Shown here: in pieces, positions 1-45,718 of the stretch | Layout: each line of letters starts with the position of its first letter | Position numbering within the stretch: position 1 is the stretch's first letter | Virus record (IMG/VR): IMGVR_UViG_3300028809_000026 | Coordinates: 1 to 45,718 of that record | Reading direction: 5' to 3' (one strand) | Origin: a virus | Length of the DNA stretch: 45,718 nt | The notes under the pieces: model-generated | Database searches by the model: none | Told to the model about the DNA's origin: nothing | The model's input: the letters and a program-made list of their open reading frames with translations, nothing else | Position numbers and translations under genes: made by a program

Positions 1-421
1 CTCCCGAGACAGCACCCTGCCCGATCGCCTGCGGAACGCTTCTGGCCGCCATGCCGGGAAGCATGAAGGCTCCCGCCACTTGCCCGCCGAGACGCGCCAT
101 GCCGCCCTGTTCGTCGCGCTGGCGCTGTGCGGCAAGGTTCTGGTCGTATTGGCCCGCCTGCCCACCGATGCCCGTCAGCGACCCCATGCCAGCGGAAAAC
201 TCGTCGGCAAGCCCGAATGTCGCCATGTCCGCCACGCCACGCACCGCGTCATCGACCTTGCGGAAGAAACCGCGATCCTCCGGCAGCCTGTCCGTCTTGG
301 GCGTGGTGGCCGTCTGCTGCGGAGCGCCGAAACGCTTCTGCAGTGCCTGCTTCATCACATCCGGCGGCGTGCCGTCAGGGAACTCGGCAATCGAACCGTC
401 GGGAAGTTCGACCTCGATCAT
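1..421 (-). CDS. Ejection-type virion protein, N-terminal part (continues at 45718)
   Basis: This frame starts with ATG at 421 and is open to position 1. The next codon uses bases 1, 45718 and 45717, and the frame continues to a stop at 44667, giving about 490 residues. The N-terminus reads MIEVELPDGSIAEFPDGTPP, a start often seen in ejection or internal virion proteins of short-tailed phages. Residues 45-75 are mixed helical, and the part before the junction (about 105-140) is Gly/Ala-rich. The start overlaps the stop of the upstream gene (418-1494) as ATGA, so the two are probably translationally coupled. The likely role is an internal head protein injected with the DNA. The family role comes from gene order and composition, not from a catalytic motif. 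Confidence 0.75.
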   Translation of the reverse strand, partial: MIEVELPDGSIAEFPDGTPPDVMKQALQKRFGAPQQTATTPKTDRLPEDRGFFRKVDDAVRGVADMATFGLADEFSAGMGSLTGIGGQAGQYDQNLAAQRQRDEQGGMARLGGQVAGAFMLPGMAARSVPQAIGQGAVSG

Positions 422-1494
422 TCGAAGTCACCCGTCTGCGGGTTGAAACGAAGCCTCTGCTGCGGGCCGGGCGCCGCCGGAGCCGAACCGGGGGCATCGT
501 AGTAATCGCCGCCCCGGAGTTTGTTGACGCGATCTTCGGCGATCTGCTTCTTGCGCTGGGCAAGCTGCATCATGCGATCGATCGTGCGCCCGCGAATGTC
601 AGGCGGGGTGGCGGGGTCGGCCAGTATCTCGACGAACTTGTTCAACTCGAAGTCGGTCGTCGCACCCTTGAGCGTGTCGGCCATCGTCTTGATGGACTCG
701 TAGGTCATCAGGTTGTTGAATTCGAGCGTGGCGCGGGATTTCTCCTCGTCGAGAAGCATCCCGGCGCCGGGCACGTTCGCACCGGCCCAGCCACGAACGC
801 CGGCCGTCATGCCCGTATACGTCTTGTCGTTCAGTTCCTTGGCGCGGGAGAGAGCGGAGAGCGTTCCATCGACCGCCGGCAGCACGTCCTCTGCCTCGAA
901 AATCGCCTTCTTGTCGACGGTGGTCAGCGAGTTGTCGCGCCCCTTGTTGTTCTTGATCCAATCGGCATAATTCGGGTCTTGCTGTGCGCGCTCATACTCC
1001 TGAATGGAAGTCGGCATGCTGCCATATTGCGGTGAAGGGTTATCGATCCACTCCCCGGTGTCCTTATTGTAGATGTCCCCGCCCGCGCTCATGTACGGAT
1101 TGTCCGGCTTCTGGTTCTTGCGGTCGAGGTACGCTTTCCAGCCATCGCCGGCAGGCATCGCGCCGGACTCGACGGCGGCAGCAATGTCGGGAGCCTGTGT
1201 CCGCAGATATTCCAGCGTCTTGCTGGTCTGCGCCTGCGCTTCCCGCTTGTTCTGCTGCAAAACCAGAAGCGGAGCCATATTTGCAAAGCCTTGGCCAACA
1301 TTCTGCATGTTGCCCTGATTGCCCATAAGCCCGCCGGCCATGCCAAGGAGCGGAGCGGCCATATCGGGAGACAAAAGCCTCTGGAACATGCCGGGCTGCT
1401 GTGCCGACGAGCCGGGCGGCTGTGCTGTGCCGCCGAGCATGCCGGATAGGCCGCCCTGCTGCTGACCTGTGAGCAGTCGCAGAAGGTCCATCAT
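418..1494 (-). CDS. Probable ejection (internal virion) protein, 358 aa
   Basis: The product is rich in Met, Gln, Gly and Ala. The first 70 residues form a hydrophobic low-complexity stretch (repeated Leu-Leu-x-Met and Met-Ala-Gly-Gly). A charged, mostly helical domain follows (about 185-335), and the C-terminus ends LRFNPQTGDFE, a tail seen in many phage ejection proteins. It sits between two other Gly/Ala-rich virion proteins, with ATGA-type overlaps at both ends, inside the late operon. The upstream frame is open further, but I start at ATG 1494 because it overlaps the preceding stop. By position it corresponds to the ejection proteins of P22-like phages (gp7/gp20/gp16 slots). No enzymatic motif was found. 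Confidence 0.72.
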   Translation of the reverse strand: MMDLLRLLTGQQQGGLSGMLGGTAQPPGSSAQQPGMFQRLLSPDMAAPLLGMAGGLMGNQGNMQNVGQGFANMAPLLVLQQNKREAQAQTSKTLEYLRTQAPDIAAAVESGAMPAGDGWKAYLDRKNQKPDNPYMSAGGDIYNKDTGEWIDNPSPQYGSMPTSIQEYERAQQDPNYADWIKNNKGRDNSLTTVDKKAIFEAEDVLPAVDGTLSALSRAKELNDKTYTGMTAGVRGWAGANVPGAGMLLDEEKSRATLEFNNLMTYESIKTMADTLKGATTDFELNKFVEILADPATPPDIRGRTIDRMMQLAQRKKQIAEDRVNKLRGGDYYDAPGSAPAAPGPQQRLRFNPQTGDFE

Positions 1495-2369
1495 CAGAAG
1501 CCTCCAAGCATCCCGAGGAGACCAAGCCCACCCGCGCCCATGCCGAGCGCGTTGGACCACCCATTGTTCTGCGCCGGCATCTGCGCCGTCGTCCGCCCGT
1601 AGCCGCCCGCCCCGCCCGCTACGCCCAACAGCGCCTGAAGGTTGGTGAGCTTACTGTCAGCCTTGCGGAGAGCGTCATTCTTGACGCGGCCCTTGTAATC
1701 TTCCTGCATGGCGCCGATGCCCATCAAGGCATTTGCCGGCGCATCCTGGCCGGCGAGAAGGCTCTGGTAAATGCTGCCGGAATTCGAGAGGTTGGACTGC
1801 CCCTGCTGGCCCATGTTGAACAGGTCGCCGATGGCGCCGGCCTGCCGATCGCGTTCAAGGTTGTATTGGCCAAGCCGCGCCTCGGACTCGATGCCGCCGA
1901 GCGTGTCGGCAAAGATGCCCTGATGTGCGCCACCGGCAAAGCGCCCCATGCCCGACATCATCGAATTGACATCGGTGCCGGCATTCTCCTTGGTGCGGGA
2001 CAGGACCGCCTCAAAGTTCGCGTCGGGCCGATTGAGATAATCGCCACGAGCAATGGGGTTCAGCGCGTCCAGTGCCGTTTGCTGCTGGCTGTTGTAGCCG
2101 CCGTTCCCCCAGATGTCGCCCATCTGGCTCAGATTGCCGCCCATGGCATTCGTCGCCATGGCACCTCGAGCATTCCTCTGTATGTTCCCCATGCCCTCGC
2201 GCGTCGAGGGAGAGTAGCGGATGGCCGTCTTCATCTTGCTGGACGGCATGAGGTTGCCGTTGTTGTACGCCTTCATGGCGTCGCCCATTGCCGTATTCAG
2301 CAATGGCTTTGCCGCCTTGTAGGGCTCCGCCGTGGTGGTGGTTTCCTGGGTGTCGCTTCCGCCGCTCAT
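1494..2369 (-). CDS. Probable ejection (internal virion) protein, 291 aa
   Basis: The protein begins MSGGSDTQETTTTAEPYKAA. It is rich in Gly, Asn, Gln and Met throughout and has a strongly glycine-rich C-terminal 40 residues ending in GMLGGF. Such composition is typical of the small injected proteins encoded between the tail hub and the fibres in temperate podoviruses. I chose ATG 2369 because it overlaps the stop of the GNAT-like gene (ATGA). The longer open frame upstream only shadows that gene. No catalytic residues were recognised. The role as an ejected pore or channel component is inferred from neighbours. Confidence 0.7.
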   Translation of the reverse strand: MSGGSDTQETTTTAEPYKAAKPLLNTAMGDAMKAYNNGNLMPSSKMKTAIRYSPSTREGMGNIQRNARGAMATNAMGGNLSQMGDIWGNGGYNSQQQTALDALNPIARGDYLNRPDANFEAVLSRTKENAGTDVNSMMSGMGRFAGGAHQGIFADTLGGIESEARLGQYNLERDRQAGAIGDLFNMGQQGQSNLSNSGSIYQSLLAGQDAPANALMGIGAMQEDYKGRVKNDALRKADSKLTNLQALLGVAGGAGGYGRTTAQMPAQNNGWSNALGMGAGGLGLLGMLGGF

Positions 2370-2767
2370 AGCTCTTCCTCTAGGACCACCCGAACGACTC
2401 TCGCCCTCGGAAATGTCCTTTGCCATCCAGTGCGCCCGTCCGCCACGAAGGCGGTTGCGCCAAGGAGTTTCGCCAGTTTCGCCGCTTCTTCGCGCATGGG
2501 TTGCAGCCAGTCCTTCATGCCGACGCCCGCCACTGCGAGGCATCTCAACTTCCGGCCGCTCGACCAGTTTTCAGGCTTCCACACCGACGCGGCCTGTATG
2601 CGCTCGCCGTCATGGGCAACGATCAGGTAATTGTCGCTCCTGCGGCATCCCGCCCATAGAGTTGCCGTCGTGAGGTCGCCCCCGGTGCGCCGGCAGGCTG
2701 CTTCAAGCGCTTCCCGAACGTGAGGCCAGACGTGGTCGATCTTGTCGACCGAGACGAGGGTGATCAC
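2366..2767 (-). CDS. Small GNAT-fold-like protein of the virion cluster
   Basis: This 133-residue protein opens MITLVSVDKIDHVWPHVREA and has alternating strands and helices. A YLIVAHDGERIQAASVW segment (about 47-63) resembles the central beta-hairpin of GNAT acyltransferases, and a CLAVAGVGMKDWLQPM segment resembles the cofactor-binding strand and helix. Short GNAT-like proteins are recurrent beside ejection-protein genes in short-tailed phages, where their function is unsettled. The gene overlaps both neighbours by 4 nt, so it belongs to the late operon. The fold is a guess from pattern, and acetyl-CoA binding residues are not clear. It could equally be a structural chaperone. Confidence 0.5.
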   Translation of the reverse strand: MITLVSVDKIDHVWPHVREALEAACRRTGGDLTTATLWAGCRRSDNYLIVAHDGERIQAASVWKPENWSSGRKLRCLAVAGVGMKDWLQPMREEAAKLAKLLGATAFVADGRTGWQRTFPRARVVRVVLEEEL

Positions 2768-3966
2768 GTACCTTCGATGCCCTGCTCTTGCATTTGGCGG
2801 GCCATCTCTTCGGAGATGAGGCCAGCGCCAAGGGCAGCGGCGATGCCGTATTTCTTGACGATCTCGATCAGGCGGTCATCGAACACGACATAGTTGCGGG
2901 AGCCGCCGGCTTCCGCCTGCTTTAACTTCTGTCGAAGATCGTTCACTTGCTGCTGCGCGTAGGCGTCATTTGGTGATTTGCGCAGCGCGGTTTCCCACAT
3001 GCTCAACGAACCGCGTATGTCGTTTGTGTCGACGTTGCCGCGCGAGCCAGCGTCGAGGTACTTGATGCCAGGGATGCCGACTTTTGCCAAATCTTCAGAG
3101 ACCTTCGGCCTTTTGGCATTGAGATATGCCCCTAGGAACTCCTGATAGGCATCCTTCCCGCTCATGCCGACACGCGCCTGCCAGTCGAAATCCCTTTGTT
3201 TTTCCGGTGGGACCATTGGCCGGATTTTTTCGAGCATCTCCGGCGTCAATTTCTCGTCCCACGGCAGCATATCTTTTGGGTCGGCGGCGATGTTGACCTC
3301 GTACATGGAGCCGGAACTCATGCTACCGCTGTTTTTCAGCGCCGTAAGTTCGGCAATTTTTTCCTCTTGCAGTGCAATAAACCTATCGCGTTTAGCGGCA
3401 TCCCCGCCCGCATTTGGCAGGGCGTTTAACCGTTCAATTTCGGCGCGGGCGGCTTGCAGTGCGGAGTCAACGTCTCCGCCTGTCCGTTCGAGAAGACGTT
3501 GCGCGGAAGCAACGCGCATGGCCGTCAGGTCGTCACGGTACGACTTCGCCACGCCCTCGTTCTCGGCGAAATACAGCCCATGCCCGTAAGCCTGCGCACC
3601 CTCGCCCGTGCCGATCTTGCCCATGCTGAACTTGTCGAACGAATGCGGCGAACCGTGAAAAGCGCGGATGCCCTTCTTGACCGCCTGCCCCGCAGCATCG
3701 CCCACAACAGGCACGGCGCCCACCGCCATGAGGCCCGCGTTCATTGCGGCCTCGCCATACTTCCCAGCCTTCGCTGCCCTCGCCGTGTCATCAACCCCGA
3801 GCAGTTCCCCAAGCCCCGGTGCGAAATCCGCAGCGCCTTGCACGCGCGTATTGAGGTAATGCCAAAGCGTCCGGTTGTCCGGCGCGAGAAAGTCAGACAG
3901 CGACCACCCGATGCGTTCCCGCAGCGATGGCTCATAGGCGCTGAGTGTTGCCTGTTTCTGGGCCAT
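2764..3966 (-). CDS. Virion-cluster protein with PARP-like ADP-ribosyltransferase domain
   Basis: This 400-residue protein has three parts. Residues 1-95 resemble the N-terminus of phage internal proteins. Residues 100-145 read as a PARP-type active site: His104 in AFHGSPH, then Tyr127 and Tyr132 in AYGHGLYFAENEGVAKSY, matching the H and Y motifs of H-Y-E ADP-ribosyltransferases. A charged helical insert runs from 150 to 215. The last strand, at about 357-363 (RNYVVFDD), aligns with the PARP strand NEYIVYD, so Asn358 lies where the catalytic Glu is expected. The protein may therefore be a mono-ADP-ribosyltransferase with altered chemistry, or an NAD-binding relic. It sits in the late operon between a hub protein and ejection proteins, so it could be packaged and injected. 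Domain identity is from memory of PARP motifs. Confidence 0.65.
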   Translation of the reverse strand: MAQKQATLSAYEPSLRERIGWSLSDFLAPDNRTLWHYLNTRVQGAADFAPGLGELLGVDDTARAAKAGKYGEAAMNAGLMAVGAVPVVGDAAGQAVKKGIRAFHGSPHSFDKFSMGKIGTGEGAQAYGHGLYFAENEGVAKSYRDDLTAMRVASAQRLLERTGGDVDSALQAARAEIERLNALPNAGGDAAKRDRFIALQEEKIAELTALKNSGSMSSGSMYEVNIAADPKDMLPWDEKLTPEMLEKIRPMVPPEKQRDFDWQARVGMSGKDAYQEFLGAYLNAKRPKVSEDLAKVGIPGIKYLDAGSRGNVDTNDIRGSLSMWETALRKSPNDAYAQQQVNDLRQKLKQAEAGGSRNYVVFDDRLIEIVKKYGIAAALGAGLISEEMARQMQEQGIEGT

Positions 3967-3972
3967 TCATCA

Positions 3973-4338
3973 CTAGACCTTGAACGCGGCATTCGTCGCG
4001 GCGTAGATGACAGTGAAGGTCACCACGTCGGCCGCCGCCGCCTGCACCCTGATCTTGCGCACGCCGTCCTTGCCACGAAGCCGGATAGGGGCCGGGAGGA
4101 TGTCATGCACGCTGCTGGTCGTCGCGACGGAGCCGGTGTAGATCAGGTAATCCGTCGAGGCCACGGTGTACCAGATGCTCGCAAGGCGGGCGCTGGCGTC
4201 TTGGTTGGCAACGATCAGGCCGATGATCAAGACTTCCTGCTTTTCGTCAAACTCGACGAGGTCCGTCACGCTCGTGCCTGTCGGGCGAAGCGATATAGGC
4301 TCTTCAACCGTACCCCCGACAGCGTAGAAGACGCTCAC
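3973..4338 (-). CDS. Small beta-rich late protein, probably virion
   Basis: This 121-residue product starts MSVFYAVGGTVEEPISL and is almost entirely predicted beta strand (VLIIGLIVANQ, SIWYTVAST, VTFTVIYAAT). It has no signal peptide and no recognised motif. Its start overlaps the stop of the upstream gp10-like gene, and its stop is 7 nt before the PARP-like gene. A beta-sandwich accessory or hub-associated protein would fit the position. I do not recognise the family. Confidence 0.6.
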   Translation of the reverse strand: MSVFYAVGGTVEEPISLRPTGTSVTDLVEFDEKQEVLIIGLIVANQDASARLASIWYTVASTDYLIYTGSVATTSSVHDILPAPIRLRGKDGVRKIRVQAAAADVVTFTVIYAATNAAFKV

Positions 4339-5798
4339 CGCTGGCCGCCCGCTTTGACGCCGCCTTCAGGGAAATCAACGCCCGACACATGCTGCCAGAC
4401 CTCGCCCTCTCCGATTTCCGCACGGAAGGCATGGAACAAGGACTCGCTGCGAAATGGCACTATCCCGGTGTAGGAGTTCGGCTGATTCGTCGCGCCGTCC
4501 GTCCGCGCGCCTCCGTGCCAATCCGACGTGATGGCGCGGAGATTGTACGTAGCAGGCACATCCCCCACCAGACGCGCACCACTCACGAAGGACCGCCGCC
4601 CAGACACGAGTTGCATGTCGGCTGTTTCCAACGTCGCGGCCATCGCCCCACCGGCAAAGAAACACATGCGGTATTCGTCATCGAACACGGCGAGCGAGCG
4701 AATGCCGCCGGTCCAGAGCACGCTATCGAAGGGGATCGGAATTTCGTCTATCGAGTCGTAGAACGCATCGACGCCGTCAATCGTGACGCCCGCCGTCACC
4801 AGCGACGCCATGTTCGTAAAGACGGCCGTGCCGTAGCACCAACGGTCCAGCGGCCAACAATAGCCGAGCAGGAACTTTTCGTCCCCCGGCATCGGCGATT
4901 GCCACCAGACGATCTTGTTCAACGGGTCGACCATGGCCTTGACCTGGCCGACGGCCTCCTGGTCAATCATGCCGCGATACCAGCGGTCCACCCGTTCGAG
5001 GCCGATCGCGCGCCCTTCGACGTTGGCGAAAAACCCGTCATGCGAGAGATAGACGAACTGCCCAGGCCCGGTCTGTGCGATCGAGAGCGGCGCCGCGACC
5101 CCGCGATCTGAATTGAGCACGTCGGTACGGAACGCCACATCGCCCGGCAGCATGGTCATGGAACGTATCTTGGTGCGCTGGAAGATGACCGCGCCGCCCT
5201 GCGCCCCTACGCCGCCGACAATCTCCTCGCCGTCCGGGAAGTCCTGAAAATCGCAGCCCCGGCGCCCCGGCGTCCAGAAGGTTGCATCCCCGATGCCGGA
5301 TGTCATGACGCGGTTGGGCGCGTCATCAAGGTGCGCTATCACCAACTGCGAACCCGCGAGCCACGCATAGCGCGACTTCGGCGGGGAGCCGGTCTGGTCC
5401 GCGAACTCGGTGCCGATGTCGATGTCGATGACCTGCATCTCCGTGCCGAGATTGCCGGCAAGCAGGTTCGTCCCGAAGACCACGAACCACCACTGGTCGC
5501 CATCGGGAACCGCATAGGGGTCGCCTGTCCTCGATACGTCATCCCACCCGAAGTCGGATGCGTCGAATTCATACAACGCCGTGGCCGTGCCGGCGAAGAT
5601 ACGATATCCGCCCGTCGTGGTCCTGATGTAGAACGCGCCCGTGCAGGCTGCAGGCAATGCATCGGAAAAGGGGATGGTCTGTGGCAACGGGCCCCAGCCG
5701 TCCGCCACGGGGATGCAATTAACCGCGTTGGTCGTCACGCCGTTGGCATAAATCAGCCGATCGGGCTCAAAGTTTCCGAACGGGATCAAGGCGTGCAA
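4335..5798 (-). CDS. gp10-like tail hub / packaged-DNA stabilisation protein
   Basis: The 487-residue protein starts MHALIPFGNFEPDRLIYANG. It consists of repeated beta-blade-like segments with aromatic and Asp/Gly turns (for example YRIFAGTATALYEFD and WWFVVFGTNLLAGNL). This layout and length fit the beta-propeller hub proteins that close the portal channel in P22-like phages (P22 gp10). It follows a gp4-like adaptor, with which it overlaps by 13 nt, as in other short-tailed phages. The expected role is binding below the adaptor ring and keeping DNA in the head. The assignment rests on length, beta-rich pattern and order rather than a motif. Confidence 0.7.
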   Translation of the reverse strand: MHALIPFGNFEPDRLIYANGVTTNAVNCIPVADGWGPLPQTIPFSDALPAACTGAFYIRTTTGGYRIFAGTATALYEFDASDFGWDDVSRTGDPYAVPDGDQWWFVVFGTNLLAGNLGTEMQVIDIDIGTEFADQTGSPPKSRYAWLAGSQLVIAHLDDAPNRVMTSGIGDATFWTPGRRGCDFQDFPDGEEIVGGVGAQGGAVIFQRTKIRSMTMLPGDVAFRTDVLNSDRGVAAPLSIAQTGPGQFVYLSHDGFFANVEGRAIGLERVDRWYRGMIDQEAVGQVKAMVDPLNKIVWWQSPMPGDEKFLLGYCWPLDRWCYGTAVFTNMASLVTAGVTIDGVDAFYDSIDEIPIPFDSVLWTGGIRSLAVFDDEYRMCFFAGGAMAATLETADMQLVSGRRSFVSGARLVGDVPATYNLRAITSDWHGGARTDGATNQPNSYTGIVPFRSESLFHAFRAEIGEGEVWQHVSGVDFPEGGVKAGGQR

Positions 5799-6409
5799 CC
5801 CGCTATCGTGAGGCCGGCGCGGGCGTAGCGCCCCACCATGTCGGAACGGTTCAGCCCGGCCATCAATGCCTGCGCCATGGACGCCTGTTTGGCCGCCTCG
5901 GCGTCGTTCTTGATGAACTCTGCTGCCTGCGCCAGCGAGGCGCGGAGATAGATGCCGGGAGACTTCTGCAACAACCAGTTCGTGGTGTTGCCCTCGACGG
6001 ACAACTCCGGCAGCGCTTGGTAATAGGTCAGAATGATGTCGTTCGACACGTCAGGCGCGGTCTTCAGCGTGTCGCCCACGATGGTGTAGTGCATGCCGTT
6101 GCCGCCGAAGCGGACAGGGTAGAGCGCGTCGAATGCCTGCGGCGTAACATAGGACAGGATGCCGTAGCCGTCCTCGCGGGCGCTGATGGTTTGCAGGAAG
6201 TCGTCGGGAACGGTGCAGTCGCCATCCGTGGGCGTCAGCGTGGCCGTGGTTTCCATCTCGCGCACGCGCAACGGTGCCGTATCGGCCGACCCGTAGTTCA
6301 GCCAGTTCTCGGCGAGCTGGATAAAATCGGGGATGAACTCCGCCAGGTCTTCACGCGCGAGATGGTCCGCGATGGCATTCTGGAGGAGGGCATAGGTTCC
6401 GATTGCCAT
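5786..6409 (-). CDS. Head-tail adaptor protein (gp4-like)
   Basis: This 207-residue protein begins MAIGTYALLQNAIADHLARE and then has a helix with the phrase FIQLAENWLNYG. Phage adaptor proteins of short-tailed phages share this start: an N-terminal helical region that binds the portal, a beta-hairpin region (about 50-125) and C-terminal helices rich in Ala and Lys. It abuts the upstream gene at 6409 and overlaps the gp10-like gene. The role is a ring under the portal connecting head and tail. The overall pattern is convincing, but no single diagnostic residue can be cited. Confidence 0.7.
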   Translation of the reverse strand: MAIGTYALLQNAIADHLAREDLAEFIPDFIQLAENWLNYGSADTAPLRVREMETTATLTPTDGDCTVPDDFLQTISAREDGYGILSYVTPQAFDALYPVRFGGNGMHYTIVGDTLKTAPDVSNDIILTYYQALPELSVEGNTTNWLLQKSPGIYLRASLAQAAEFIKNDAEAAKQASMAQALMAGLNRSDMVGRYARAGLTIAGCTP

Positions 6410-6729
6410 CAGACCTTACCCCTGCTGGTTCGGAACCCGCTGAAGTCGCTGTCGTTCAGCACCTTGGACAGGTAGCGGCGGTCGCCCGCATCGACGGCGT
6501 CACCCAGCCCCTTCTGTTCGAAGAAGGTCAGCGGCACGGACGCCACGCGGTTGTAATCGCCGAAGCTCTGGCCCATTGAGGCCACAGCCGCCTGGCGGTT
6601 CATGTCGACAATGTCGTCGACTTCCTGCTCGACGTGGGCACCCTTGAGGTTGCCCCGATCATCGAAGACCAGCCACACGGTACGGCCGATCTCGGGATCA
6701 TGCTCGAACAGGACGCGGTGGTCGGCCAT
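6409..6729 (-). CDS. Conserved podophage protein, 106 aa
   Basis: The protein has a beta-rich N-terminal half (VLFEHDPEIGRTVWLVFDDR) and a C-terminal region with the phrase RVASVPLTFFE followed by a helix and NDSDFSGFRTSRGKV. Short proteins with this ending, encoded next to the capsid and adaptor, recur in temperate short-tailed phages. Their function is not established; head completion or connector assembly is plausible. It shares single-base junctions with both neighbours, which indicates tight coupling within the late operon. Confidence 0.65.
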   Translation of the reverse strand: MADHRVLFEHDPEIGRTVWLVFDDRGNLKGAHVEQEVDDIVDMNRQAAVASMGQSFGDYNRVASVPLTFFEQKGLGDAVDAGDRRYLSKVLNDSDFSGFRTSRGKV

Positions 6730-7136
6730 CAGTCGGAACCCTTGACGGCCTCAATCTCGTCGGTATCGGCAAGGCGGGCTGCGCCCGTAGCCTTCCAACT
6801 GGCGTAAAGTTCCTTCGGCACCTTGATCACGGAGCCGCGGTTGTGCCGCTCGGTTCCGAGCCAGCAGTCGCGGACGCAATGCACCCACGTGTCGGCCGTA
6901 TCGCGCAGCGCCTGCTCGTCGGCCTCGCTCTTGGCCTCATGCGCGTCGGCGACCATCTCGGCGAGAGTTTCGATATCCCACGAGGTGTCAACTTTCATGC
7001 GCAGAACCTTCGCCTGGTCCATCAGCATCTTTCGGGCCTGCTTCTCGGCGATCTTGTCCGCGCCCCATCGTCCGTCCACTTCCACCCCCATTGCCCTCGC
7101 CTGTTCGACAAGCGCTCTTTTGTCTTCGGCCATCAT
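6729..7136 (-). CDS. Head-completion-type protein with lysine/alanine-rich N-terminal helices
   Basis: This 135-residue product has two short similar helical segments near the N-terminus (KRALVEQARAMGVEVDGRW and AKVLRMKVDTSWDIETLAEM). Both read as SAP or LEM-like helix-turn-helix units of about 30 residues. A His/Cys-containing strand region follows (WVHCVRDCWLGTERHN). It is the first gene after the terminator that follows the capsid group. Start ATG 7136 has GAGGAAG upstream, and ATG 7133 is an alternative. The function is unknown. Its position between capsid and adaptor suggests head completion or DNA contact. Confidence 0.6.
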   Translation of the reverse strand: MMAEDKRALVEQARAMGVEVDGRWGADKIAEKQARKMLMDQAKVLRMKVDTSWDIETLAEMVADAHEAKSEADEQALRDTADTWVHCVRDCWLGTERHNRGSVIKVPKELYASWKATGAARLADTDEIEAVKGSD

Positions 7137-7155
7137 GTGGCTTCCTCTGTTCGGG

Positions 7156-7188
7156 AAAGAAAAAGGGCGACCCGGAGGCCGCCCCTTT
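7156..7188 (-). terminator. Intrinsic terminator after the capsid/decoration genes
   Basis: On the minus strand an 8-bp stem (7177-7184 with 7165-7172, one G-U pair, 4-nt loop) is followed directly by five T residues (7160-7164). It lies in the only clear gap between the capsid group and the connector genes. It would lower transcription past the highly expressed capsid genes. Confidence 0.75.
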
Positions 7189-7208
7189 CGTCAGTGTGTG
7201 CCCGCCGA

Positions 7209-7628
7209 TCAGGTATCGGCGAAGGCCGGCGTGGTGCCGGACACGGCCATGCCGTTCACGTACCAGTTGGTGCCGTCGCAGTGGAACTCGATCCACGTTC
7301 CTGCCTCGGGAGTGAGGATGCGCAGGAAGTCATTCGAGTTGCCGTCCGAATAGACGACCTCGATGTCCGGCGTGCCATCCGTCAACCACGCGACGCCGCC
7401 GATGTAGAAGTTGGCTGCGGATGTGGTCTGAAAAATCCAGTCCGCTGTGTCGGCTGCCCCGCCGCCATACTGGAAGCGGTAGGACAGGCCCTTTTCCTCG
7501 GTCGGCAGCGTGAACGTGCAGTCCGCCGTCAGGTCCGCCACGATGTGGAGGACGCCCGAATTGTACTCCTTGACAGAGTATGCCGTGGTCGCCGCAGGGA
7601 TCACGATGGGGGAAAAACGAAGATACAT
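7209..7628 (-). CDS. Beta-rich protein next to capsid, possible decoration protein
   Basis: This 139-residue, beta-dominated protein opens MYLRFSPIVIPAATTAYSV and ends in the strand WIEFHCDGTNWYVNGMAV. The phrase EFHCDGTNWYVNG is typical of small trimeric surface or spike-base folds in phages. It lies 15 nt downstream of the major capsid gene and is followed by a terminator, so it would be made in large amounts. Both points fit a head decoration protein, though a small tail or spike protein with the same fold cannot be excluded. Confidence 0.6.
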   Translation of the reverse strand: MYLRFSPIVIPAATTAYSVKEYNSGVLHIVADLTADCTFTLPTEEKGLSYRFQYGGGAADTADWIFQTTSAANFYIGGVAWLTDGTPDIEVVYSDGNSNDFLRILTPEAGTWIEFHCDGTNWYVNGMAVSGTTPAFADT

Positions 7629-7643
7629 GCTCGTGATCCTTTC

Positions 7644-8624
7644 TTACGTGCTGGCTGACATGCCGTACACGTCGGCAATGACGCCGATGCCGGCTTCGTT
7701 GACGACCTTGAGCGTGCCCTCAGCGATGAGGACGCCGTTTTCCGCGTCGCCCGTCTTGGCGACCTTGTCCTCCTGGATGGAGCGCAGGGTCATCCACTTG
7801 ACCATTCCCGGATCGAGCGCGAACACGCGACGGGCCGTAGTGGCACCGCCCGCACTCATCACGCGATTGGCCATGACCTTTACCGGACCCCACGGGCTTT
7901 CATAGATGTCCGCAGTGCCGATGATGGTGTTCGTGCCCTTGCCAGCCGCATAGCGGAACGCAGCAACGTTAGAGTCCGACATGAACGTGGCAAACACGCC
8001 CTTATTGTAGGACGAGCACACGACCGTGGTCACATCGCCGCCCTCGTTATAGATCGACTGCAACACCGCGTCGGTGAGAGCCTTCGACCATGCGCGGAGG
8101 GTGCCAAGAGACTCGACCGTGGTCACGCCGCCGACGAAGCCGCCGGACGTGCCCGAGTTGCGCGAGACGTTTGTGGTCAGCCATGTCGGCAGGCCGCCGG
8201 AACGACGCGGGTCAGTGTTGGTCGAGGCGATGTTGGCCACGATCGAATACTCGTGGTCCTTGCGGATCGCCTTGCCCTTCTTCATCAGTTCGTGGGCGCG
8301 CTTTTCAGCCCGACCCGCGTTGTCCACCGCCTGCTGAGTGCCAGAGAAGCGGAACGTCTTGGTGAAGATTTGCGTGTAGTTGCCCACACGGGTCGGCGGC
8401 GTGACGGCATCAAACGAGTATTCGTTGCCTTCAGGCTGGGCATTGTCGCCCGGCGCTTCAAGCTCTTCGAATTCCCACTCGGGATGCTTGGACGACGCCT
8501 TCTCCTTGCCCGCCATCGAATAGATGGGGGTGTCGGTCGGCGTAATCATGTTGACGTAGTCGGACAACTCTTCGCGGTTGCCGACGGCCTGGGTCGTCAG
8601 CACGGTATTGGCTACGACTGCCAT
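7644..8624 (-). CDS. Major capsid protein (DUF5309/SU10-type, HK97 fold)
   Basis: This 326-residue protein begins MAVVANTVLTTQAVGNREEL, then has NMITPTDTPIYSMAGKEKA. This is the characteristic N-terminal phrase of the DUF5309 (SU10-like) major capsid family. The middle has TKTFRFSGTQQAVDNAGRAEKRAHE, the expected motif for the spine-helix/E-loop region, and the C-terminus ends in the capsid P-domain-like strand VLIAEGTLKVVNEAGIG. It follows the scaffold gene by 5 nt. It assembles the icosahedral head on the scaffold. The length is typical, and the N-terminus shows no sign of a cleaved delta domain. Confidence 0.9.
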   Translation of the reverse strand: MAVVANTVLTTQAVGNREELSDYVNMITPTDTPIYSMAGKEKASSKHPEWEFEELEAPGDNAQPEGNEYSFDAVTPPTRVGNYTQIFTKTFRFSGTQQAVDNAGRAEKRAHELMKKGKAIRKDHEYSIVANIASTNTDPRRSGGLPTWLTTNVSRNSGTSGGFVGGVTTVESLGTLRAWSKALTDAVLQSIYNEGGDVTTVVCSSYNKGVFATFMSDSNVAAFRYAAGKGTNTIIGTADIYESPWGPVKVMANRVMSAGGATTARRVFALDPGMVKWMTLRSIQEDKVAKTGDAENGVLIAEGTLKVVNEAGIGVIADVYGMSAST

Positions 8625-8629
8625 TGGAT

Positions 8630-9649
8630 TTATCCTTTTGATGCGAGGTAGGCGGCCACAGCGTCGTCGTGGCTGCCTGTTTTTCGGAGACGGGTGATCG
8701 CATCGCTTGCGCGCTGGGCCTTGGCCACGTCAGGGGAGAACCGCTTGCCGCCCTTGGTGATGGGCGGGCGTTCCTTGACCTGGCTGACGGTCTTGGGCTT
8801 GTTGGCCTGCAGACGGTCCCACTTGGCCGCTTTCGCGAGTACCAAGGCCATACGGTGGTCGAAAGGCACCTGTTCCGCGATCTCCTGCAACGAGAAGCCT
8901 GCGGCCTGTCCGGCGGACTTGATGTCCTCGGCGAAGGATTTCAGCTTCGTTTCGTCCTTGAGATCGGGGCGGGCCTCGCGTAGCCGCTCCATTTCAGCAT
9001 TCGCCCTCTCCTGCCGCTGCTTCTGGGTTTCCGCCGAAGCCTGTTGCTTCGACATGCCCATCTGTTCGCGGAGGTAAGTGAGGTGCTTCGAATACTGGTC
9101 GTGATGCTCCTTGGCGTTCAGGTAGCCGATCGGGTCGACCTGGAGCATGCCGGGGTCTGGGGGCGGTGGCGTGATTGATTCAAGCAGACGGGCCATGTAT
9201 TCCCGCTGCTCGTCCACCTGTCGCTTCGATGCTTCAAAGGCAGCAGATTGTTCCGCAAAGGCACGCTTTTCCTCTGCGACAGCCATTGTCTTCTGCCGAT
9301 AATCCCGGTCGCGGAGGTTGCCTGCGACGAGGTCGGCGACGGTTGACACGGTGCCATCGGGAAGCCGCACCTTGCCATTGCTGGCAACGAACCGCCCCTG
9401 ATCGCTTCCGGGTTCCTCTTCGTCCTCGTCTTCGGCCTGACCTTCCTCGTCAGGGTCGCCGGTCTCTTCGCTCACATCCTCGTCGGATGCCTGCAATTCG
9501 TCTTCGGCTTGTTCGCTCTGCTCGTCTTCCGGGTCCGGGTTGGCCTGTGCGGCTCCATTCGCGGTCGATTTTGCAAAGGCGGCGGCTGCCTGGTCGATTG
9601 ACATAGACAGCCCTTCGCCACCGTTGCCGGTGTCGTCGTCGTCTTCCAT
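8630..9649 (-). CDS. Capsid scaffolding protein
   Basis: This 339-residue protein has an extremely acidic N-terminal third (dense Asp/Glu runs at about 38-85). A short beta segment (VASNGKVRLPDGTVSTVADL) and a long charged coiled coil with many Gln, Glu, Arg and Ala (about 120-240) follow. The C-terminus is basic, with KGGKRFSPDVAKAQRASDA. Acidic start, coiled coil and basic capsid-binding tail, located between the connector-side genes and the capsid gene, are the hallmarks of internal scaffolds. No protease gene is visible nearby, so the scaffold probably exits intact. ATG 9649 is used. Confidence 0.82.
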   Translation of the reverse strand: MEDDDDTGNGGEGLSMSIDQAAAAFAKSTANGAAQANPDPEDEQSEQAEDELQASDEDVSEETGDPDEEGQAEDEDEEEPGSDQGRFVASNGKVRLPDGTVSTVADLVAGNLRDRDYRQKTMAVAEEKRAFAEQSAAFEASKRQVDEQREYMARLLESITPPPPDPGMLQVDPIGYLNAKEHHDQYSKHLTYLREQMGMSKQQASAETQKQRQERANAEMERLREARPDLKDETKLKSFAEDIKSAGQAAGFSLQEIAEQVPFDHRMALVLAKAAKWDRLQANKPKTVSQVKERPPITKGGKRFSPDVAKAQRASDAITRLRKTGSHDDAVAAYLASKG

Positions 9650-9707
9650 GGTTCGTCCTGGGATGCGCCAGTTCCGCTATGGGTTGACTGGCTGGGGAGC
9701 TAGAGGA

Positions 9708-9944
9708 TCACACGATCCCCGGTTTCCGCTTCGGCTCTCCGGCGCGTATGTACGCCTCCAGATGGCCGCGCAGATCGTCCACGACCCTGACTCTCGCCTG
9801 ATGGTCGCGAATGGCTTCCGTGTCCGTTGCCGGCGTTCTCACCAGCCCTTCAAGGGCAAGGGAGCGGATGGCGTCGAGCGCCTTCTGAAACGCCTCGTTC
9901 TGCCTGATGTTCTGCGCCTCGTGGGCAAGCTGGGCGTCGGTCAT
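9708..9944 (-). CDS. Small helical protein between portal and scaffold
   Basis: This 78-residue, almost fully alpha-helical protein starts MTDAQLAHEAQNIRQNEAF. It has a heptad-like spacing of Leu and Ala and ends in a basic GEPKRKPGIV tail. ATG 9944 overlaps the upstream stop (ATGA), which decides the start. I do not recognise the family. The position suggests a minor head or portal-associated factor. Confidence 0.65.
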   Translation of the reverse strand: MTDAQLAHEAQNIRQNEAFQKALDAIRSLALEGLVRTPATDTEAIRDHQARVRVVDDLRGHLEAYIRAGEPKRKPGIV

Positions 9945-10474
9945 GCGAAGAAATACATCGTGCCGGAGTTCGTATCGAGCAGTTCGGTTGACCCGCCGGC
10001 CATCGCCTTCTTGATCAGGTCGGCCGTCACGTAATCCCCGGCGGCTTTCGCCTTCAGCCGGTCGTTCACGATCTCCCCCCAAGTGCCTTCAATCGGCGTA
10101 CCGTCATACGGAACGAACCCGCCGCTCTGGTCTTCGTATACACGGCCCTCAAATGCCGCGAGAAAGACCGCTTCGCGCCGTTTGGTCGCGAAATGTCGGT
10201 CCCACATGATGCGATCGTCGATGACGCATTCTCGCGCCACGGACTGTCGCATGCGATAGGTGCGGCCATGCGGCGCGTTCAGTGCTTCCCGCTGTGCCGG
10301 CGCCAGATGTGGGTGGGACGGTTCAGTCGCCGGCTGGTAAAGCGGATCGTCGCCGACGTGGGCAATATCCGTCATCACCCAATGGCCGTTGTCGAAGCAG
10401 CGTTGCGCTACGTATTCGGTGCGCGGGACACGCTGTGGATAACGGTCGAACTTTTCACTGAGTTCGCGCGTCAC
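9941..10474 (-). CDS. Unrecognised late protein next to portal, 177 aa
   Basis: The product begins MTRELSEKFDRYPQRVPRTEY. It contains several Arg/His-rich stretches (MRQSVARECVIDDRIMWDRHFATKRR), a compact Gly-rich hairpin (EDQSGGFVPYDGTP) and a helical C-terminus. It overlaps the portal stop by 4 nt and the next gene by 4 nt. Because it lies between portal and scaffold it is probably a head-assembly accessory. No motif is recognised. Confidence 0.65.
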   Translation of the reverse strand: MTRELSEKFDRYPQRVPRTEYVAQRCFDNGHWVMTDIAHVGDDPLYQPATEPSHPHLAPAQREALNAPHGRTYRMRQSVARECVIDDRIMWDRHFATKRREAVFLAAFEGRVYEDQSGGFVPYDGTPIEGTWGEIVNDRLKAKAAGDYVTADLIKKAMAGGSTELLDTNSGTMYFFA

Positions 10475-12669
10475 CCCGGATCGCCCCCAACATTGACCTT
10501 CGACGTGGCGTCGGCCTTGTACTTGCCGACCTCCGCCTGACGGTCCGCCGAGTAGAACCCGGCCTCCTTCTTCATGTTCATTTCGGCCATGGAAAGCTGC
10601 TGCTTCAGTTGCAGTTCGAGCATCAGTTGCTCGCGCTTCAACTCCATTTCGGCCTGTATCTGGTACTGCTTCAGCGCCAGTTCGCCCTGTATCTTCTCGC
10701 GCTGCAACTGGATGTCCTGCTCATTCTTGGCGGCATCCATCTGCATTTCGACCTGACCGCGCTGGGCGTCCATCTGCATCTCTGCCTGGCTGCGCTGCAT
10801 GTCGGCCTGAAGCTTTTCCTTCTCGAGCGCGATCTTCGGGTCGCCCTGCTGCGCCTTCTGCTCGGCAAGCTGCTTCAGTTGAGCGACCTTGTCCTCGGTG
10901 TATTCCGGATAGAACTCTTCCGGGTTGCGAATGCCGGCGCTTTCGGCCATCTTCGTCATGGTGCGGAGGATCTTCGGCAGCATGTCGATGGCATCGTTCA
11001 TCGCGCCGGCCGCCATGAAGCGATCGGCCATGAGCATCTGCGTCTCAAGCACCTGCCGCAGCATGATCAGGTCACGGTCGCGCGAGCCGGTGCCGAGCCC
11101 GACGTTGATCGTCACATCCATGTCCGCGTTCCAATGGCGCGGATCGATCTGGATCGGCTTGCCGCTCATCATGAGCCTTCTTGGCCCCTGATGCTTGATC
11201 ATCAGCCGCATCAGCTTGCGGAAGACCTTGCGCCAGCCATACTCGGCCATGTTGCGCGCGACGAGTTCCACCTGGCTGTAGCTGGCGTCCTGCTGCTGCT
11301 GCGCGGCCGTGGCGGTCTGGTTCTGCAATGTCTCCGGGTCGAGCGCCTGACCCTGCCTCGAAACGCCCGTGCGGCGCTGGATCACCTCGTCCTGGTAGTG
11401 GATGGCCTCAAAGGCGTGGTTGGCCACGAACGGGACTTCAATCGGCATCAGCGTCGCGCCGGTCTTGCCGTGGACTGTCCCGCCAAACGTCGGGTTGTAC
11501 AACTCGTCGACGTTCAGGATGTCGCCGGTCACAAACCTTTGCGGGTTGTTGGTGGCGTAGACGTTGTTCAGCGCCTGACGGGACAGCACCGTCTTGATGT
11601 CCTGCACGTCCATCGTCTCATCCGCGATGGACCGTGCTGTCCACCGATGCGGAACCGGCTCGCACGGGATGTCGTCAAACGGGTGTTCGTCCTCCCACAC
11701 TTCCCAATGCAGGAGCTTGCCGTTGTCAGCGCCACCCATGCAGGCGCGGATAAGTTCCGCCTCGCCGTCGTCGTCGACATCGATGCGGATGAAACACTCG
11801 TAATAGTCGACGAACTCCGTCGAACTGTCCGCCGCATCCTCCGACTCCTGGTCGAAATGGCGAGAGACCTCTTCCGGCGTGTCGATACGGGCCGATGCAG
11901 GGATTGCCCGCACATCCTCAAGGTCGTAGCCCATCTCCACCAGTTCGGTCCGCATCTTGCGGTCCCAATGCGCGGTGAATGCCGCGTCATCGGTGCGCGT
12001 CGCGTCGCCGTGGATCAGGAAGTGGTCGGGCGCGATGGCCTCGACGACGAACTTGCCCTCCGCCTTCTTGCGCTTGATCTTGACATCGTAGACCTTGGAG
12101 CGCACCGCCTCGCCCGTCTCCGGGTCAGGGGACACATAGTCCCGCTCGTCCTGCTGAAGCACCTCGGGTGCCTCGCCGCTCGTGTCCTCCTGCAGGAGCA
12201 GCGTCAACTGGTCCTCGGTCAACCCGCTATGGAAGGACGACGTATAGACCGGCGTCTCGTCATAGTACGTCTTGACGATGCCATTGCCGAAGAGCAGCGC
12301 GTCCCACGTCACGTCATAGACGATCTCGTAACCGCGGTTGTCCTTCCAAAACACGTAGTTCATGCCGTCCGTGGCTTCGCGGGCGAACTCCTCGTCCTCG
12401 GTGCCGACCGGCTCCGCCATCGCCATCCGATCGGACGCGGTGTAGACGCGAATGATGCCCGGCAGCATCCAGCCGATGGTGTCGGCGACATCCCGGCTCA
12501 CAACCCTCGATCGGTTCGGCTCCGGCGGGACGTATCGGTCCATGTGGCCGAAATAGTAATCGATGGCTTTCGCGCGGTCGGCCTGCCGCTCCTTGGTGTC
12601 GTGCGACTTGGCAAGCTGGATTTGCGACGAGATGATCGCCTCCAGCCGCGTGTCGTCGAGTTTGGCCAT
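10471..12669 (-). CDS. Portal protein (P22-like, with long C-terminal coiled coil)
   Basis: This 732-residue protein begins MAKLDDTRLEAIISSQIQLA and has the portal-typical segments RSRVVSRDVADTIGWMLPGI (about 53-72), MNYVFWKDNRGYEIVYDVTW (clip/stem region) and RRTGVSRQGQALDPETLQ. The last 130 residues are a repetitive Gln/Glu/Met-rich coiled coil built from QMQMD and KQYQIQ-like heptads, comparable to the barrel or tube helices of P22 gp1. The size matches the P22 portal group, not the HK97 or SPP1 groups. It forms the 12-fold channel through which TerL packages DNA. It directly abuts the terL stop. Confidence 0.9.
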   Translation of the reverse strand: MAKLDDTRLEAIISSQIQLAKSHDTKERQADRAKAIDYYFGHMDRYVPPEPNRSRVVSRDVADTIGWMLPGIIRVYTASDRMAMAEPVGTEDEEFAREATDGMNYVFWKDNRGYEIVYDVTWDALLFGNGIVKTYYDETPVYTSSFHSGLTEDQLTLLLQEDTSGEAPEVLQQDERDYVSPDPETGEAVRSKVYDVKIKRKKAEGKFVVEAIAPDHFLIHGDATRTDDAAFTAHWDRKMRTELVEMGYDLEDVRAIPASARIDTPEEVSRHFDQESEDAADSSTEFVDYYECFIRIDVDDDGEAELIRACMGGADNGKLLHWEVWEDEHPFDDIPCEPVPHRWTARSIADETMDVQDIKTVLSRQALNNVYATNNPQRFVTGDILNVDELYNPTFGGTVHGKTGATLMPIEVPFVANHAFEAIHYQDEVIQRRTGVSRQGQALDPETLQNQTATAAQQQQDASYSQVELVARNMAEYGWRKVFRKLMRLMIKHQGPRRLMMSGKPIQIDPRHWNADMDVTINVGLGTGSRDRDLIMLRQVLETQMLMADRFMAAGAMNDAIDMLPKILRTMTKMAESAGIRNPEEFYPEYTEDKVAQLKQLAEQKAQQGDPKIALEKEKLQADMQRSQAEMQMDAQRGQVEMQMDAAKNEQDIQLQREKIQGELALKQYQIQAEMELKREQLMLELQLKQQLSMAEMNMKKEAGFYSADRQAEVGKYKADATSKVNVGGDPG

Positions 12670-13920
12670 TTACACTACCCAGTCCATTCGGCGTGCGGGA
12701 ATCTTCATCTCGGACGGCGGCTCATACGCGACGCACATCAGGCCGAAGGCATCGGCACCGTGGCTCGACCAGTCGTGTTCTGGTCCAAGCCCGACGTTGC
12801 GCTTCTCGTCGCGGCGTTCGTGATAGGCGGCGAGGGCTTCGATGCCGTGCCGACATGTCTCTTCGTTGAACCAGATGGTGGGGAACAGCCTGCGGCCCGC
12901 CTCGACGCGCTTCAGCGCAGCGTCCTTGCCCTGGTTCTTTATCGTCTCGGTCTGGAAGCCGGCGGCGGCCACATGGTCCTCATACCGGACCAGATGTGCA
13001 TCAGGCTGCGCCGCGTCGTGGGGCAGGTAGCACCGTGCCGACCCATAGCCTTTGGACCGCAGCCACTCCAGATGCGTACCCAGCGGCTGGTTGACCGCCT
13101 CGTAATAGTCCAGCACCCGAATTTCACGCCCGACCCACTGCGCAATCCATATGGCCGTGGCGTCCTTGGTCTTGCCGATGTCCCAAAATGCCTTGAGCGG
13201 CATGAGCGGGTCTTTGGCGACCCTGCCGATGCGGTTTTCCTTGCGAGCGTCCGAAACTGCCTGGCCATAGTAGGCACCGACAATCGCAGCCTCGAATGAG
13301 CATTCGAACTCCTGTTCATACTGGTCCGCGGTCATCGTGCGCCGGGCGTCGGCGAGTTCTTCAGACTCGATCAGCTTCGTCTCGGACGCCCTGAGCATGA
13401 GCGCGTACCAAGCTGGGTCTTGCTGCGCGTTGGTCCAGATGTCGTAAAAGCTATTGTGCCCCTTGGGCGTGCCGATGAAGGTTGCCCAACCCTGCCGATC
13501 GGCGAGCATCGGGCGTATGATCTCGCCCCACACGCTCGGCTGCATGTCGGCATATTCGTCGAGAACCACGCCATCGAGGTAGAGACCACGAAGCCGGTCA
13601 GGGTTGTCTGCACCATAGAGCCGGATGCGAGCGCCGTTATCCGGCAAGTCTATGCGAAGCTCGCTTTCGTGTGGTTCTGCGCCCAGCGCGCGGCCGAAGC
13701 GCTTCAGGTACGTCCAGGCTACGTCCTTGGCCTGATTGTACAGCGGGGCAACGTAGGCAAAGCGCGGGTCGGGCCGCTTGCAGTCCAGTGCGCCCTTGAT
13801 GAGCTTTTGAACGCAGGCGACCGTCTTGCCGGCACGGCGGTGACAAACGGCAATCGACCAGCGCCTGTCTGTTTCGAGCAATGGCACGAACTGGCGGCGC
13901 GCGGCGATCTGGATATTCAA
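12670..13920 (-). CDS. terL: Terminase large subunit
   Basis: A TTG at 13920, overlapping the terS stop as TTGA, gives 416 residues. No in-frame ATG lies closer, and there is no obvious ribosome site. Walker A is CHRRAGKT at 26-33, Walker B is VVLDEYAD with Asp121-Glu122, and the coupling motif is IGTPKG (149-154). The RNase H-like nuclease shows Asp247 (FWDIGKTKDA), Asp302 (LPHDA) and Asp390 (SSHGADAFG). All motor and nuclease residues are present. It cuts concatemers and pumps DNA into the head through the portal. Circular permutation of the sequence is compatible with headful packaging, but no pac site was identified. Confidence 0.93.
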   Translation of the reverse strand: MNIQIAARRQFVPLLETDRRWSIAVCHRRAGKTVACVQKLIKGALDCKRPDPRFAYVAPLYNQAKDVAWTYLKRFGRALGAEPHESELRIDLPDNGARIRLYGADNPDRLRGLYLDGVVLDEYADMQPSVWGEIIRPMLADRQGWATFIGTPKGHNSFYDIWTNAQQDPAWYALMLRASETKLIESEELADARRTMTADQYEQEFECSFEAAIVGAYYGQAVSDARKENRIGRVAKDPLMPLKAFWDIGKTKDATAIWIAQWVGREIRVLDYYEAVNQPLGTHLEWLRSKGYGSARCYLPHDAAQPDAHLVRYEDHVAAAGFQTETIKNQGKDAALKRVEAGRRLFPTIWFNEETCRHGIEALAAYHERRDEKRNVGLGPEHDWSSHGADAFGLMCVAYEPPSEMKIPARRMDWVV

Positions 13921-14195
13921 ATGCCGATGACCGTTACGGTGTTCTCGACCTTGATCGCGCCACCGTCCTCGCCCTTGTGCTCGATGCTGTTCAGCCTGGG
14001 GTGCAGGTACGGCGCGGCCTTCTCTGCCGCCCACATGCGGTCCTTTGGATCGCGCATGGTGTCGCGGAGGATTTCGAGCATGTATTCGAGCGGGGTCAGC
14101 CCTACAGCGTGCGCTTGGTCGACCATCTCTCTCGTGCGCTTTGTGGCTGCACCAGCCGGACGGCCTGCACCCTCGCGCTTACCGCCGCGAGCCAT
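13917..14195 (-). CDS. terS: Terminase small subunit
   Basis: This 92-residue protein begins MARGGKREGAGRPAGAATKR, the classic basic Gly/Arg start of phage TerS proteins. It continues with helices (PLEYMLEILRDTMRD, MWAAEKAAPYLHPRL) that would form the oligomerisation core. It recognises the packaging site and hands DNA to TerL. ATG 14195 is chosen because the longer upstream frame runs through the terminator and leader. It is the first gene of the late operon, about 25 nt after that terminator, so its expression should depend on read-through. Confidence 0.85.
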   Translation of the reverse strand: MARGGKREGAGRPAGAATKRTREMVDQAHAVGLTPLEYMLEILRDTMRDPKDRMWAAEKAAPYLHPRLNSIEHKGEDGGAIKVENTVTVIGI

Positions 14196-14218
14196 TTTGA
14201 TTTTCTCTGATTGAAATT

Positions 14219-14242
14219 GAAAAACCCGGCACTGTGGCCGGG
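14219..14242 (-). terminator. Leader terminator before terS (tR'-like)
   Basis: On the minus strand a perfect 6-bp GC stem CCCGGC/GCCGGG (14237-14242 with 14225-14230, 6-nt loop) is followed by five T residues (14220-14224). It lies between the promoter at 14276-14304 and terS, about 48 nt after the predicted transcription start. This suggests that late transcription must pass it. Confidence 0.8.
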
Positions 14243-14248
14243 CTGTCG

Positions 14249-14261
14249 GGCGCAAAGCGCC
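14249..14261 (-). promoter_or_regulatory. Hairpin at the start of the late leader RNA
   Basis: GGCGC-3 nt-GCGCC forms a perfect 5-bp hairpin starting about 7 nt after the predicted start site and about 7 nt before the terminator stem. Its position fits a pause or antitermination element, but that role is inference. Confidence 0.45.
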
Positions 14262-14275
14262 TCGTATCAAGCGTC

Positions 14276-14304
14276 ACATTAATTCGGGTTGTGCGCTATG
14301 TCAA
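14276..14304 (-). promoter_or_regulatory. Predicted late promoter (pR'-like)
   Basis: On the minus strand TTGACA (14304-14299) is separated by 17 nt from TAATGT (14281-14276). This gives a perfect -35 box, optimal spacing and a 4/6 -10 box. It points to terS and the late operon. GTGCG (14291-14295) and CGCAC (14309-14313) form an inverted repeat spanning the -35 box and share the half-site of the repressor operators. Confidence 0.72.
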
Positions 14305-14334
14305 CTGACGCACCGATGGTGACTTAGGAGCCGT

Positions 14335-14526
14335 TCACTCGTATGGCTCCATGCAATGACGCAGGGCGCGACAGGCAAGAGCCGTCCGCCGATCGGCACC
14401 GCGCTTCTTCATCTCGACCACCGCGTTAGCCGATATGCCGAGGAGCCGAGCGGCAGCGGCGTCGGAACGGGCAAGGCCCGCTGACTTCATGTCAGCGAGC
14501 CAGTTGGTGAAGGATGCGGGTGTCAT
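14335..14526 (-). CDS. Small HTH regulator just upstream of the late promoter
   Basis: This 63-residue protein has a Cro/YdaS-like helix-turn-helix: helix SDAAAARLLGI, turn, recognition helix SANAVVEMKKRG (about 21-43), then RRTALACRALRH. It would bind DNA as a small dimer. The start overlaps the upstream stop by 4 nt. Its position immediately before the late promoter/terminator leader matches that of Q-type late regulators in lambdoid phages. It is therefore a candidate late activator, although nothing in its sequence resembles Q itself. It belongs to the transcript from the promoter at 14750-14778 or the left early operon. Confidence 0.72.
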   Translation of the reverse strand: MTPASFTNWLADMKSAGLARSDAAAARLLGISANAVVEMKKRGADRRTALACRALRHCMEPYE

Positions 14527-14723
14527 GGCAGGTACACCCCGACTTCCTCGTCAACGCGGTACTCATTGACCCTGCCGCCCCAAAGCCAGACCTGCGGGCT
14601 GCCGGGGAACCGGTCGCGGTTGCGGCGGAACTCAACCTGTTCGGTCTTGTCGATGCGAACTTCGTAGCCGAGCGCCTTGTAGTGCGAACGGATTTCCTTC
14701 GGGGTGGCTTGGCGGGCGTTCAT
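14523..14723 (-). CDS. Small protein, 66 aa, possible late-regulation partner
   Basis: The product begins MNARQATPKEIRSHYKALGY, with a helix followed by strands and a Trp/Gly turn (QVWLWGGRVNEYRVDE). It is the first gene after the promoter at 14750-14778, with GGGAG a few bases upstream of ATG 14723. It overlaps the HTH gene by 4 nt, so both should be co-expressed. I do not recognise the family. Confidence 0.65.
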   Translation of the reverse strand: MNARQATPKEIRSHYKALGYEVRIDKTEQVEFRRNRDRFPGSPQVWLWGGRVNEYRVDEEVGVYLP

Positions 14724-14749
14724 GTCGGTCTCCCTTGGTTGATGAGACC

Positions 14750-14778
14750 AATGTATCCAGCTTTCTTGTATCCGTCAA
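14750..14778 (-). promoter_or_regulatory. Promoter for the two small genes before the late leader
   Basis: On the minus strand TTGACG (14778-14773), a 17-nt spacer and TACATT (14755-14750) lie 27 nt upstream of the 66-residue gene. The spacer and -10 region hold a direct repeat GTATCC (14754-14759 and 14768-14773) that could be an operator. Confidence 0.65.
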
Positions 14779-14829
14779 CAGGAAAATGCAGCCTACTTGG
14801 ATATTTTTCGCGGGAACCGTAAACCCTGC

Positions 14830-15441
14830 CTACATCCCATACACGACCGCGCCCACCTTATTCAGCCCCTTGCGCAGATGGTCGAGCATGTGTGCGGCCG
14901 CGGACATGTCCTCCACCACCACGCTCATGACGGCGCGATAGACGCGGCGGCCGGTGTCGATATCGCCCACGGCGAGCAGACACGCGCGAATGGCGACCAT
15001 TTTGTCCCTGGCCCTGCGTGCTGCCTTGCCACGGACTTCGGAGTCCTCGCCGTCGCTGTGGACCGAGAACAGGTTTTGCGCACGAGCGCTGGGGAACGGC
15101 ACGCCTGTCAGGCCATAGTACCGGGCCATGTCCTCGCCGAGCTTGAAGCCGATGTCGTGCTGCTGCGATGTGATACGCCCGTCGAGCAGGAGCCGGCCGA
15201 GGGCATAGCCTCGACGAGGATCGATCGCCTGGTGCAGCGTGAGGATTTTGCCGGGATTGTCGATTGCATGTTCGCGGATGCGGCGGGCGATGGCAACATT
15301 CATGTTTTCGTCCTGATCCCTGTTGGTTACGGATGCGATGCGGCGCGATCGCTGGCCGTTAGGCTCCCGATCGGTTGCCGGGAGACGTGGCCTGCCACGC
15401 TTGAGCCTCAGTCGTTCGGCTTTCGTCTTTGCCTTGGGCAT
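14830..15441 (-). CDS. Conserved phage protein, 203 aa, basic N-terminus
   Basis: The protein starts MPKAKTKAERLRLKRGRPRL with a strongly basic, disordered 45 residues (RGRP AT-hook-like motif). A helical domain with IDPRRGYALGRLLLDGRITSQQHDIG follows, then a long C-terminal helical part. Rhizobiales phages and prophages carry many proteins with this KRGRP start plus the short-lived age/length phrase RLLLDGRI; their function is unknown. DNA binding through the basic arm is plausible. It lies 11 nt after the preceding stop and is followed by about 100 nt holding a new promoter. Confidence 0.65.
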   Translation of the reverse strand: MPKAKTKAERLRLKRGRPRLPATDREPNGQRSRRIASVTNRDQDENMNVAIARRIREHAIDNPGKILTLHQAIDPRRGYALGRLLLDGRITSQQHDIGFKLGEDMARYYGLTGVPFPSARAQNLFSVHSDGEDSEVRGKAARRARDKMVAIRACLLAVGDIDTGRRVYRAVMSVVVEDMSAAAHMLDHLRKGLNKVGAVVYGM

Positions 15442-15451
15442 GCTGCCCCTT

Positions 15452-15787
15452 TCATGCTTTGCGGATGGCGACGAGGCGATCGTGGATCAGGCATGCGATG
15501 GTGCCCGCCGCAAGCATCCGCGCGGCAGGCTGTATCGACGGCTCATCGCCGCTTGCGCGTATGCGCTCCCACCGCTCGGCTTCGTCTGTGGCGATCGTCT
15601 CGCATTGCGCCATGCCCGCCTCCACACCGGAACGATAGGCTTCTGAGAGGGCGGAGGCGATGTCGTCGCGAAGCTTCCATCGCGAATAGAACGTGACGAC
15701 ATAGGCGGCGGCATCAAACGGCAGTTTGATTGTGCCGCCAGTCTGCACGATCTCCCGCGCCTTCTGCATGTGCTGTTCGTCTACCAT
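15452..15787 (-). CDS. Unrecognised early protein, 111 aa
   Basis: This protein is mostly helical with one Cys (MAQCETIATDEAERWERIRA) and a hydrophobic C-terminal stretch (MLAAGTIACLIHDRLVAI) that may form a buried helix rather than a membrane span. It overlaps the upstream gene by 7 nt. No motif is recognised. Its role in early replication-phase metabolism is only implied by the operon. Confidence 0.6.
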   Translation of the reverse strand: MVDEQHMQKAREIVQTGGTIKLPFDAAAYVVTFYSRWKLRDDIASALSEAYRSGVEAGMAQCETIATDEAERWERIRASGDEPSIQPAARMLAAGTIACLIHDRLVAIRKA

Positions 15788-16059
15788 TCGGTCACAACCT
15801 CAATATTGGGATAGCCATGAGAGGCCAGATGTTCTCGGATGACGGCTTGAAGCTGATAGGCGCTCGGGTCCGCTTCCTCGATGTAGACGGTGATGCCGAT
15901 CGCGCCGTCCACGCTTTTCCACCAGCGAACATCGACGCATCCGAGATCGCCCCAGTTGATAGCCTCGCCGAACCTGTCCTCACGGCTGGTTGCCATCAGG
16001 CAGGCATCGTCAGCCAGCACCCGGATCGTCTTCAGGTGCTGTTGCTGTTCGTCTGTCAT
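15781..16059 (-). CDS. Unrecognised early protein, 92 aa
   Basis: An N-terminal helix (MTDEQQQHLKTIRVLADDAC) is followed by strands (CVDVRWWKSVDGAIGITVYIEEA) and a helix, in a small alpha/beta layout. It overlaps the preceding DUF551-type gene by 4 nt. I do not recognise it. The clean operon overlaps and coding-like composition support it as real. Confidence 0.6.
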   Translation of the reverse strand: MTDEQQQHLKTIRVLADDACLMATSREDRFGEAINWGDLGCVDVRWWKSVDGAIGITVYIEEADPSAYQLQAVIREHLASHGYPNIEVVTEW

Positions 16060-16289
16060 GGGCGGGGCTCCGGTGGGGCGGGGAGAGGCATCCAGTGGGT
16101 TACGATGTCAACGAACGGCCCAGTCCAGTCGGCGGTTGTCGAGCACCACGCCTCATCCATCATGTCCCAATAGCCGGACAGGACGATCCGCACAGTCCAC
16201 GTAACCCCTCCGTTCTCCGTCGGTTTCCCAAACAGCAAAACGGCCGTCCCATCCTTCGGCGCCGTCTCGATGTCGCGCCACTCGCTCAT
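16056..16289 (-). CDS. DUF551-type protein
   Basis: This 77-residue protein starts MSEWRDIETAPKDGTAVLLF and ends VTHWMPLPAPPEP. The WRxIETAPKDGT opening and the THWMPLPxPP ending are the two signatures of the DUF551 family, common in temperate phages of proteobacteria. Function is unknown. It overlaps its neighbours by 4 nt on both sides. Confidence 0.82.
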   Translation of the reverse strand: MSEWRDIETAPKDGTAVLLFGKPTENGGVTWTVRIVLSGYWDMMDEAWCSTTADWTGPFVDIVTHWMPLPAPPEPRP

Positions 16290-16558
16290 ATCCGCGTCTC
16301 CTGCTGCTTGCGCATGTCCAGTGCCTCCAGCGCGCGCTTTGCCTTGATGATTTCGGCTTGCGCGAGGATGCGGTCCTCTTCCTCGCGCAACCGCTTCGCC
16401 TTGATGGCCGTGACTTCGTCAGGGGGGCGACGCTTCTGACTGCACGACGACGAGCATGTACAACCGGCATGGTTCCCGTGCGGGTAAGCCCTGTGATAAG
16501 CGCAGGTGTGGTACACCCACACCGTCTCGAATTCGTCAGGATCGTGGAGTATCAGCAT
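16286..16558 (-). CDS. Cys/His-rich small protein
   Basis: The N-terminal half contains CAYHRAYPHGNHAGCTCSSSC, a cluster of four Cys and several His that could bind one or two metal ions. The C-terminal half is a charged helix (KAKRLREEEDRILAQAEIIK). It overlaps both neighbouring genes. It is possibly a zinc-binding regulator; the family is not recognised. Confidence 0.62.
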   Translation of the reverse strand: MLILHDPDEFETVWVYHTCAYHRAYPHGNHAGCTCSSSCSQKRRPPDEVTAIKAKRLREEEDRILAQAEIIKAKRALEALDMRKQQETRI

Positions 16559-16977
16559 TGTCCCGCCTCCCTCATCTTCGCGAATAAAGCCGAGCGCTCA
16601 AAAAGCGGATCGCCCGCAAGCCGCCCCGTCAGAGAGCGCGTGTCGTGCTTCGGCATCGTTTCCAGTCGGCGACGCCACTCGGCCTCAAGCTTCGCCCCGG
16701 AATGCGAATAGGTGATGCCGGCCTCGCGCTTGGCGGCCGACACTTCCTTGTAGCTTTTACGAGACTCACGATCCGTTTCGCGCTTTGCCGCCGCCGCCTT
16801 CGCTGTGTTCGAACGGCGGCATTCGTTTGCCTTCGCACGCCGAGCCGCCGCATATTCCGGGTCGAGCCGCATGCGAACCGTAGTGGCGTCGGTAGCGAAA
16901 TACCTGCCGATATCGCGATAGGACGTGCCGGCCGCATGCATTTCACGAGCGCGGGTGATGTTCCATGTGGCGCGCAT
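16552..16977 (-). CDS. HTH protein next to the DnaA-like gene
   Basis: I use ATG 16977, which shares a base with the preceding stop (TGATG), giving 141 residues. The N-terminus MRATWNITRAREMHAAGTSY followed by RDIGRYFATDATTVRMRL is a helix-turn-helix resembling resolvase or sigma-4 type DNA-binding units. The remainder is very basic and Ala/Lys/Arg-rich. It follows a DnaA domain IV protein, so it may take part in replication initiation or its control. Confidence 0.65.
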   Translation of the reverse strand: MRATWNITRAREMHAAGTSYRDIGRYFATDATTVRMRLDPEYAAARRAKANECRRSNTAKAAAAKRETDRESRKSYKEVSAAKREAGITYSHSGAKLEAEWRRRLETMPKHDTRSLTGRLAGDPLFERSALFAKMREAGQC

Positions 16978-17453
16978 CAGCGGACCCTCCTGAGTGTGCG
17001 GCCCATCTTGGCGCGCTTCTCGATGTATTTGGGGACGCCGACGAGGATGGTGCTGTGGTCGCGGCCCATGCGCCGCCCTATCTCCGCGTAAGACAGTTTC
17101 GTCAGCCTCACGGCCCAATAGGCGATGAAATGGCGAACGAAGACGATGTCGTGGCCTCGGCGTTCGGTATAGAGTTCGTGCCGAAGCACGTTGAAGGTAG
17201 CGCAGGCGCGTTCCTCGACCCGCCGGAAGACGGAATATGGCATTGCCGCCGCGGCGGCCCTTTCCCGCTGCATGGCGAGCTTGCGCTGCTCCGCAGCCAC
17301 TTCCCTGCGCAACTGGCGTTCGCGAGCCTTGCGCGCGATGCCGGCCGCCCTGTCGGCCCGCGCCTTCGCCTCAGCCTCCTCGCGCCGCTTGGCATGGACC
17401 TGTGCCACGAAGACGGGGTTGAAGACTCGAACGCTTGGTTCTTCCGTGTACAT
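16977..17453 (-). CDS. DnaA domain IV-like DNA-binding protein
   Basis: This protein of 158 residues has two parts. The first 75 are a basic Ala/Glu/Arg coiled coil. The second (about 100-150) is a DnaA C-terminal domain: a helix containing HFIAYWAVRLTKLSYAEIG, then GRRMGRDHSTIL, which matches the DnaA signature (GrDHSTV) that contacts DnaA boxes, and a final helix. It lacks the AAA+ ATPase, so it cannot melt DNA itself. It may mark the phage origin, recruit host DnaA or compete for DnaA boxes. It lies beside the replication-type gene at 17867-18772. Confidence 0.82.
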   Translation of the reverse strand: MYTEEPSVRVFNPVFVAQVHAKRREEAEAKARADRAAGIARKARERQLRREVAAEQRKLAMQRERAAAAAMPYSVFRRVEERACATFNVLRHELYTERRGHDIVFVRHFIAYWAVRLTKLSYAEIGRRMGRDHSTILVGVPKYIEKRAKMGRTLRRVR

Positions 17454-17460
17454 GGTTTCC

Positions 17461-17988
17461 TCACTCTGCTGGTTTGCCGAGGGGATCGGCCGAACGGTCG
17501 CGGATCGTCGCGAGCACGTCTTCCGTCATCCCGTAGCGGGCGCGGATTTCGGCCCGTTCCGCCTCGATTGCCTCGTTCTTCTGGCGTTCGAAGCTCTTGT
17601 TCAGTTCGGCCATGAGAGCGGCTGCCTTGGCGCGCTCCTCGTCCGTCAGGCGCTCGCGCCGGCCCTCGCAAGGGTACCTGTCGCGCTCCCGGCGATATTC
17701 GCGCTCCCGGGCTTCCTTGTGCGGCTGCATGGCCTTGTCGCACTGGCCGCGAAGCTCGGGAGGACTGGGGAAGAAGGCATGCCCCAGGGCGTTCTGCAGG
17801 ATTGCCTTGACGGCCGTGGACAGGCCGTAGCGGGTGACGCCTTCGAGTGCGAGGAAGTAGCTGGCCTCAGCCACCTCGACTGACGGCGGCAGTCGCGAGG
17901 GCAATGAGCTTAGCGCTGCGAGAGCCTTCATCTGGTCCTCGTGGCTCGCTGGCGTCCAGATATCCGTTGCCGCGGCTGGTAGGTTCAT
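17461..17988 (-). CDS. Replication-region protein, 175 aa
   Basis: The first 90 residues are a helical domain (TRYGLSTAVKAILQNALGHAFFPSPPELRGQCDKAM). Its FPSPPELR phrase is typical of small phage proteins beside primosome-like genes. The rest is a highly charged coiled coil. The start at 17988 lies inside the upstream gene, so 122 nt are read in two frames. A shorter start at ATG 17931 would reduce this. The likely role is a helicase-loader or replication accessory, judged only from position. Confidence 0.66.
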   Translation of the reverse strand: MNLPAAATDIWTPASHEDQMKALAALSSLPSRLPPSVEVAEASYFLALEGVTRYGLSTAVKAILQNALGHAFFPSPPELRGQCDKAMQPHKEAREREYRRERDRYPCEGRRERLTDEERAKAAALMAELNKSFERQKNEAIEAERAEIRARYGMTEDVLATIRDRSADPLGKPAE

Positions 17989-18772
17989 CTCTGAAATTTC
18001 CGGTTTGCAGGCGATGGATGGCGAGTTCCCCGACAGTCCTGGGTGGTCCCGAGTACGGAGGCGGGCCGGTGGCCGTGCGCTGCGGCGCTGGGCCGCTGTT
18101 CTGTCGGCGGTCGAGCCACGAGACGATGAACTTGCGCATGCCGCGCTTCGTCTTGCGTCGTGTCGGATTGGCTATGAGCCACTGGCGGGCCACGGCTAGC
18201 TGCTGAGGAACGTCAACCGCAGGGAAGGCTGATGTCCACTCGGCTATGTCGCTCTCTGAAACCGGATAGTCACCATCGGAAACTGTCGGAAGGCCAATGA
18301 CTGCGGCCGGAGCGGCTTTTGCCGGCTCCGGGCTAATAGGGGCGTTAGCCCCTATATCTTCTATCTGGCTTCTGGCTTCTGGCTTCTGGGCTTTATCCTG
18401 CCGGTTAACGGGTGGGTTAACCCTGTTACGCAGGCCGGGATTACCACCCCTTTTACCGTTGGCTTTGTCGGTGTCGGCCTTGACCTTGTCCCGCTGCATG
18501 CGACGGCTGACGATCGCGCCATCATCGTCGCGGCTGAACACTCCAGCGTCTTCTAGCTCTGTCAGTAAGCCGTCGATCTCTCCCCCAGCGAGGGATGCAA
18601 GCTGCCGGTCGCTGATGTTCTTCCCGTTGATGCGAAGCGACCCGTAGGGCTCCGCCTCGTGCATGATGCAGAGCATTTCCATCCACAGGCCGCGCGCGGC
18701 AAGCGAGCACATCCGCAAGGCTGGATCAGCGCGCCAGTCGGTGGGGTAGAACTTGAGCCAGGGGCTGCTCAA
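17867..18772 (-). CDS. Replication-initiator-type winged-helix protein
   Basis: The frame opens at TTG 18772, overlapping the DUF1064 stop as TTGA and preceded by GGAG 8 nt upstream, for 301 residues. The start SSPWLKFYPTDWRADPALRM followed by LAARGLWMEMLCIMHEAEPYG resembles the DUF1376-like N-terminal domain of phage replication proteins. A basic linker and a Pro-rich, Arg-rich C-terminal part (RRKTKRGMRKFIVSWLDRR) follow. The role is probably origin recognition or helicase loading. It heads the DnaA-like cluster. The last 122 nt overlap the next gene in another frame. Confidence 0.68.
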   Translation of the reverse strand: MSSPWLKFYPTDWRADPALRMCSLAARGLWMEMLCIMHEAEPYGSLRINGKNISDRQLASLAGGEIDGLLTELEDAGVFSRDDDGAIVSRRMQRDKVKADTDKANGKRGGNPGLRNRVNPPVNRQDKAQKPEARSQIEDIGANAPISPEPAKAAPAAVIGLPTVSDGDYPVSESDIAEWTSAFPAVDVPQQLAVARQWLIANPTRRKTKRGMRKFIVSWLDRRQNSGPAPQRTATGPPPYSGPPRTVGELAIHRLQTGNFRDEPTSRGNGYLDASEPRGPDEGSRSAKLIALATAAVSRGG

Positions 18773-19176
18773 CGCACTATCTCCACTTCGATGCCGTACT
18801 GCGCCTTGACGTGCTTGCGCTTCCAAGCCGAGAGCGGGGTGTCGACACCCTTCACGTCGATGACGCGATTGCGCTTTAGCTTCGGGTCGTAATAGGCTGC
18901 GTCGGCCTTGTAGATGCCGATGACTGTCCCGTTCGGAGCCTGGAGCACGTAGGGCTTCTGACGCTCCAGTTCGTAAATCTCGCCCTGCCGTTCGAGGATG
19001 CGCAGCGGCTCGACAACCTCGGCTTCGCGCGTAGAGTCGTATGTGAACCCGTCGATCGTCACCTTCTTAGCGCGGTACTTGTTCGTCTTCGCCGGCTTCA
19101 AGGCGCGGAACTCTGCTGCGGTGAGCGTTGTCGTGCGCCCGCGTTCCTCGTCTCTGGAGAGGTGGGGAGGGTTCAT
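18769..19176 (-). CDS. DUF1064 family nuclease
   Basis: The 135-residue protein has the DUF1064 pattern NKYRAKKVTIDGFTYDSTRE at about 33-52, then LERQGEIYELERQKPYVL. It ends with KADAAYYDPKLKRNRVIDVK and WKRKHVKAQYGIEVEIV. The E...D...D/E-x-K arrangement is that of PD-(D/E)XK nucleases, and this family is thought to act on recombination or replication intermediates. It replaces RusA-type resolvases in many temperate phages. ATG 19176 overlaps the preceding stop. Catalytic residues appear intact. Confidence 0.85.
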   Translation of the reverse strand: MNPPHLSRDEERGRTTTLTAAEFRALKPAKTNKYRAKKVTIDGFTYDSTREAEVVEPLRILERQGEIYELERQKPYVLQAPNGTVIGIYKADAAYYDPKLKRNRVIDVKGVDTPLSAWKRKHVKAQYGIEVEIVR

Positions 19177-19736
19177 GCGGCGGCCTGCCACGAGCGGCCG
19201 ACAGCTATCGCGCTAATGGTCGCCCTGCTGACATTGAAGTCGTCGGCTATCTGCCTTTGCAGATCACCAGCAGCTAAGCGGCGACGAATCGCGCCAACGT
19301 CGGCTTCGCTTAGTTTGGCGCCTGGGTGCGAACTCCGCGATAGGTGGGTTCCGTGCGCCCGTTTGTCGGCGTTGTTTTGCTTCGGTGTTGCATACCGGAG
19401 ATTGAGGAAATCATTGTTCTGCTCATCGCCGTCGCGATGAGCCACTTCCTGCCCGTCAGGTCGCGTCCCTATGAATTCTTGCGCAACTAGTTGATGCAGG
19501 TATCGCCACTCTTTGACGCCAGGAGTCCTGACTAAGGCTACCTTCAGATGGCCGTGCTGGTTCCGTGTTGGCGCGATCCGCCCGCCTCTGTAAAACCTCG
19601 TCTGTCCGTTCGCGGTAACCACATGGCGGTCACAGACTCGGAGATTCCCGAGCGACGAAATCTCGTAATTTGGGAACCCGGTTACCGGTCTCCACTCTTC
19701 TTGCTGGTCAAGCGGCAATTCGCACCTCCCTACCAA
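19173..19736 (-). CDS. HNH endonuclease with NUMOD4 and C-terminal HTH
   Basis: This 187-residue protein has a NUMOD4 opening (EEWRPVTGFPNYEISSLGNL, about 13-32). An HNH_3 nuclease follows with LHQLVAQEFIG, VAHRDGDEQNNDFLNLRYAT and Asn/His residues of the metal site. A helix-turn-helix (LSEADVGAIRRRLAAG, then QIADDFNVSRATISAIAVG) ends the protein. This is the layout of free-standing homing endonucleases. Its start lies 29 nt inside the upstream methyltransferase gene, which suggests late insertion into an existing operon. It may cut competitor phage DNA lacking the gene. Confidence 0.88.
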   Translation of the reverse strand: MVGRCELPLDQQEEWRPVTGFPNYEISSLGNLRVCDRHVVTANGQTRFYRGGRIAPTRNQHGHLKVALVRTPGVKEWRYLHQLVAQEFIGTRPDGQEVAHRDGDEQNNDFLNLRYATPKQNNADKRAHGTHLSRSSHPGAKLSEADVGAIRRRLAAGDLQRQIADDFNVSRATISAIAVGRSWQAAA

Positions 19737-20229
19737 TGAATTGAGGGCCGCCGAAGTGCTGCACGTGAAACCTGTACCAGCAGCAGTTGTCCTTGCCGGT
19801 CATCTTCGTGCCGGGTATCCACTTCAAACGCCCCACGGAGACGATATGGCTGCACTGAGGCAGGTACGGCGCGGCTTGCTTGGTGTGGCACCAGTCGGCG
19901 TCGAAGAGCAGCCAGGTCGGCGCGATCTTCTGGAAATGCAGGATCATCGGGTGTAGGATTTCCCGCGTCCAAGGCGGATTGGTTATGATCGCGTCGATCA
20001 GGCCGAAGTGCGTGGCCTTCAAAGCGTCATCGCCCCAAGTGATATCGCCCTTATAGGCGCAGTGGAGGCCCGCGCGGTTAAGGTGTTCGACGAGACGGCC
20101 TTCTCCTATGCACGGCTCTGCATAGCGTTCCACGCCCCGCAGAAACGGCAGCAGCGGCACAACAGAAGCCGGGTCGATGGTATGATAGGAATCCATCGGG
20201 CGGCGGGAGAAGTCTGAGCGCTTGCCCAA
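19708..20229 (-). CDS. DNA N6-adenine methyltransferase-type protein
   Basis: The 173-residue product contains the SAM-binding motif AEPCIGEGRLVEHL (about 37-50) and motif IV IITNPPWTREI. These are the FxGxG-type and NPPW motifs of N6-adenine (or N4-cytosine) methyltransferases. A target-recognition domain is not obvious, so it is a short phage-type enzyme. It would methylate phage or host DNA, perhaps for protection. The start is 2 nt after the upstream stop; Met12 (MDSYHT) is an alternative start. Adjacent to it are an HNH nuclease and a second methyltransferase-like gene. Confidence 0.75.
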   Translation of the reverse strand: MGKRSDFSRRPMDSYHTIDPASVVPLLPFLRGVERYAEPCIGEGRLVEHLNRAGLHCAYKGDITWGDDALKATHFGLIDAIITNPPWTREILHPMILHFQKIAPTWLLFDADWCHTKQAAPYLPQCSHIVSVGRLKWIPGTKMTGKDNCCWYRFHVQHFGGPQFIGREVRIAA

Positions 20230-20230
20230 T

Positions 20231-20695
20231 TCAGAAGCCTCGATCCGGGACGTAGAGGCAGATCGAGCGCGGCGAGTTCATGTCGCCGGCCGGGGTGCAG
20301 CGGTGGTACAATTCGTCCTTGGAGCGCTTGATGCGCGTGTCGCCGTAGGCGATAACCTCGCCGGTCTGGCGGATGACGTAACCGGCCGAAGTCTCGCCGA
20401 TGCCGGACTTCTCGACGGGCGCGCAGTCGCGAATGCTGCAGCACTCCCACCCATAGGTCCACCCGAGCGGCTGACTTACCGACTTCGGTGCCTCATGCGC
20501 ATATGCTCCTGATGCGAGGAGGACGGACGTGAGCAGCCAGACGCCCACCATCGCCGCCCACAGCACGAGCGTCGAGACGATGACGCATATCCCGCAGAAC
20601 CGGGGAAGCCTCGTCAGGATGAAATGGTCCTTCGGCACCGCGCCCTCGTCGTGCCAGGGTTCGGGGACTTCATGCGCGGGTGGGTGAGCAGACAT
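20231..20695 (-). CDS. Membrane-anchored protein with periplasmic Cys-rich domain
   Basis: A cytoplasmic tail of about 30 residues precedes one strong membrane helix (about 32-62, IVSTLVLWAAMVGVWLLTSV). The periplasmic part has WECCSIRDCAPVEKSGIG and TRIKRSKDELYHRCTP, a six-Cys-type small domain frequent in Rhizobiales membrane or exported proteins. Function is unknown. The N-terminus nearly repeats that of the upstream gene (see repeat at 20672-20691). The presence of an envelope protein inside an early operon suggests a host-modifying or superinfection role, but that is inference. Confidence 0.72.
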   Translation of the reverse strand: MSAHPPAHEVPEPWHDEGAVPKDHFILTRLPRFCGICVIVSTLVLWAAMVGVWLLTSVLLASGAYAHEAPKSVSQPLGWTYGWECCSIRDCAPVEKSGIGETSAGYVIRQTGEVIAYGDTRIKRSKDELYHRCTPAGDMNSPRSICLYVPDRGF

Positions 20696-21366
20696 CAGGC
20701 GGCCCTCTGCTTTTCAGCGGTCGCGCCGCGTGCGATGGAAAGGAGGAGATTGCGGAATGGCTCTGGCGTGCCGATGCGCGGCGTGCTGTCTCTACCGCCG
20801 CCGCGAGCACCAACTTCCCCGAGGCGCTTTGCGCGAGCGAGGCCCATGCGCTCGACCACGGCGGGGTCCAGATTGGCGTACCTGTAGCCCCACAGTAGCG
20901 AGGGAAGGTCATCGACACCGTAGACGTAGAGCAGCGTCGGCTTGCGCGCGTAGTGCCCGTATGCGCCCTGCTCGACGCAACAGGTCCATCCGCCCATGAA
21001 GTCGGCAATTATCCAGCCGCCGGCACGGTCTGGCGTGTTCAGTCCAAAGTGCGGCCAGGCATGACTGCCCCATGGGTGTTCGAGGACGCCGCCCCACTTT
21101 CGGACGGCAGCCAGTCCGGCATCGAAACACCCGTCGTCATCGCCCTTGACCTTGCGGATGCCGGTCTGCTTGATGAACAGCGGCTGCCCGGCCCACAGTT
21201 TGCCCCAGCGCTGGCATGGCGGGTGCGCGACGACAGGATATGGCCCGGCATACTTGCGTGCGTCACGAGACTCGTCCCACGGGTCTACGTCGGGCAGGCC
21301 GAAGTAGCAGCCGTCCGTCTCGACGAAGAGCGCAGCGACCTTATGCGCGGGTGGGTGAGCAGTCAT
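20695..21366 (-). CDS. C5-methyltransferase-like protein with PPCQ motif
   Basis: This 223-residue protein starts MTAHPPAHKVAALFVETDGC. It contains VVAHPPCQRWGK (about 48-59), which carries the Pro-Cys of C5-cytosine methyltransferases (GPPCQ), and then GGVLEHPWGSHAWPHFGL with a Trp-rich region. The SAM motif FxGxG is not recognisable and the target-recognition domain is missing, so it is not a standard Dcm. Similar proteins occur in many phages with no proven function. Cytosine-modifying or nucleotide-binding activity is possible. ATG 21366 is used because the longer frame reads through the preceding gene. Confidence 0.6.
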   Translation of the reverse strand: MTAHPPAHKVAALFVETDGCYFGLPDVDPWDESRDARKYAGPYPVVAHPPCQRWGKLWAGQPLFIKQTGIRKVKGDDDGCFDAGLAAVRKWGGVLEHPWGSHAWPHFGLNTPDRAGGWIIADFMGGWTCCVEQGAYGHYARKPTLLYVYGVDDLPSLLWGYRYANLDPAVVERMGLARAKRLGEVGARGGGRDSTPRIGTPEPFRNLLLSIARGATAEKQRAA

Positions 21367-21563
21367 TGCCGTGCCTCCGCCGTCTGAGACTTGCGCGGCA
21401 TGCACCAGTCGCAGGTCCGTTCGCAGAGGTCGCACCCGCCCTCCGGGTCGATGCAGGCGTATTCCGAGAAGCACATGTAGATGACGCCCTCGCCGCCACA
21501 GTTCGGGCAGGAGTCGTCTGCAAAGTCGTCGAAATCGTCATACGTCTGTTCTGGAGCAGTCAT
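21363..21563 (-). CDS. Small Cys-rich protein with CxxC motifs
   Basis: Of its 66 residues, eight are Cys: CPNCGGEG at about 19-26, then C, CDLCERTCDWC. This fits a zinc-ribbon with a DnaJ-like CxxCxGxG element. It overlaps both neighbours by 4 nt. The function is unknown; it is probably an RNA, DNA or protein adaptor. Confidence 0.72.
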   Translation of the reverse strand: MTAPEQTYDDFDDFADDSCPNCGGEGVIYMCFSEYACIDPEGGCDLCERTCDWCMPRKSQTAEARQ

Positions 21564-21802
21564 TGCCGTGACCTCTCTTGCAATTGCCCAGGCGTGTAGA
21601 AGTCCCCGTTCGGGTCATTTCTGTCGCCGAACCGTTCCTTCTGTTCATCCGCCTCGAGCTTGAATGCGAGGCGGTCCAGTTCGATGGCGCGCTGCTGATG
21701 CGCGTGGTATTTCTTCCAGTCCCGAGAGCACTCTGCTTCGTTTGCAAGGCGCTGCTGGCGCGCTGCTTCGGTGCGGTAGGCTGCAGGAGTGGGGGCGGTC
21801 AT
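21560..21802 (-). CDS. Small charged helical protein, 80 aa
   Basis: The protein is Ala/Glu/Arg-rich and mostly helical (MTAPTPAAYRTEAARQQRL), with a mid-section rich in His and Arg. Its start carries the same leader motif (CACGGCA-ATG type context) as the gene downstream. No family is recognised. Confidence 0.63.
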   Translation of the reverse strand: MTAPTPAAYRTEAARQQRLANEAECSRDWKKYHAHQQRAIELDRLAFKLEADEQKERFGDRNDPNGDFYTPGQLQERSRQ

Positions 21803-22197
21803 TCTGCCGTCACCCTCCTCGCCTTCTTCGCCTGAATACGCGCAGCCAAAGCCTGAGCCTCGCGCTCAAAATCCTCCAAAGTGTCATCGCCGCTGATCGC
21901 TTTCTCGACTGCTAGTTCGTGTTGAAGCTTCACGACCTGGCGCTCACAAAGGTCTATGTACGCGGCCCTTATGCGGGCGAAGAGACCGGCCTCGACGGTC
22001 TTCGCCCTGCCAGTTCGCAGGTGATCCAGCGCCCAGAATGGAAGACCGTATCGGTCCCCCAAACGCTTCTGAGCGTTGGCCTGGTCCCCCCAGCCCTTCG
22101 CTTCGGTCGCAACCATTCGGCGCACGTAGCCGCCTGCTGCATCAGCTAAACCAGCAGTCACTTCACGCTCCTGCTTCTGAGTTTCTCTGGACGTCAT
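21799..22197 (-). CDS. DUF-like early protein, 132 aa, acidic coiled coil
   Basis: ATG 22197 (MTSRETQKQEREVTAGLADA) has GGAG 9 nt upstream and overlaps the preceding gene by 35 nt. The central part, MVATEAKGWGDQANAQKRLGDRYGLPFWALDHLR, resembles small phage proteins that carry a helix and a proline-rich loop. The C-terminal half is a charged helix. The function is unknown. It may bind DNA through the basic C-terminus (RIQAKKARRV). Confidence 0.62.
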   Translation of the reverse strand: MTSRETQKQEREVTAGLADAAGGYVRRMVATEAKGWGDQANAQKRLGDRYGLPFWALDHLRTGRAKTVEAGLFARIRAAYIDLCERQVVKLQHELAVEKAISGDDTLEDFEREAQALAARIQAKKARRVTAE

Positions 22198-22591
22198 CCG
22201 CCTTGCTCCATGCTCTTGTGCGAACATGGTTAACGGCGACGACGAAAGGGGTTTTGAGGTGATTGGAGACGCCGCGCTTCGCGTCCTGGCAGACATTGAG
22301 AAGCGCGCGGAAAATGCGGCGGACGGGTTTGCAGGTTCGATCTTCGTAATCGAGAAGACCAGCGCCGACCGTCCGCCCCGCCGGGAAGACAGCGCCGTTG
22401 CAGATCGCGCGAAAGTCACGCTCCCGGCGGAAAAGGTTTTGAATGCGGGCCGCGTTCAGTATGGCCCTCATCAACCGGCGGCAGGGGAACCAATGGCCCC
22501 AAGCAGACTCCTGCCGCCGGTTGTACGGCTCAGGAGCCGCCGCAGGAACGCGAAACCTAACTCTGCAGCTAACGACAACATCGCCGTTCAT
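22163..22591 (-). CDS. Unrecognised basic protein, 142 aa
   Basis: The start overlaps the upstream stop as ATGA, and third-codon positions are GC-rich, so I consider this frame coding although a plus-strand frame of similar length covers part of it. The protein is Arg-rich with several Cys (for example RLMRAILNAARIQNLFRRER and RTCKPVRRIFRALLNVCQ). No motif is recognised. It overlaps the next gene by 35 nt. Confidence 0.55.
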   Translation of the reverse strand: MNGDVVVSCRVRFRVPAAAPEPYNRRQESAWGHWFPCRRLMRAILNAARIQNLFRRERDFRAICNGAVFPAGRTVGAGLLDYEDRTCKPVRRIFRALLNVCQDAKRGVSNHLKTPFVVAVNHVRTRAWSKADDVQRNSEAGA

Positions 22592-22809
22592 GAGCGGTCG
22601 CCTTCATACGGCGACGGCTTGTTGAGCCAACGCGAACGCCCGATCGACACGAGCCTCAGCGCCTCAGCTTCCGTGCAGCCAAGCCGCAGCGAAATGGCGA
22701 GCGTGTCATGGCCGTGCATGAACAGGGTATGAGCGCGGGCGGTGTCGGGCGGGAGCTTGACATAGTTGCGCTCGCGCACGTCGTATCCGGCATATCGGAT
22801 GAGGCCCAT
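22588..22809 (-). CDS. Small HTH-like early protein, 73 aa
   Basis: The protein begins MGLIRYAGYDVRERNYVKLP. It has a possible helix-turn-helix in the C-terminal half, HGHDTLAISLRLGCTEAEAL, with the recognition helix in the last segment. It is the first gene after the terminator at 22824-22880, with CAGGAG 9 nt before ATG 22809. It may be an early regulator acting after read-through of the terminator. Confidence 0.66.
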   Translation of the reverse strand: MGLIRYAGYDVRERNYVKLPPDTARAHTLFMHGHDTLAISLRLGCTEAEALRLVSIGRSRWLNKPSPYEGDRS

Positions 22810-22823
22810 CTCAGCGCTCCTGA

Positions 22824-22880
22824 ATAAAAAAGCCCGGACGGGAAGCTGCGAGGGAGGGGGAACGCGCCTCCCGTCCGAGC
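22824..22880 (-). terminator. Intrinsic terminator in the left early operon (tL-like)
   Basis: On the minus strand a stem built from 22869-22880 and 22832-22843 (11 of 12 bases pair, 25-nt loop) is followed by six T residues (22826-22831). It separates the Cro-like/small-membrane segment from the rest of the early operon. It could be the target of an early antitermination system. Confidence 0.78.
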
Positions 22881-23020
22881 AATGGCCGGCGCGTGCTTAG
22901 GGAGGGTGCGCCGGCAGGGAAAGGGTGGCCCGATGCCGAGGAGGAGGGGTCAGCATCGGGCCGCGCGTCGGGCACGGGGGGGACCATACGACGCGCATGG
23001 GGATTGGTGGCGAGGCTCAT

Positions 23021-23134
23021 CTACTGCCCCCGTCCGTCTTCGCCAGCCTGACGCAAAATGGCGTAGCGGATGGCAATGGCGCAGATGATGGGCGCGAGAA
23101 GCGTAAGGGCGATGAGGATGAGGACGGCGGTCAC
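23021..23134 (-). CDS. Small membrane protein, 37 aa
   Basis: A GTG at 23134 follows GGAGG with 8-nt spacing. The product, VTAVLILIALTLLAPIICAI then AIRYAILRQAGEDGRGQ, is one transmembrane helix with a short charged tail. It is too short for default gene callers. It lies upstream of the terminator at 22824-22880 in the left early operon, so it should be expressed immediately after induction. Possible roles are superinfection exclusion or a toxin-like peptide. The real start and expression remain to be shown. Confidence 0.6.
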   Translation of the reverse strand: MTAVLILIALTLLAPIICAIAIRYAILRQAGEDGRGQ

Positions 23135-23277
23135 AGGGCGGCCCTCCGATGCCCGTTAACCGGCGAGTAACCATGCTCGAAATCGTCAGATGAGGGACAA
23201 TTACCTACCTTTGCCAGCGAAGCATTTCGCGTATGCTGACCCTGCACCGCCCCGTAAGAGGCGCGAGGGAGGCAATC

Positions 23278-23550
23278 ATGAACATCACCGAACCTGCTCC
23301 GGTGGCGGAGCCTTTTGTCGTTCAGGACGTGTTTGTTTCGGGGCTGCTGCGGATAGAAGCCGTCGCGCCGGACACGTTCCGATTTGTATTCTACGTCAAT
23401 CAGGTTTCTTCCTTCGGCGAGATGGAGCGGGTGATTGTCGCCCGTCTCGTCGTCGGTGCCGAAGCTGCTCGTGCTGGGTCCGTGGCAACGCTCGCCACCC
23501 TGAGCGAACCGCGCGTCTGTACCGAGTGTCCGCGACAGAGTTGCCATTGA
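23278..23550 (+). CDS. Conserved small phage protein on the plus strand, 90 aa
   Basis: ATG 23278 has GGGAGG 7 nt upstream. The product starts MNITEPAPVAEPFVVQDVFV and has strongly conserved-looking beta strands (SGLLRIEAVAPDTFRFVFYV, RVIVARLVVGAEAA). Related short proteins are frequent in Rhizobiales prophages and plasmids; their function is unknown. It runs against the left early operon: its stop is 2 nt from the Cro-like gene stop, and the operon transcript crosses it as antisense. Its own weak promoter may lie near 23213-23245. Confidence 0.74.
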   Translation: MNITEPAPVAEPFVVQDVFVSGLLRIEAVAPDTFRFVFYVNQVSSFGEMERVIVARLVVGAEAARAGSVATLATLSEPRVCTECPRQSCH

Positions 23551-23552
23551 CG

Positions 23553-23759
23553 CTACTCCGCCGCGAAGCTCTGGGCGGTGATGGTGCCGCCGGACACCTT
23601 CTCCAGACGCGCAAGGGCTTCCATGTCGGGGAGCCCTTCCTTCTTGCGCCAGCGGAGAACCCGCGTCCTGTCGCGGCCAATCTCTGTCGCCAGCGACTCG
23701 TCGGTGTAGCCGTTGTCGGCCATCCATTTCGCGAGGGGGGTTTGGGTTCGTGTGTCCAT
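23553..23759 (-). CDS. Cro-like HTH regulator, probably leaderless
   Basis: The protein of 68 residues begins MDTRTQTPLAKWMADNGYTD and has a helix-turn-helix (ESLATEIGRDRTRVLRWRKKEG at about 21-42). The C-terminus TGGTITAQSF-like tail is typical of small XRE/Cro family repressors. ATG 23759 is chosen because ATG 23768 lies inside the -10 box of the promoter at 23767-23796. With a start site about 7 nt downstream, the mRNA would begin at or next to the AUG. It is the first gene of the left early operon and would bind the operators beside it. Confidence 0.82.
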   Translation of the reverse strand: MDTRTQTPLAKWMADNGYTDESLATEIGRDRTRVLRWRKKEGLPDMEALARLEKVSGGTITAQSFAAE

Positions 23760-23766
23760 GCGACGC

Positions 23767-23796
23767 ATAGTGCGTTAAACGCACAGTGCATGTCAA
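23767..23796 (-). promoter_or_regulatory. Left early promoter PL with operator in the spacer
   Basis: On the minus strand TTGACA (23796-23791), an 18-nt spacer and CACTAT (23772-23767) drive the Cro-like gene. The operator GTGCGTTTAACGCAC (23784-23770) occupies the spacer and -10 start. The arrangement is nearly identical to the rightward promoter at 24224-24252. Confidence 0.78.
23770..23784. promoter_or_regulatory. Operator O1 (GTGCGTTAAACGCAC)
   Basis: This 15-bp near-perfect palindrome (GTGCGTT-A-AACGCAC) lies within PL and ends just before the Cro-like start. The same motif recurs at 24235-24249 and in degenerate form at 23804-23818 and 24201-24215. That pattern is expected of repressor operators. 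Confidence 0.8.
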
Positions 23797-23803
23797 GCAC
23801 TTT

Positions 23804-23818
23804 GTGCGTTTCACGCCG
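23804..23818. promoter_or_regulatory. Operator O2, degenerate
   Basis: GTGCGTTTCACGCCG matches the operator consensus at 12 of 15 positions and lies upstream of the repressor-like gene. It could mediate autoregulation. Confidence 0.6.
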
Positions 23819-23853
23819 TGGACTCTTTTAGGCCGCCGTCGCGGAATGCAGGC

Positions 23854-24189
23854 ATGGCCCGCGAGACGAAATCCGACACCCGCCAGCTACGCCCGCACTA
23901 CCTGCGGGAGTGGCGGCGCTATCGCGGCCTGAATCAGGAGCAGGCGGCGGATCGGATCGGGATTGACCGGACAACGCTCGGTCGTATCGAAAACCGCCGC
24001 ATTGCCTACACGCAGCCTATCTTGGAAGCCGCCGCCGAGGCATACTCGTGCGAGCCGTGGGATTTGCTGCACCGCAACCCGCTGAAGGAAGGCCAGGTCA
24101 TCGACTTCCTGCGCGAGCTTCAGAACGCCGATCCCGACGAGCAGCGCGAACTGCTCGGCTACTGGCGCGGGATGAGAGCCAAGCACTAA
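23854..24189 (+). CDS. Repressor-type XRE-family regulator
   Basis: ATG 23854 gives 111 residues; GTG 23818 is an in-frame alternative start. An XRE helix-turn-helix spans about 12-50 (YLREWRRYRGLNQEQAADRI, then IDRTTLGRIENR), followed by a short C-terminal domain with SCEPWDLLHRNP and a charged helix. It lacks a LexA-type autocleavage Ser/Lys, so induction would not follow the lambda CI route. It lies between two operators and two divergent strong promoters, like cI between OL and OR. I think it is the maintenance repressor, but the reverse assignment with the 23553 gene is possible. Confidence 0.8.
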   Translation: MARETKSDTRQLRPHYLREWRRYRGLNQEQAADRIGIDRTTLGRIENRRIAYTQPILEAAAEAYSCEPWDLLHRNPLKEGQVIDFLRELQNADPDEQRELLGYWRGMRAKH

Positions 24190-24200
24190 TCTCCGCTTCC

Positions 24201-24215
24201 GTGCGTTAGGCGCAC
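24201..24215. promoter_or_regulatory. Operator O3 (GTGCGTTAGGCGCAC)
   Basis: This near-perfect copy of the operator sits 20 bp upstream of O4, between the repressor-like gene and the rightward promoter. Two differences from the consensus lie next to the centre. The O3-O4 tandem suggests cooperative binding. Confidence 0.74.
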
Positions 24216-24223
24216 TTTTTCTG

Positions 24224-24252
24224 TTGACAGATATGTGCGTTTAACGCACTAT
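24224..24252 (+). promoter_or_regulatory. Right early promoter PR with operator O4
   Basis: TTGACA (24224-24229), a 17-nt spacer and CACTAT (24247-24252) drive the rightward operon. The perfect palindromic operator GTGCGTTTAACGCAC (24235-24249) fills the spacer, so repressor binding would block RNA polymerase directly. Confidence 0.8.
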
Positions 24253-24297
24253 GCTCCCCATCAACCGAGCACGACGCACGGGGATGGAGGCAAGGAA

Positions 24298-24507
24298 ATG
24301 GCACAGGTTGGCGATGTCCGTGTCGGACGGGGTGACGAATACGACCGCCCCGGAGAATGGGTCGTTGAAGAACTCGCCTACAGGGGGGTCGATGACTCTG
24401 CCCCGACTTGGGCTGTACCCGGATGGGTAGAGGACCGGTTCGGAGAGACGGGCTTCTTCAAGACGAAGCAGCAGGCCCTCGCGTTCCTCGATGCCGTTGT
24501 GAACTGA
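24298..24507 (+). CDS. First protein of the right early operon, 69 aa
   Basis: ATG 24298 has GGAGGCAAGG just upstream. The protein has an acidic centre with GEWVVEELAYRGVDD and a C-terminal helix (KTKQQALAFLDAVVN). It is the first product after PR. No motif is recognised. By position it could be an antirepressor, an anti-host factor or an early regulator. Confidence 0.66.
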   Translation: MAQVGDVRVGRGDEYDRPGEWVVEELAYRGVDDSAPTWAVPGWVEDRFGETGFFKTKQQALAFLDAVVN

Positions 24508-24517
24508 GGGCGCTGAC

Positions 24518-24859
24518 ATGAACGCCCACACCCCCCACATCACCGGCGGGACGCTCTCCGATCTCGTCGACTTCGCCATCGAGGAAAACCGCTGGCCCCA
24601 TCTGCAGTGGACGGCGAAGGCGCTCTATTCGCTGGAGCTTTCCGACACACTGGCGGACGCGAAATCGCTTCTCCAGCGCTACGACCGCCGCGAGACGGTG
24701 AAGCGGGAAATCCGCCACTGGTCCTACGACAGCAACCGGGCAATCACGACGCGGCAGTTCCTCAAGCTGATCGAGGAATATGAGGCTGTGCGGTCTGCCG
24801 GTGTGGTGGCCGAGTTTGCCTATGACGCCGAATACAACGCCACACGCGAGGCATTCTGA
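24518..24859 (+). CDS. Unrecognised early protein, 113 aa
   Basis: The product is helical with one possible HTH-like stretch (ALYSLELSDTLADAKSLLQR). Its C-terminus ends in ATREAF and abuts the next ATG (stop and start share a base). The gene starts 10 nt after the preceding stop. No family is recognised. Confidence 0.65.
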   Translation: MNAHTPHITGGTLSDLVDFAIEENRWPHLQWTAKALYSLELSDTLADAKSLLQRYDRRETVKREIRHWSYDSNRAITTRQFLKLIEEYEAVRSAGVVAEFAYDAEYNATREAF

Positions 24860-25191
24860 TGGACGCCTACGACCTCCGCAACCTCCGGGACAACCTCATC
24901 CAGATCAATGCCTGGATCCGGCACTGGCGTCTGGATGTCGCGAGCAACCTGATGCCGACCGAAAGTTCCCTCGACAATGCGGCCTACTTCGTCAGGGACA
25001 GCCTCAAGACGCTTGAGCGCGCCCCCATCGAAGCGAACGCCCGCCTAGTCGACGCCGCGCCGGACATGCTCGCCGCTCTGAAGTCATGGTTGGAAGAAGT
25101 CGACGGCACCTATCCGTTTGAAAGCTTGGAGCCAACACGCGCCGCCATCGCCAAGGCTGACGACCTCACCTTCCCCGGTGAGCGGCCATGA
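24859..25191 (+). CDS. Unrecognised early protein, 110 aa
   Basis: MDAYDLRNLRDNLIQINAWI begins a helical protein with two Trp residues and a mid-segment VDAAPDMLAALKSWLEEVDG. That phrase resembles a repeated element in small phage early proteins (AAPDMLAAL). Overlapping start and stop codons tie it to both neighbours. Confidence 0.67.
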   Translation: MDAYDLRNLRDNLIQINAWIRHWRLDVASNLMPTESSLDNAAYFVRDSLKTLERAPIEANARLVDAAPDMLAALKSWLEEVDGTYPFESLEPTRAAIAKADDLTFPGERP

Positions 25192-25448
25192 GCGCGGCGA
25201 AGGACGACGGTGGGCAGGCATTTCCGAGCACATGGTCGGAAAGCTGGGGCGGTGAAGTCAGCAACAATCACCACTACGGCATGACGCTCCGCGACTGGAT
25301 GGCAGGGCAGGCGCTGGCCGGACTTGGCACATGGTGCCCCGGCAGCAGCAGCGGGCCGCTGATCCCCGCCCTCATCCATGAACGCAAGGCGGCGTGGGCC
25401 TACGCGCAAGCCGACGCCATGCTCAAGGCTCGCGAGGCCACCCCATGA
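25188..25448 (+). CDS. GMTLRDWMAGQALAG-type phage protein, 86 aa
   Basis: The protein has NNHHYGMTLRDWMAGQALAG (about 27-46). The phrase GMTLRDWFAGQAL is a recurring signature of small phage proteins of unknown function, often found in early operons. The start overlaps the previous stop (ATGA) and the end overlaps the next small gene. The role is unknown. Confidence 0.78.
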   Translation: MSAAKDDGGQAFPSTWSESWGGEVSNNHHYGMTLRDWMAGQALAGLGTWCPGSSSGPLIPALIHERKAAWAYAQADAMLKAREATP

Positions 25449-25546
25449 CATCCCTCGTGAACTACCTCGCCAGTTCTGGCTATCGGATAGCAGCGGTGCT
25501 CTGCGGATGCATGGGATCGCTCTGGATTATCGAAAGGATCATGTGA
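25445..25546 (+). CDS. Single-span membrane peptide, 33 aa
   Basis: ATG 25445 overlaps the preceding stop (ATGA), and the stop at 25546 shares a base with the next ATG (TGATG). The product MTSLVNYLASSGYRIAAVLC continues GCMGSLWIIERIM, one hydrophobic helix with Cys. Tight coupling on both sides strongly suggests that it is real despite its length. Confidence 0.66.
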   Translation: MTSLVNYLASSGYRIAAVLCGCMGSLWIIERIM

Positions 25547-25731
25547 TGACGATCGCAGGCGACAAACAACGCATGAAGCAGAAACAGAAGGCCGTTCTGG
25601 CAAAGCTCGAGTTCATGACGGCGGGCGGCCGGCAGAACACCGAACTGGTGGTGTCTATCCTCGACGAGTGGAAGCTGGATCTGATCCTGCTCGCCCTCGG
25701 CGACGGTGAAGTCTTGGTTCGCTACCCGTGA
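25546..25731 (+). CDS. Small basic/acidic helical protein, 61 aa
   Basis: ATG 25546 (MTIAGDKQRMKQKQKAVLAK) is chosen by overlap with the preceding stop. The C-terminal half has VVSILDEWKLDLILLALGDG. The protein is short and helical and has no recognised motif. It could bind nucleic acid by its N-terminal Lys/Gln-rich helix. Confidence 0.64.
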   Translation: MTIAGDKQRMKQKQKAVLAKLEFMTAGGRQNTELVVSILDEWKLDLILLALGDGEVLVRYP

Positions 25732-25768
25732 GTGCTGCTGCGCCTTGGGTGATTGAGGGGGTGTTGTG

Positions 25769-26116
25769 ATGGACGACCGCACGCTTGAAGCACTGAAAGC
25801 TTCCATTGCCAAGTGGGAGCGGAATGCAGTGGCGGAGACGCCTGAAGATGTGCGTGTTGGCGGTCGCGAATGCCCGCTCTGCGTCTTGTTCAACGAGTAT
25901 CTTCGCGGTGCCAACAGAGCCCGGTGCGTTGGGTGTCCGGTCGCGGACCACGCGGGCATCGATGGATGCCTTAATACGCCGTATGGCCGCGCCGAGGATG
26001 CCCACGACGACTGGAAGATAACCGACGCCGCAGCGGATGAGGCTAATTTCAAACACGCCGCCCGCGCCGAACTCGCCTTCCTCAAAAGCCTTCTTCCTCC
26101 TGAGGAGCCGGCGTGA
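25769..26116 (+). CDS. Zinc-binding-type small protein with CxxC pairs, 115 aa
   Basis: It has ECPLCVLFNEYLRGANRARC and VGCPVADHAGIDGC, giving four to five Cys spaced as in a zinc ribbon. Acidic and helical segments follow. The start ATG 25769 has GAGGGG 4-5 nt upstream, plus an alternative GTG 25766. Similar Cys-rich proteins occur in Rhizobiales phages; their function is unknown. Confidence 0.74.
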   Translation: MDDRTLEALKASIAKWERNAVAETPEDVRVGGRECPLCVLFNEYLRGANRARCVGCPVADHAGIDGCLNTPYGRAEDAHDDWKITDAAADEANFKHAARAELAFLKSLLPPEEPA

Positions 26117-26301
26117 CCCCCGAACTCCTCCTCGACCTCGCCCGCATCCAGCGCCGTGTGATGGGCTTGCCCGAACCATTGGTGCGTCTGGACGAAGTTC
26201 TGGAACGCCTCCTCTGCCGCGACCTCACCTACGAGGAACGGCAGCGCTACACCGCAGAATATCTGAGTTTGACAGCTTTACCGGAGGAACAGGCAGCATG
26301 A
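26113..26301 (+). CDS. Small helical protein, 62 aa
   Basis: MTPELLLDLARIQRRVMGLP begins a helical protein. It overlaps the upstream stop by 4 nt and the downstream ATG by 4 nt. No motif is recognised. Composition and overlaps support coding. Confidence 0.64.
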   Translation: MTPELLLDLARIQRRVMGLPEPLVRLDEVLERLLCRDLTYEERQRYTAEYLSLTALPEEQAA

Positions 26302-26471
26302 ACGTCCAGAAAGTCCCCGAAGAAGCCACCCGCGCCCCTGGTTACGTCGAATACGCCTGCCGGATGGCCATACGCGACCTCATTGCTGAGTTGGGCGTGA
26401 AAGCCGCACGCGAGCGCATCAACGAGTATTACATCGACGAAATCATACGCGAAACAACAGGTGCAGCATGA
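26298..26471 (+). CDS. Small protein, 57 aa
   Basis: ATG 26298 overlaps the previous stop. The product has EYACRMAIRDLIAELGVKAA, a helix with one Cys. Its stop overlaps the Rad52 start, so it may be translationally coupled to the recombinase. Function is unknown. Confidence 0.64.
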   Translation: MNVQKVPEEATRAPGYVEYACRMAIRDLIAELGVKAARERINEYYIDEIIRETTGAA

Positions 26472-27214
26472 CGTTTTTTGCGCCTGAAACCATTGCGGCA
26501 CTCGAAGCGCCGCTCGACCGGAAGCACGTCACGAACCGTTCGCAGTCTGGCCGAACGCTCTCCTACGTCGAGGGCTGGCACGTCATTGCCGAGGCCAACC
26601 GCATCTTCGGCTTTGATGGGTGGACGCGCGAGACCGTCGAGATGCGCGAGGTCCGCTCCCCCGAACTGATGAAGAGCGCAAACGGCAAGGAGACATGGCG
26701 CGTCGGCTTCATCGCCAAGGTCCGCGTCACTGTCGGCGACGTGGTGCGGGAAGGAACCGGCTTCGGTGCCGGCGCCCTCCCCGACCTCGGAGAAGCCTAC
26801 GAGAGCGCCATCAAGGAAGCTGAGACGGACGCGATGAAACGCGCACTGATGACGTTCGGCAACCCGTTCGGGCTGGCCCTGTACGACAAGACACAGGCGA
26901 ACGTCGCAGCCGACGTGCCCAAGCCCACCAGCGCCGCTGCGATGAAGCGCGGCCTGGAGGAAATCGAGAAGGACTTGCTCGACTGCCAAAGCATCGTCGC
27001 GGTGAACCAGTGCGCCCGAGCGTGGGCGTCAATCATGGAACGGGATGGCTGGAGCGAGGAATATCGGGAGTTCGTCAAGGAGAAGTTTGCGGCACGCCGC
27101 CAAGCGATCACCGCCGGCTCCGATCCTGCTCCGATTGAGCACCACTCCAACGGCGACGCCTACCGCAACGCCAAAGACGGCAAGCAGCCGGCCAACATCC
27201 TGGCTGGTGGCTGA
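26468..27214 (+). CDS. Rad52-type single-strand annealing protein
   Basis: This 248-residue protein has the Rad52/Rad22 pattern at 18-135: RKHVTNRSQSGRTLSYVEGW, then HVIAEANRIFGFDGWTRETV, VGFIAKVRVTVGD, GTGFGAGALPDLGEAYESAI and ESAIKEAETDAMKRALMTFG with NPFGLALYDK. These are the conserved DNA-binding and oligomerisation segments. The C-terminal third is a linker. It promotes annealing of homologous single strands during phage recombination, in place of Bet or Erf. The neighbouring HNH and NinB genes complete the recombination module. Confidence 0.93.
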   Translation: MTFFAPETIAALEAPLDRKHVTNRSQSGRTLSYVEGWHVIAEANRIFGFDGWTRETVEMREVRSPELMKSANGKETWRVGFIAKVRVTVGDVVREGTGFGAGALPDLGEAYESAIKEAETDAMKRALMTFGNPFGLALYDKTQANVAADVPKPTSAAAMKRGLEEIEKDLLDCQSIVAVNQCARAWASIMERDGWSEEYREFVKEKFAARRQAITAGSDPAPIEHHSNGDAYRNAKDGKQPANILAGG

Positions 27215-27216
27215 CG

Positions 27217-27576
27217 ATGCGACTGGAATTCTCGCGCAAGGTCCGCGCAGCCATCATCGCCCGCGCCGCCGGCAAATGCGAGGCTTGCACGGCCGTCCTG
27301 AGGCCCGGTGAAGGGGAAGTCGATCATATCCTTCCCTGCAGTCTCGGGGGGAAGCCTGACATCGCTAATGGGTGGCTTTTGTGCCGCCTGTGCCATGTCG
27401 AAAAATCGGCAACGGATATCCGCCGGACGCGGAAAGCGGACCGCCAGCGGGACAAGGCCACCGGAGCGGTCCGCCCGAAAGCTTCCATCCCCTCCCGCCC
27501 GAAAGAACATCGCCCGGCGAGAGACAGGCTGCCCATGCCGGGGAGAAGGCAACTGTTTGCGGAAAGGACGGAATAG
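27217..27576 (+). CDS. HNH endonuclease between Rad52 and NinB
   Basis: An HNH motif is visible: RAAGKCEACTAVL, then VDHILPCSLGGKPDIAN, GWLLCRLCHVEKS (about 22-66). Two CxxC pairs bind the structural zinc, and His-Asn-His bind the catalytic ion. The C-terminal 50 residues are Arg/Lys/Pro-rich and may bind DNA. The start is 3 nt after the Rad52 stop. It may nick recombination intermediates or act as a homing-type nuclease. Confidence 0.86.
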   Translation: MRLEFSRKVRAAIIARAAGKCEACTAVLRPGEGEVDHILPCSLGGKPDIANGWLLCRLCHVEKSATDIRRTRKADRQRDKATGAVRPKASIPSRPKEHRPARDRLPMPGRRQLFAERTE

Positions 27577-28014
27577 ATGAGCCGCCAGCGCTTCATCCTC
27601 ATCAACGATCGCGTCCGGCAGAACGCCCGCGAGGCAATCCGATACGCGCCAGAAGGCTATACCGTGACCATCGCGCCGGCAGCGCGGAGTCTCGATCAGA
27701 ACGCCAAGTTCCACGCGCTCTGCGCCGATCTGGCGGCATCCCCGCTGGAATGGGCTGGCAAGCGCCGCCACGCCGACGAGTGGAAGGTGCTCCTCGTTTC
27801 CGGCCACACAAAGGCGACACAGGGCGAGGTTGAGTTCGTGCCCGGCATCGAGGGCGAGTTCGTCAACGTCCGCGAGAGCACGGCCAGGATGAGCGTCGCG
27901 CGGGCATCCAGTCTCATCGAATACACCGTCGCCTTCTGTGTGTCGCATGGCGTTGACCTTCGCGAGACGCGGCGCGGCGGGTTCCTTTCCGAACATGAAA
28001 GCGAGGCAGCGTGA
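27577..28014 (+). CDS. ninB: NinB-like recombination protein
   Basis: The 145-residue protein begins MSRQRFILINDRVRQNAREA and has LDQNAKFHALCADLAASPLEW followed by RRHADEWKVLLVSGH. The NAKFHALCxDL pattern and WK(V)LL segment are signatures of NinB/Orf family proteins, which bind DNA at recombination forks and substitute for RecFOR in lambda. Its place next to a Rad52 annealase fits that role. It starts directly after the HNH stop. Confidence 0.9.
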   Translation: MSRQRFILINDRVRQNAREAIRYAPEGYTVTIAPAARSLDQNAKFHALCADLAASPLEWAGKRRHADEWKVLLVSGHTKATQGEVEFVPGIEGEFVNVRESTARMSVARASSLIEYTVAFCVSHGVDLRETRRGGFLSEHESEAA

Positions 28015-28193
28015 TCATCCTCCGCGTCTATATCGTGTATCTCATCATTTCTGCGCTCTGGTACGCCGCCAAGATCGCGATGGGCTGGCCAGTCGACTTG
28101 GGTCGCGAGGTCGAGCAATCCTTTTTCATCGGCGTGGGGATGGCCGCAGCATGCGCGGTCATGCGCATCGAAAATTGGCGGAGGCCGTCATGA
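28011..28193 (+). CDS. Small membrane protein, 60 aa
   Basis: Two hydrophobic stretches (IILRVYIVYLIISALWYAAK and FFIGVGMAAACAVMRI) are separated by a short loop with VDLGREVEQS. It overlaps both neighbours by 4 nt. It is a possible membrane-acting early product; the function is unknown. Confidence 0.66.
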   Translation: MIILRVYIVYLIISALWYAAKIAMGWPVDLGREVEQSFFIGVGMAAACAVMRIENWRRPS

Positions 28194-28384
28194 ACCCCAC
28201 CGCCGACGACATGGCCCGCATCATAGCGGAGTTCCGTGAACAGCACCCGAGAAGCAGGGATCTGCGGCATCTTTGCGCAGTAGCGAGGGCGAAACGCACG
28301 CAGCAGCTTCGCGACGAGGTGCGGCTCTGCCACATGACGGCAGAACTTTGCCGTGCGTTGGATGAGGGAATTGACGATGCCTGA
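28190..28384 (+). CDS. Small helical protein, 64 aa
   Basis: ATG 28190 overlaps the previous stop (ATGA). The protein is helical and Arg/Ala-rich (MARIIAEFREQHPRSRDLRH, AVARAKRTQQLRDEV) with two Cys. It overlaps the next gene by 8 nt. No motif is recognised. Confidence 0.64.
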   Translation: MNPTADDMARIIAEFREQHPRSRDLRHLCAVARAKRTQQLRDEVRLCHMTAELCRALDEGIDDA

Positions 28385-29021
28385 ATTTCGCGACCTCAAA
28401 GGTCAGATCTTCAACCACTGGACGGTCCTTTTCGTCGGCAAGAGTAAGCCCCGGACACATTGGTGGAGCATGTGCGTTTGCGGGAAAGTCAAAGAGGTCG
28501 CTGGCATTCACTTAACGACCGGCGCTAGCAAGAGTTGCGGCTGCGTTCGCCCATCAGGGCGGGGGCACAAGAACTACACGCACGGAGGAACAAGCCTCTA
28601 CGGGGACGACCTACGCCTTGAATACAATTCCTGGGTTGCGATGCGAGGCCGGTGCAAGGACCCAAACAATAAGTCGTGGCACAACTACGGCGGGCGGGGG
28701 ATAACGGTTTGCCCCAGATGGGACGACCTCCACGCCTTTGTCTCTGACATGGGGCGACGCCCATCCAAGGCCCACACCATCGAAAGAATAGACGTGAACC
28801 GCGGCTACGAGCCCGGTAACTGCGTGTGGGCAACGCATGCCCAGCAGGCCAGAAATAGACGCACGAACGCATTAGTTGAGATCAATGGCCAGACGATGAC
28901 CATGACTGATGCACGTCGCCTGACAGGGCTGTGGCCACCAGCAATCCGCCGACGCATTAAAGCGGGGCTACCTTTCCCAGCGCGATGCGTCGAGGAAGAC
29001 ATCAAGGCTTTGGGAGAGTGA
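28377..29021 (+). CDS. HNH/AP2-type endonuclease-like protein
   Basis: ATG 28377 (MPEFRDLKGQIFNHWTVLFV) gives 214 residues. The middle has HGGTSLYGDDLRLEYNSWVA and then MRGRCKDPNNKSWHNYGGRG. Later come ICVPRW-like ITVCPRWDDLHAFVSDMG, TIERIDVNRGYEPGNCVWAT and AQQARNRRTN. This is the well-known phage pattern of an AP2-like DNA-binding segment and a His/Asn-containing nuclease-type fold. A short helix-turn-helix tail follows (QTMTMTDARRLTGL). It is probably a free-standing homing or DNA-binding enzyme. Confidence 0.82.
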   Translation: MPEFRDLKGQIFNHWTVLFVGKSKPRTHWWSMCVCGKVKEVAGIHLTTGASKSCGCVRPSGRGHKNYTHGGTSLYGDDLRLEYNSWVAMRGRCKDPNNKSWHNYGGRGITVCPRWDDLHAFVSDMGRRPSKAHTIERIDVNRGYEPGNCVWATHAQQARNRRTNALVEINGQTMTMTDARRLTGLWPPAIRRRIKAGLPFPARCVEEDIKALGE

Positions 29022-29022
29022 G

Positions 29023-29355
29023 ATGGAAACCCTAACTTGCCAGCATTGCATGGGCACCGGGCAGCCGAACGGTGCCAAAGGCGGGCCCGAACTCGGCCTG
29101 TGCGGGTTCTGTGGCGGGACAGGTTCGGTCTGGAGTTTGACCGGGGAACACCCGCTTGCCGCTACCGTCGAATCCCTCCGCTCCGAACTGGAAGCGGTGA
29201 AGCGGGAGGCGGTGGAGGCGCTGAAGCATTTCGCAGAGCTTTCCGAGAAATGGAAGAATTTCGACGGCGGCGGTGCGGGCGTAATGGTCAGGCTGGATTC
29301 TCTCCGCGCCGCCAGCGCCTTCGTGAAGAAGCACGGGGGGGATGGCAATGGTTGA
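29023..29355 (+). CDS. DnaJ-like zinc-ribbon protein, 110 aa
   Basis: It begins METLTCQHCMGTGQPNGAKG and has LCGFCGGTGSVWSL. The two CxxCxGxG motifs at about 6-13 and 32-39 form one DnaJ-type zinc-binding unit. The rest is a charged coiled coil with EALKHFAELSEKW. Such proteins in phages often accompany nuclease or chaperone functions. The role here is unknown. Confidence 0.78.
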   Translation: METLTCQHCMGTGQPNGAKGGPELGLCGFCGGTGSVWSLTGEHPLAATVESLRSELEAVKREAVEALKHFAELSEKWKNFDGGGAGVMVRLDSLRAASAFVKKHGGDGNG

Positions 29356-29827
29356 GCGGTTTGTATGTGCGCCGGACATTGGCATGCTGCCAACAGGTCG
29401 CGCGCAAGGCGACTGGGTACGCTTCACCGACTACGCCACCCTCTCTGCCAAGCTGGCAGAGGCCGAGCGGGAACGGGATAAGTGGCATAGCCAAGCCGAT
29501 TGGTATTGCGAAACGAGCCACAGGAGCACGAAAGCCATTTGGGACGCTATCGGCGGTCCTGACCCGAGCCGTGAGAACGGACAGAACTTGGCTTTCCGGG
29601 TTGGCGAATTGAAGGCCCGCGTGGCCGACCTGGAGAAGGCGCTGGCGGAAAACGCCCGAAACGAAGGCCGTTGGGAGGACGCACACCGCGAACTTCTCAA
29701 TGTGATCATGGCGTGGCTGAAGGGGCCGAAGCCATGCCCTGAGTGCGCAAACACTGGCTATCAGGACAAGGGCGGCGCTCGCATGGCAATCCAGCGAACC
29801 CCTTGCTCGAAAGGGTGCAAGCCATGA
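29342..29827 (+). CDS. Early protein with coiled coil and C-terminal Cys-rich element, 161 aa
   Basis: The N-terminus MVERFVCAPDIGMLPTGRAQ is followed by a long charged helix. The C-terminus has CPECANTGYQDKGGARMA and CSKGC, a second DnaJ-like half zinc motif (CxxCxNTG). ATG 29342 or 29348 could be the start. It lies next to a DnaJ-like protein, so the pair may be a module; the function is unknown. Confidence 0.7.
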   Translation: MAMVERFVCAPDIGMLPTGRAQGDWVRFTDYATLSAKLAEAERERDKWHSQADWYCETSHRSTKAIWDAIGGPDPSRENGQNLAFRVGELKARVADLEKALAENARNEGRWEDAHRELLNVIMAWLKGPKPCPECANTGYQDKGGARMAIQRTPCSKGCKP

Positions 29828-30105
29828 GCGCGATCCCCCGCGGTGTGATGGAAGAGGCGCGGAAGCTTGTAGATGAACTGCACGGGGTCGCGTCTGCGTA
29901 TCCGGATGCGTACTACCATATGCGTGCCAGACGTGAAGGCGCATACCAACGAGCAGCCGAACGCCTCCTCGCTCGCGACAAGCGGGCGGCGGAGATAGTG
30001 AACGGCGAAGCGATGGCTTACGCTGGTTTGCGCGAAGGCGTTATCCTTGAGCGCGCATCCAAACTCATCACCACCTATCCAGAAGGGAAGGAGGACGGGC
30101 CGTGA
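29824..30105 (+). CDS. Small helical protein, 93 aa
   Basis: ATG 29824 overlaps the previous stop (ATGA). The protein MSAIPRGVMEEARKLVDELH is mostly helical with a YHMRARREGAYQRAAERLLA helix. No motif is recognised. It lies just upstream of the xis/int module. Confidence 0.62.
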   Translation: MSAIPRGVMEEARKLVDELHGVASAYPDAYYHMRARREGAYQRAAERLLARDKRAAEIVNGEAMAYAGLREGVILERASKLITTYPEGKEDGP

Positions 30106-30272
30106 GCGAGCCGAGCGATGAGATCATGGACGGCGCGCGGAAGGTTCACGACATTTTGGCAGCGCAGCACAAAGCCGATGGGGAAGCTTTCGAACTTCTG
30201 GTGCTCCTAGAGCTTATGGGATCTGACAAACGAGCCACCGCCACCCGCCCCACAGAGGCAAAGGATGACTAG
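30102..30272 (+). CDS. Small acidic protein, 56 aa (GTG start)
   Basis: GTG 30102 overlaps the previous stop (GTGA). The product VSEPSDEIMDGARKVHDILA has a helical centre with a leucine-rich run (FELLVLLELMGS). It ends 8 nt inside the excisionase-like gene. No family is recognised. Confidence 0.58.
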   Translation: MSEPSDEIMDGARKVHDILAAQHKADGEAFELLVLLELMGSDKRATATRPTEAKDD

Positions 30273-30675
30273 GGCTGCCGACGACCTCGACGACACGTCG
30301 CCAATCACCCTGGCTGAGGCGAGCGAACTCGTGCTGCGGGGGAAGGTGACCGTCAGCACCTTGCGCGCTGAAATCCGGCGGGGCAACCTTGCCGTGGAAC
30401 GGATCGGCAAAAACCTGTTCACCACGCCGGCCGACATTCGGGAGATGAGAAAGCGATGCCGCGTCCAGCCGAGCCGCCCCGACTCTATCTCAGAAAAGAC
30501 CGCGACCGCAACGTCTGGATCATCCGCGACCAAAACCGCGACCGACGAACTGGCTGTCCTGAAGACGACCGTGCAGGCGCTGAAAAACGGCTCGCTGAGT
30601 ACCTTGCGGAAAAGCACGCCGCGCGACCGGCAAAAGGCGGAAAGTCCAATACCGTTTCCATCGCCGAAGTCCTGA
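30265..30675 (+). CDS. Excisionase-like HTH protein
   Basis: The first 60 residues contain SPITLAEASELVLRGKVTVS and then TLRAEIRRGNLAVERIGKNL with FTTPADIREM. This is the AlpA/MerR-like winged helix-turn-helix of phage excisionases. The last 70 residues, after about 65, are Ser/Thr/Lys-rich and low complexity, and all of them overlap the integrase in another frame. The tail may be a by-product of the overlap. The protein would bind attP arms and direct excision by the integrase. Confidence 0.78.
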   Translation: MTRAADDLDDTSPITLAEASELVLRGKVTVSTLRAEIRRGNLAVERIGKNLFTTPADIREMRKRCRVQPSRPDSISEKTATATSGSSATKTATDELAVLKTTVQALKNGSLSTLRKSTPRDRQKAESPIPFPSPKS

Positions 30676-31499
30676 GGGTGTACGCGATGGAACACGCCCC
30701 GACAACCGCGTCCCCGCATCTGATAGCGGAACACATGGAAGGGCTCATCCCCTTTTGGGGAAGCCGCAAGGTGTCGGACATCAAGGGGAGGTCGTGCCGC
30801 GAGTTCGCCGCGACGAAGAAGCAATCAATGGCCCGCCGGCAGCTTGAAACGCTGCGCGCTGCGGTCAACTACTTTCACAAGGAATATGGACTGGACCCCG
30901 TCCCGGCCTTCACGATGCCGCAAAAGCATCGAGCGCGGGAAAGGTGGCTGACGAGGGACGAGGTCGCCCGCCTGCTGTGGAGCGCCCGCAGGACGCCGCA
31001 TCTCGCGCGCTTCATCCTGATCGGCATCTACACCGGGACGAGGTCGGGAGCGATCCTTGGCCTGTCCTGGCTGACGAACGTCAACGCCGGCTTCGTGGAT
31101 CTGGACGCAGGTGTCATGTACAGGGCCGGGAGCAGCCAGAGGCAGACGAGGAAGCGCCAGCCGCCCGTTGCCATCCCCGACCGCCTGCTGGCCCATATGA
31201 GGCGCTGGAAGGCCAAGGACGGGAACCTGCGCCATGTCGTGAACTGGAACGGCTCGTCGGTGCAGTCGGTGAAGAAGGCGTTCCGCTCAGCGCGCTCAAG
31301 CGCAGGGCTTGGACCGGACGTGATACCGCATTGCCTGAGGCATACGGCGGCAACGTGGCTGATGCAGGCAGGCGTTGAAGTGTGGCAGGCGGCCGGCTTC
31401 CTCGGCATGACTGCGGAAATGGTGGAGCGCGTGTACGGCCACCATTCGGCCGGATATCAGAAGCAGGCGGCGGATGCCGTGACGAAAAGGAGAGCGTGA
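30456..31499 (+). CDS. int: Tyrosine recombinase (phage integrase)
   Basis: This 347-residue protein starts MPRPAEPPRLYLRKDRDRNV, the common N-terminus of Rhizobiales phage integrases. Catalytic residues are Arg196 (GTRSGA), Lys near 233, His292-Arg295 (PHCLRHT), His329/330 and Tyr334 (GHHSAGY). The SAM-like core-binding domain is at about 68-150. It recombines attP at 32654-32703 with a tRNA-Pro gene. The start lies 220 nt inside the excisionase-like gene. It is followed 3 nt later by the zinc-finger gene, so the three genes probably form one unit. Confidence 0.95.
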   Translation: MPRPAEPPRLYLRKDRDRNVWIIRDQNRDRRTGCPEDDRAGAEKRLAEYLAEKHAARPAKGGKSNTVSIAEVLRVYAMEHAPTTASPHLIAEHMEGLIPFWGSRKVSDIKGRSCREFAATKKQSMARRQLETLRAAVNYFHKEYGLDPVPAFTMPQKHRARERWLTRDEVARLLWSARRTPHLARFILIGIYTGTRSGAILGLSWLTNVNAGFVDLDAGVMYRAGSSQRQTRKRQPPVAIPDRLLAHMRRWKAKDGNLRHVVNWNGSSVQSVKKAFRSARSSAGLGPDVIPHCLRHTAATWLMQAGVEVWQAAGFLGMTAEMVERVYGHHSAGYQKQAADAVTKRRA

Positions 31500-31502
31500 G
31501 CC

Positions 31503-32642
31503 TTGACCGATGGCTATCTGAAATGCGCCCACTGTGCTGTTGAGTTCCTTGGAACCGCCAGCCAGATCAAGCACCACAAATACGAGGGGCGGATCGCGTA
31601 CTGCTCTGACATTTGCCGCAAGACAGCAGTGAGCAATAAGCTACGCACGCCGATGCCGACGCACGGGCCTTGCCCGACATGCGGCAGCATGTTCGAGTCG
31701 CGGACAAGCAAAATCTATTGCTCGCAAAAATGCTATGCGGCTTCTCCCGCGTTTGCCGCGATGATTGAAGCCAACATGATGAAGGCGGCCAAAAGTGCCG
31801 CAAAAAACCTTGAAGAGTTCAGGGAACTAAACACCATCAACTGCATGGAATGCGGCGAGCCGTTTTACGCGCCGCCCGCAAAGCAAAAGAAATTCTGCGG
31901 TCCTTTGTGCTATCGCGGCTATATGGCCAAGCGGTTCGACAGATGGGTAGCATCACCCGAACGGATCGCGCTCCCGCAGAACTTCGATGAATTTCTTACC
32001 CAGAACGAATTGCCTTGTCTGGTCGAGGGGTGCGGGTGGGTCGGTCGACATCTCAGCCAGCATATGAATATGGCCCACGGAGTACCGGCACATGAGTTCA
32101 AGCGGGCGGCGGGATTTAACCTCGGGACCGGCGTCGTCTCTGCCGACCTCTCGGCGGAAATGTCACTGCGCCCACAGGTGGGTGTTGCGCTTGCGGGCAT
32201 CGAGCGGTCTAAGCCGACCAACCCACAGACGAGACGATACGTATCCCTTGAGGCTCGCGAACACCAGCGAAAGGCACGCCTTATATGTTACGGCGGCCCC
32301 ACCAGAGATTGCAAAGGTTGCGGCAACCCATTCCAACAAAGCACACCATACGGGAGGTCGCAGTATTGTTCCACGTCGTGCCGGGACAAGGATTACTCGG
32401 CGAGGAATTCGGAAAGGCGGTTCCCGATGGATTGCGCCAACTGCAAGTCCGACTTCCTGGGAACTTATTACCAGAGCCTCGGCTTGGCAAAGGGGCGCCC
32501 CGTCGCGTGCTCGATTAAATGCAGGAACGCCATAGTGGGCGGATACAAGCATCGGCGCATTAAATGCGCACAGCTTCAGCAGCACGACGAAGCCACCAAC
32601 GTGAACGAAACAGCGGTTAAAGCGGGAACGAACAGTGACTGA
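31503..32642 (+). CDS. Multi-zinc-finger protein with Ros/MucR-like domain, beside attP
   Basis: The TTG start at 31503 has GGAG 10 nt upstream; the product is 379 residues. It contains five treble-clef (FCS-like) zinc units, each with C-x2-C and (Y/F)CSxxC: C8/11 with C34/38; C57/60 with C73/77; C114/117 with C132/136; C270/273 with C289/293; and C311/314 with C336/340. In the centre is PCLVEGCGWVGRHLSQHMNM-AHGVPAHEF (about 171-199). This resembles the C2H2 Ros/MucR finger of alphaproteobacterial regulators (Cys172, Cys177, His187, His192). No nuclease or enzyme motif was seen. It lies between int and attP, so it may be a cargo regulator or a DNA-binding attachment factor. The gene ends 12 nt before attP. 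Confidence 0.7.
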   Translation: MTDGYLKCAHCAVEFLGTASQIKHHKYEGRIAYCSDICRKTAVSNKLRTPMPTHGPCPTCGSMFESRTSKIYCSQKCYAASPAFAAMIEANMMKAAKSAAKNLEEFRELNTINCMECGEPFYAPPAKQKKFCGPLCYRGYMAKRFDRWVASPERIALPQNFDEFLTQNELPCLVEGCGWVGRHLSQHMNMAHGVPAHEFKRAAGFNLGTGVVSADLSAEMSLRPQVGVALAGIERSKPTNPQTRRYVSLEAREHQRKARLICYGGPTRDCKGCGNPFQQSTPYGRSQYCSTSCRDKDYSARNSERRFPMDCANCKSDFLGTYYQSLGLAKGRPVACSIKCRNAIVGGYKHRRIKCAQLQQHDEATNVNETAVKAGTNSD

Positions 32643-32757
32643 ACGGGCTGTCTCATCGTTCGGGACGATGGGGTCGCAGGTTCAAATCCTGCCACTCCGA
32701 CCAGAATATCAAACACTTAGCAAATCGGCTCTTTCGATGCGCACATCAATGCGCACA
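32564..32757. repeat. Three ATGCGCACA repeats around the attP core
   Basis: The exact 9-mer ATGCGCACA occurs at 32564-32572, 32737-32745 and 32749-32757, on both sides of the tRNA-derived core. Two copies are 12 bp apart, and one lies inside the zinc-finger gene. The spacing suggests integrase arm-type binding sites. Confidence 0.6.
32654..32703 (+). other. attP: attP core: 3' half of tRNA-Pro(CGG)
   Basis: The segment runs from the anticodon arm to the 3' CCA of a tRNA. It has anticodon stem CATCG/CGATG with loop TTCGGGA (anticodon CGG), T-stem GCAGG/CCTGC with loop TTCAAAT, acceptor strand CACTCCG, discriminator A and CCA. The 5' half is absent, so it is not a gene. This is the usual identity block between phage attP and the host tRNA. 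Both flanks are phage DNA, so the phage is unintegrated. The start is uncertain by a few bases. Confidence 0.85.
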
Positions 32758-32812
32758 ACAACCCCGAAATTCCGGTTAATTTTGCGCCAGCCCCCTTTAA
32801 AGGAGCCGAGTG

Positions 32813-33103
32813 ATGTCTGAGGTTGTGGAGCGGGTCGCAAGGGCGATTTACGACGCCGCAGACCCTACCAGTGGCGATTGTGTCGCAGAGGCACTGATGC
32901 ACTCGCCTTTCGTCGGAGACGGCGGCAGAGACGCCCTTGAAGACGTGATGGCTATTTGCCGATCTGCCGCCCGTGCCGCCATACTGGCGATGCAGGAGCC
33001 GACAGAGGCGATGGTGATGGCCGGCGAGGATGCTGCGCCCCCATTCGGTGACCATAATCCGCATGCCGCTTGGACCGCCATGGTAGCCGAAGCGCTCCGC
33101 TGA
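32813..33103 (+). CDS. Small phage protein at the attP end, 96 aa
   Basis: ATG 32813 has AAGGAG 8 nt upstream. The product MSEVVERVARAIYDAADPTS has an Ala-rich helix, and the phrase RAAILAMQEPTEAMVMAG, near 60-80, is a recurring signature of small phage proteins (AAIAAMREPTxAM). Function is unknown. It is the first gene after attP, so it would sit at a prophage end. Confidence 0.78.
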   Translation: MSEVVERVARAIYDAADPTSGDCVAEALMHSPFVGDGGRDALEDVMAICRSAARAAILAMQEPTEAMVMAGEDAAPPFGDHNPHAAWTAMVAEALR

Positions 33104-33195
33104 TGCGCCTCCCCCTCTCCTTCTACTGGACCATTGCGGCTGCTGGAGCTGTTGGTGTGGTGTTCTTCAAACTGATAGAATGGATGATGCAATGA
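33103..33195 (+). CDS. Small membrane peptide, 30 aa
   Basis: ATG 33103 shares a base with the previous stop (TGATG), and its own end overlaps the next ATG (ATGA). The product MRLPLSFYWTIAAAGAVGVV then FFKLIEWMMQ is one hydrophobic helix. It is too short for usual gene callers. The coupling on both sides supports translation. Confidence 0.62.
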   Translation: MRLPLSFYWTIAAAGAVGVVFFKLIEWMMQ

Positions 33196-33383
33196 AGCTT
33201 GATGAGGACGACGGATTTTGGAGCTGCGCGAGCCTTGCCGAATGGCTGGAAAGGAATGTCCCGCCCGGCTCGGTCATAAGCCCGAATCACGGGATCACCG
33301 TTGAAATGCTGATCAAGCGGCTGAACGATATCGCCGACGAAGAATGGTCTGCCGGGATCGACGCGATGGGCGAGGATGCGTGA
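33192..33383 (+). CDS. Small protein, 63 aa
   Basis: ATG 33192 (MKLDEDDGFWSCASLAEWLE) overlaps the preceding stop as ATGA. The protein is acidic with one Cys and a C-terminal helix (MLIKRLNDIADEEW). It is the last plus-strand gene before the RNA-like element and the opposing lysis genes. No family is recognised. Confidence 0.66.
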   Translation: MKLDEDDGFWSCASLAEWLERNVPPGSVISPNHGITVEMLIKRLNDIADEEWSAGIDAMGEDA

Positions 33384-33423
33384 GCCTCTAACAATCTCTA
33401 TCGCCCTATAGCGGGGATGTGGT

Positions 33424-33578
33424 ATAGATGGGGAGAGGCGGGACGAAAGCCCTAGTCGGGAGACATGCCCGGCGTAAATGAGCGCCCGACCAGTAGCGGC
33501 GGATCAGTGTGCCGTCGCGACACCCAGGGAGGTAAGCTGGTTCAAGTCCAGCGGCCCGTCTCTACTTCCCCCTTCTAT
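33424..33578 (+). ncRNA. Possible structured RNA with tRNA-like T-arm
   Basis: A closing helix pairs 33424-33433 with 33569-33578 (one mismatch) and 33434-33442 with 33555-33563 (9 pairs, one G-U). There is a 5-nt bulge at 33564-33568. Next to it 33536-33540 GCTGG and 33548-33552 CCAGC enclose TTCAAGT, a canonical tRNA T-arm. Inside, 33452-33460 pairs with 33485-33493 (8 of 9). The same helix overlaps the 3' end of the opposing gene, so a bidirectional terminator or a degenerate tRNA are alternatives. No standard cloverleaf could be drawn. Confidence 0.45.
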
Positions 33579-33936
33579 CAAACTGCTGCTGCCGTTCTCT
33601 CTCTTCCACAGTAGCACGGAGGGTGGAGAGTTCCCGCATCATTTCCGTCTGGACGGACAGCATGCGGTCGAGTTTGGCGGTGCTCTCGCGCTGGAATTCC
33701 TCGCGGTCCTGCCTGCCCCGTTCGATGGTGGTCTCGACGACCTTGATGCGCTCTTTCGCGAGCGGCATTTCAGCCTGGAGGGAATCCACATCGGAGCGGA
33801 GGCCGGTGAAGCGTTCCTCTACCCATGCCTTGCCAAAGTACACGACAGCCGCCAGCAGGACTGGCGTCAGCAGCATGGACAGGCGCGATAGCACCTGAAG
33901 GGTGGCGCTCTCCGCGAGCTTGTCTGCATCGGGCAT
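33562..33936 (-). CDS. Single-TM coiled-coil protein, possible inner-membrane spanin
   Basis: The 124-residue protein starts MPDADKLAESATLQVLSRLS and has one membrane helix (about 19-37, LSMLLTPVLLAAVVYFGKAW). A long charged coiled coil extends to the end with RQDREEFQRESTAKLDRML. This N-in anchor plus periplasmic coiled coil is the layout of Rz-type inner-membrane spanins. The lipoprotein two genes upstream would be a natural outer-membrane partner. It is the last gene of the late operon. No direct Rz homology is claimed. Confidence 0.66.
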   Translation of the reverse strand: MPDADKLAESATLQVLSRLSMLLTPVLLAAVVYFGKAWVEERFTGLRSDVDSLQAEMPLAKERIKVVETTIERGRQDREEFQRESTAKLDRMLSVQTEMMRELSTLRATVEERERQQQFDRRGK

Positions 33937-34028
33937 TCATTTGTCCGCCTGTGTACGCTTTAAGAACTCAGGAACCGTGGCGGGTTACAAACGCTCCCAG
34001 CCATTGCGGCACCACCTTGTCGCGATGG

Positions 34029-34124
34029 TCAGGGCGTGGCGACCTTTGCCGAGGTGCGCCGCGCCCGCTCGTTTGAAATCTGGCGATTTATCTGGCGGTC
34101 ATCTGGTTGACCGTCTGGCGCCAT
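34029..34124 (-). CDS. Possible micro-gene after the holin, 31 aa
   Basis: ATG 34124 shares a base with the holin stop (TGATG). The product MAPDGQPDDRQINRQISNER is charged and hydrophilic. No motif is recognised. It may be translated by coupling; otherwise about 185 nt here are non-coding. The remainder to 33936 shows no convincing frame. Confidence 0.3.
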   Translation of the reverse strand: MAPDGQPDDRQINRQISNERARRTSAKVATP

Positions 34125-34381
34125 CAGTGCTTCGGCGCCAGCGGCACGGCAATGCCGGCCTCGCGCTGGCTTTCCGCAGGTACTTCCACCTTGGACGCGG
34201 CCGATGCGACGATGGATGCCTTGGTACGCGTCTTGAAGGCCCACGCCGAAGTCGCGAGGGTGACGAGCGCGCCGACGATGGCGAGCATGGTTTCGTTGTC
34301 GATATACCCTTTGCCGACAGCGATGCCGCCGCCGAACAGGAGGATTTGCCGAATGAGAGATGTCACCTGTTCGGTGTTCAT
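34124..34381 (-). CDS. Holin (Pam3_gp28-like)
   Basis: This 85-residue protein, MNTEQVTSLIRQILLFGGGI, has two hydrophobic helices (LFGGGIAVGKGY and AIVGALVTLATSAWA) joined by a short polar turn. A basic tail follows (KTRTKASIVASAASK). The phrase VTSLIRQILLFGGGIAVGKGYIDN matches the Pam3_gp28 family of putative phage holins as I remember it. It would form holes in the inner membrane and release the endolysin, which lacks a signal peptide. It lies beside a lipoprotein and a spanin-like protein, so the lysis cassette is complete. Confidence 0.82.
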   Translation of the reverse strand: MNTEQVTSLIRQILLFGGGIAVGKGYIDNETMLAIVGALVTLATSAWAFKTRTKASIVASAASKVEVPAESQREAGIAVPLAPKH

Positions 34382-34386
34382 GGTGG

Positions 34387-34722
34387 TTACTCCGCGTCCT
34401 TGAGGATTTTCGCCAGAACCGCAGCCTGTGCCGGCTCCCCGGATTTCCATTCGGTGAGAGCTGCAGCATAGGCATTGAGCGTCTTCGTCAGCGTGAATTT
34501 GCTGATATCGCCATCGGCGCACTGTTCACGCACGGCGGCATAGACAGCCCGTTCCTGCTTCGCATACTTGGCGACTTTCGGCTCTATTGCCGCCACCGTC
34601 GCGAAGCCAGCATGGAAGGCCGCAGCCTGTTGGCAGGGATCGTCAGTTCCGAAGAAATCGGACAGCGTTTGTGAACAACCGGACAGCACAAGGCCGGCCG
34701 CGATGGTGATCGCGATCTTCAT
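34387..34722 (-). CDS. Phage lipoprotein, probably lysis-associated
   Basis: A signal peptide and lipobox MKIAITIAAGLVLSGCSQTL (Cys16 as the lipidation site) begin this 111-residue protein. Two more Cys occur at about 30 and 68. The rest is helical with an Ala-rich C-terminus. It is an outer-membrane-type lipoprotein encoded immediately before the holin, so an o-spanin-like or entry-exclusion role is reasonable. It is long for an o-spanin. Confidence 0.72.
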   Translation of the reverse strand: MKIAITIAAGLVLSGCSQTLSDFFGTDDPCQQAAAFHAGFATVAAIEPKVAKYAKQERAVYAAVREQCADGDISKFTLTKTLNAYAAALTEWKSGEPAQAAVLAKILKDAE

Positions 34723-34880
34723 GGGAGGTTTCCTTTTCGGGAGGATCGATGTAGAAAGGCCGCGAGGCGGCGGCGTGGAAAGCAGACACGCTGGAGCCCG
34801 GAGAAGGCGCGTATCGCAGGTCGGTGCCGGGCTTCGAAGGGTAACGGACTAGAGCCGGAGTTGCGCCCGGCCCGCCTCGT

Positions 34881-35165
34881 TCAGCTATCGATCGTGTAGA
34901 CCGTGGCAGTCGTGCCGGTGCTCATGACGCGGCGCACCTGATACGGGGGCACGAAGCCCGCCGCGACCGCAAGGAACGGCACCGGAACGCCATCGGCATT
35001 CTCCACCGGGATGACCGAGATGTTCCCTGTCGACACACAGACGACGCGGGCATAAGGGTCAAGGTCGGTACTGTCGTTTGGCGTGACGGCCCTGCCTTTC
35101 TTGCCGAAGCCATCACGGCCCGCAGCCGTGGTCGCATACGGGTCTTTCGTTGGATCATAGGGCAT
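34881..35165 (-). CDS. Spike base protein (RCAP_Rcc01079-like)
   Basis: This 94-residue protein begins MPYDPTKDPYATTAAGRDGF and contains AVTPNDSTDLDPYARVVCVS, then VPFLAVAAGFVPPYQVRRVM and STGTTATVYTID. This matches, from memory, the small base proteins named after RCAP_Rcc01079 in Rhodobacter gene transfer agent and Rhizobiales phages. It would hold head spikes or tail fibres. It is separated from the fibre gene by the oppositely oriented FkbM gene. About 158 bp between it and the lipoprotein gene hold no gene; a 7-bp inverted repeat there lacks a T-run. Confidence 0.82.
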   Translation of the reverse strand: MPYDPTKDPYATTAAGRDGFGKKGRAVTPNDSTDLDPYARVVCVSTGNISVIPVENADGVPVPFLAVAAGFVPPYQVRRVMSTGTTATVYTIDS

Positions 35166-35235
35166 TGGCTCAGTCCTTTCGGTGTGGGTAAAACGGTGCT
35201 AGCCTCCAGCCGGGGTGACGACTGGGGAGCAAGTT

Positions 35236-35982
35236 GTGGGCGTCTTTGGGAAAGCAGTCCGGGCGATCAGCCCAAACCTTCATGGATACATTTCATCGGT
35301 GATTGACGGCGGCGTGGAGGCGTTCCCGCCGCGACGGATATTCGCCAGCAAGCCAATCCACCGAAAGCTGAAGGCGATGTTTTCGTCCCGTCCCGGCTTC
35401 TTCATCGAGGCTGGCGCCAACAACGGAATCCGAGGCTCAAACACCTACTATCTGGAGAAGCACTACGGCTGGACCGGGCTGCTCATCGAGGCAATCCCGC
35501 ACAGGTTTGTCGAGTGCAAGCAGGCGAGGCCGGGAAGCACTTCCGTACACTGCGGCCTTGTCTCCCCGGACTATGACCGAGAATACGTCGAACTCGTCTA
35601 CATGGACATGATGTCGATGGTCAGGTCCAATGATGGTGCCGTCGACATGGATGCGCACATGGCGGAGAACGTCGCAACCAATCGGTACAAGGACGAACTG
35701 ATCGGAACGACGTTCTTCGCCCCCGCCAGAACCCTTGCGTCAGTCCTTGCCGAGCACGGCAACCCGTCGATCGACTTCTTCTCCCTCGACGTGGAGGGGC
35801 ACGAATTGGATGTTCTCAAGGGTCACAATTGGGACCAGTGCAGCCCCGCCTACATTCTCATCGAGGACTGGGACAAGCACGGCGTGGCCGAATTTCTGAC
35901 CGCCAAAGGCTATGTCGTTCATCATCGGTTTGGCGAGCAGGACGCGCTCTATCGGTTCAAACAACCTCGTACCAGCCGGTAA
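35236..35982 (+). CDS. FkbM family methyltransferase (lysogenic conversion candidate)
   Basis: Start GTG 35236 has GGGGAG 6 nt upstream; GTG 35215 is an alternative. The product (248 residues) has the SAM-binding segment FFIEAGANNGIRGSNTYYLE near 55-75. It then has the FkbM phrase IDFFSLDVEGHELDVLKGHN near 174-193. This is a methyltransferase family that often acts on glycans or LPS and is common in Rhizobiales. It is oriented against the late operon, between fibre and spike base, and its end overlaps the fibre stop by 26 nt. It is probably a moron that modifies the host surface, perhaps to exclude further phage. Confidence 0.86.
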   Translation: MGVFGKAVRAISPNLHGYISSVIDGGVEAFPPRRIFASKPIHRKLKAMFSSRPGFFIEAGANNGIRGSNTYYLEKHYGWTGLLIEAIPHRFVECKQARPGSTSVHCGLVSPDYDREYVELVYMDMMSMVRSNDGAVDMDAHMAENVATNRYKDELIGTTFFAPARTLASVLAEHGNPSIDFFSLDVEGHELDVLKGHNWDQCSPAYILIEDWDKHGVAEFLTAKGYVVHHRFGEQDALYRFKQPRTSR

Positions 35983-38404
35983 TCACGTCCTTGGCGAAGT
36001 ACTTGGACGAGACGGACGCGATCGTCGTGCTGATGTTTTCGTCGAGCGACCGGATGACGAGGTCTTCCGCGCTGCCGTTCATACTGGCGACGCCGATGCG
36101 ATAGGTCATGCCGTCCACCGCATCGTCGAGAACCACTTCCGCCACGGGCCCGGTCACCGTCGCGGAACCTCCAGAGAAATCCTTCGTCGCGTCGGTGATG
36201 CCCATGTTGATGACCTGGATCGTGGTCGTGGTGATGGCATTGATGTTGAACGTGCCATTGTGCGCAGCGTCGGCCGCGCCAGCGATCGTAACCCCGTGTT
36301 TCGTCGTCAGCGTGCCGGACAGGTCAGAACCCACCGTGTAGGTGATGAGGTTGATGGATGAGGACTGCGACCACGCTGCTGCCGTGATGCTCGCCGAGAC
36401 CGCCGCCGTCCCGAGCGCAAAGGACGTGCTGGAGTCGTACATATTATGCACTTCCGAGCGGATGTTGCGCGTGCGATCAGGGAAGCCACGCATCGGGCGG
36501 CCCATGAAGTTGAACCGGCACCGTTCAAAAGCCACCGGGCGCGTCGTGGACGACGTGATCTCGAATTCCTGGTCGAAGAAATCCAGCTTCCCAGCCGCAA
36601 CCCACAGCGCATTGTCGAGGATGGTGCGCGGGATGTTCGCCGTGTCGAGATAGCCAGGCTGGATGTCGATGAGCACGTCCTTGATAGGCTTCGACCGAGT
36701 GTTCACCGGCTCGATCGTCACCAGCCGGCGGGTGTACTGATTGGTGCGGACCTGCCTCACCCAGCCGGTAATCTCGACGCCCGTGCAATTTTGCAATCCG
36801 GCACTGACATCGTCGAAATAGACGCAATCGACGCCGTCGACGTGCTTGTTCTCGTCTGTGCCGTTGCGGTTTGAAGTCGTCAGGTTCGTGAAGCCGAAAT
36901 CCTTGTAGCCGTCCGTGTTGTCTTCGAACGAGCCCAGGCATCCGAGGTTGTGGAAATAGGTGTTGTGGATGCGCACCGCGTCACCGGCGGAAGTAAGCCA
37001 GATGCCATGACCCGACGAGTCCTCCAGCCGGTTGTCGGTGCCGCGCACGTTGTTCGAATTGATGATGCGGAGAACCGTTCCGTTCTCGCGCACGCTGGTC
37101 CGCGTCGAGCCATCCCAGCGGTTTTCGTTGTTCTGCCCGTTGAAATAGCACTGGTTGCGGGACATTTCGACGTTGGACATGTTCTCCATGTGGATGGAGT
37201 GCCGCCCGGCCGCCGAGAATATGTTGTCGCAGATGTGGATGTCTGTCGTCAGAGCGCAGTAGAAGGCGCTGTCCCCGCTCGACGCTATGCGGTTGAACCG
37301 GAATTCACTGTCTCCGCGAGCCGCGTAGAAGATATTATGCCGGATGGCCCCACGGATGTTGTTGAAGTAGAGCCGGAACCGGCTGTCGTCCCACGCCAGC
37401 GGCTTTTCCCAGTGGAAGACATCCCACGGGCAGATTGCATCGGCGTCGTTCGTTCCGCCCTGGTAGCCATAGACGCGACCGCCATCGACCGTCAGGCCCC
37501 GGAACTCGACATCCTTGATCTCGGTCGGGCTGCCGTTCTCCGAATAGGGGATATAGGCGTTGAACATGTCGCTGTTGACATTGGCGCCGCGAATGATGGC
37601 GGTGTTTGCCCAGTTGCCGCTTTCCGAGCGGATGGTCGCGCGCGGGGTGAACGGCAGGATGTAGCAACGACGCACGACATAGGTGCTCGTTCCGTCCGGC
37701 GTGGTCGTCCATGCCGGGTTGACGGTGCAAGTGCGGCTGCTGCCGGCGTAATCGGTGATGCGGCGGATTTGCCCGCTGCCGGTGCCCGCCGTGATCTCGA
37801 CGACCTGTCCGTTATAGGCGTCGTTATTCGATGCCGCGCCGCTTTGAAGTACCACTGTTGTCGATGTGGCAGACGACACCGTGTCCGTCGTAATGGGCGC
37901 AATGCCGCCTGATGGTTGCGTGCCAAGGTTCCAGAAGCCTTGGCCCAAGACCAGTTCGAACCCGGTCATCGGATAGGCTGCAAAGAGAGTCGTCAGCGCG
38001 TCGTACATTGCCGGCGCGGAGTCGTAGACGGCGGCATTGTAGGTCTGCTGCGACGGCAGGATGTCGTTCGCACCGGCCGCCGTCTTGGTGATCAGCGGCA
38101 CGTTTGTCGGATAGTCGATCGACCAGTCCGAGAGGTAGAACGTCCGCTCGTAGCGGCGGGCGTTCATGAACAGGACGTTGGTCGGGATGGCTGACTTCAC
38201 ACCACCAGACGCGACAAGGGTGACGCGTTGCGTCGCCGGGTCGAACGCCTCGCCGATGGGCGTCGAGATCAGGTCCGCGCCGGTTGCTGCCGCGATGTCG
38301 ACGCTGTTCGGATAACTGTCGATGAGGTCGGCGAACTGCGCCTCGGTCGGGACATCGTCCGTCTCGAAAAACGCCTTCAGGTCCGTAGAACTGCGCACGG
38401 TCAT
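35957..38404 (-). CDS. Tail fibre/spike with right-handed beta-helix
   Basis: The 815-residue protein starts MTVRSSTDLKAFFETDDVPT, a head-binding-type start used by many podophage fibres. The middle (about 270-560) has repeated short strands with Asn/Gly/Asp turns (HICDNIFSAAGRHSIHMENM, DVEFRGLTVDGGRVYG) typical of a parallel beta-helix. The C-terminus is a beta-rich trimerisation-like part. It would bind or degrade host polysaccharide. No catalytic residues of a named lyase were recognised. It lies 1 nt after the preceding Ig-like gene. Confidence 0.84.
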   Translation of the reverse strand: MTVRSSTDLKAFFETDDVPTEAQFADLIDSYPNSVDIAAATGADLISTPIGEAFDPATQRVTLVASGGVKSAIPTNVLFMNARRYERTFYLSDWSIDYPTNVPLITKTAAGANDILPSQQTYNAAVYDSAPAMYDALTTLFAAYPMTGFELVLGQGFWNLGTQPSGGIAPITTDTVSSATSTTVVLQSGAASNNDAYNGQVVEITAGTGSGQIRRITDYAGSSRTCTVNPAWTTTPDGTSTYVVRRCYILPFTPRATIRSESGNWANTAIIRGANVNSDMFNAYIPYSENGSPTEIKDVEFRGLTVDGGRVYGYQGGTNDADAICPWDVFHWEKPLAWDDSRFRLYFNNIRGAIRHNIFYAARGDSEFRFNRIASSGDSAFYCALTTDIHICDNIFSAAGRHSIHMENMSNVEMSRNQCYFNGQNNENRWDGSTRTSVRENGTVLRIINSNNVRGTDNRLEDSSGHGIWLTSAGDAVRIHNTYFHNLGCLGSFEDNTDGYKDFGFTNLTTSNRNGTDENKHVDGVDCVYFDDVSAGLQNCTGVEITGWVRQVRTNQYTRRLVTIEPVNTRSKPIKDVLIDIQPGYLDTANIPRTILDNALWVAAGKLDFFDQEFEITSSTTRPVAFERCRFNFMGRPMRGFPDRTRNIRSEVHNMYDSSTSFALGTAAVSASITAAAWSQSSSINLITYTVGSDLSGTLTTKHGVTIAGAADAAHNGTFNINAITTTTIQVINMGITDATKDFSGGSATVTGPVAEVVLDDAVDGMTYRIGVASMNGSAEDLVIRSLDENISTTIASVSSKYFAKDVITGWYEVV

Positions 38405-39763
38405 TTAAGCCACCACGAACGTTGAGCCGATAATCATTTCGCCGATGGCAGCGCCGCCGCCGCCGCCTTCCTCAAAAGGGACAACGGGCCCCACCTCCGG
38501 GGAGGAAACCAGAACGTTGCCAATGCCGTTGTTGACGAGGACATCGAGGCGGAGCATCTTGCCGACCTCGGACGCGGTAAGTTGGAAGGTGGGGGTGGTG
38601 GCGCCGGCGACCGGCTCATCGTCAGCGTAAAGTTGCCGTGTCAGCGTGCCCTCGGGGCTGCCCAAATCCCACGTTCCGTCATTGAGGTTGATGGTCGAGT
38701 CTTCCATCAGCGTCCCGGTGATGGATGGTGCGACCGTGTTTTCCGGCCCATAGTCAGTCGCCGCCGGGCGGATGGCGTAGGTGATGCGCGGCAGGGTGAT
38801 GTTGGTGAAGTTTTGATCGAAGCTCGTGGCCGATGTCAGCCCGGCTGTTTCCTTCACCCACGACATGCAGACCACGCCGCCGCCGTTGCCCTGTGCCGTG
38901 TTGAAATTCAGATCGACATCAACCGTCGCAGTATCCGGGTTCGAGGCGTTGCTGATCTGCGGTGAGGCATTATCGCTGCGCGGCCCCATCAGGTGCAGGA
39001 TCAGGCTGTTATCGAAGGTCGTCGTGACCGTGCCTGTTGTGTATGGGTTGGATGCGCTCGCCGTGATTTGCCCGGTATGCGCCGTGATGAACGTTGCCGC
39101 ATCGGTCGAGCCATCAATGACGACGATCGCCGCCACGGCATGGTCGCCGGGGTCGGCAACGGTAACGTCCGACTCCGTCGCCACCACGTCCGCGCCGAAC
39201 ACAGTTAGACGACATCCGCCCGTGGTGGCTGCCGTTCCGCCACTCTGAGGGCTGGAGCCTAGTTCCGTCCATTTCCCGGCGTCGGGATTGGTCACTGCCT
39301 CGTTGGCTGTCTCGACCAGCAGAATGGCAACCTGGCCCGTCGAATGCGTTGGCCACGGGACTGTCAGCCCGCCCGTGCCTGCCTGCGGCGTGCCCACGCC
39401 GGCAACGGTGGGGGCAGCGATGACCGGAACCGGCCCAAGCTCATTCGAAAGGCCGTCGTCCGTCCCTGTGGCGTTCGTCGCCTCGACGTAGCAGGTGATG
39501 ACCTCGCCGGGGTATGCACTGGTATCGCATGTGCTGCCGTCTTCGCCCGGAAGCGCGACAGTATCCCCGCGCCATTCATAGGTGATGTCCGGCGTCGGCG
39601 TGCCAGCCGTAGAAAATTCGATGACGCAGGTCAGCGTCTCGCCAGCGTTGCCGTAGATGGTGACCGACGAGATGACAGGGGCTTCCCCTGCCGGGGCTTC
39701 GCCACCCTCGCCATATTGGCGGGTGTAGATCGAGTTCGGCCGCAGGGACAGGTCAAGGAACAT
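38405..39763 (-). CDS. Ig-like domain tail surface protein
   Basis: ATG 39763 gives 452 residues. It contains three or more beta-sandwich segments: SSVTIYGNAGETLTCVIEFS and ITYEWRGDTVALPGEDGS (Ig-like), then a middle domain with VAAIVVIDGSTDAATFI. Near the end is another with APSITGTLMEDSTINLNDGT followed by YADDEPVAGATTPTFQLTAS. Such repeats occur in phage surface proteins and adhere weakly to carbohydrates. The C-terminus is Gly-rich. It is encoded between the endolysin and the fibre. No enzyme motif was found. Confidence 0.78.
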   Translation of the reverse strand: MFLDLSLRPNSIYTRQYGEGGEAPAGEAPVISSVTIYGNAGETLTCVIEFSTAGTPTPDITYEWRGDTVALPGEDGSTCDTSAYPGEVITCYVEATNATGTDDGLSNELGPVPVIAAPTVAGVGTPQAGTGGLTVPWPTHSTGQVAILLVETANEAVTNPDAGKWTELGSSPQSGGTAATTGGCRLTVFGADVVATESDVTVADPGDHAVAAIVVIDGSTDAATFITAHTGQITASASNPYTTGTVTTTFDNSLILHLMGPRSDNASPQISNASNPDTATVDVDLNFNTAQGNGGGVVCMSWVKETAGLTSATSFDQNFTNITLPRITYAIRPAATDYGPENTVAPSITGTLMEDSTINLNDGTWDLGSPEGTLTRQLYADDEPVAGATTPTFQLTASEVGKMLRLDVLVNNGIGNVLVSSPEVGPVVPFEEGGGGGAAIGEMIIGSTFVVA

Positions 39764-39768
39764 GGCGG

Positions 39769-40431
39769 TTATCCCAACGCGGCCCAGGTGCGGATGCCCA
39801 CCGAGCCGTCGACATAGAGCCCGTGCTGCTCTTGGAAGGCTTTGACGGCGGCGAGCGTCTTCGGGCCGAAGTCGCCATCGACGACGAGTGCCCGGCCGTG
39901 GGCGTTGAGCAGCCGTTGCAGGTCTTCGACGGCCTTGCTGTTCTTGGCGCCGAAGACGAGCAGCGGGCGGTTGATGGGCGGGGCGGGCTTGGCCGGCGCT
40001 GGGTCCGTTGCAACGCCGGGGGCGCCGATCTTCCAGTCCGCCGTGTCGTCGCCGGCAGGGCCGGGAACAACGGAGATATGCACATGCCGGGAATGGGCAT
40101 TTGCCCCGTCGTAGGGACGCCACACCCACGGCTTGGTCCCGCCCGCTCCTGACACGATCTTCTTGTTCGAGATGATGTACTTGATGCGCGGGTCACGCGA
40201 CGCCAGCAGCGCGTTGGCAAGCTTCTCGCTGTCCGGCCCCTCGACCGGATCATGCGTGATGTCGAGCGCACGCACCACGCCGCCGGGGTCGGGGTTGTGG
40301 TCGGACTTCTGCGCCGAATGGCGAGCGTCGCCGATCGTGCCGTCAGAGACCTTGCTGCGCTTCGGCCACGCCGAGTTGACTTGCGAGCGCAGTTTTTCAA
40401 GGCTGCGCGCCAGACGCCATGTCATGGGCAT
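39769..40431 (-). CDS. Endolysin: M15-like peptidase plus peptidoglycan-binding domain
   Basis: The 220-residue protein has two domains. The N-terminal part shows His45 (KSDHNPDP), Asp57 (VVRALDITHD) and His116/118 (SRHVHISV). These are the zinc ligands of the M15 (D-Ala-D-Ala carboxypeptidase-like) family. The C-terminal part, KNSKAVEDLQRLLNAHGRAL then VDGDFGPKTLAAVKAFQEQH, is a PG_binding_1 repeat. No signal peptide is present, so release needs the holin. It lies inside the tail gene cluster, which is unusual but seen in some phages. Confidence 0.86.
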   Translation of the reverse strand: MPMTWRLARSLEKLRSQVNSAWPKRSKVSDGTIGDARHSAQKSDHNPDPGGVVRALDITHDPVEGPDSEKLANALLASRDPRIKYIISNKKIVSGAGGTKPWVWRPYDGANAHSRHVHISVVPGPAGDDTADWKIGAPGVATDPAPAKPAPPINRPLLVFGAKNSKAVEDLQRLLNAHGRALVVDGDFGPKTLAAVKAFQEQHGLYVDGSVGIRTWAALG

Positions 40432-40453
40432 TCCTTCGAGTTTGGTGAAGCGG

Positions 40454-42655
40454 CTAGACGACGATCCGAACGTCGCCAGCGGCGGTCTTGTAGAGATCGT
40501 TCACCGCCAGCCCGCCCGACACAGCCGCCGCGTTATCGGCATAGGTCGGCATGGTGGGGGCGCTCATAACGCCGCCGCCTCGGTAGGACAGGCGCAGAAC
40601 TCTGACTAATGCGTCAGTCGCCGCCGTACCTTGCCCAACAAGAAAATCGAGCGACGTATTCTGAGCGTTCGACCCTTCCTGGATCATGGCAATGGCAGCC
40701 GCACGCCGCAACGTAGCCAACCGGCTCCATTCGATCGCGGCGCTGTAGTTGCCAGCACCGGCAGTTTGGGCTGAACCATTGATGACAACGCCGCGAGATA
40801 CGACATCCCCGCCACCAGCAAAGACGCTGTCTGACGGGACAACCCACTCCTGCATCGCCAGTGCGCCATTGGCACCGATCCTGAAGGCCGACGCCTGACC
40901 GATCTTGACCTTGTCCTCCCATTGAAGATTGTAGGTCACTAGGCTGTGGCTGGGGTCGGCATTCGCGGTGTTCGCATACGGCTGAATATCACCCTTGATA
41001 AAGCCACGGAACTCGATTGGAGCCGTCACCACGATTGGATCGGAAGAACCTTCACCGTCATAGGTGAAGGTGTGGATGTAATCGCTCCACCCACTGGCCC
41101 CAGCAAATTCAAAAATACCATCCCCGATGGTCATCACTGGATCGGCACCATTAATAGTTGTGGCGCTAAAAGCCACAGCCGCGGTGCCGGCGCATGTAGC
41201 CTTTCCGATAATGATGTGGAAATCTTCTACCGGCCCAGCGTCTCCTTCATTATCCGAGTCGCTATTGCCATCGAGGATGACAATATTGTTGTTGTACTCA
41301 CCAGAAATCGGACCAATACGAAGTCCTGTGCAGTTATTCGCTTGCACGGCCCGTCTTGGTGCGAGAAATCCGTCTTCTACTTCCGAGTGGACAAACCCAA
41401 TCCAACAGTCGTCAGTCCGAGTTAGCCGGAGCATTTCAGAATTATTGCCGCTCGTCTGCCCTATGTTGGTCCCGAAAATCCCCGCGATACGAGTGTGAGG
41501 TGAACGAACGGTCCCGCTGTTGGACTTGTAGCCACAGCCCCCCGACCCTTTGAGGTAGAGTACCCCGCTTACAAGCGATGAACCGCTGTTACGGATTGCG
41601 TGTTCGCCAGCGTCTTCGACAGTAATGCCATTCGGAAGTCTAACCAACGGGCTTTCGGTAAGCAACAGGCCGTTATGTCCGGGGTCTTTGTCGGCGTTGA
41701 CACTCCGCCTGCGGATATACCCGCCGTAGATTGTAGCGGATGTGCTGTCGACCCTGAAACCTCTGACATACCCGTCGATATCAAGGAACCCAATTTCTAC
41801 ATTTCCACCACCTACGGCAAGATAATCACAGAAGAGAGGGCGATCTACATCAATGGACTTGAAATAGCCAATCTTGCCGTTCGGGGCAGTCCCGACACCA
41901 CGATTGACACGGGGAGCGTCGGCCGTGATTTCCAGATACCCGATATCGAAATTGTCGCCTATACTGATGACACCTTCATTCTGGTCCACGACGCCGCCAC
42001 CGGGGGTGTTTACCCGGAACCTCTCGGCCTTGAAGTCGTCGCCGATAGTGACGGTAATGTCCGTGCCGGTCAGGTCGCCATCGAAGACGAACTCCGCATC
42101 GCCGATCAGGTCGGCGTCGGACGGAATGGTCAACTGCGTGCCGGAGTAGGTGAGCCCTTTCCCGAAGTCGAGTTTGCGCCCCATGAGGGCGTGATGCGTG
42201 AGCGCCAGTTGCGCGGCGTCGAAGCCGGTGCCGAACTGGTTCACCTTCATGACAGGCGTGTCGTTAACCCAGTAGCCGCCGTTCGTGTTGTCGGTCGAGC
42301 CGTTCGGCATGAACCTGTCCACCGAGCGCCAATACGCCTCGGTGGGGATGGTGTCGGCGTCAATATCCGCCTTCGACATGCGGGCGATTTCCATTTCGCC
42401 CGCGCCGGTGGCGTCGTCCGGGTCGACATACTGGACGCGGATGCGCTTGACGGTCGCGCCGATCGAGCGGGAGACGACATCGTCAACGAAATACCGCGCG
42501 GGCATGTCGTCGCGGAAATCCGCGACTTGCTTCATGATCTCGCGCATGGCGTTATCGACGTTCGAATTGACCGCCGAACCCAGGATGGAGATGTTGTTGA
42601 CGTCCTGGTTATTGCTGGCCGTTGTCGACCAGTCATCAACGCTTGTCTTGGGCAT
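40454..42655 (-). CDS. Tail spike protein with beta-helix
   Basis: This 733-residue protein begins MPKTSVDDWSTTASNNQDVN, a common start for short-tailed phage fibre proteins (head-binding domain). Residues about 200-560 are repeated short strands with Asn/Gly (for example DDFKAERFRVNTPGGGVVD, GEHAIRNSGSSLVSGVLYLK). This gives a right-handed parallel beta-helix as in tailspikes. The end MPTYADNAAAVSGGLAVNDL then YKTAAGDVRIVV is a tip motif seen in many fibre proteins. It probably attaches to the host surface. The start is clear, with the gene just downstream of the M23 gene. Confidence 0.82.
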   Translation of the reverse strand: MPKTSVDDWSTTASNNQDVNNISILGSAVNSNVDNAMREIMKQVADFRDDMPARYFVDDVVSRSIGATVKRIRVQYVDPDDATGAGEMEIARMSKADIDADTIPTEAYWRSVDRFMPNGSTDNTNGGYWVNDTPVMKVNQFGTGFDAAQLALTHHALMGRKLDFGKGLTYSGTQLTIPSDADLIGDAEFVFDGDLTGTDITVTIGDDFKAERFRVNTPGGGVVDQNEGVISIGDNFDIGYLEITADAPRVNRGVGTAPNGKIGYFKSIDVDRPLFCDYLAVGGGNVEIGFLDIDGYVRGFRVDSTSATIYGGYIRRRSVNADKDPGHNGLLLTESPLVRLPNGITVEDAGEHAIRNSGSSLVSGVLYLKGSGGCGYKSNSGTVRSPHTRIAGIFGTNIGQTSGNNSEMLRLTRTDDCWIGFVHSEVEDGFLAPRRAVQANNCTGLRIGPISGEYNNNIVILDGNSDSDNEGDAGPVEDFHIIIGKATCAGTAAVAFSATTINGADPVMTIGDGIFEFAGASGWSDYIHTFTYDGEGSSDPIVVTAPIEFRGFIKGDIQPYANTANADPSHSLVTYNLQWEDKVKIGQASAFRIGANGALAMQEWVVPSDSVFAGGGDVVSRGVVINGSAQTAGAGNYSAAIEWSRLATLRRAAAIAMIQEGSNAQNTSLDFLVGQGTAATDALVRVLRLSYRGGGVMSAPTMPTYADNAAAVSGGLAVNDLYKTAAGDVRIVV

Positions 42656-42662
42656 GGGGCTC

Positions 42663-44423
42663 TTACCAGAGGCCCGTCATGCGACCGCCATTGCGGTCCA
42701 TGGAACGGGAGGCTGCGGGGGAGATGGAATCACGGTCGCGTTGCGACAGGGCCGGGCCTTGACGCTGGCCGGCTGTGCTCGGTGCGGTCGGGAAGCCGCT
42801 GCCGTAGCCGCTGTTTCCGAACGCATTCGTCGCGATTGTCTTGCCGATGAGGCCGCCTATGAGGCCGCCGATCGGGCCGGCAATTGCTGTCCCCGCAGCG
42901 CCGCCGACGAGGCCGCCGACGAGGCCGCGCGCAGGGCCGGGAATGCTCGGCATGTTCATCCCGCCCGGCCCCATGTATGCCGCCTGCTGGCCGGTGGGTG
43001 TCGTCGCGGTGGTCGCGCCGTACTGGTTGGTGACGGTGGTGTTTCCCGCCTCGTCCCGGCCGACGAGGCTGCCATCGTTGGCGTAGGCGGACCCGAACGC
43101 CCCGCCGTAGATGTCGCCAGCGGACAGGCTGGGCATGGATGGCATGCTCATCGGCATCGACTGGTCCGCAGCCGGAATGCCGGCCACGGGCATGTTGGCA
43201 ACCGTCGTCGGAGGCGGGAGCGCGGGAGCCTGCTCCGGCATCGCCATCGGCATGTTCGGCTCGGGGAGAGCAGCCGTCATGTCCGGGCCCGGCTGGAATG
43301 TGTTCGGGACGCCCATGTTGATGCCCGGCGGGGCGTAGGACATCGCCAGCATGTTCGATGGCATGGCGGCGGGGTCGACGCTCGATGTCGGCACACTCGA
43401 CGCGGGCACGCCCATCAGGTTCCCGGCCCAGCCCTGCGAAATCTGCTGGTCGGGATTGCCGACCGCCGACGCATATTCGCCCATCGGGCTTGCGGGCATG
43501 GATGCGCCGGGGATGGACGGCATCCCGGCAAAGCGCGACGGGTCGATGTCCGGGGTGTAGCCGAAGCGCTCCGCGGACGGCATGGAAGGGCCGGGCCCGA
43601 CCGCAGACGCCATTGCCCCAACCGGGGAGGCAGGCATCGAGACGGATGCCGGCGAAGGCATTCCGCCGAAGCGTGCAGGGTCCGGCATGGACGGCGGCCC
43701 GAAGCGGGAAGGATCGGGCATCGAAGGCCCCATGGCAGGCATGCCGCCGAACCTCGACGGGTCTGGCATCGAAGGCAGGCCACCAAAGCGGGACGGGTCG
43801 ATGCTCGCGCTGAGGCCGCCGAAGCGGCTGGGGTCGATGTTCGGGGATACCCCAGCAAGGGCCGAGAGCGCCCCAAGGGCGGCCGTTGACGGCGGCTGGC
43901 TGTCCATGCCGAAGGCCGCCATGATGCTGTCAGGCGGGCTTTCTACCGGGCCGGGCGCGGGCCTTTCCGTGGGGGTCGGGACGTTCTCCGTGAAGTCTAC
44001 GAAGGCGCGCGGGTTGACTGCCTTGCCAGTCGGGTCGCGAACTTCGAGATGAAGGTGCGAACCCGTCGAGCGGCCCGTGCTGCCCACGAGGCCGATGGGG
44101 GTTCCACGGGCGATGTAATCGCCGACGCGGACTCCGATGCTCTGGAGGTGGCCATAGCGGCTGCGATAGCCGTTCTCATGTTCGACCTCGACGAGGTTGC
44201 CATAGCCGCCCATGCGGCCGGCGTGGGTGACGATGCCGCCTGCGATGGATTGGGCCGGATAGCCGGACACACCCGGTCCAGCGCTCAGGTCGACGCCCGG
44301 ATGGCGCGTCGACCCGATGCCCCAAGGCGACGCCCTGCGCCCGAACCGCGAGGTCATCCGTGTGGAATACCCGCTGAAAGGCGACGAGAAGCGCCCGAGA
44401 TAATCCCGGTTTTGCTCTGGCAT
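42663..44423 (-). CDS. M23 peptidase with DPSRFGG repeats and glycine-zipper tail
   Basis: Residues 20-130 form a LytM/M23 zinc peptidase with intact ligands: His41 and Asp45 (RHPGVDLS), His92 (YGHLQS), and His123-x-His125 (GSHLHLEV). Residues 195-330 carry about seven DPSRFGG-like repeats. A Pro/Met-rich region follows. Residues about 505-545 hold a glycine zipper (GLVGGLVGGAAGTAIAGPIG, then GLIGGLIGKTI). The first part would cut peptidoglycan during DNA entry and the last could span a membrane. It is probably ejected with the DNA. Few relatives of this exact layout come to mind. Confidence 0.85.
   Translation of the reverse strand: MPEQNRDYLGRFSSPFSGYSTRMTSRFGRRASPWGIGSTRHPGVDLSAGPGVSGYPAQSIAGGIVTHAGRMGGYGNLVEVEHENGYRSRYGHLQSIGVRVGDYIARGTPIGLVGSTGRSTGSHLHLEVRDPTGKAVNPRAFVDFTENVPTPTERPAPGPVESPPDSIMAAFGMDSQPPSTAALGALSALAGVSPNIDPSRFGGLSASIDPSRFGGLPSMPDPSRFGGMPAMGPSMPDPSRFGPPSMPDPARFGGMPSPASVSMPASPVGAMASAVGPGPSMPSAERFGYTPDIDPSRFAGMPSIPGASMPASPMGEYASAVGNPDQQISQGWAGNLMGVPASSVPTSSVDPAAMPSNMLAMSYAPPGINMGVPNTFQPGPDMTAALPEPNMPMAMPEQAPALPPPTTVANMPVAGIPAADQSMPMSMPSMPSLSAGDIYGGAFGSAYANDGSLVGRDEAGNTTVTNQYGATTATTPTGQQAAYMGPGGMNMPSIPGPARGLVGGLVGGAAGTAIAGPIGGLIGGLIGKTIATNAFGNSGYGSGFPTAPSTAGQRQGPALSQRDRDSISPAASRSMDRNGGRMTGLW
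43528..43842 (-). repeat. DPSRFGG-coding repeats
   Basis: Seven degenerate copies of a heptad-like unit DPSRFGG (variants DPSRFGP, DPARFGG, SAERFGY, DPSRFAG) separated by Met/Pro/Ser linkers lie within the M23 gene. The DNA is similar between copies (for example CCGAAGCG units on the plus strand), so the number of copies may vary. Confidence 0.78.
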
Positions 44424-44450
44424 TGTCGGAAAGCCTGCGAGGGGTTATTT

Positions 44451-44690
44451 GTGGGTGGGGCGCGAAACGAAGGGGTTCGCTTGTTCTGGCCAATCTTCGG
44501 CGCCGTACTCGGTGCCAATCTCCTGACCGTCTGCTTTGTATGGGCAGCGGTGAACGTGTCCCGCCGCGAGAGTGCCGGGCAGCCCATTCGGGCCTATATG
44601 CCGGCCCTGATCATGCCATTGCTGTTCTGTGGTGTGGCGTTGATGATCGCGTTCGGGAAGACCGAGCTACTTGACGGCGTACTGCGGTAG
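44451..44690 (+). CDS. Two-helix membrane protein antisense to the late operon, 79 aa
   Basis: GTG 44451 has GAGGGG 6 nt upstream. The product has two hydrophobic helices (about 12-35, LFWPIFGAVLGANLLTVCFV, and 49-69, YMPALIMPLLFCGVALMIAF) with a short loop NVSRRESAGQPIR. The ORF fills a 243-nt gap between two minus-strand genes and overlaps the end of the 490-residue gene by 24 nt. No convincing minus-strand frame is present. It could be a second holin, a superinfection-exclusion protein or a moron. Expression is unproven. Confidence 0.62.
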   Translation: MGGARNEGVRLFWPIFGAVLGANLLTVCFVWAAVNVSRRESAGQPIRAYMPALIMPLLFCGVALMIAFGKTELLDGVLR

Positions 44691-45718
44691 CAGCGCGGCC
44701 AGTTGCGGCACGGTGAGGCCGAACAGTTTCGCCAATTGCTCGACGCGGCGAACCTGAGCGATTTCCAGTTTCCCGCCCCTTGCGAGCGCGGCAAGGTCTT
44801 TTGCCGATTTCCCGCCCGAGCGGATGATCTGAGAAAGGCGCTCCGCGTTCTTGACCGTGATGCGATCGGCTGCGGACTTGGCGAGTTGGCCGGCGAGAGG
44901 AAGGGCGAGACCTACCGGACCCGCAATGCCGTATCCCGCGCCGCCAGACAGGACTCCACTGACAACGCCGGTCGGTGCCAGCTTGCCGGCGAGGCGAAGT
45001 GCGTTTTGGCCTGTCGTACCGCGCACCACGCGATCGGCCGCTTGCTTCTCAGCCGCTGACATCCCCTTGGAAGTCTTTGGGTTGTCGAGAAGGCTGCGCA
45101 CGTTCTGGCGCAGAGCATTGTCCGCATTCCCGCCGCTGCCCGTCGAAGCAGCGCGCCGGTCCGCCTTCAATGCGGCGGTGTCGACCATTTCTGACTTGCG
45201 CATGCGGGACCAGAGGTCGCGGCCCTCACGGAGCGACGAACTGGCAGCGCCGGCATTGCCCATCAGCACATCGTCGGCCCGACCGCTCGAAATGAAGTCA
45301 TCGATCTGCCCGATGATCTGGTTTCCCAGCGCCTTTTCGGACGGGTCCATACTCATCCGGGCGTTGTTGGCGATGCGGCGGAGGACATCCATGCCCTTCA
45401 TCGTCACATTGCCGCCCTGCACGCGCTCCAATTCGTCAAGGACCGTGGCAATGCGGGGTTGCAGTTTCGGATGGAAACCGAAGTTGGCGAGATCGACGCG
45501 GATTTCGTTGGCGAGCCGCTTCACCGCTTCCGGCTTGAACACCACGCCGGCATTGTCTGCCGACTGGTAGGCTGCATTTGCTGCACTGCGAAGCTGTTCG
45601 TTGCTCGGGATGGACTTGGCCGCTGCCCGGTTCCCGATGGCGTTCGCGACACCACGCAGGGCACCACCTGCCGCGCCGCCGAACGCCATCGGGAACCGGG
45701 CAGCGGCCAAGTCCATCC
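44667..45718 (-). CDS. Ejection-type virion protein, C-terminal part (continues from position 1)
   Basis: This is the rest of the frame that starts at 421. Bases 1, 45718 and 45717 form a glycine codon, directly followed by ATG 45716-45714, so the protein reads through as ...SGGMDLAAARFP... The part here has Gly/Ala-rich hydrophobic patches near its start and at SGVLSGGAGYGIAGPVGLAL, a long helical middle (NEQLRSAANAAYQSADNAGV) and a Leu-rich C-terminus. The whole would be about 490 residues, as expected for an ejection protein after two others. Its stop overlaps the plus-strand membrane gene. Confidence 0.78.
   Translation of the reverse strand, partial: MDLAAARFPMAFGGAAGGALRGVANAIGNRAAAKSIPSNEQLRSAANAAYQSADNAGVVFKPEAVKRLANEIRVDLANFGFHPKLQPRIATVLDELERVQGGNVTMKGMDVLRRIANNARMSMDPSEKALGNQIIGQIDDFISSGRADDVLMGNAGAASSSLREGRDLWSRMRKSEMVDTAALKADRRAASTGSGGNADNALRQNVRSLLDNPKTSKGMSAAEKQAADRVVRGTTGQNALRLAGKLAPTGVVSGVLSGGAGYGIAGPVGLALPLAGQLAKSAADRITVKNAERLSQIIRSGGKSAKDLAALARGGKLEIAQVRRVEQLAKLFGLTVPQLAALLPQYAVK

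Follow-up and report, generated by a model that had tools for sequence, protein, structure and literature searches.

A zinc-array gene between the integrase and the predicted attP of a phage defines an unnamed family with probable homing-endonuclease-like movement and no visible nuclease

What does a protein with six zinc sites do between the integrase and the attachment site of a phage? The question is raised by the viral record IMGVR_UViG_3300028809_000026, which was analyzed over its full length of 45,718 nucleotides, hereafter the window. An earlier note, made from the sequence alone, had described a protein of 379 residues that carries five FCS-like zinc units along with a finger of the Ros/MucR type, placed between int and attP and outside any named family, and had proposed that it could mimic MucR, bridge DNA at attP or serve in defence. 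The gene is a real open reading frame (ORF) on the forward strand, with a TTG start at 31503 and its stop at 32642, and it has the lowest GC content among the 37 ORFs of the window. Its start is located four bases past the stop codon of a tyrosine integrase gene (30456-31499, forward strand; phrog_1, E 7.9e-41; PF00589, E 1.1e-11), and AAGGAGAG is found ~10 nt 5' of it. The shared Shine-Dalgarno stretch and the lack of any promoter-like site in 30300-33700 suggest that transcription reaches the gene by read-through from int. Directly past its stop there is a tRNA remnant (32644-32700, Rfam), and the 48 bp at 32656-32703 (forward strand), corresponding to the 3' part of a tRNA-Pro(CGG) gene, represent the predicted attP core. 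The placement that the earlier note had given was therefore confirmed, with attP as a prediction.

Searches with the window protein as a single sequence retrieved no match from viral contigs or from phage records, and no convincing one from the PDB, whereas tblastn identified three near-identical copies on Pseudomonas plasmids at 43% identity. Alignments grown from these plasmid copies then retrieved 32 viral contigs, and only such alignment-based searches exposed the family. Scans of genome contigs were at first without a match and then yielded one Reyranella metagenome-assembled genome (MAG) contig among 84,980 species genomes; no further members were found in 385 Alphaproteobacteria. With 32 viral contigs, three plasmids and a single MAG contig, this appears to be essentially a family of phages and mobile elements. 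The window protein shares 34-51% identity with its relatives and had no firmly supported sister in a maximum-likelihood tree. The relatives are under purifying selection, with dN/dS values of 0.12-0.42 over nine close pairs. As the earlier note had anticipated, the protein belongs to no specific Pfam, NCBIfam or PADLOC family. The domain, ligand and invariance counts given below were taken over 24 family members; the relatives are mostly metagenomic fragments, and family counts are not independent since several contigs are near-duplicates.

The window protein contains 24 cysteines, which provide five C-x2-C-(n)-C-x3-C units and one C2H2 finger. In 20,000 shuffles of its 379 residues, these cysteines included, never more than two such units were obtained, as compared to the five of the real protein, which bears out the earlier count. 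Three units form the core (all features of the protein are encoded on the forward strand): Zn2 (residues 57-77; 31671-31733), with all four cysteines in 24/24 members, Zn3 (residues 114-136; 31842-31910), with four in 23/24, and Zn5 (residues 270-293; 32310-32381), with four in 22/24, one member being substituted and another truncated. The other two, Zn1 (residues 8-38; 31524-31616) and Zn6 (residues 311-340; 32433-32522), are optional, their four cysteines being present in 16 and 12 of the 24 members, respectively. Both belong to a terminal 'FLGT-x2-Q' subtype and are alike in the pattern F-x-G-T/S-x2-Q, and every one of the 24 members carries a full or near-full Zn1 or Zn6, either one or both. 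The earlier note had pointed to loss of the cysteine pairs in relatives, or to homologues with a known enzymatic domain, as signs against its description; the core ligands are kept, and no enzymatic domain was recognised in any relative.

The Ros/MucR-type finger with its tail helices spans residues 172-231 (32016-32195) and reads C172-x4-C177-x9-H187-x4-H192, with the ligands present in 24/24 members. PF05443 (ROS_MUCR) matched the window protein with an E of 0.003 and 18.0 bits, under the cut-off of 25.4, but 14 of the 24 members were matched, with a best E of 1.8e-6, and a Foldseek search retrieved the Ros87 structure 2jsp (TMt 0.47, E 1.3). This part of the earlier description thus stands. 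As in the Ros/MucR family, a C2H2 finger is followed by conserved tail helices; in contrast to that family, the finger has a C-x4-C spacing and lies in the middle of an array within a long protein. The match covers only profile positions 54-112 of 123, i.e., finger and tail, and zinc units flank it on both sides. MucR combines an N-terminal oligomerisation region with a C-terminal finger (PMC9779718), and this N-terminal region is missing in the window protein.

Conservation extends to two segments that bind no zinc. The first, residues 137-164 (31911-31994), has the consensus YRxYMAKRFDRWIAxPxxIALPQxYDEF, and nine of its residues are identical in 24/24 members (R138, R144, D146, R147, A150, P152, A156, Q159 and D162). 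The second is a helix at residues 248-261 (32244-32285; modelled as a helix at 249-261) with the pattern SLExxEHxxKAxxL, in which E250, E253, H254 and K257 do not vary among the 24 members.

An initial structure model had a mean pLDDT of 65 and was too poor to be read. An AlphaFold model based on 24 sequences reached a mean pLDDT of 75.9 and showed strand-strand-helix units (pLDDT ~82-96 for Zn1); it is good for each unit, whereas a pTM of 0.31 makes the arrangement between units unreliable. Foldseek related parts of this model to the FCS finger of human LMBL2 (2w0t, TMt 0.58) and to YacG (TMt 0.52), both with E >1. Single units thus resemble FCS/FLZ-type fingers and YacG in their strand-strand-helix C2C2 fold (2w0t, 4tma), but these fingers occur singly in unrelated proteins, and the matches are short and weak. 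Pfam zf-FCS matched 4/24 family members (best E 9e-5) and zf-FLZ 2/24. The top full-length PDB matches, CTCF and ZFP568, were rejected since they reflect bead-on-string geometry only (TM ~0.1), and matches of the window protein to Ecl1, Rtr1, MYND-like and RnfC models were set aside as generic cysteine-pattern hits.

The genomic positions of the gene vary largely among carriers. It was found before terL or terS (L041, L021, L012 and L013), between portal and head morphogenesis genes (L053), after the DNA polymerase gene (L043 and L044), before a helicase gene (L047), before lysis genes (L006 and L008) and, in the window, after int. Its presence is thus sporadic and lies beside essential genes of unrelated phages. 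The clearest comparison is provided by L044, in which the zinc ORF sits exactly between the stop of the DNA polymerase gene and the start of the next gene (the MKIHVEF gene), both flanks being intact. In three phages with polymerases 77-85% identical to that of L044 (L065, L068 and L061), the polymerase gene abuts the MKIHVEF gene at the junction TAATGAA. Comparison of these alleles demonstrates the precise insertion of a bare ORF at this one occupied/empty site; the DNA-level empty site comes from a single lineage, and the int-attP and portal comparisons span more distant phages. For L053, a search for an empty site returned only the L053 contig itself; in its distant relative, Bacillus phage Blastoid, the portal and head genes abut.

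The slot between int and attP tells a similar story. The identical tRNA-Pro core is found downstream of related integrases in L038, L039 and L040, which share 73%, 73% and 41% identity with the window integrase, respectively, and none of these three records contains a member of the zinc-array family anywhere. In L039 and L040 the slot lacks the zinc gene, and in L038 it is filled by a different, unrelated small gene (3970-4344, forward strand), preceded by GGAGAGCGTGA, a ribosome-binding stretch identical to that of the window. Because L038 holds a different gene there, the slot looks like a cargo position, in support of the accessory cargo slot suggested earlier, and the zinc gene is probably dispensable cargo, carried at the end of the prophage.

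Further data concern the exchange of the gene between phages. In L012 and L013 the zinc gene is 88% identical, whereas terL is 68% identical and the upstream regions are unrelated. Between L046 (1129-2145) and L047 (9962-10978), nucleotide identity rises from ~0.85 to 0.99 close to where the zinc gene begins. The high identity continues through the downstream helicase gene, placing a recombination boundary at the zinc gene. The GC content of the zinc gene was below the median of its neighbours in 23 of 27 loci, which are not all independent and in which amino-acid composition may contribute to the difference. At the level of sequence comparison, these data show that the zinc gene is exchanged as an isolated unit.

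The strongest profile match of the window protein was to PHROG 1271, 'HNH endonuclease' (E 9e-19), which also matched L022 and L023. The family search furthermore caught two multi-unit phage proteins, L019 (HNH, E 1e-13) and L020, that both end in HNH domains, and a fold comparison with BFVD gave 21 matches at E <= 0.001, of which 8 were annotated as HNH. As judged by these matches, the zinc units are akin to those arrayed in HNH homing endonucleases of phages, with which the family has tandem C-x2-C/C-x3-C units on linkers, module shuffling and scattered insertion beside essential phage genes at empty and occupied sites in common. L053 has swapped its N-terminal unit for one of another type, the best phage matches of which were mostly annotated as HNH endonuclease or hypothetical and were weak (E 0.05-0.7). 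In L051, the gene two places upstream of the zinc gene encodes a genuine HNH homing endonuclease that itself contains an FCS-like unit. Scattered bare-ORF insertions and zinc units in common with HNH homing endonucleases are the two strongest clues, and both had been overlooked in the earlier note.

The family differs from these endonucleases in that no HNH, GIY-YIG, LAGLIDADG or other nuclease model of Pfam matched any of the 24 members at E <= 0.1; the Ros/MucR-type finger and the conserved RFDRW...ExxEHxxK core are present instead. In the ShiLan element an HNH is hidden in another frame (PMC11855218), but this option was discarded for the window gene, in whose overlapping frames no nuclease domain was found. 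The term homing is therefore based on distribution and kinship, and not on an enzyme. A second known group, the T5orf172 homing endonucleases with CapR/DUF723-type fingers together with CapR (PMC10448857), has bead-on-string zinc modules and identical genomic habitats. The T5orf172 domain is absent from the zinc-array family, and the CapR zinc motif is CxxC...CxC. Nuclease-less relatives exist in this group and act as DNA binders; in Vibrio phage satellites, zinc fingers of homing endonucleases make up CapR, a repressor (PMC10448857), which acts on capsid genes.

Phage homing endonuclease genes have a comparable distribution and domain shuffling, and CapR provides a precedent for nuclease-less relatives (PMC10448857); we therefore favor, with a probability of about 0.58, a freestanding, phage-borne mobile gene with homing-endonuclease-like spread, the product of which would be a bead-on-string DNA-binding protein. 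This product would combine the three core FCS-like zinc units and the Ros/MucR-type finger with one or two exchangeable terminal units, and its array would bind specific double-stranded DNA. In the most speculative step, the gene would spread because its product cuts the DNA of the empty site, using an unrecognised active site for which the invariant R144, D146, R147, D162, E250, E253, H254 and K257 are candidate residues. If there is no cleavage, the protein may be a nuclease-less homing relative, a DNA-binding repressor like CapR. Ordinary recombination of modules would give a similar picture, and this, together with the zero nuclease matches in 24 members, argues against the homing-like reading. 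The stronger proposal of a new class of homing endonuclease, with a site around RFDRW / LPQxYD / ExxEHxxK in a fold other than the known nuclease folds and framed by zinc units and the Ros-type finger, is tentative, and we consider it rather unlikely.

A possible but doubtful alternative holds that the gene is cargo encoding a site-specific transcriptional repressor or anti-competitor of the CapR kind, descended from the DNA-binding modules of homing endonucleases after loss of the nuclease. The missing nuclease domain, the zinc-only architecture, the CapR precedent, the purifying selection and the presence of the gene on integrative elements of Pseudomonas plasmids are all consistent with this idea. 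However, frequent bare-ORF insertion beside essential genes calls for some means of mobility, which a repressor would not provide, and invariant acidic, histidine and lysine residues on one helix would be unusual in a pure DNA binder. On the Pseudomonas plasmid element (L002), the zinc gene overlaps the next gene (8975-10201, forward strand), which encodes a 408-residue protein with repeated HTH/Myb-like units, another bead-on-string DNA-binding design.

A phage transcription regulator that switches early to late expression was our initial favorite and now appears improbable. The zinc gene closes the early operon in L006, L008 and L021 and lies late in that of the window, but the idea was dropped since the positions are scattered, including those at the portal/head genes, after the DNA polymerase gene and before the helicase gene, and close relatives of the carriers do without the gene. 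Even less credit can be given to a role in host takeover, in which host genes would be rewired through mimicry of MucR/Ros, as the earlier note had suggested: the likeness is confined to finger and tail, without the oligomerisation region of MucR, the array is common to HNH proteins, and the family occurs in diverse phages and in Pseudomonas plasmids, outside the Alphaproteobacteria. The tRNA core of the window phage was found in 1 of 190 sampled Alphaproteobacteria and did not reveal a host. The weakest proposal, a cofactor of integration or excision that bends or bridges DNA at attP, draws on the position of the window gene and on the integrase ~2 kb from the zinc gene on the Pseudomonas plasmid element, but is very unlikely because three phages with related integrases and the identical core lack the gene and no integrase was found in nine records of relatives, which are fragments. 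A role in defence likewise gained no ground, since PADLOC gave no match for the window protein, and the isolated matches that it gave for other members were weak (E 0.01-0.1) and not convincing.

Several other features of the window were recorded. An HNH endonuclease gene (28353-29021, forward strand; phrog_374, E 6e-57) is located ~2.5 kb upstream of the zinc-array gene and shares an early operon with Rad52-like and NinB-like recombination genes. A tRNA-like element at 33418-33560 (forward strand) contains GCTGGTTCAAGTCCAGC, which resembles a T-arm, and its predicted fold (z-score -1.0) has an outer stem like that of an acceptor; neither ARAGORN nor Rfam matched this segment. The portal/scaffold/head set of the phage falls into PHROGs 1216, 3927 and 3287, and no near relative of the first 25 kb of the window was found among 50,697 phage records.

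Taken together, the zinc-array gene defines a compact and unnamed family of phage genes, which moves in a homing-endonuclease-like manner and has no visible nuclease. It also shows that a prokaryotic finger of the Ros/MucR type can be part of a multi-zinc array and is not confined to host regulators. If the protein cuts DNA, it would represent a new class of nucleases, in which recognition is modular and based on zinc. Otherwise, the family would be a clear example of how selfish DNA-binding modules are spread or domesticated without their enzyme, in parallel to CapR. In resolving its function, many phage genes now termed 'hypothetical' could be given a name.
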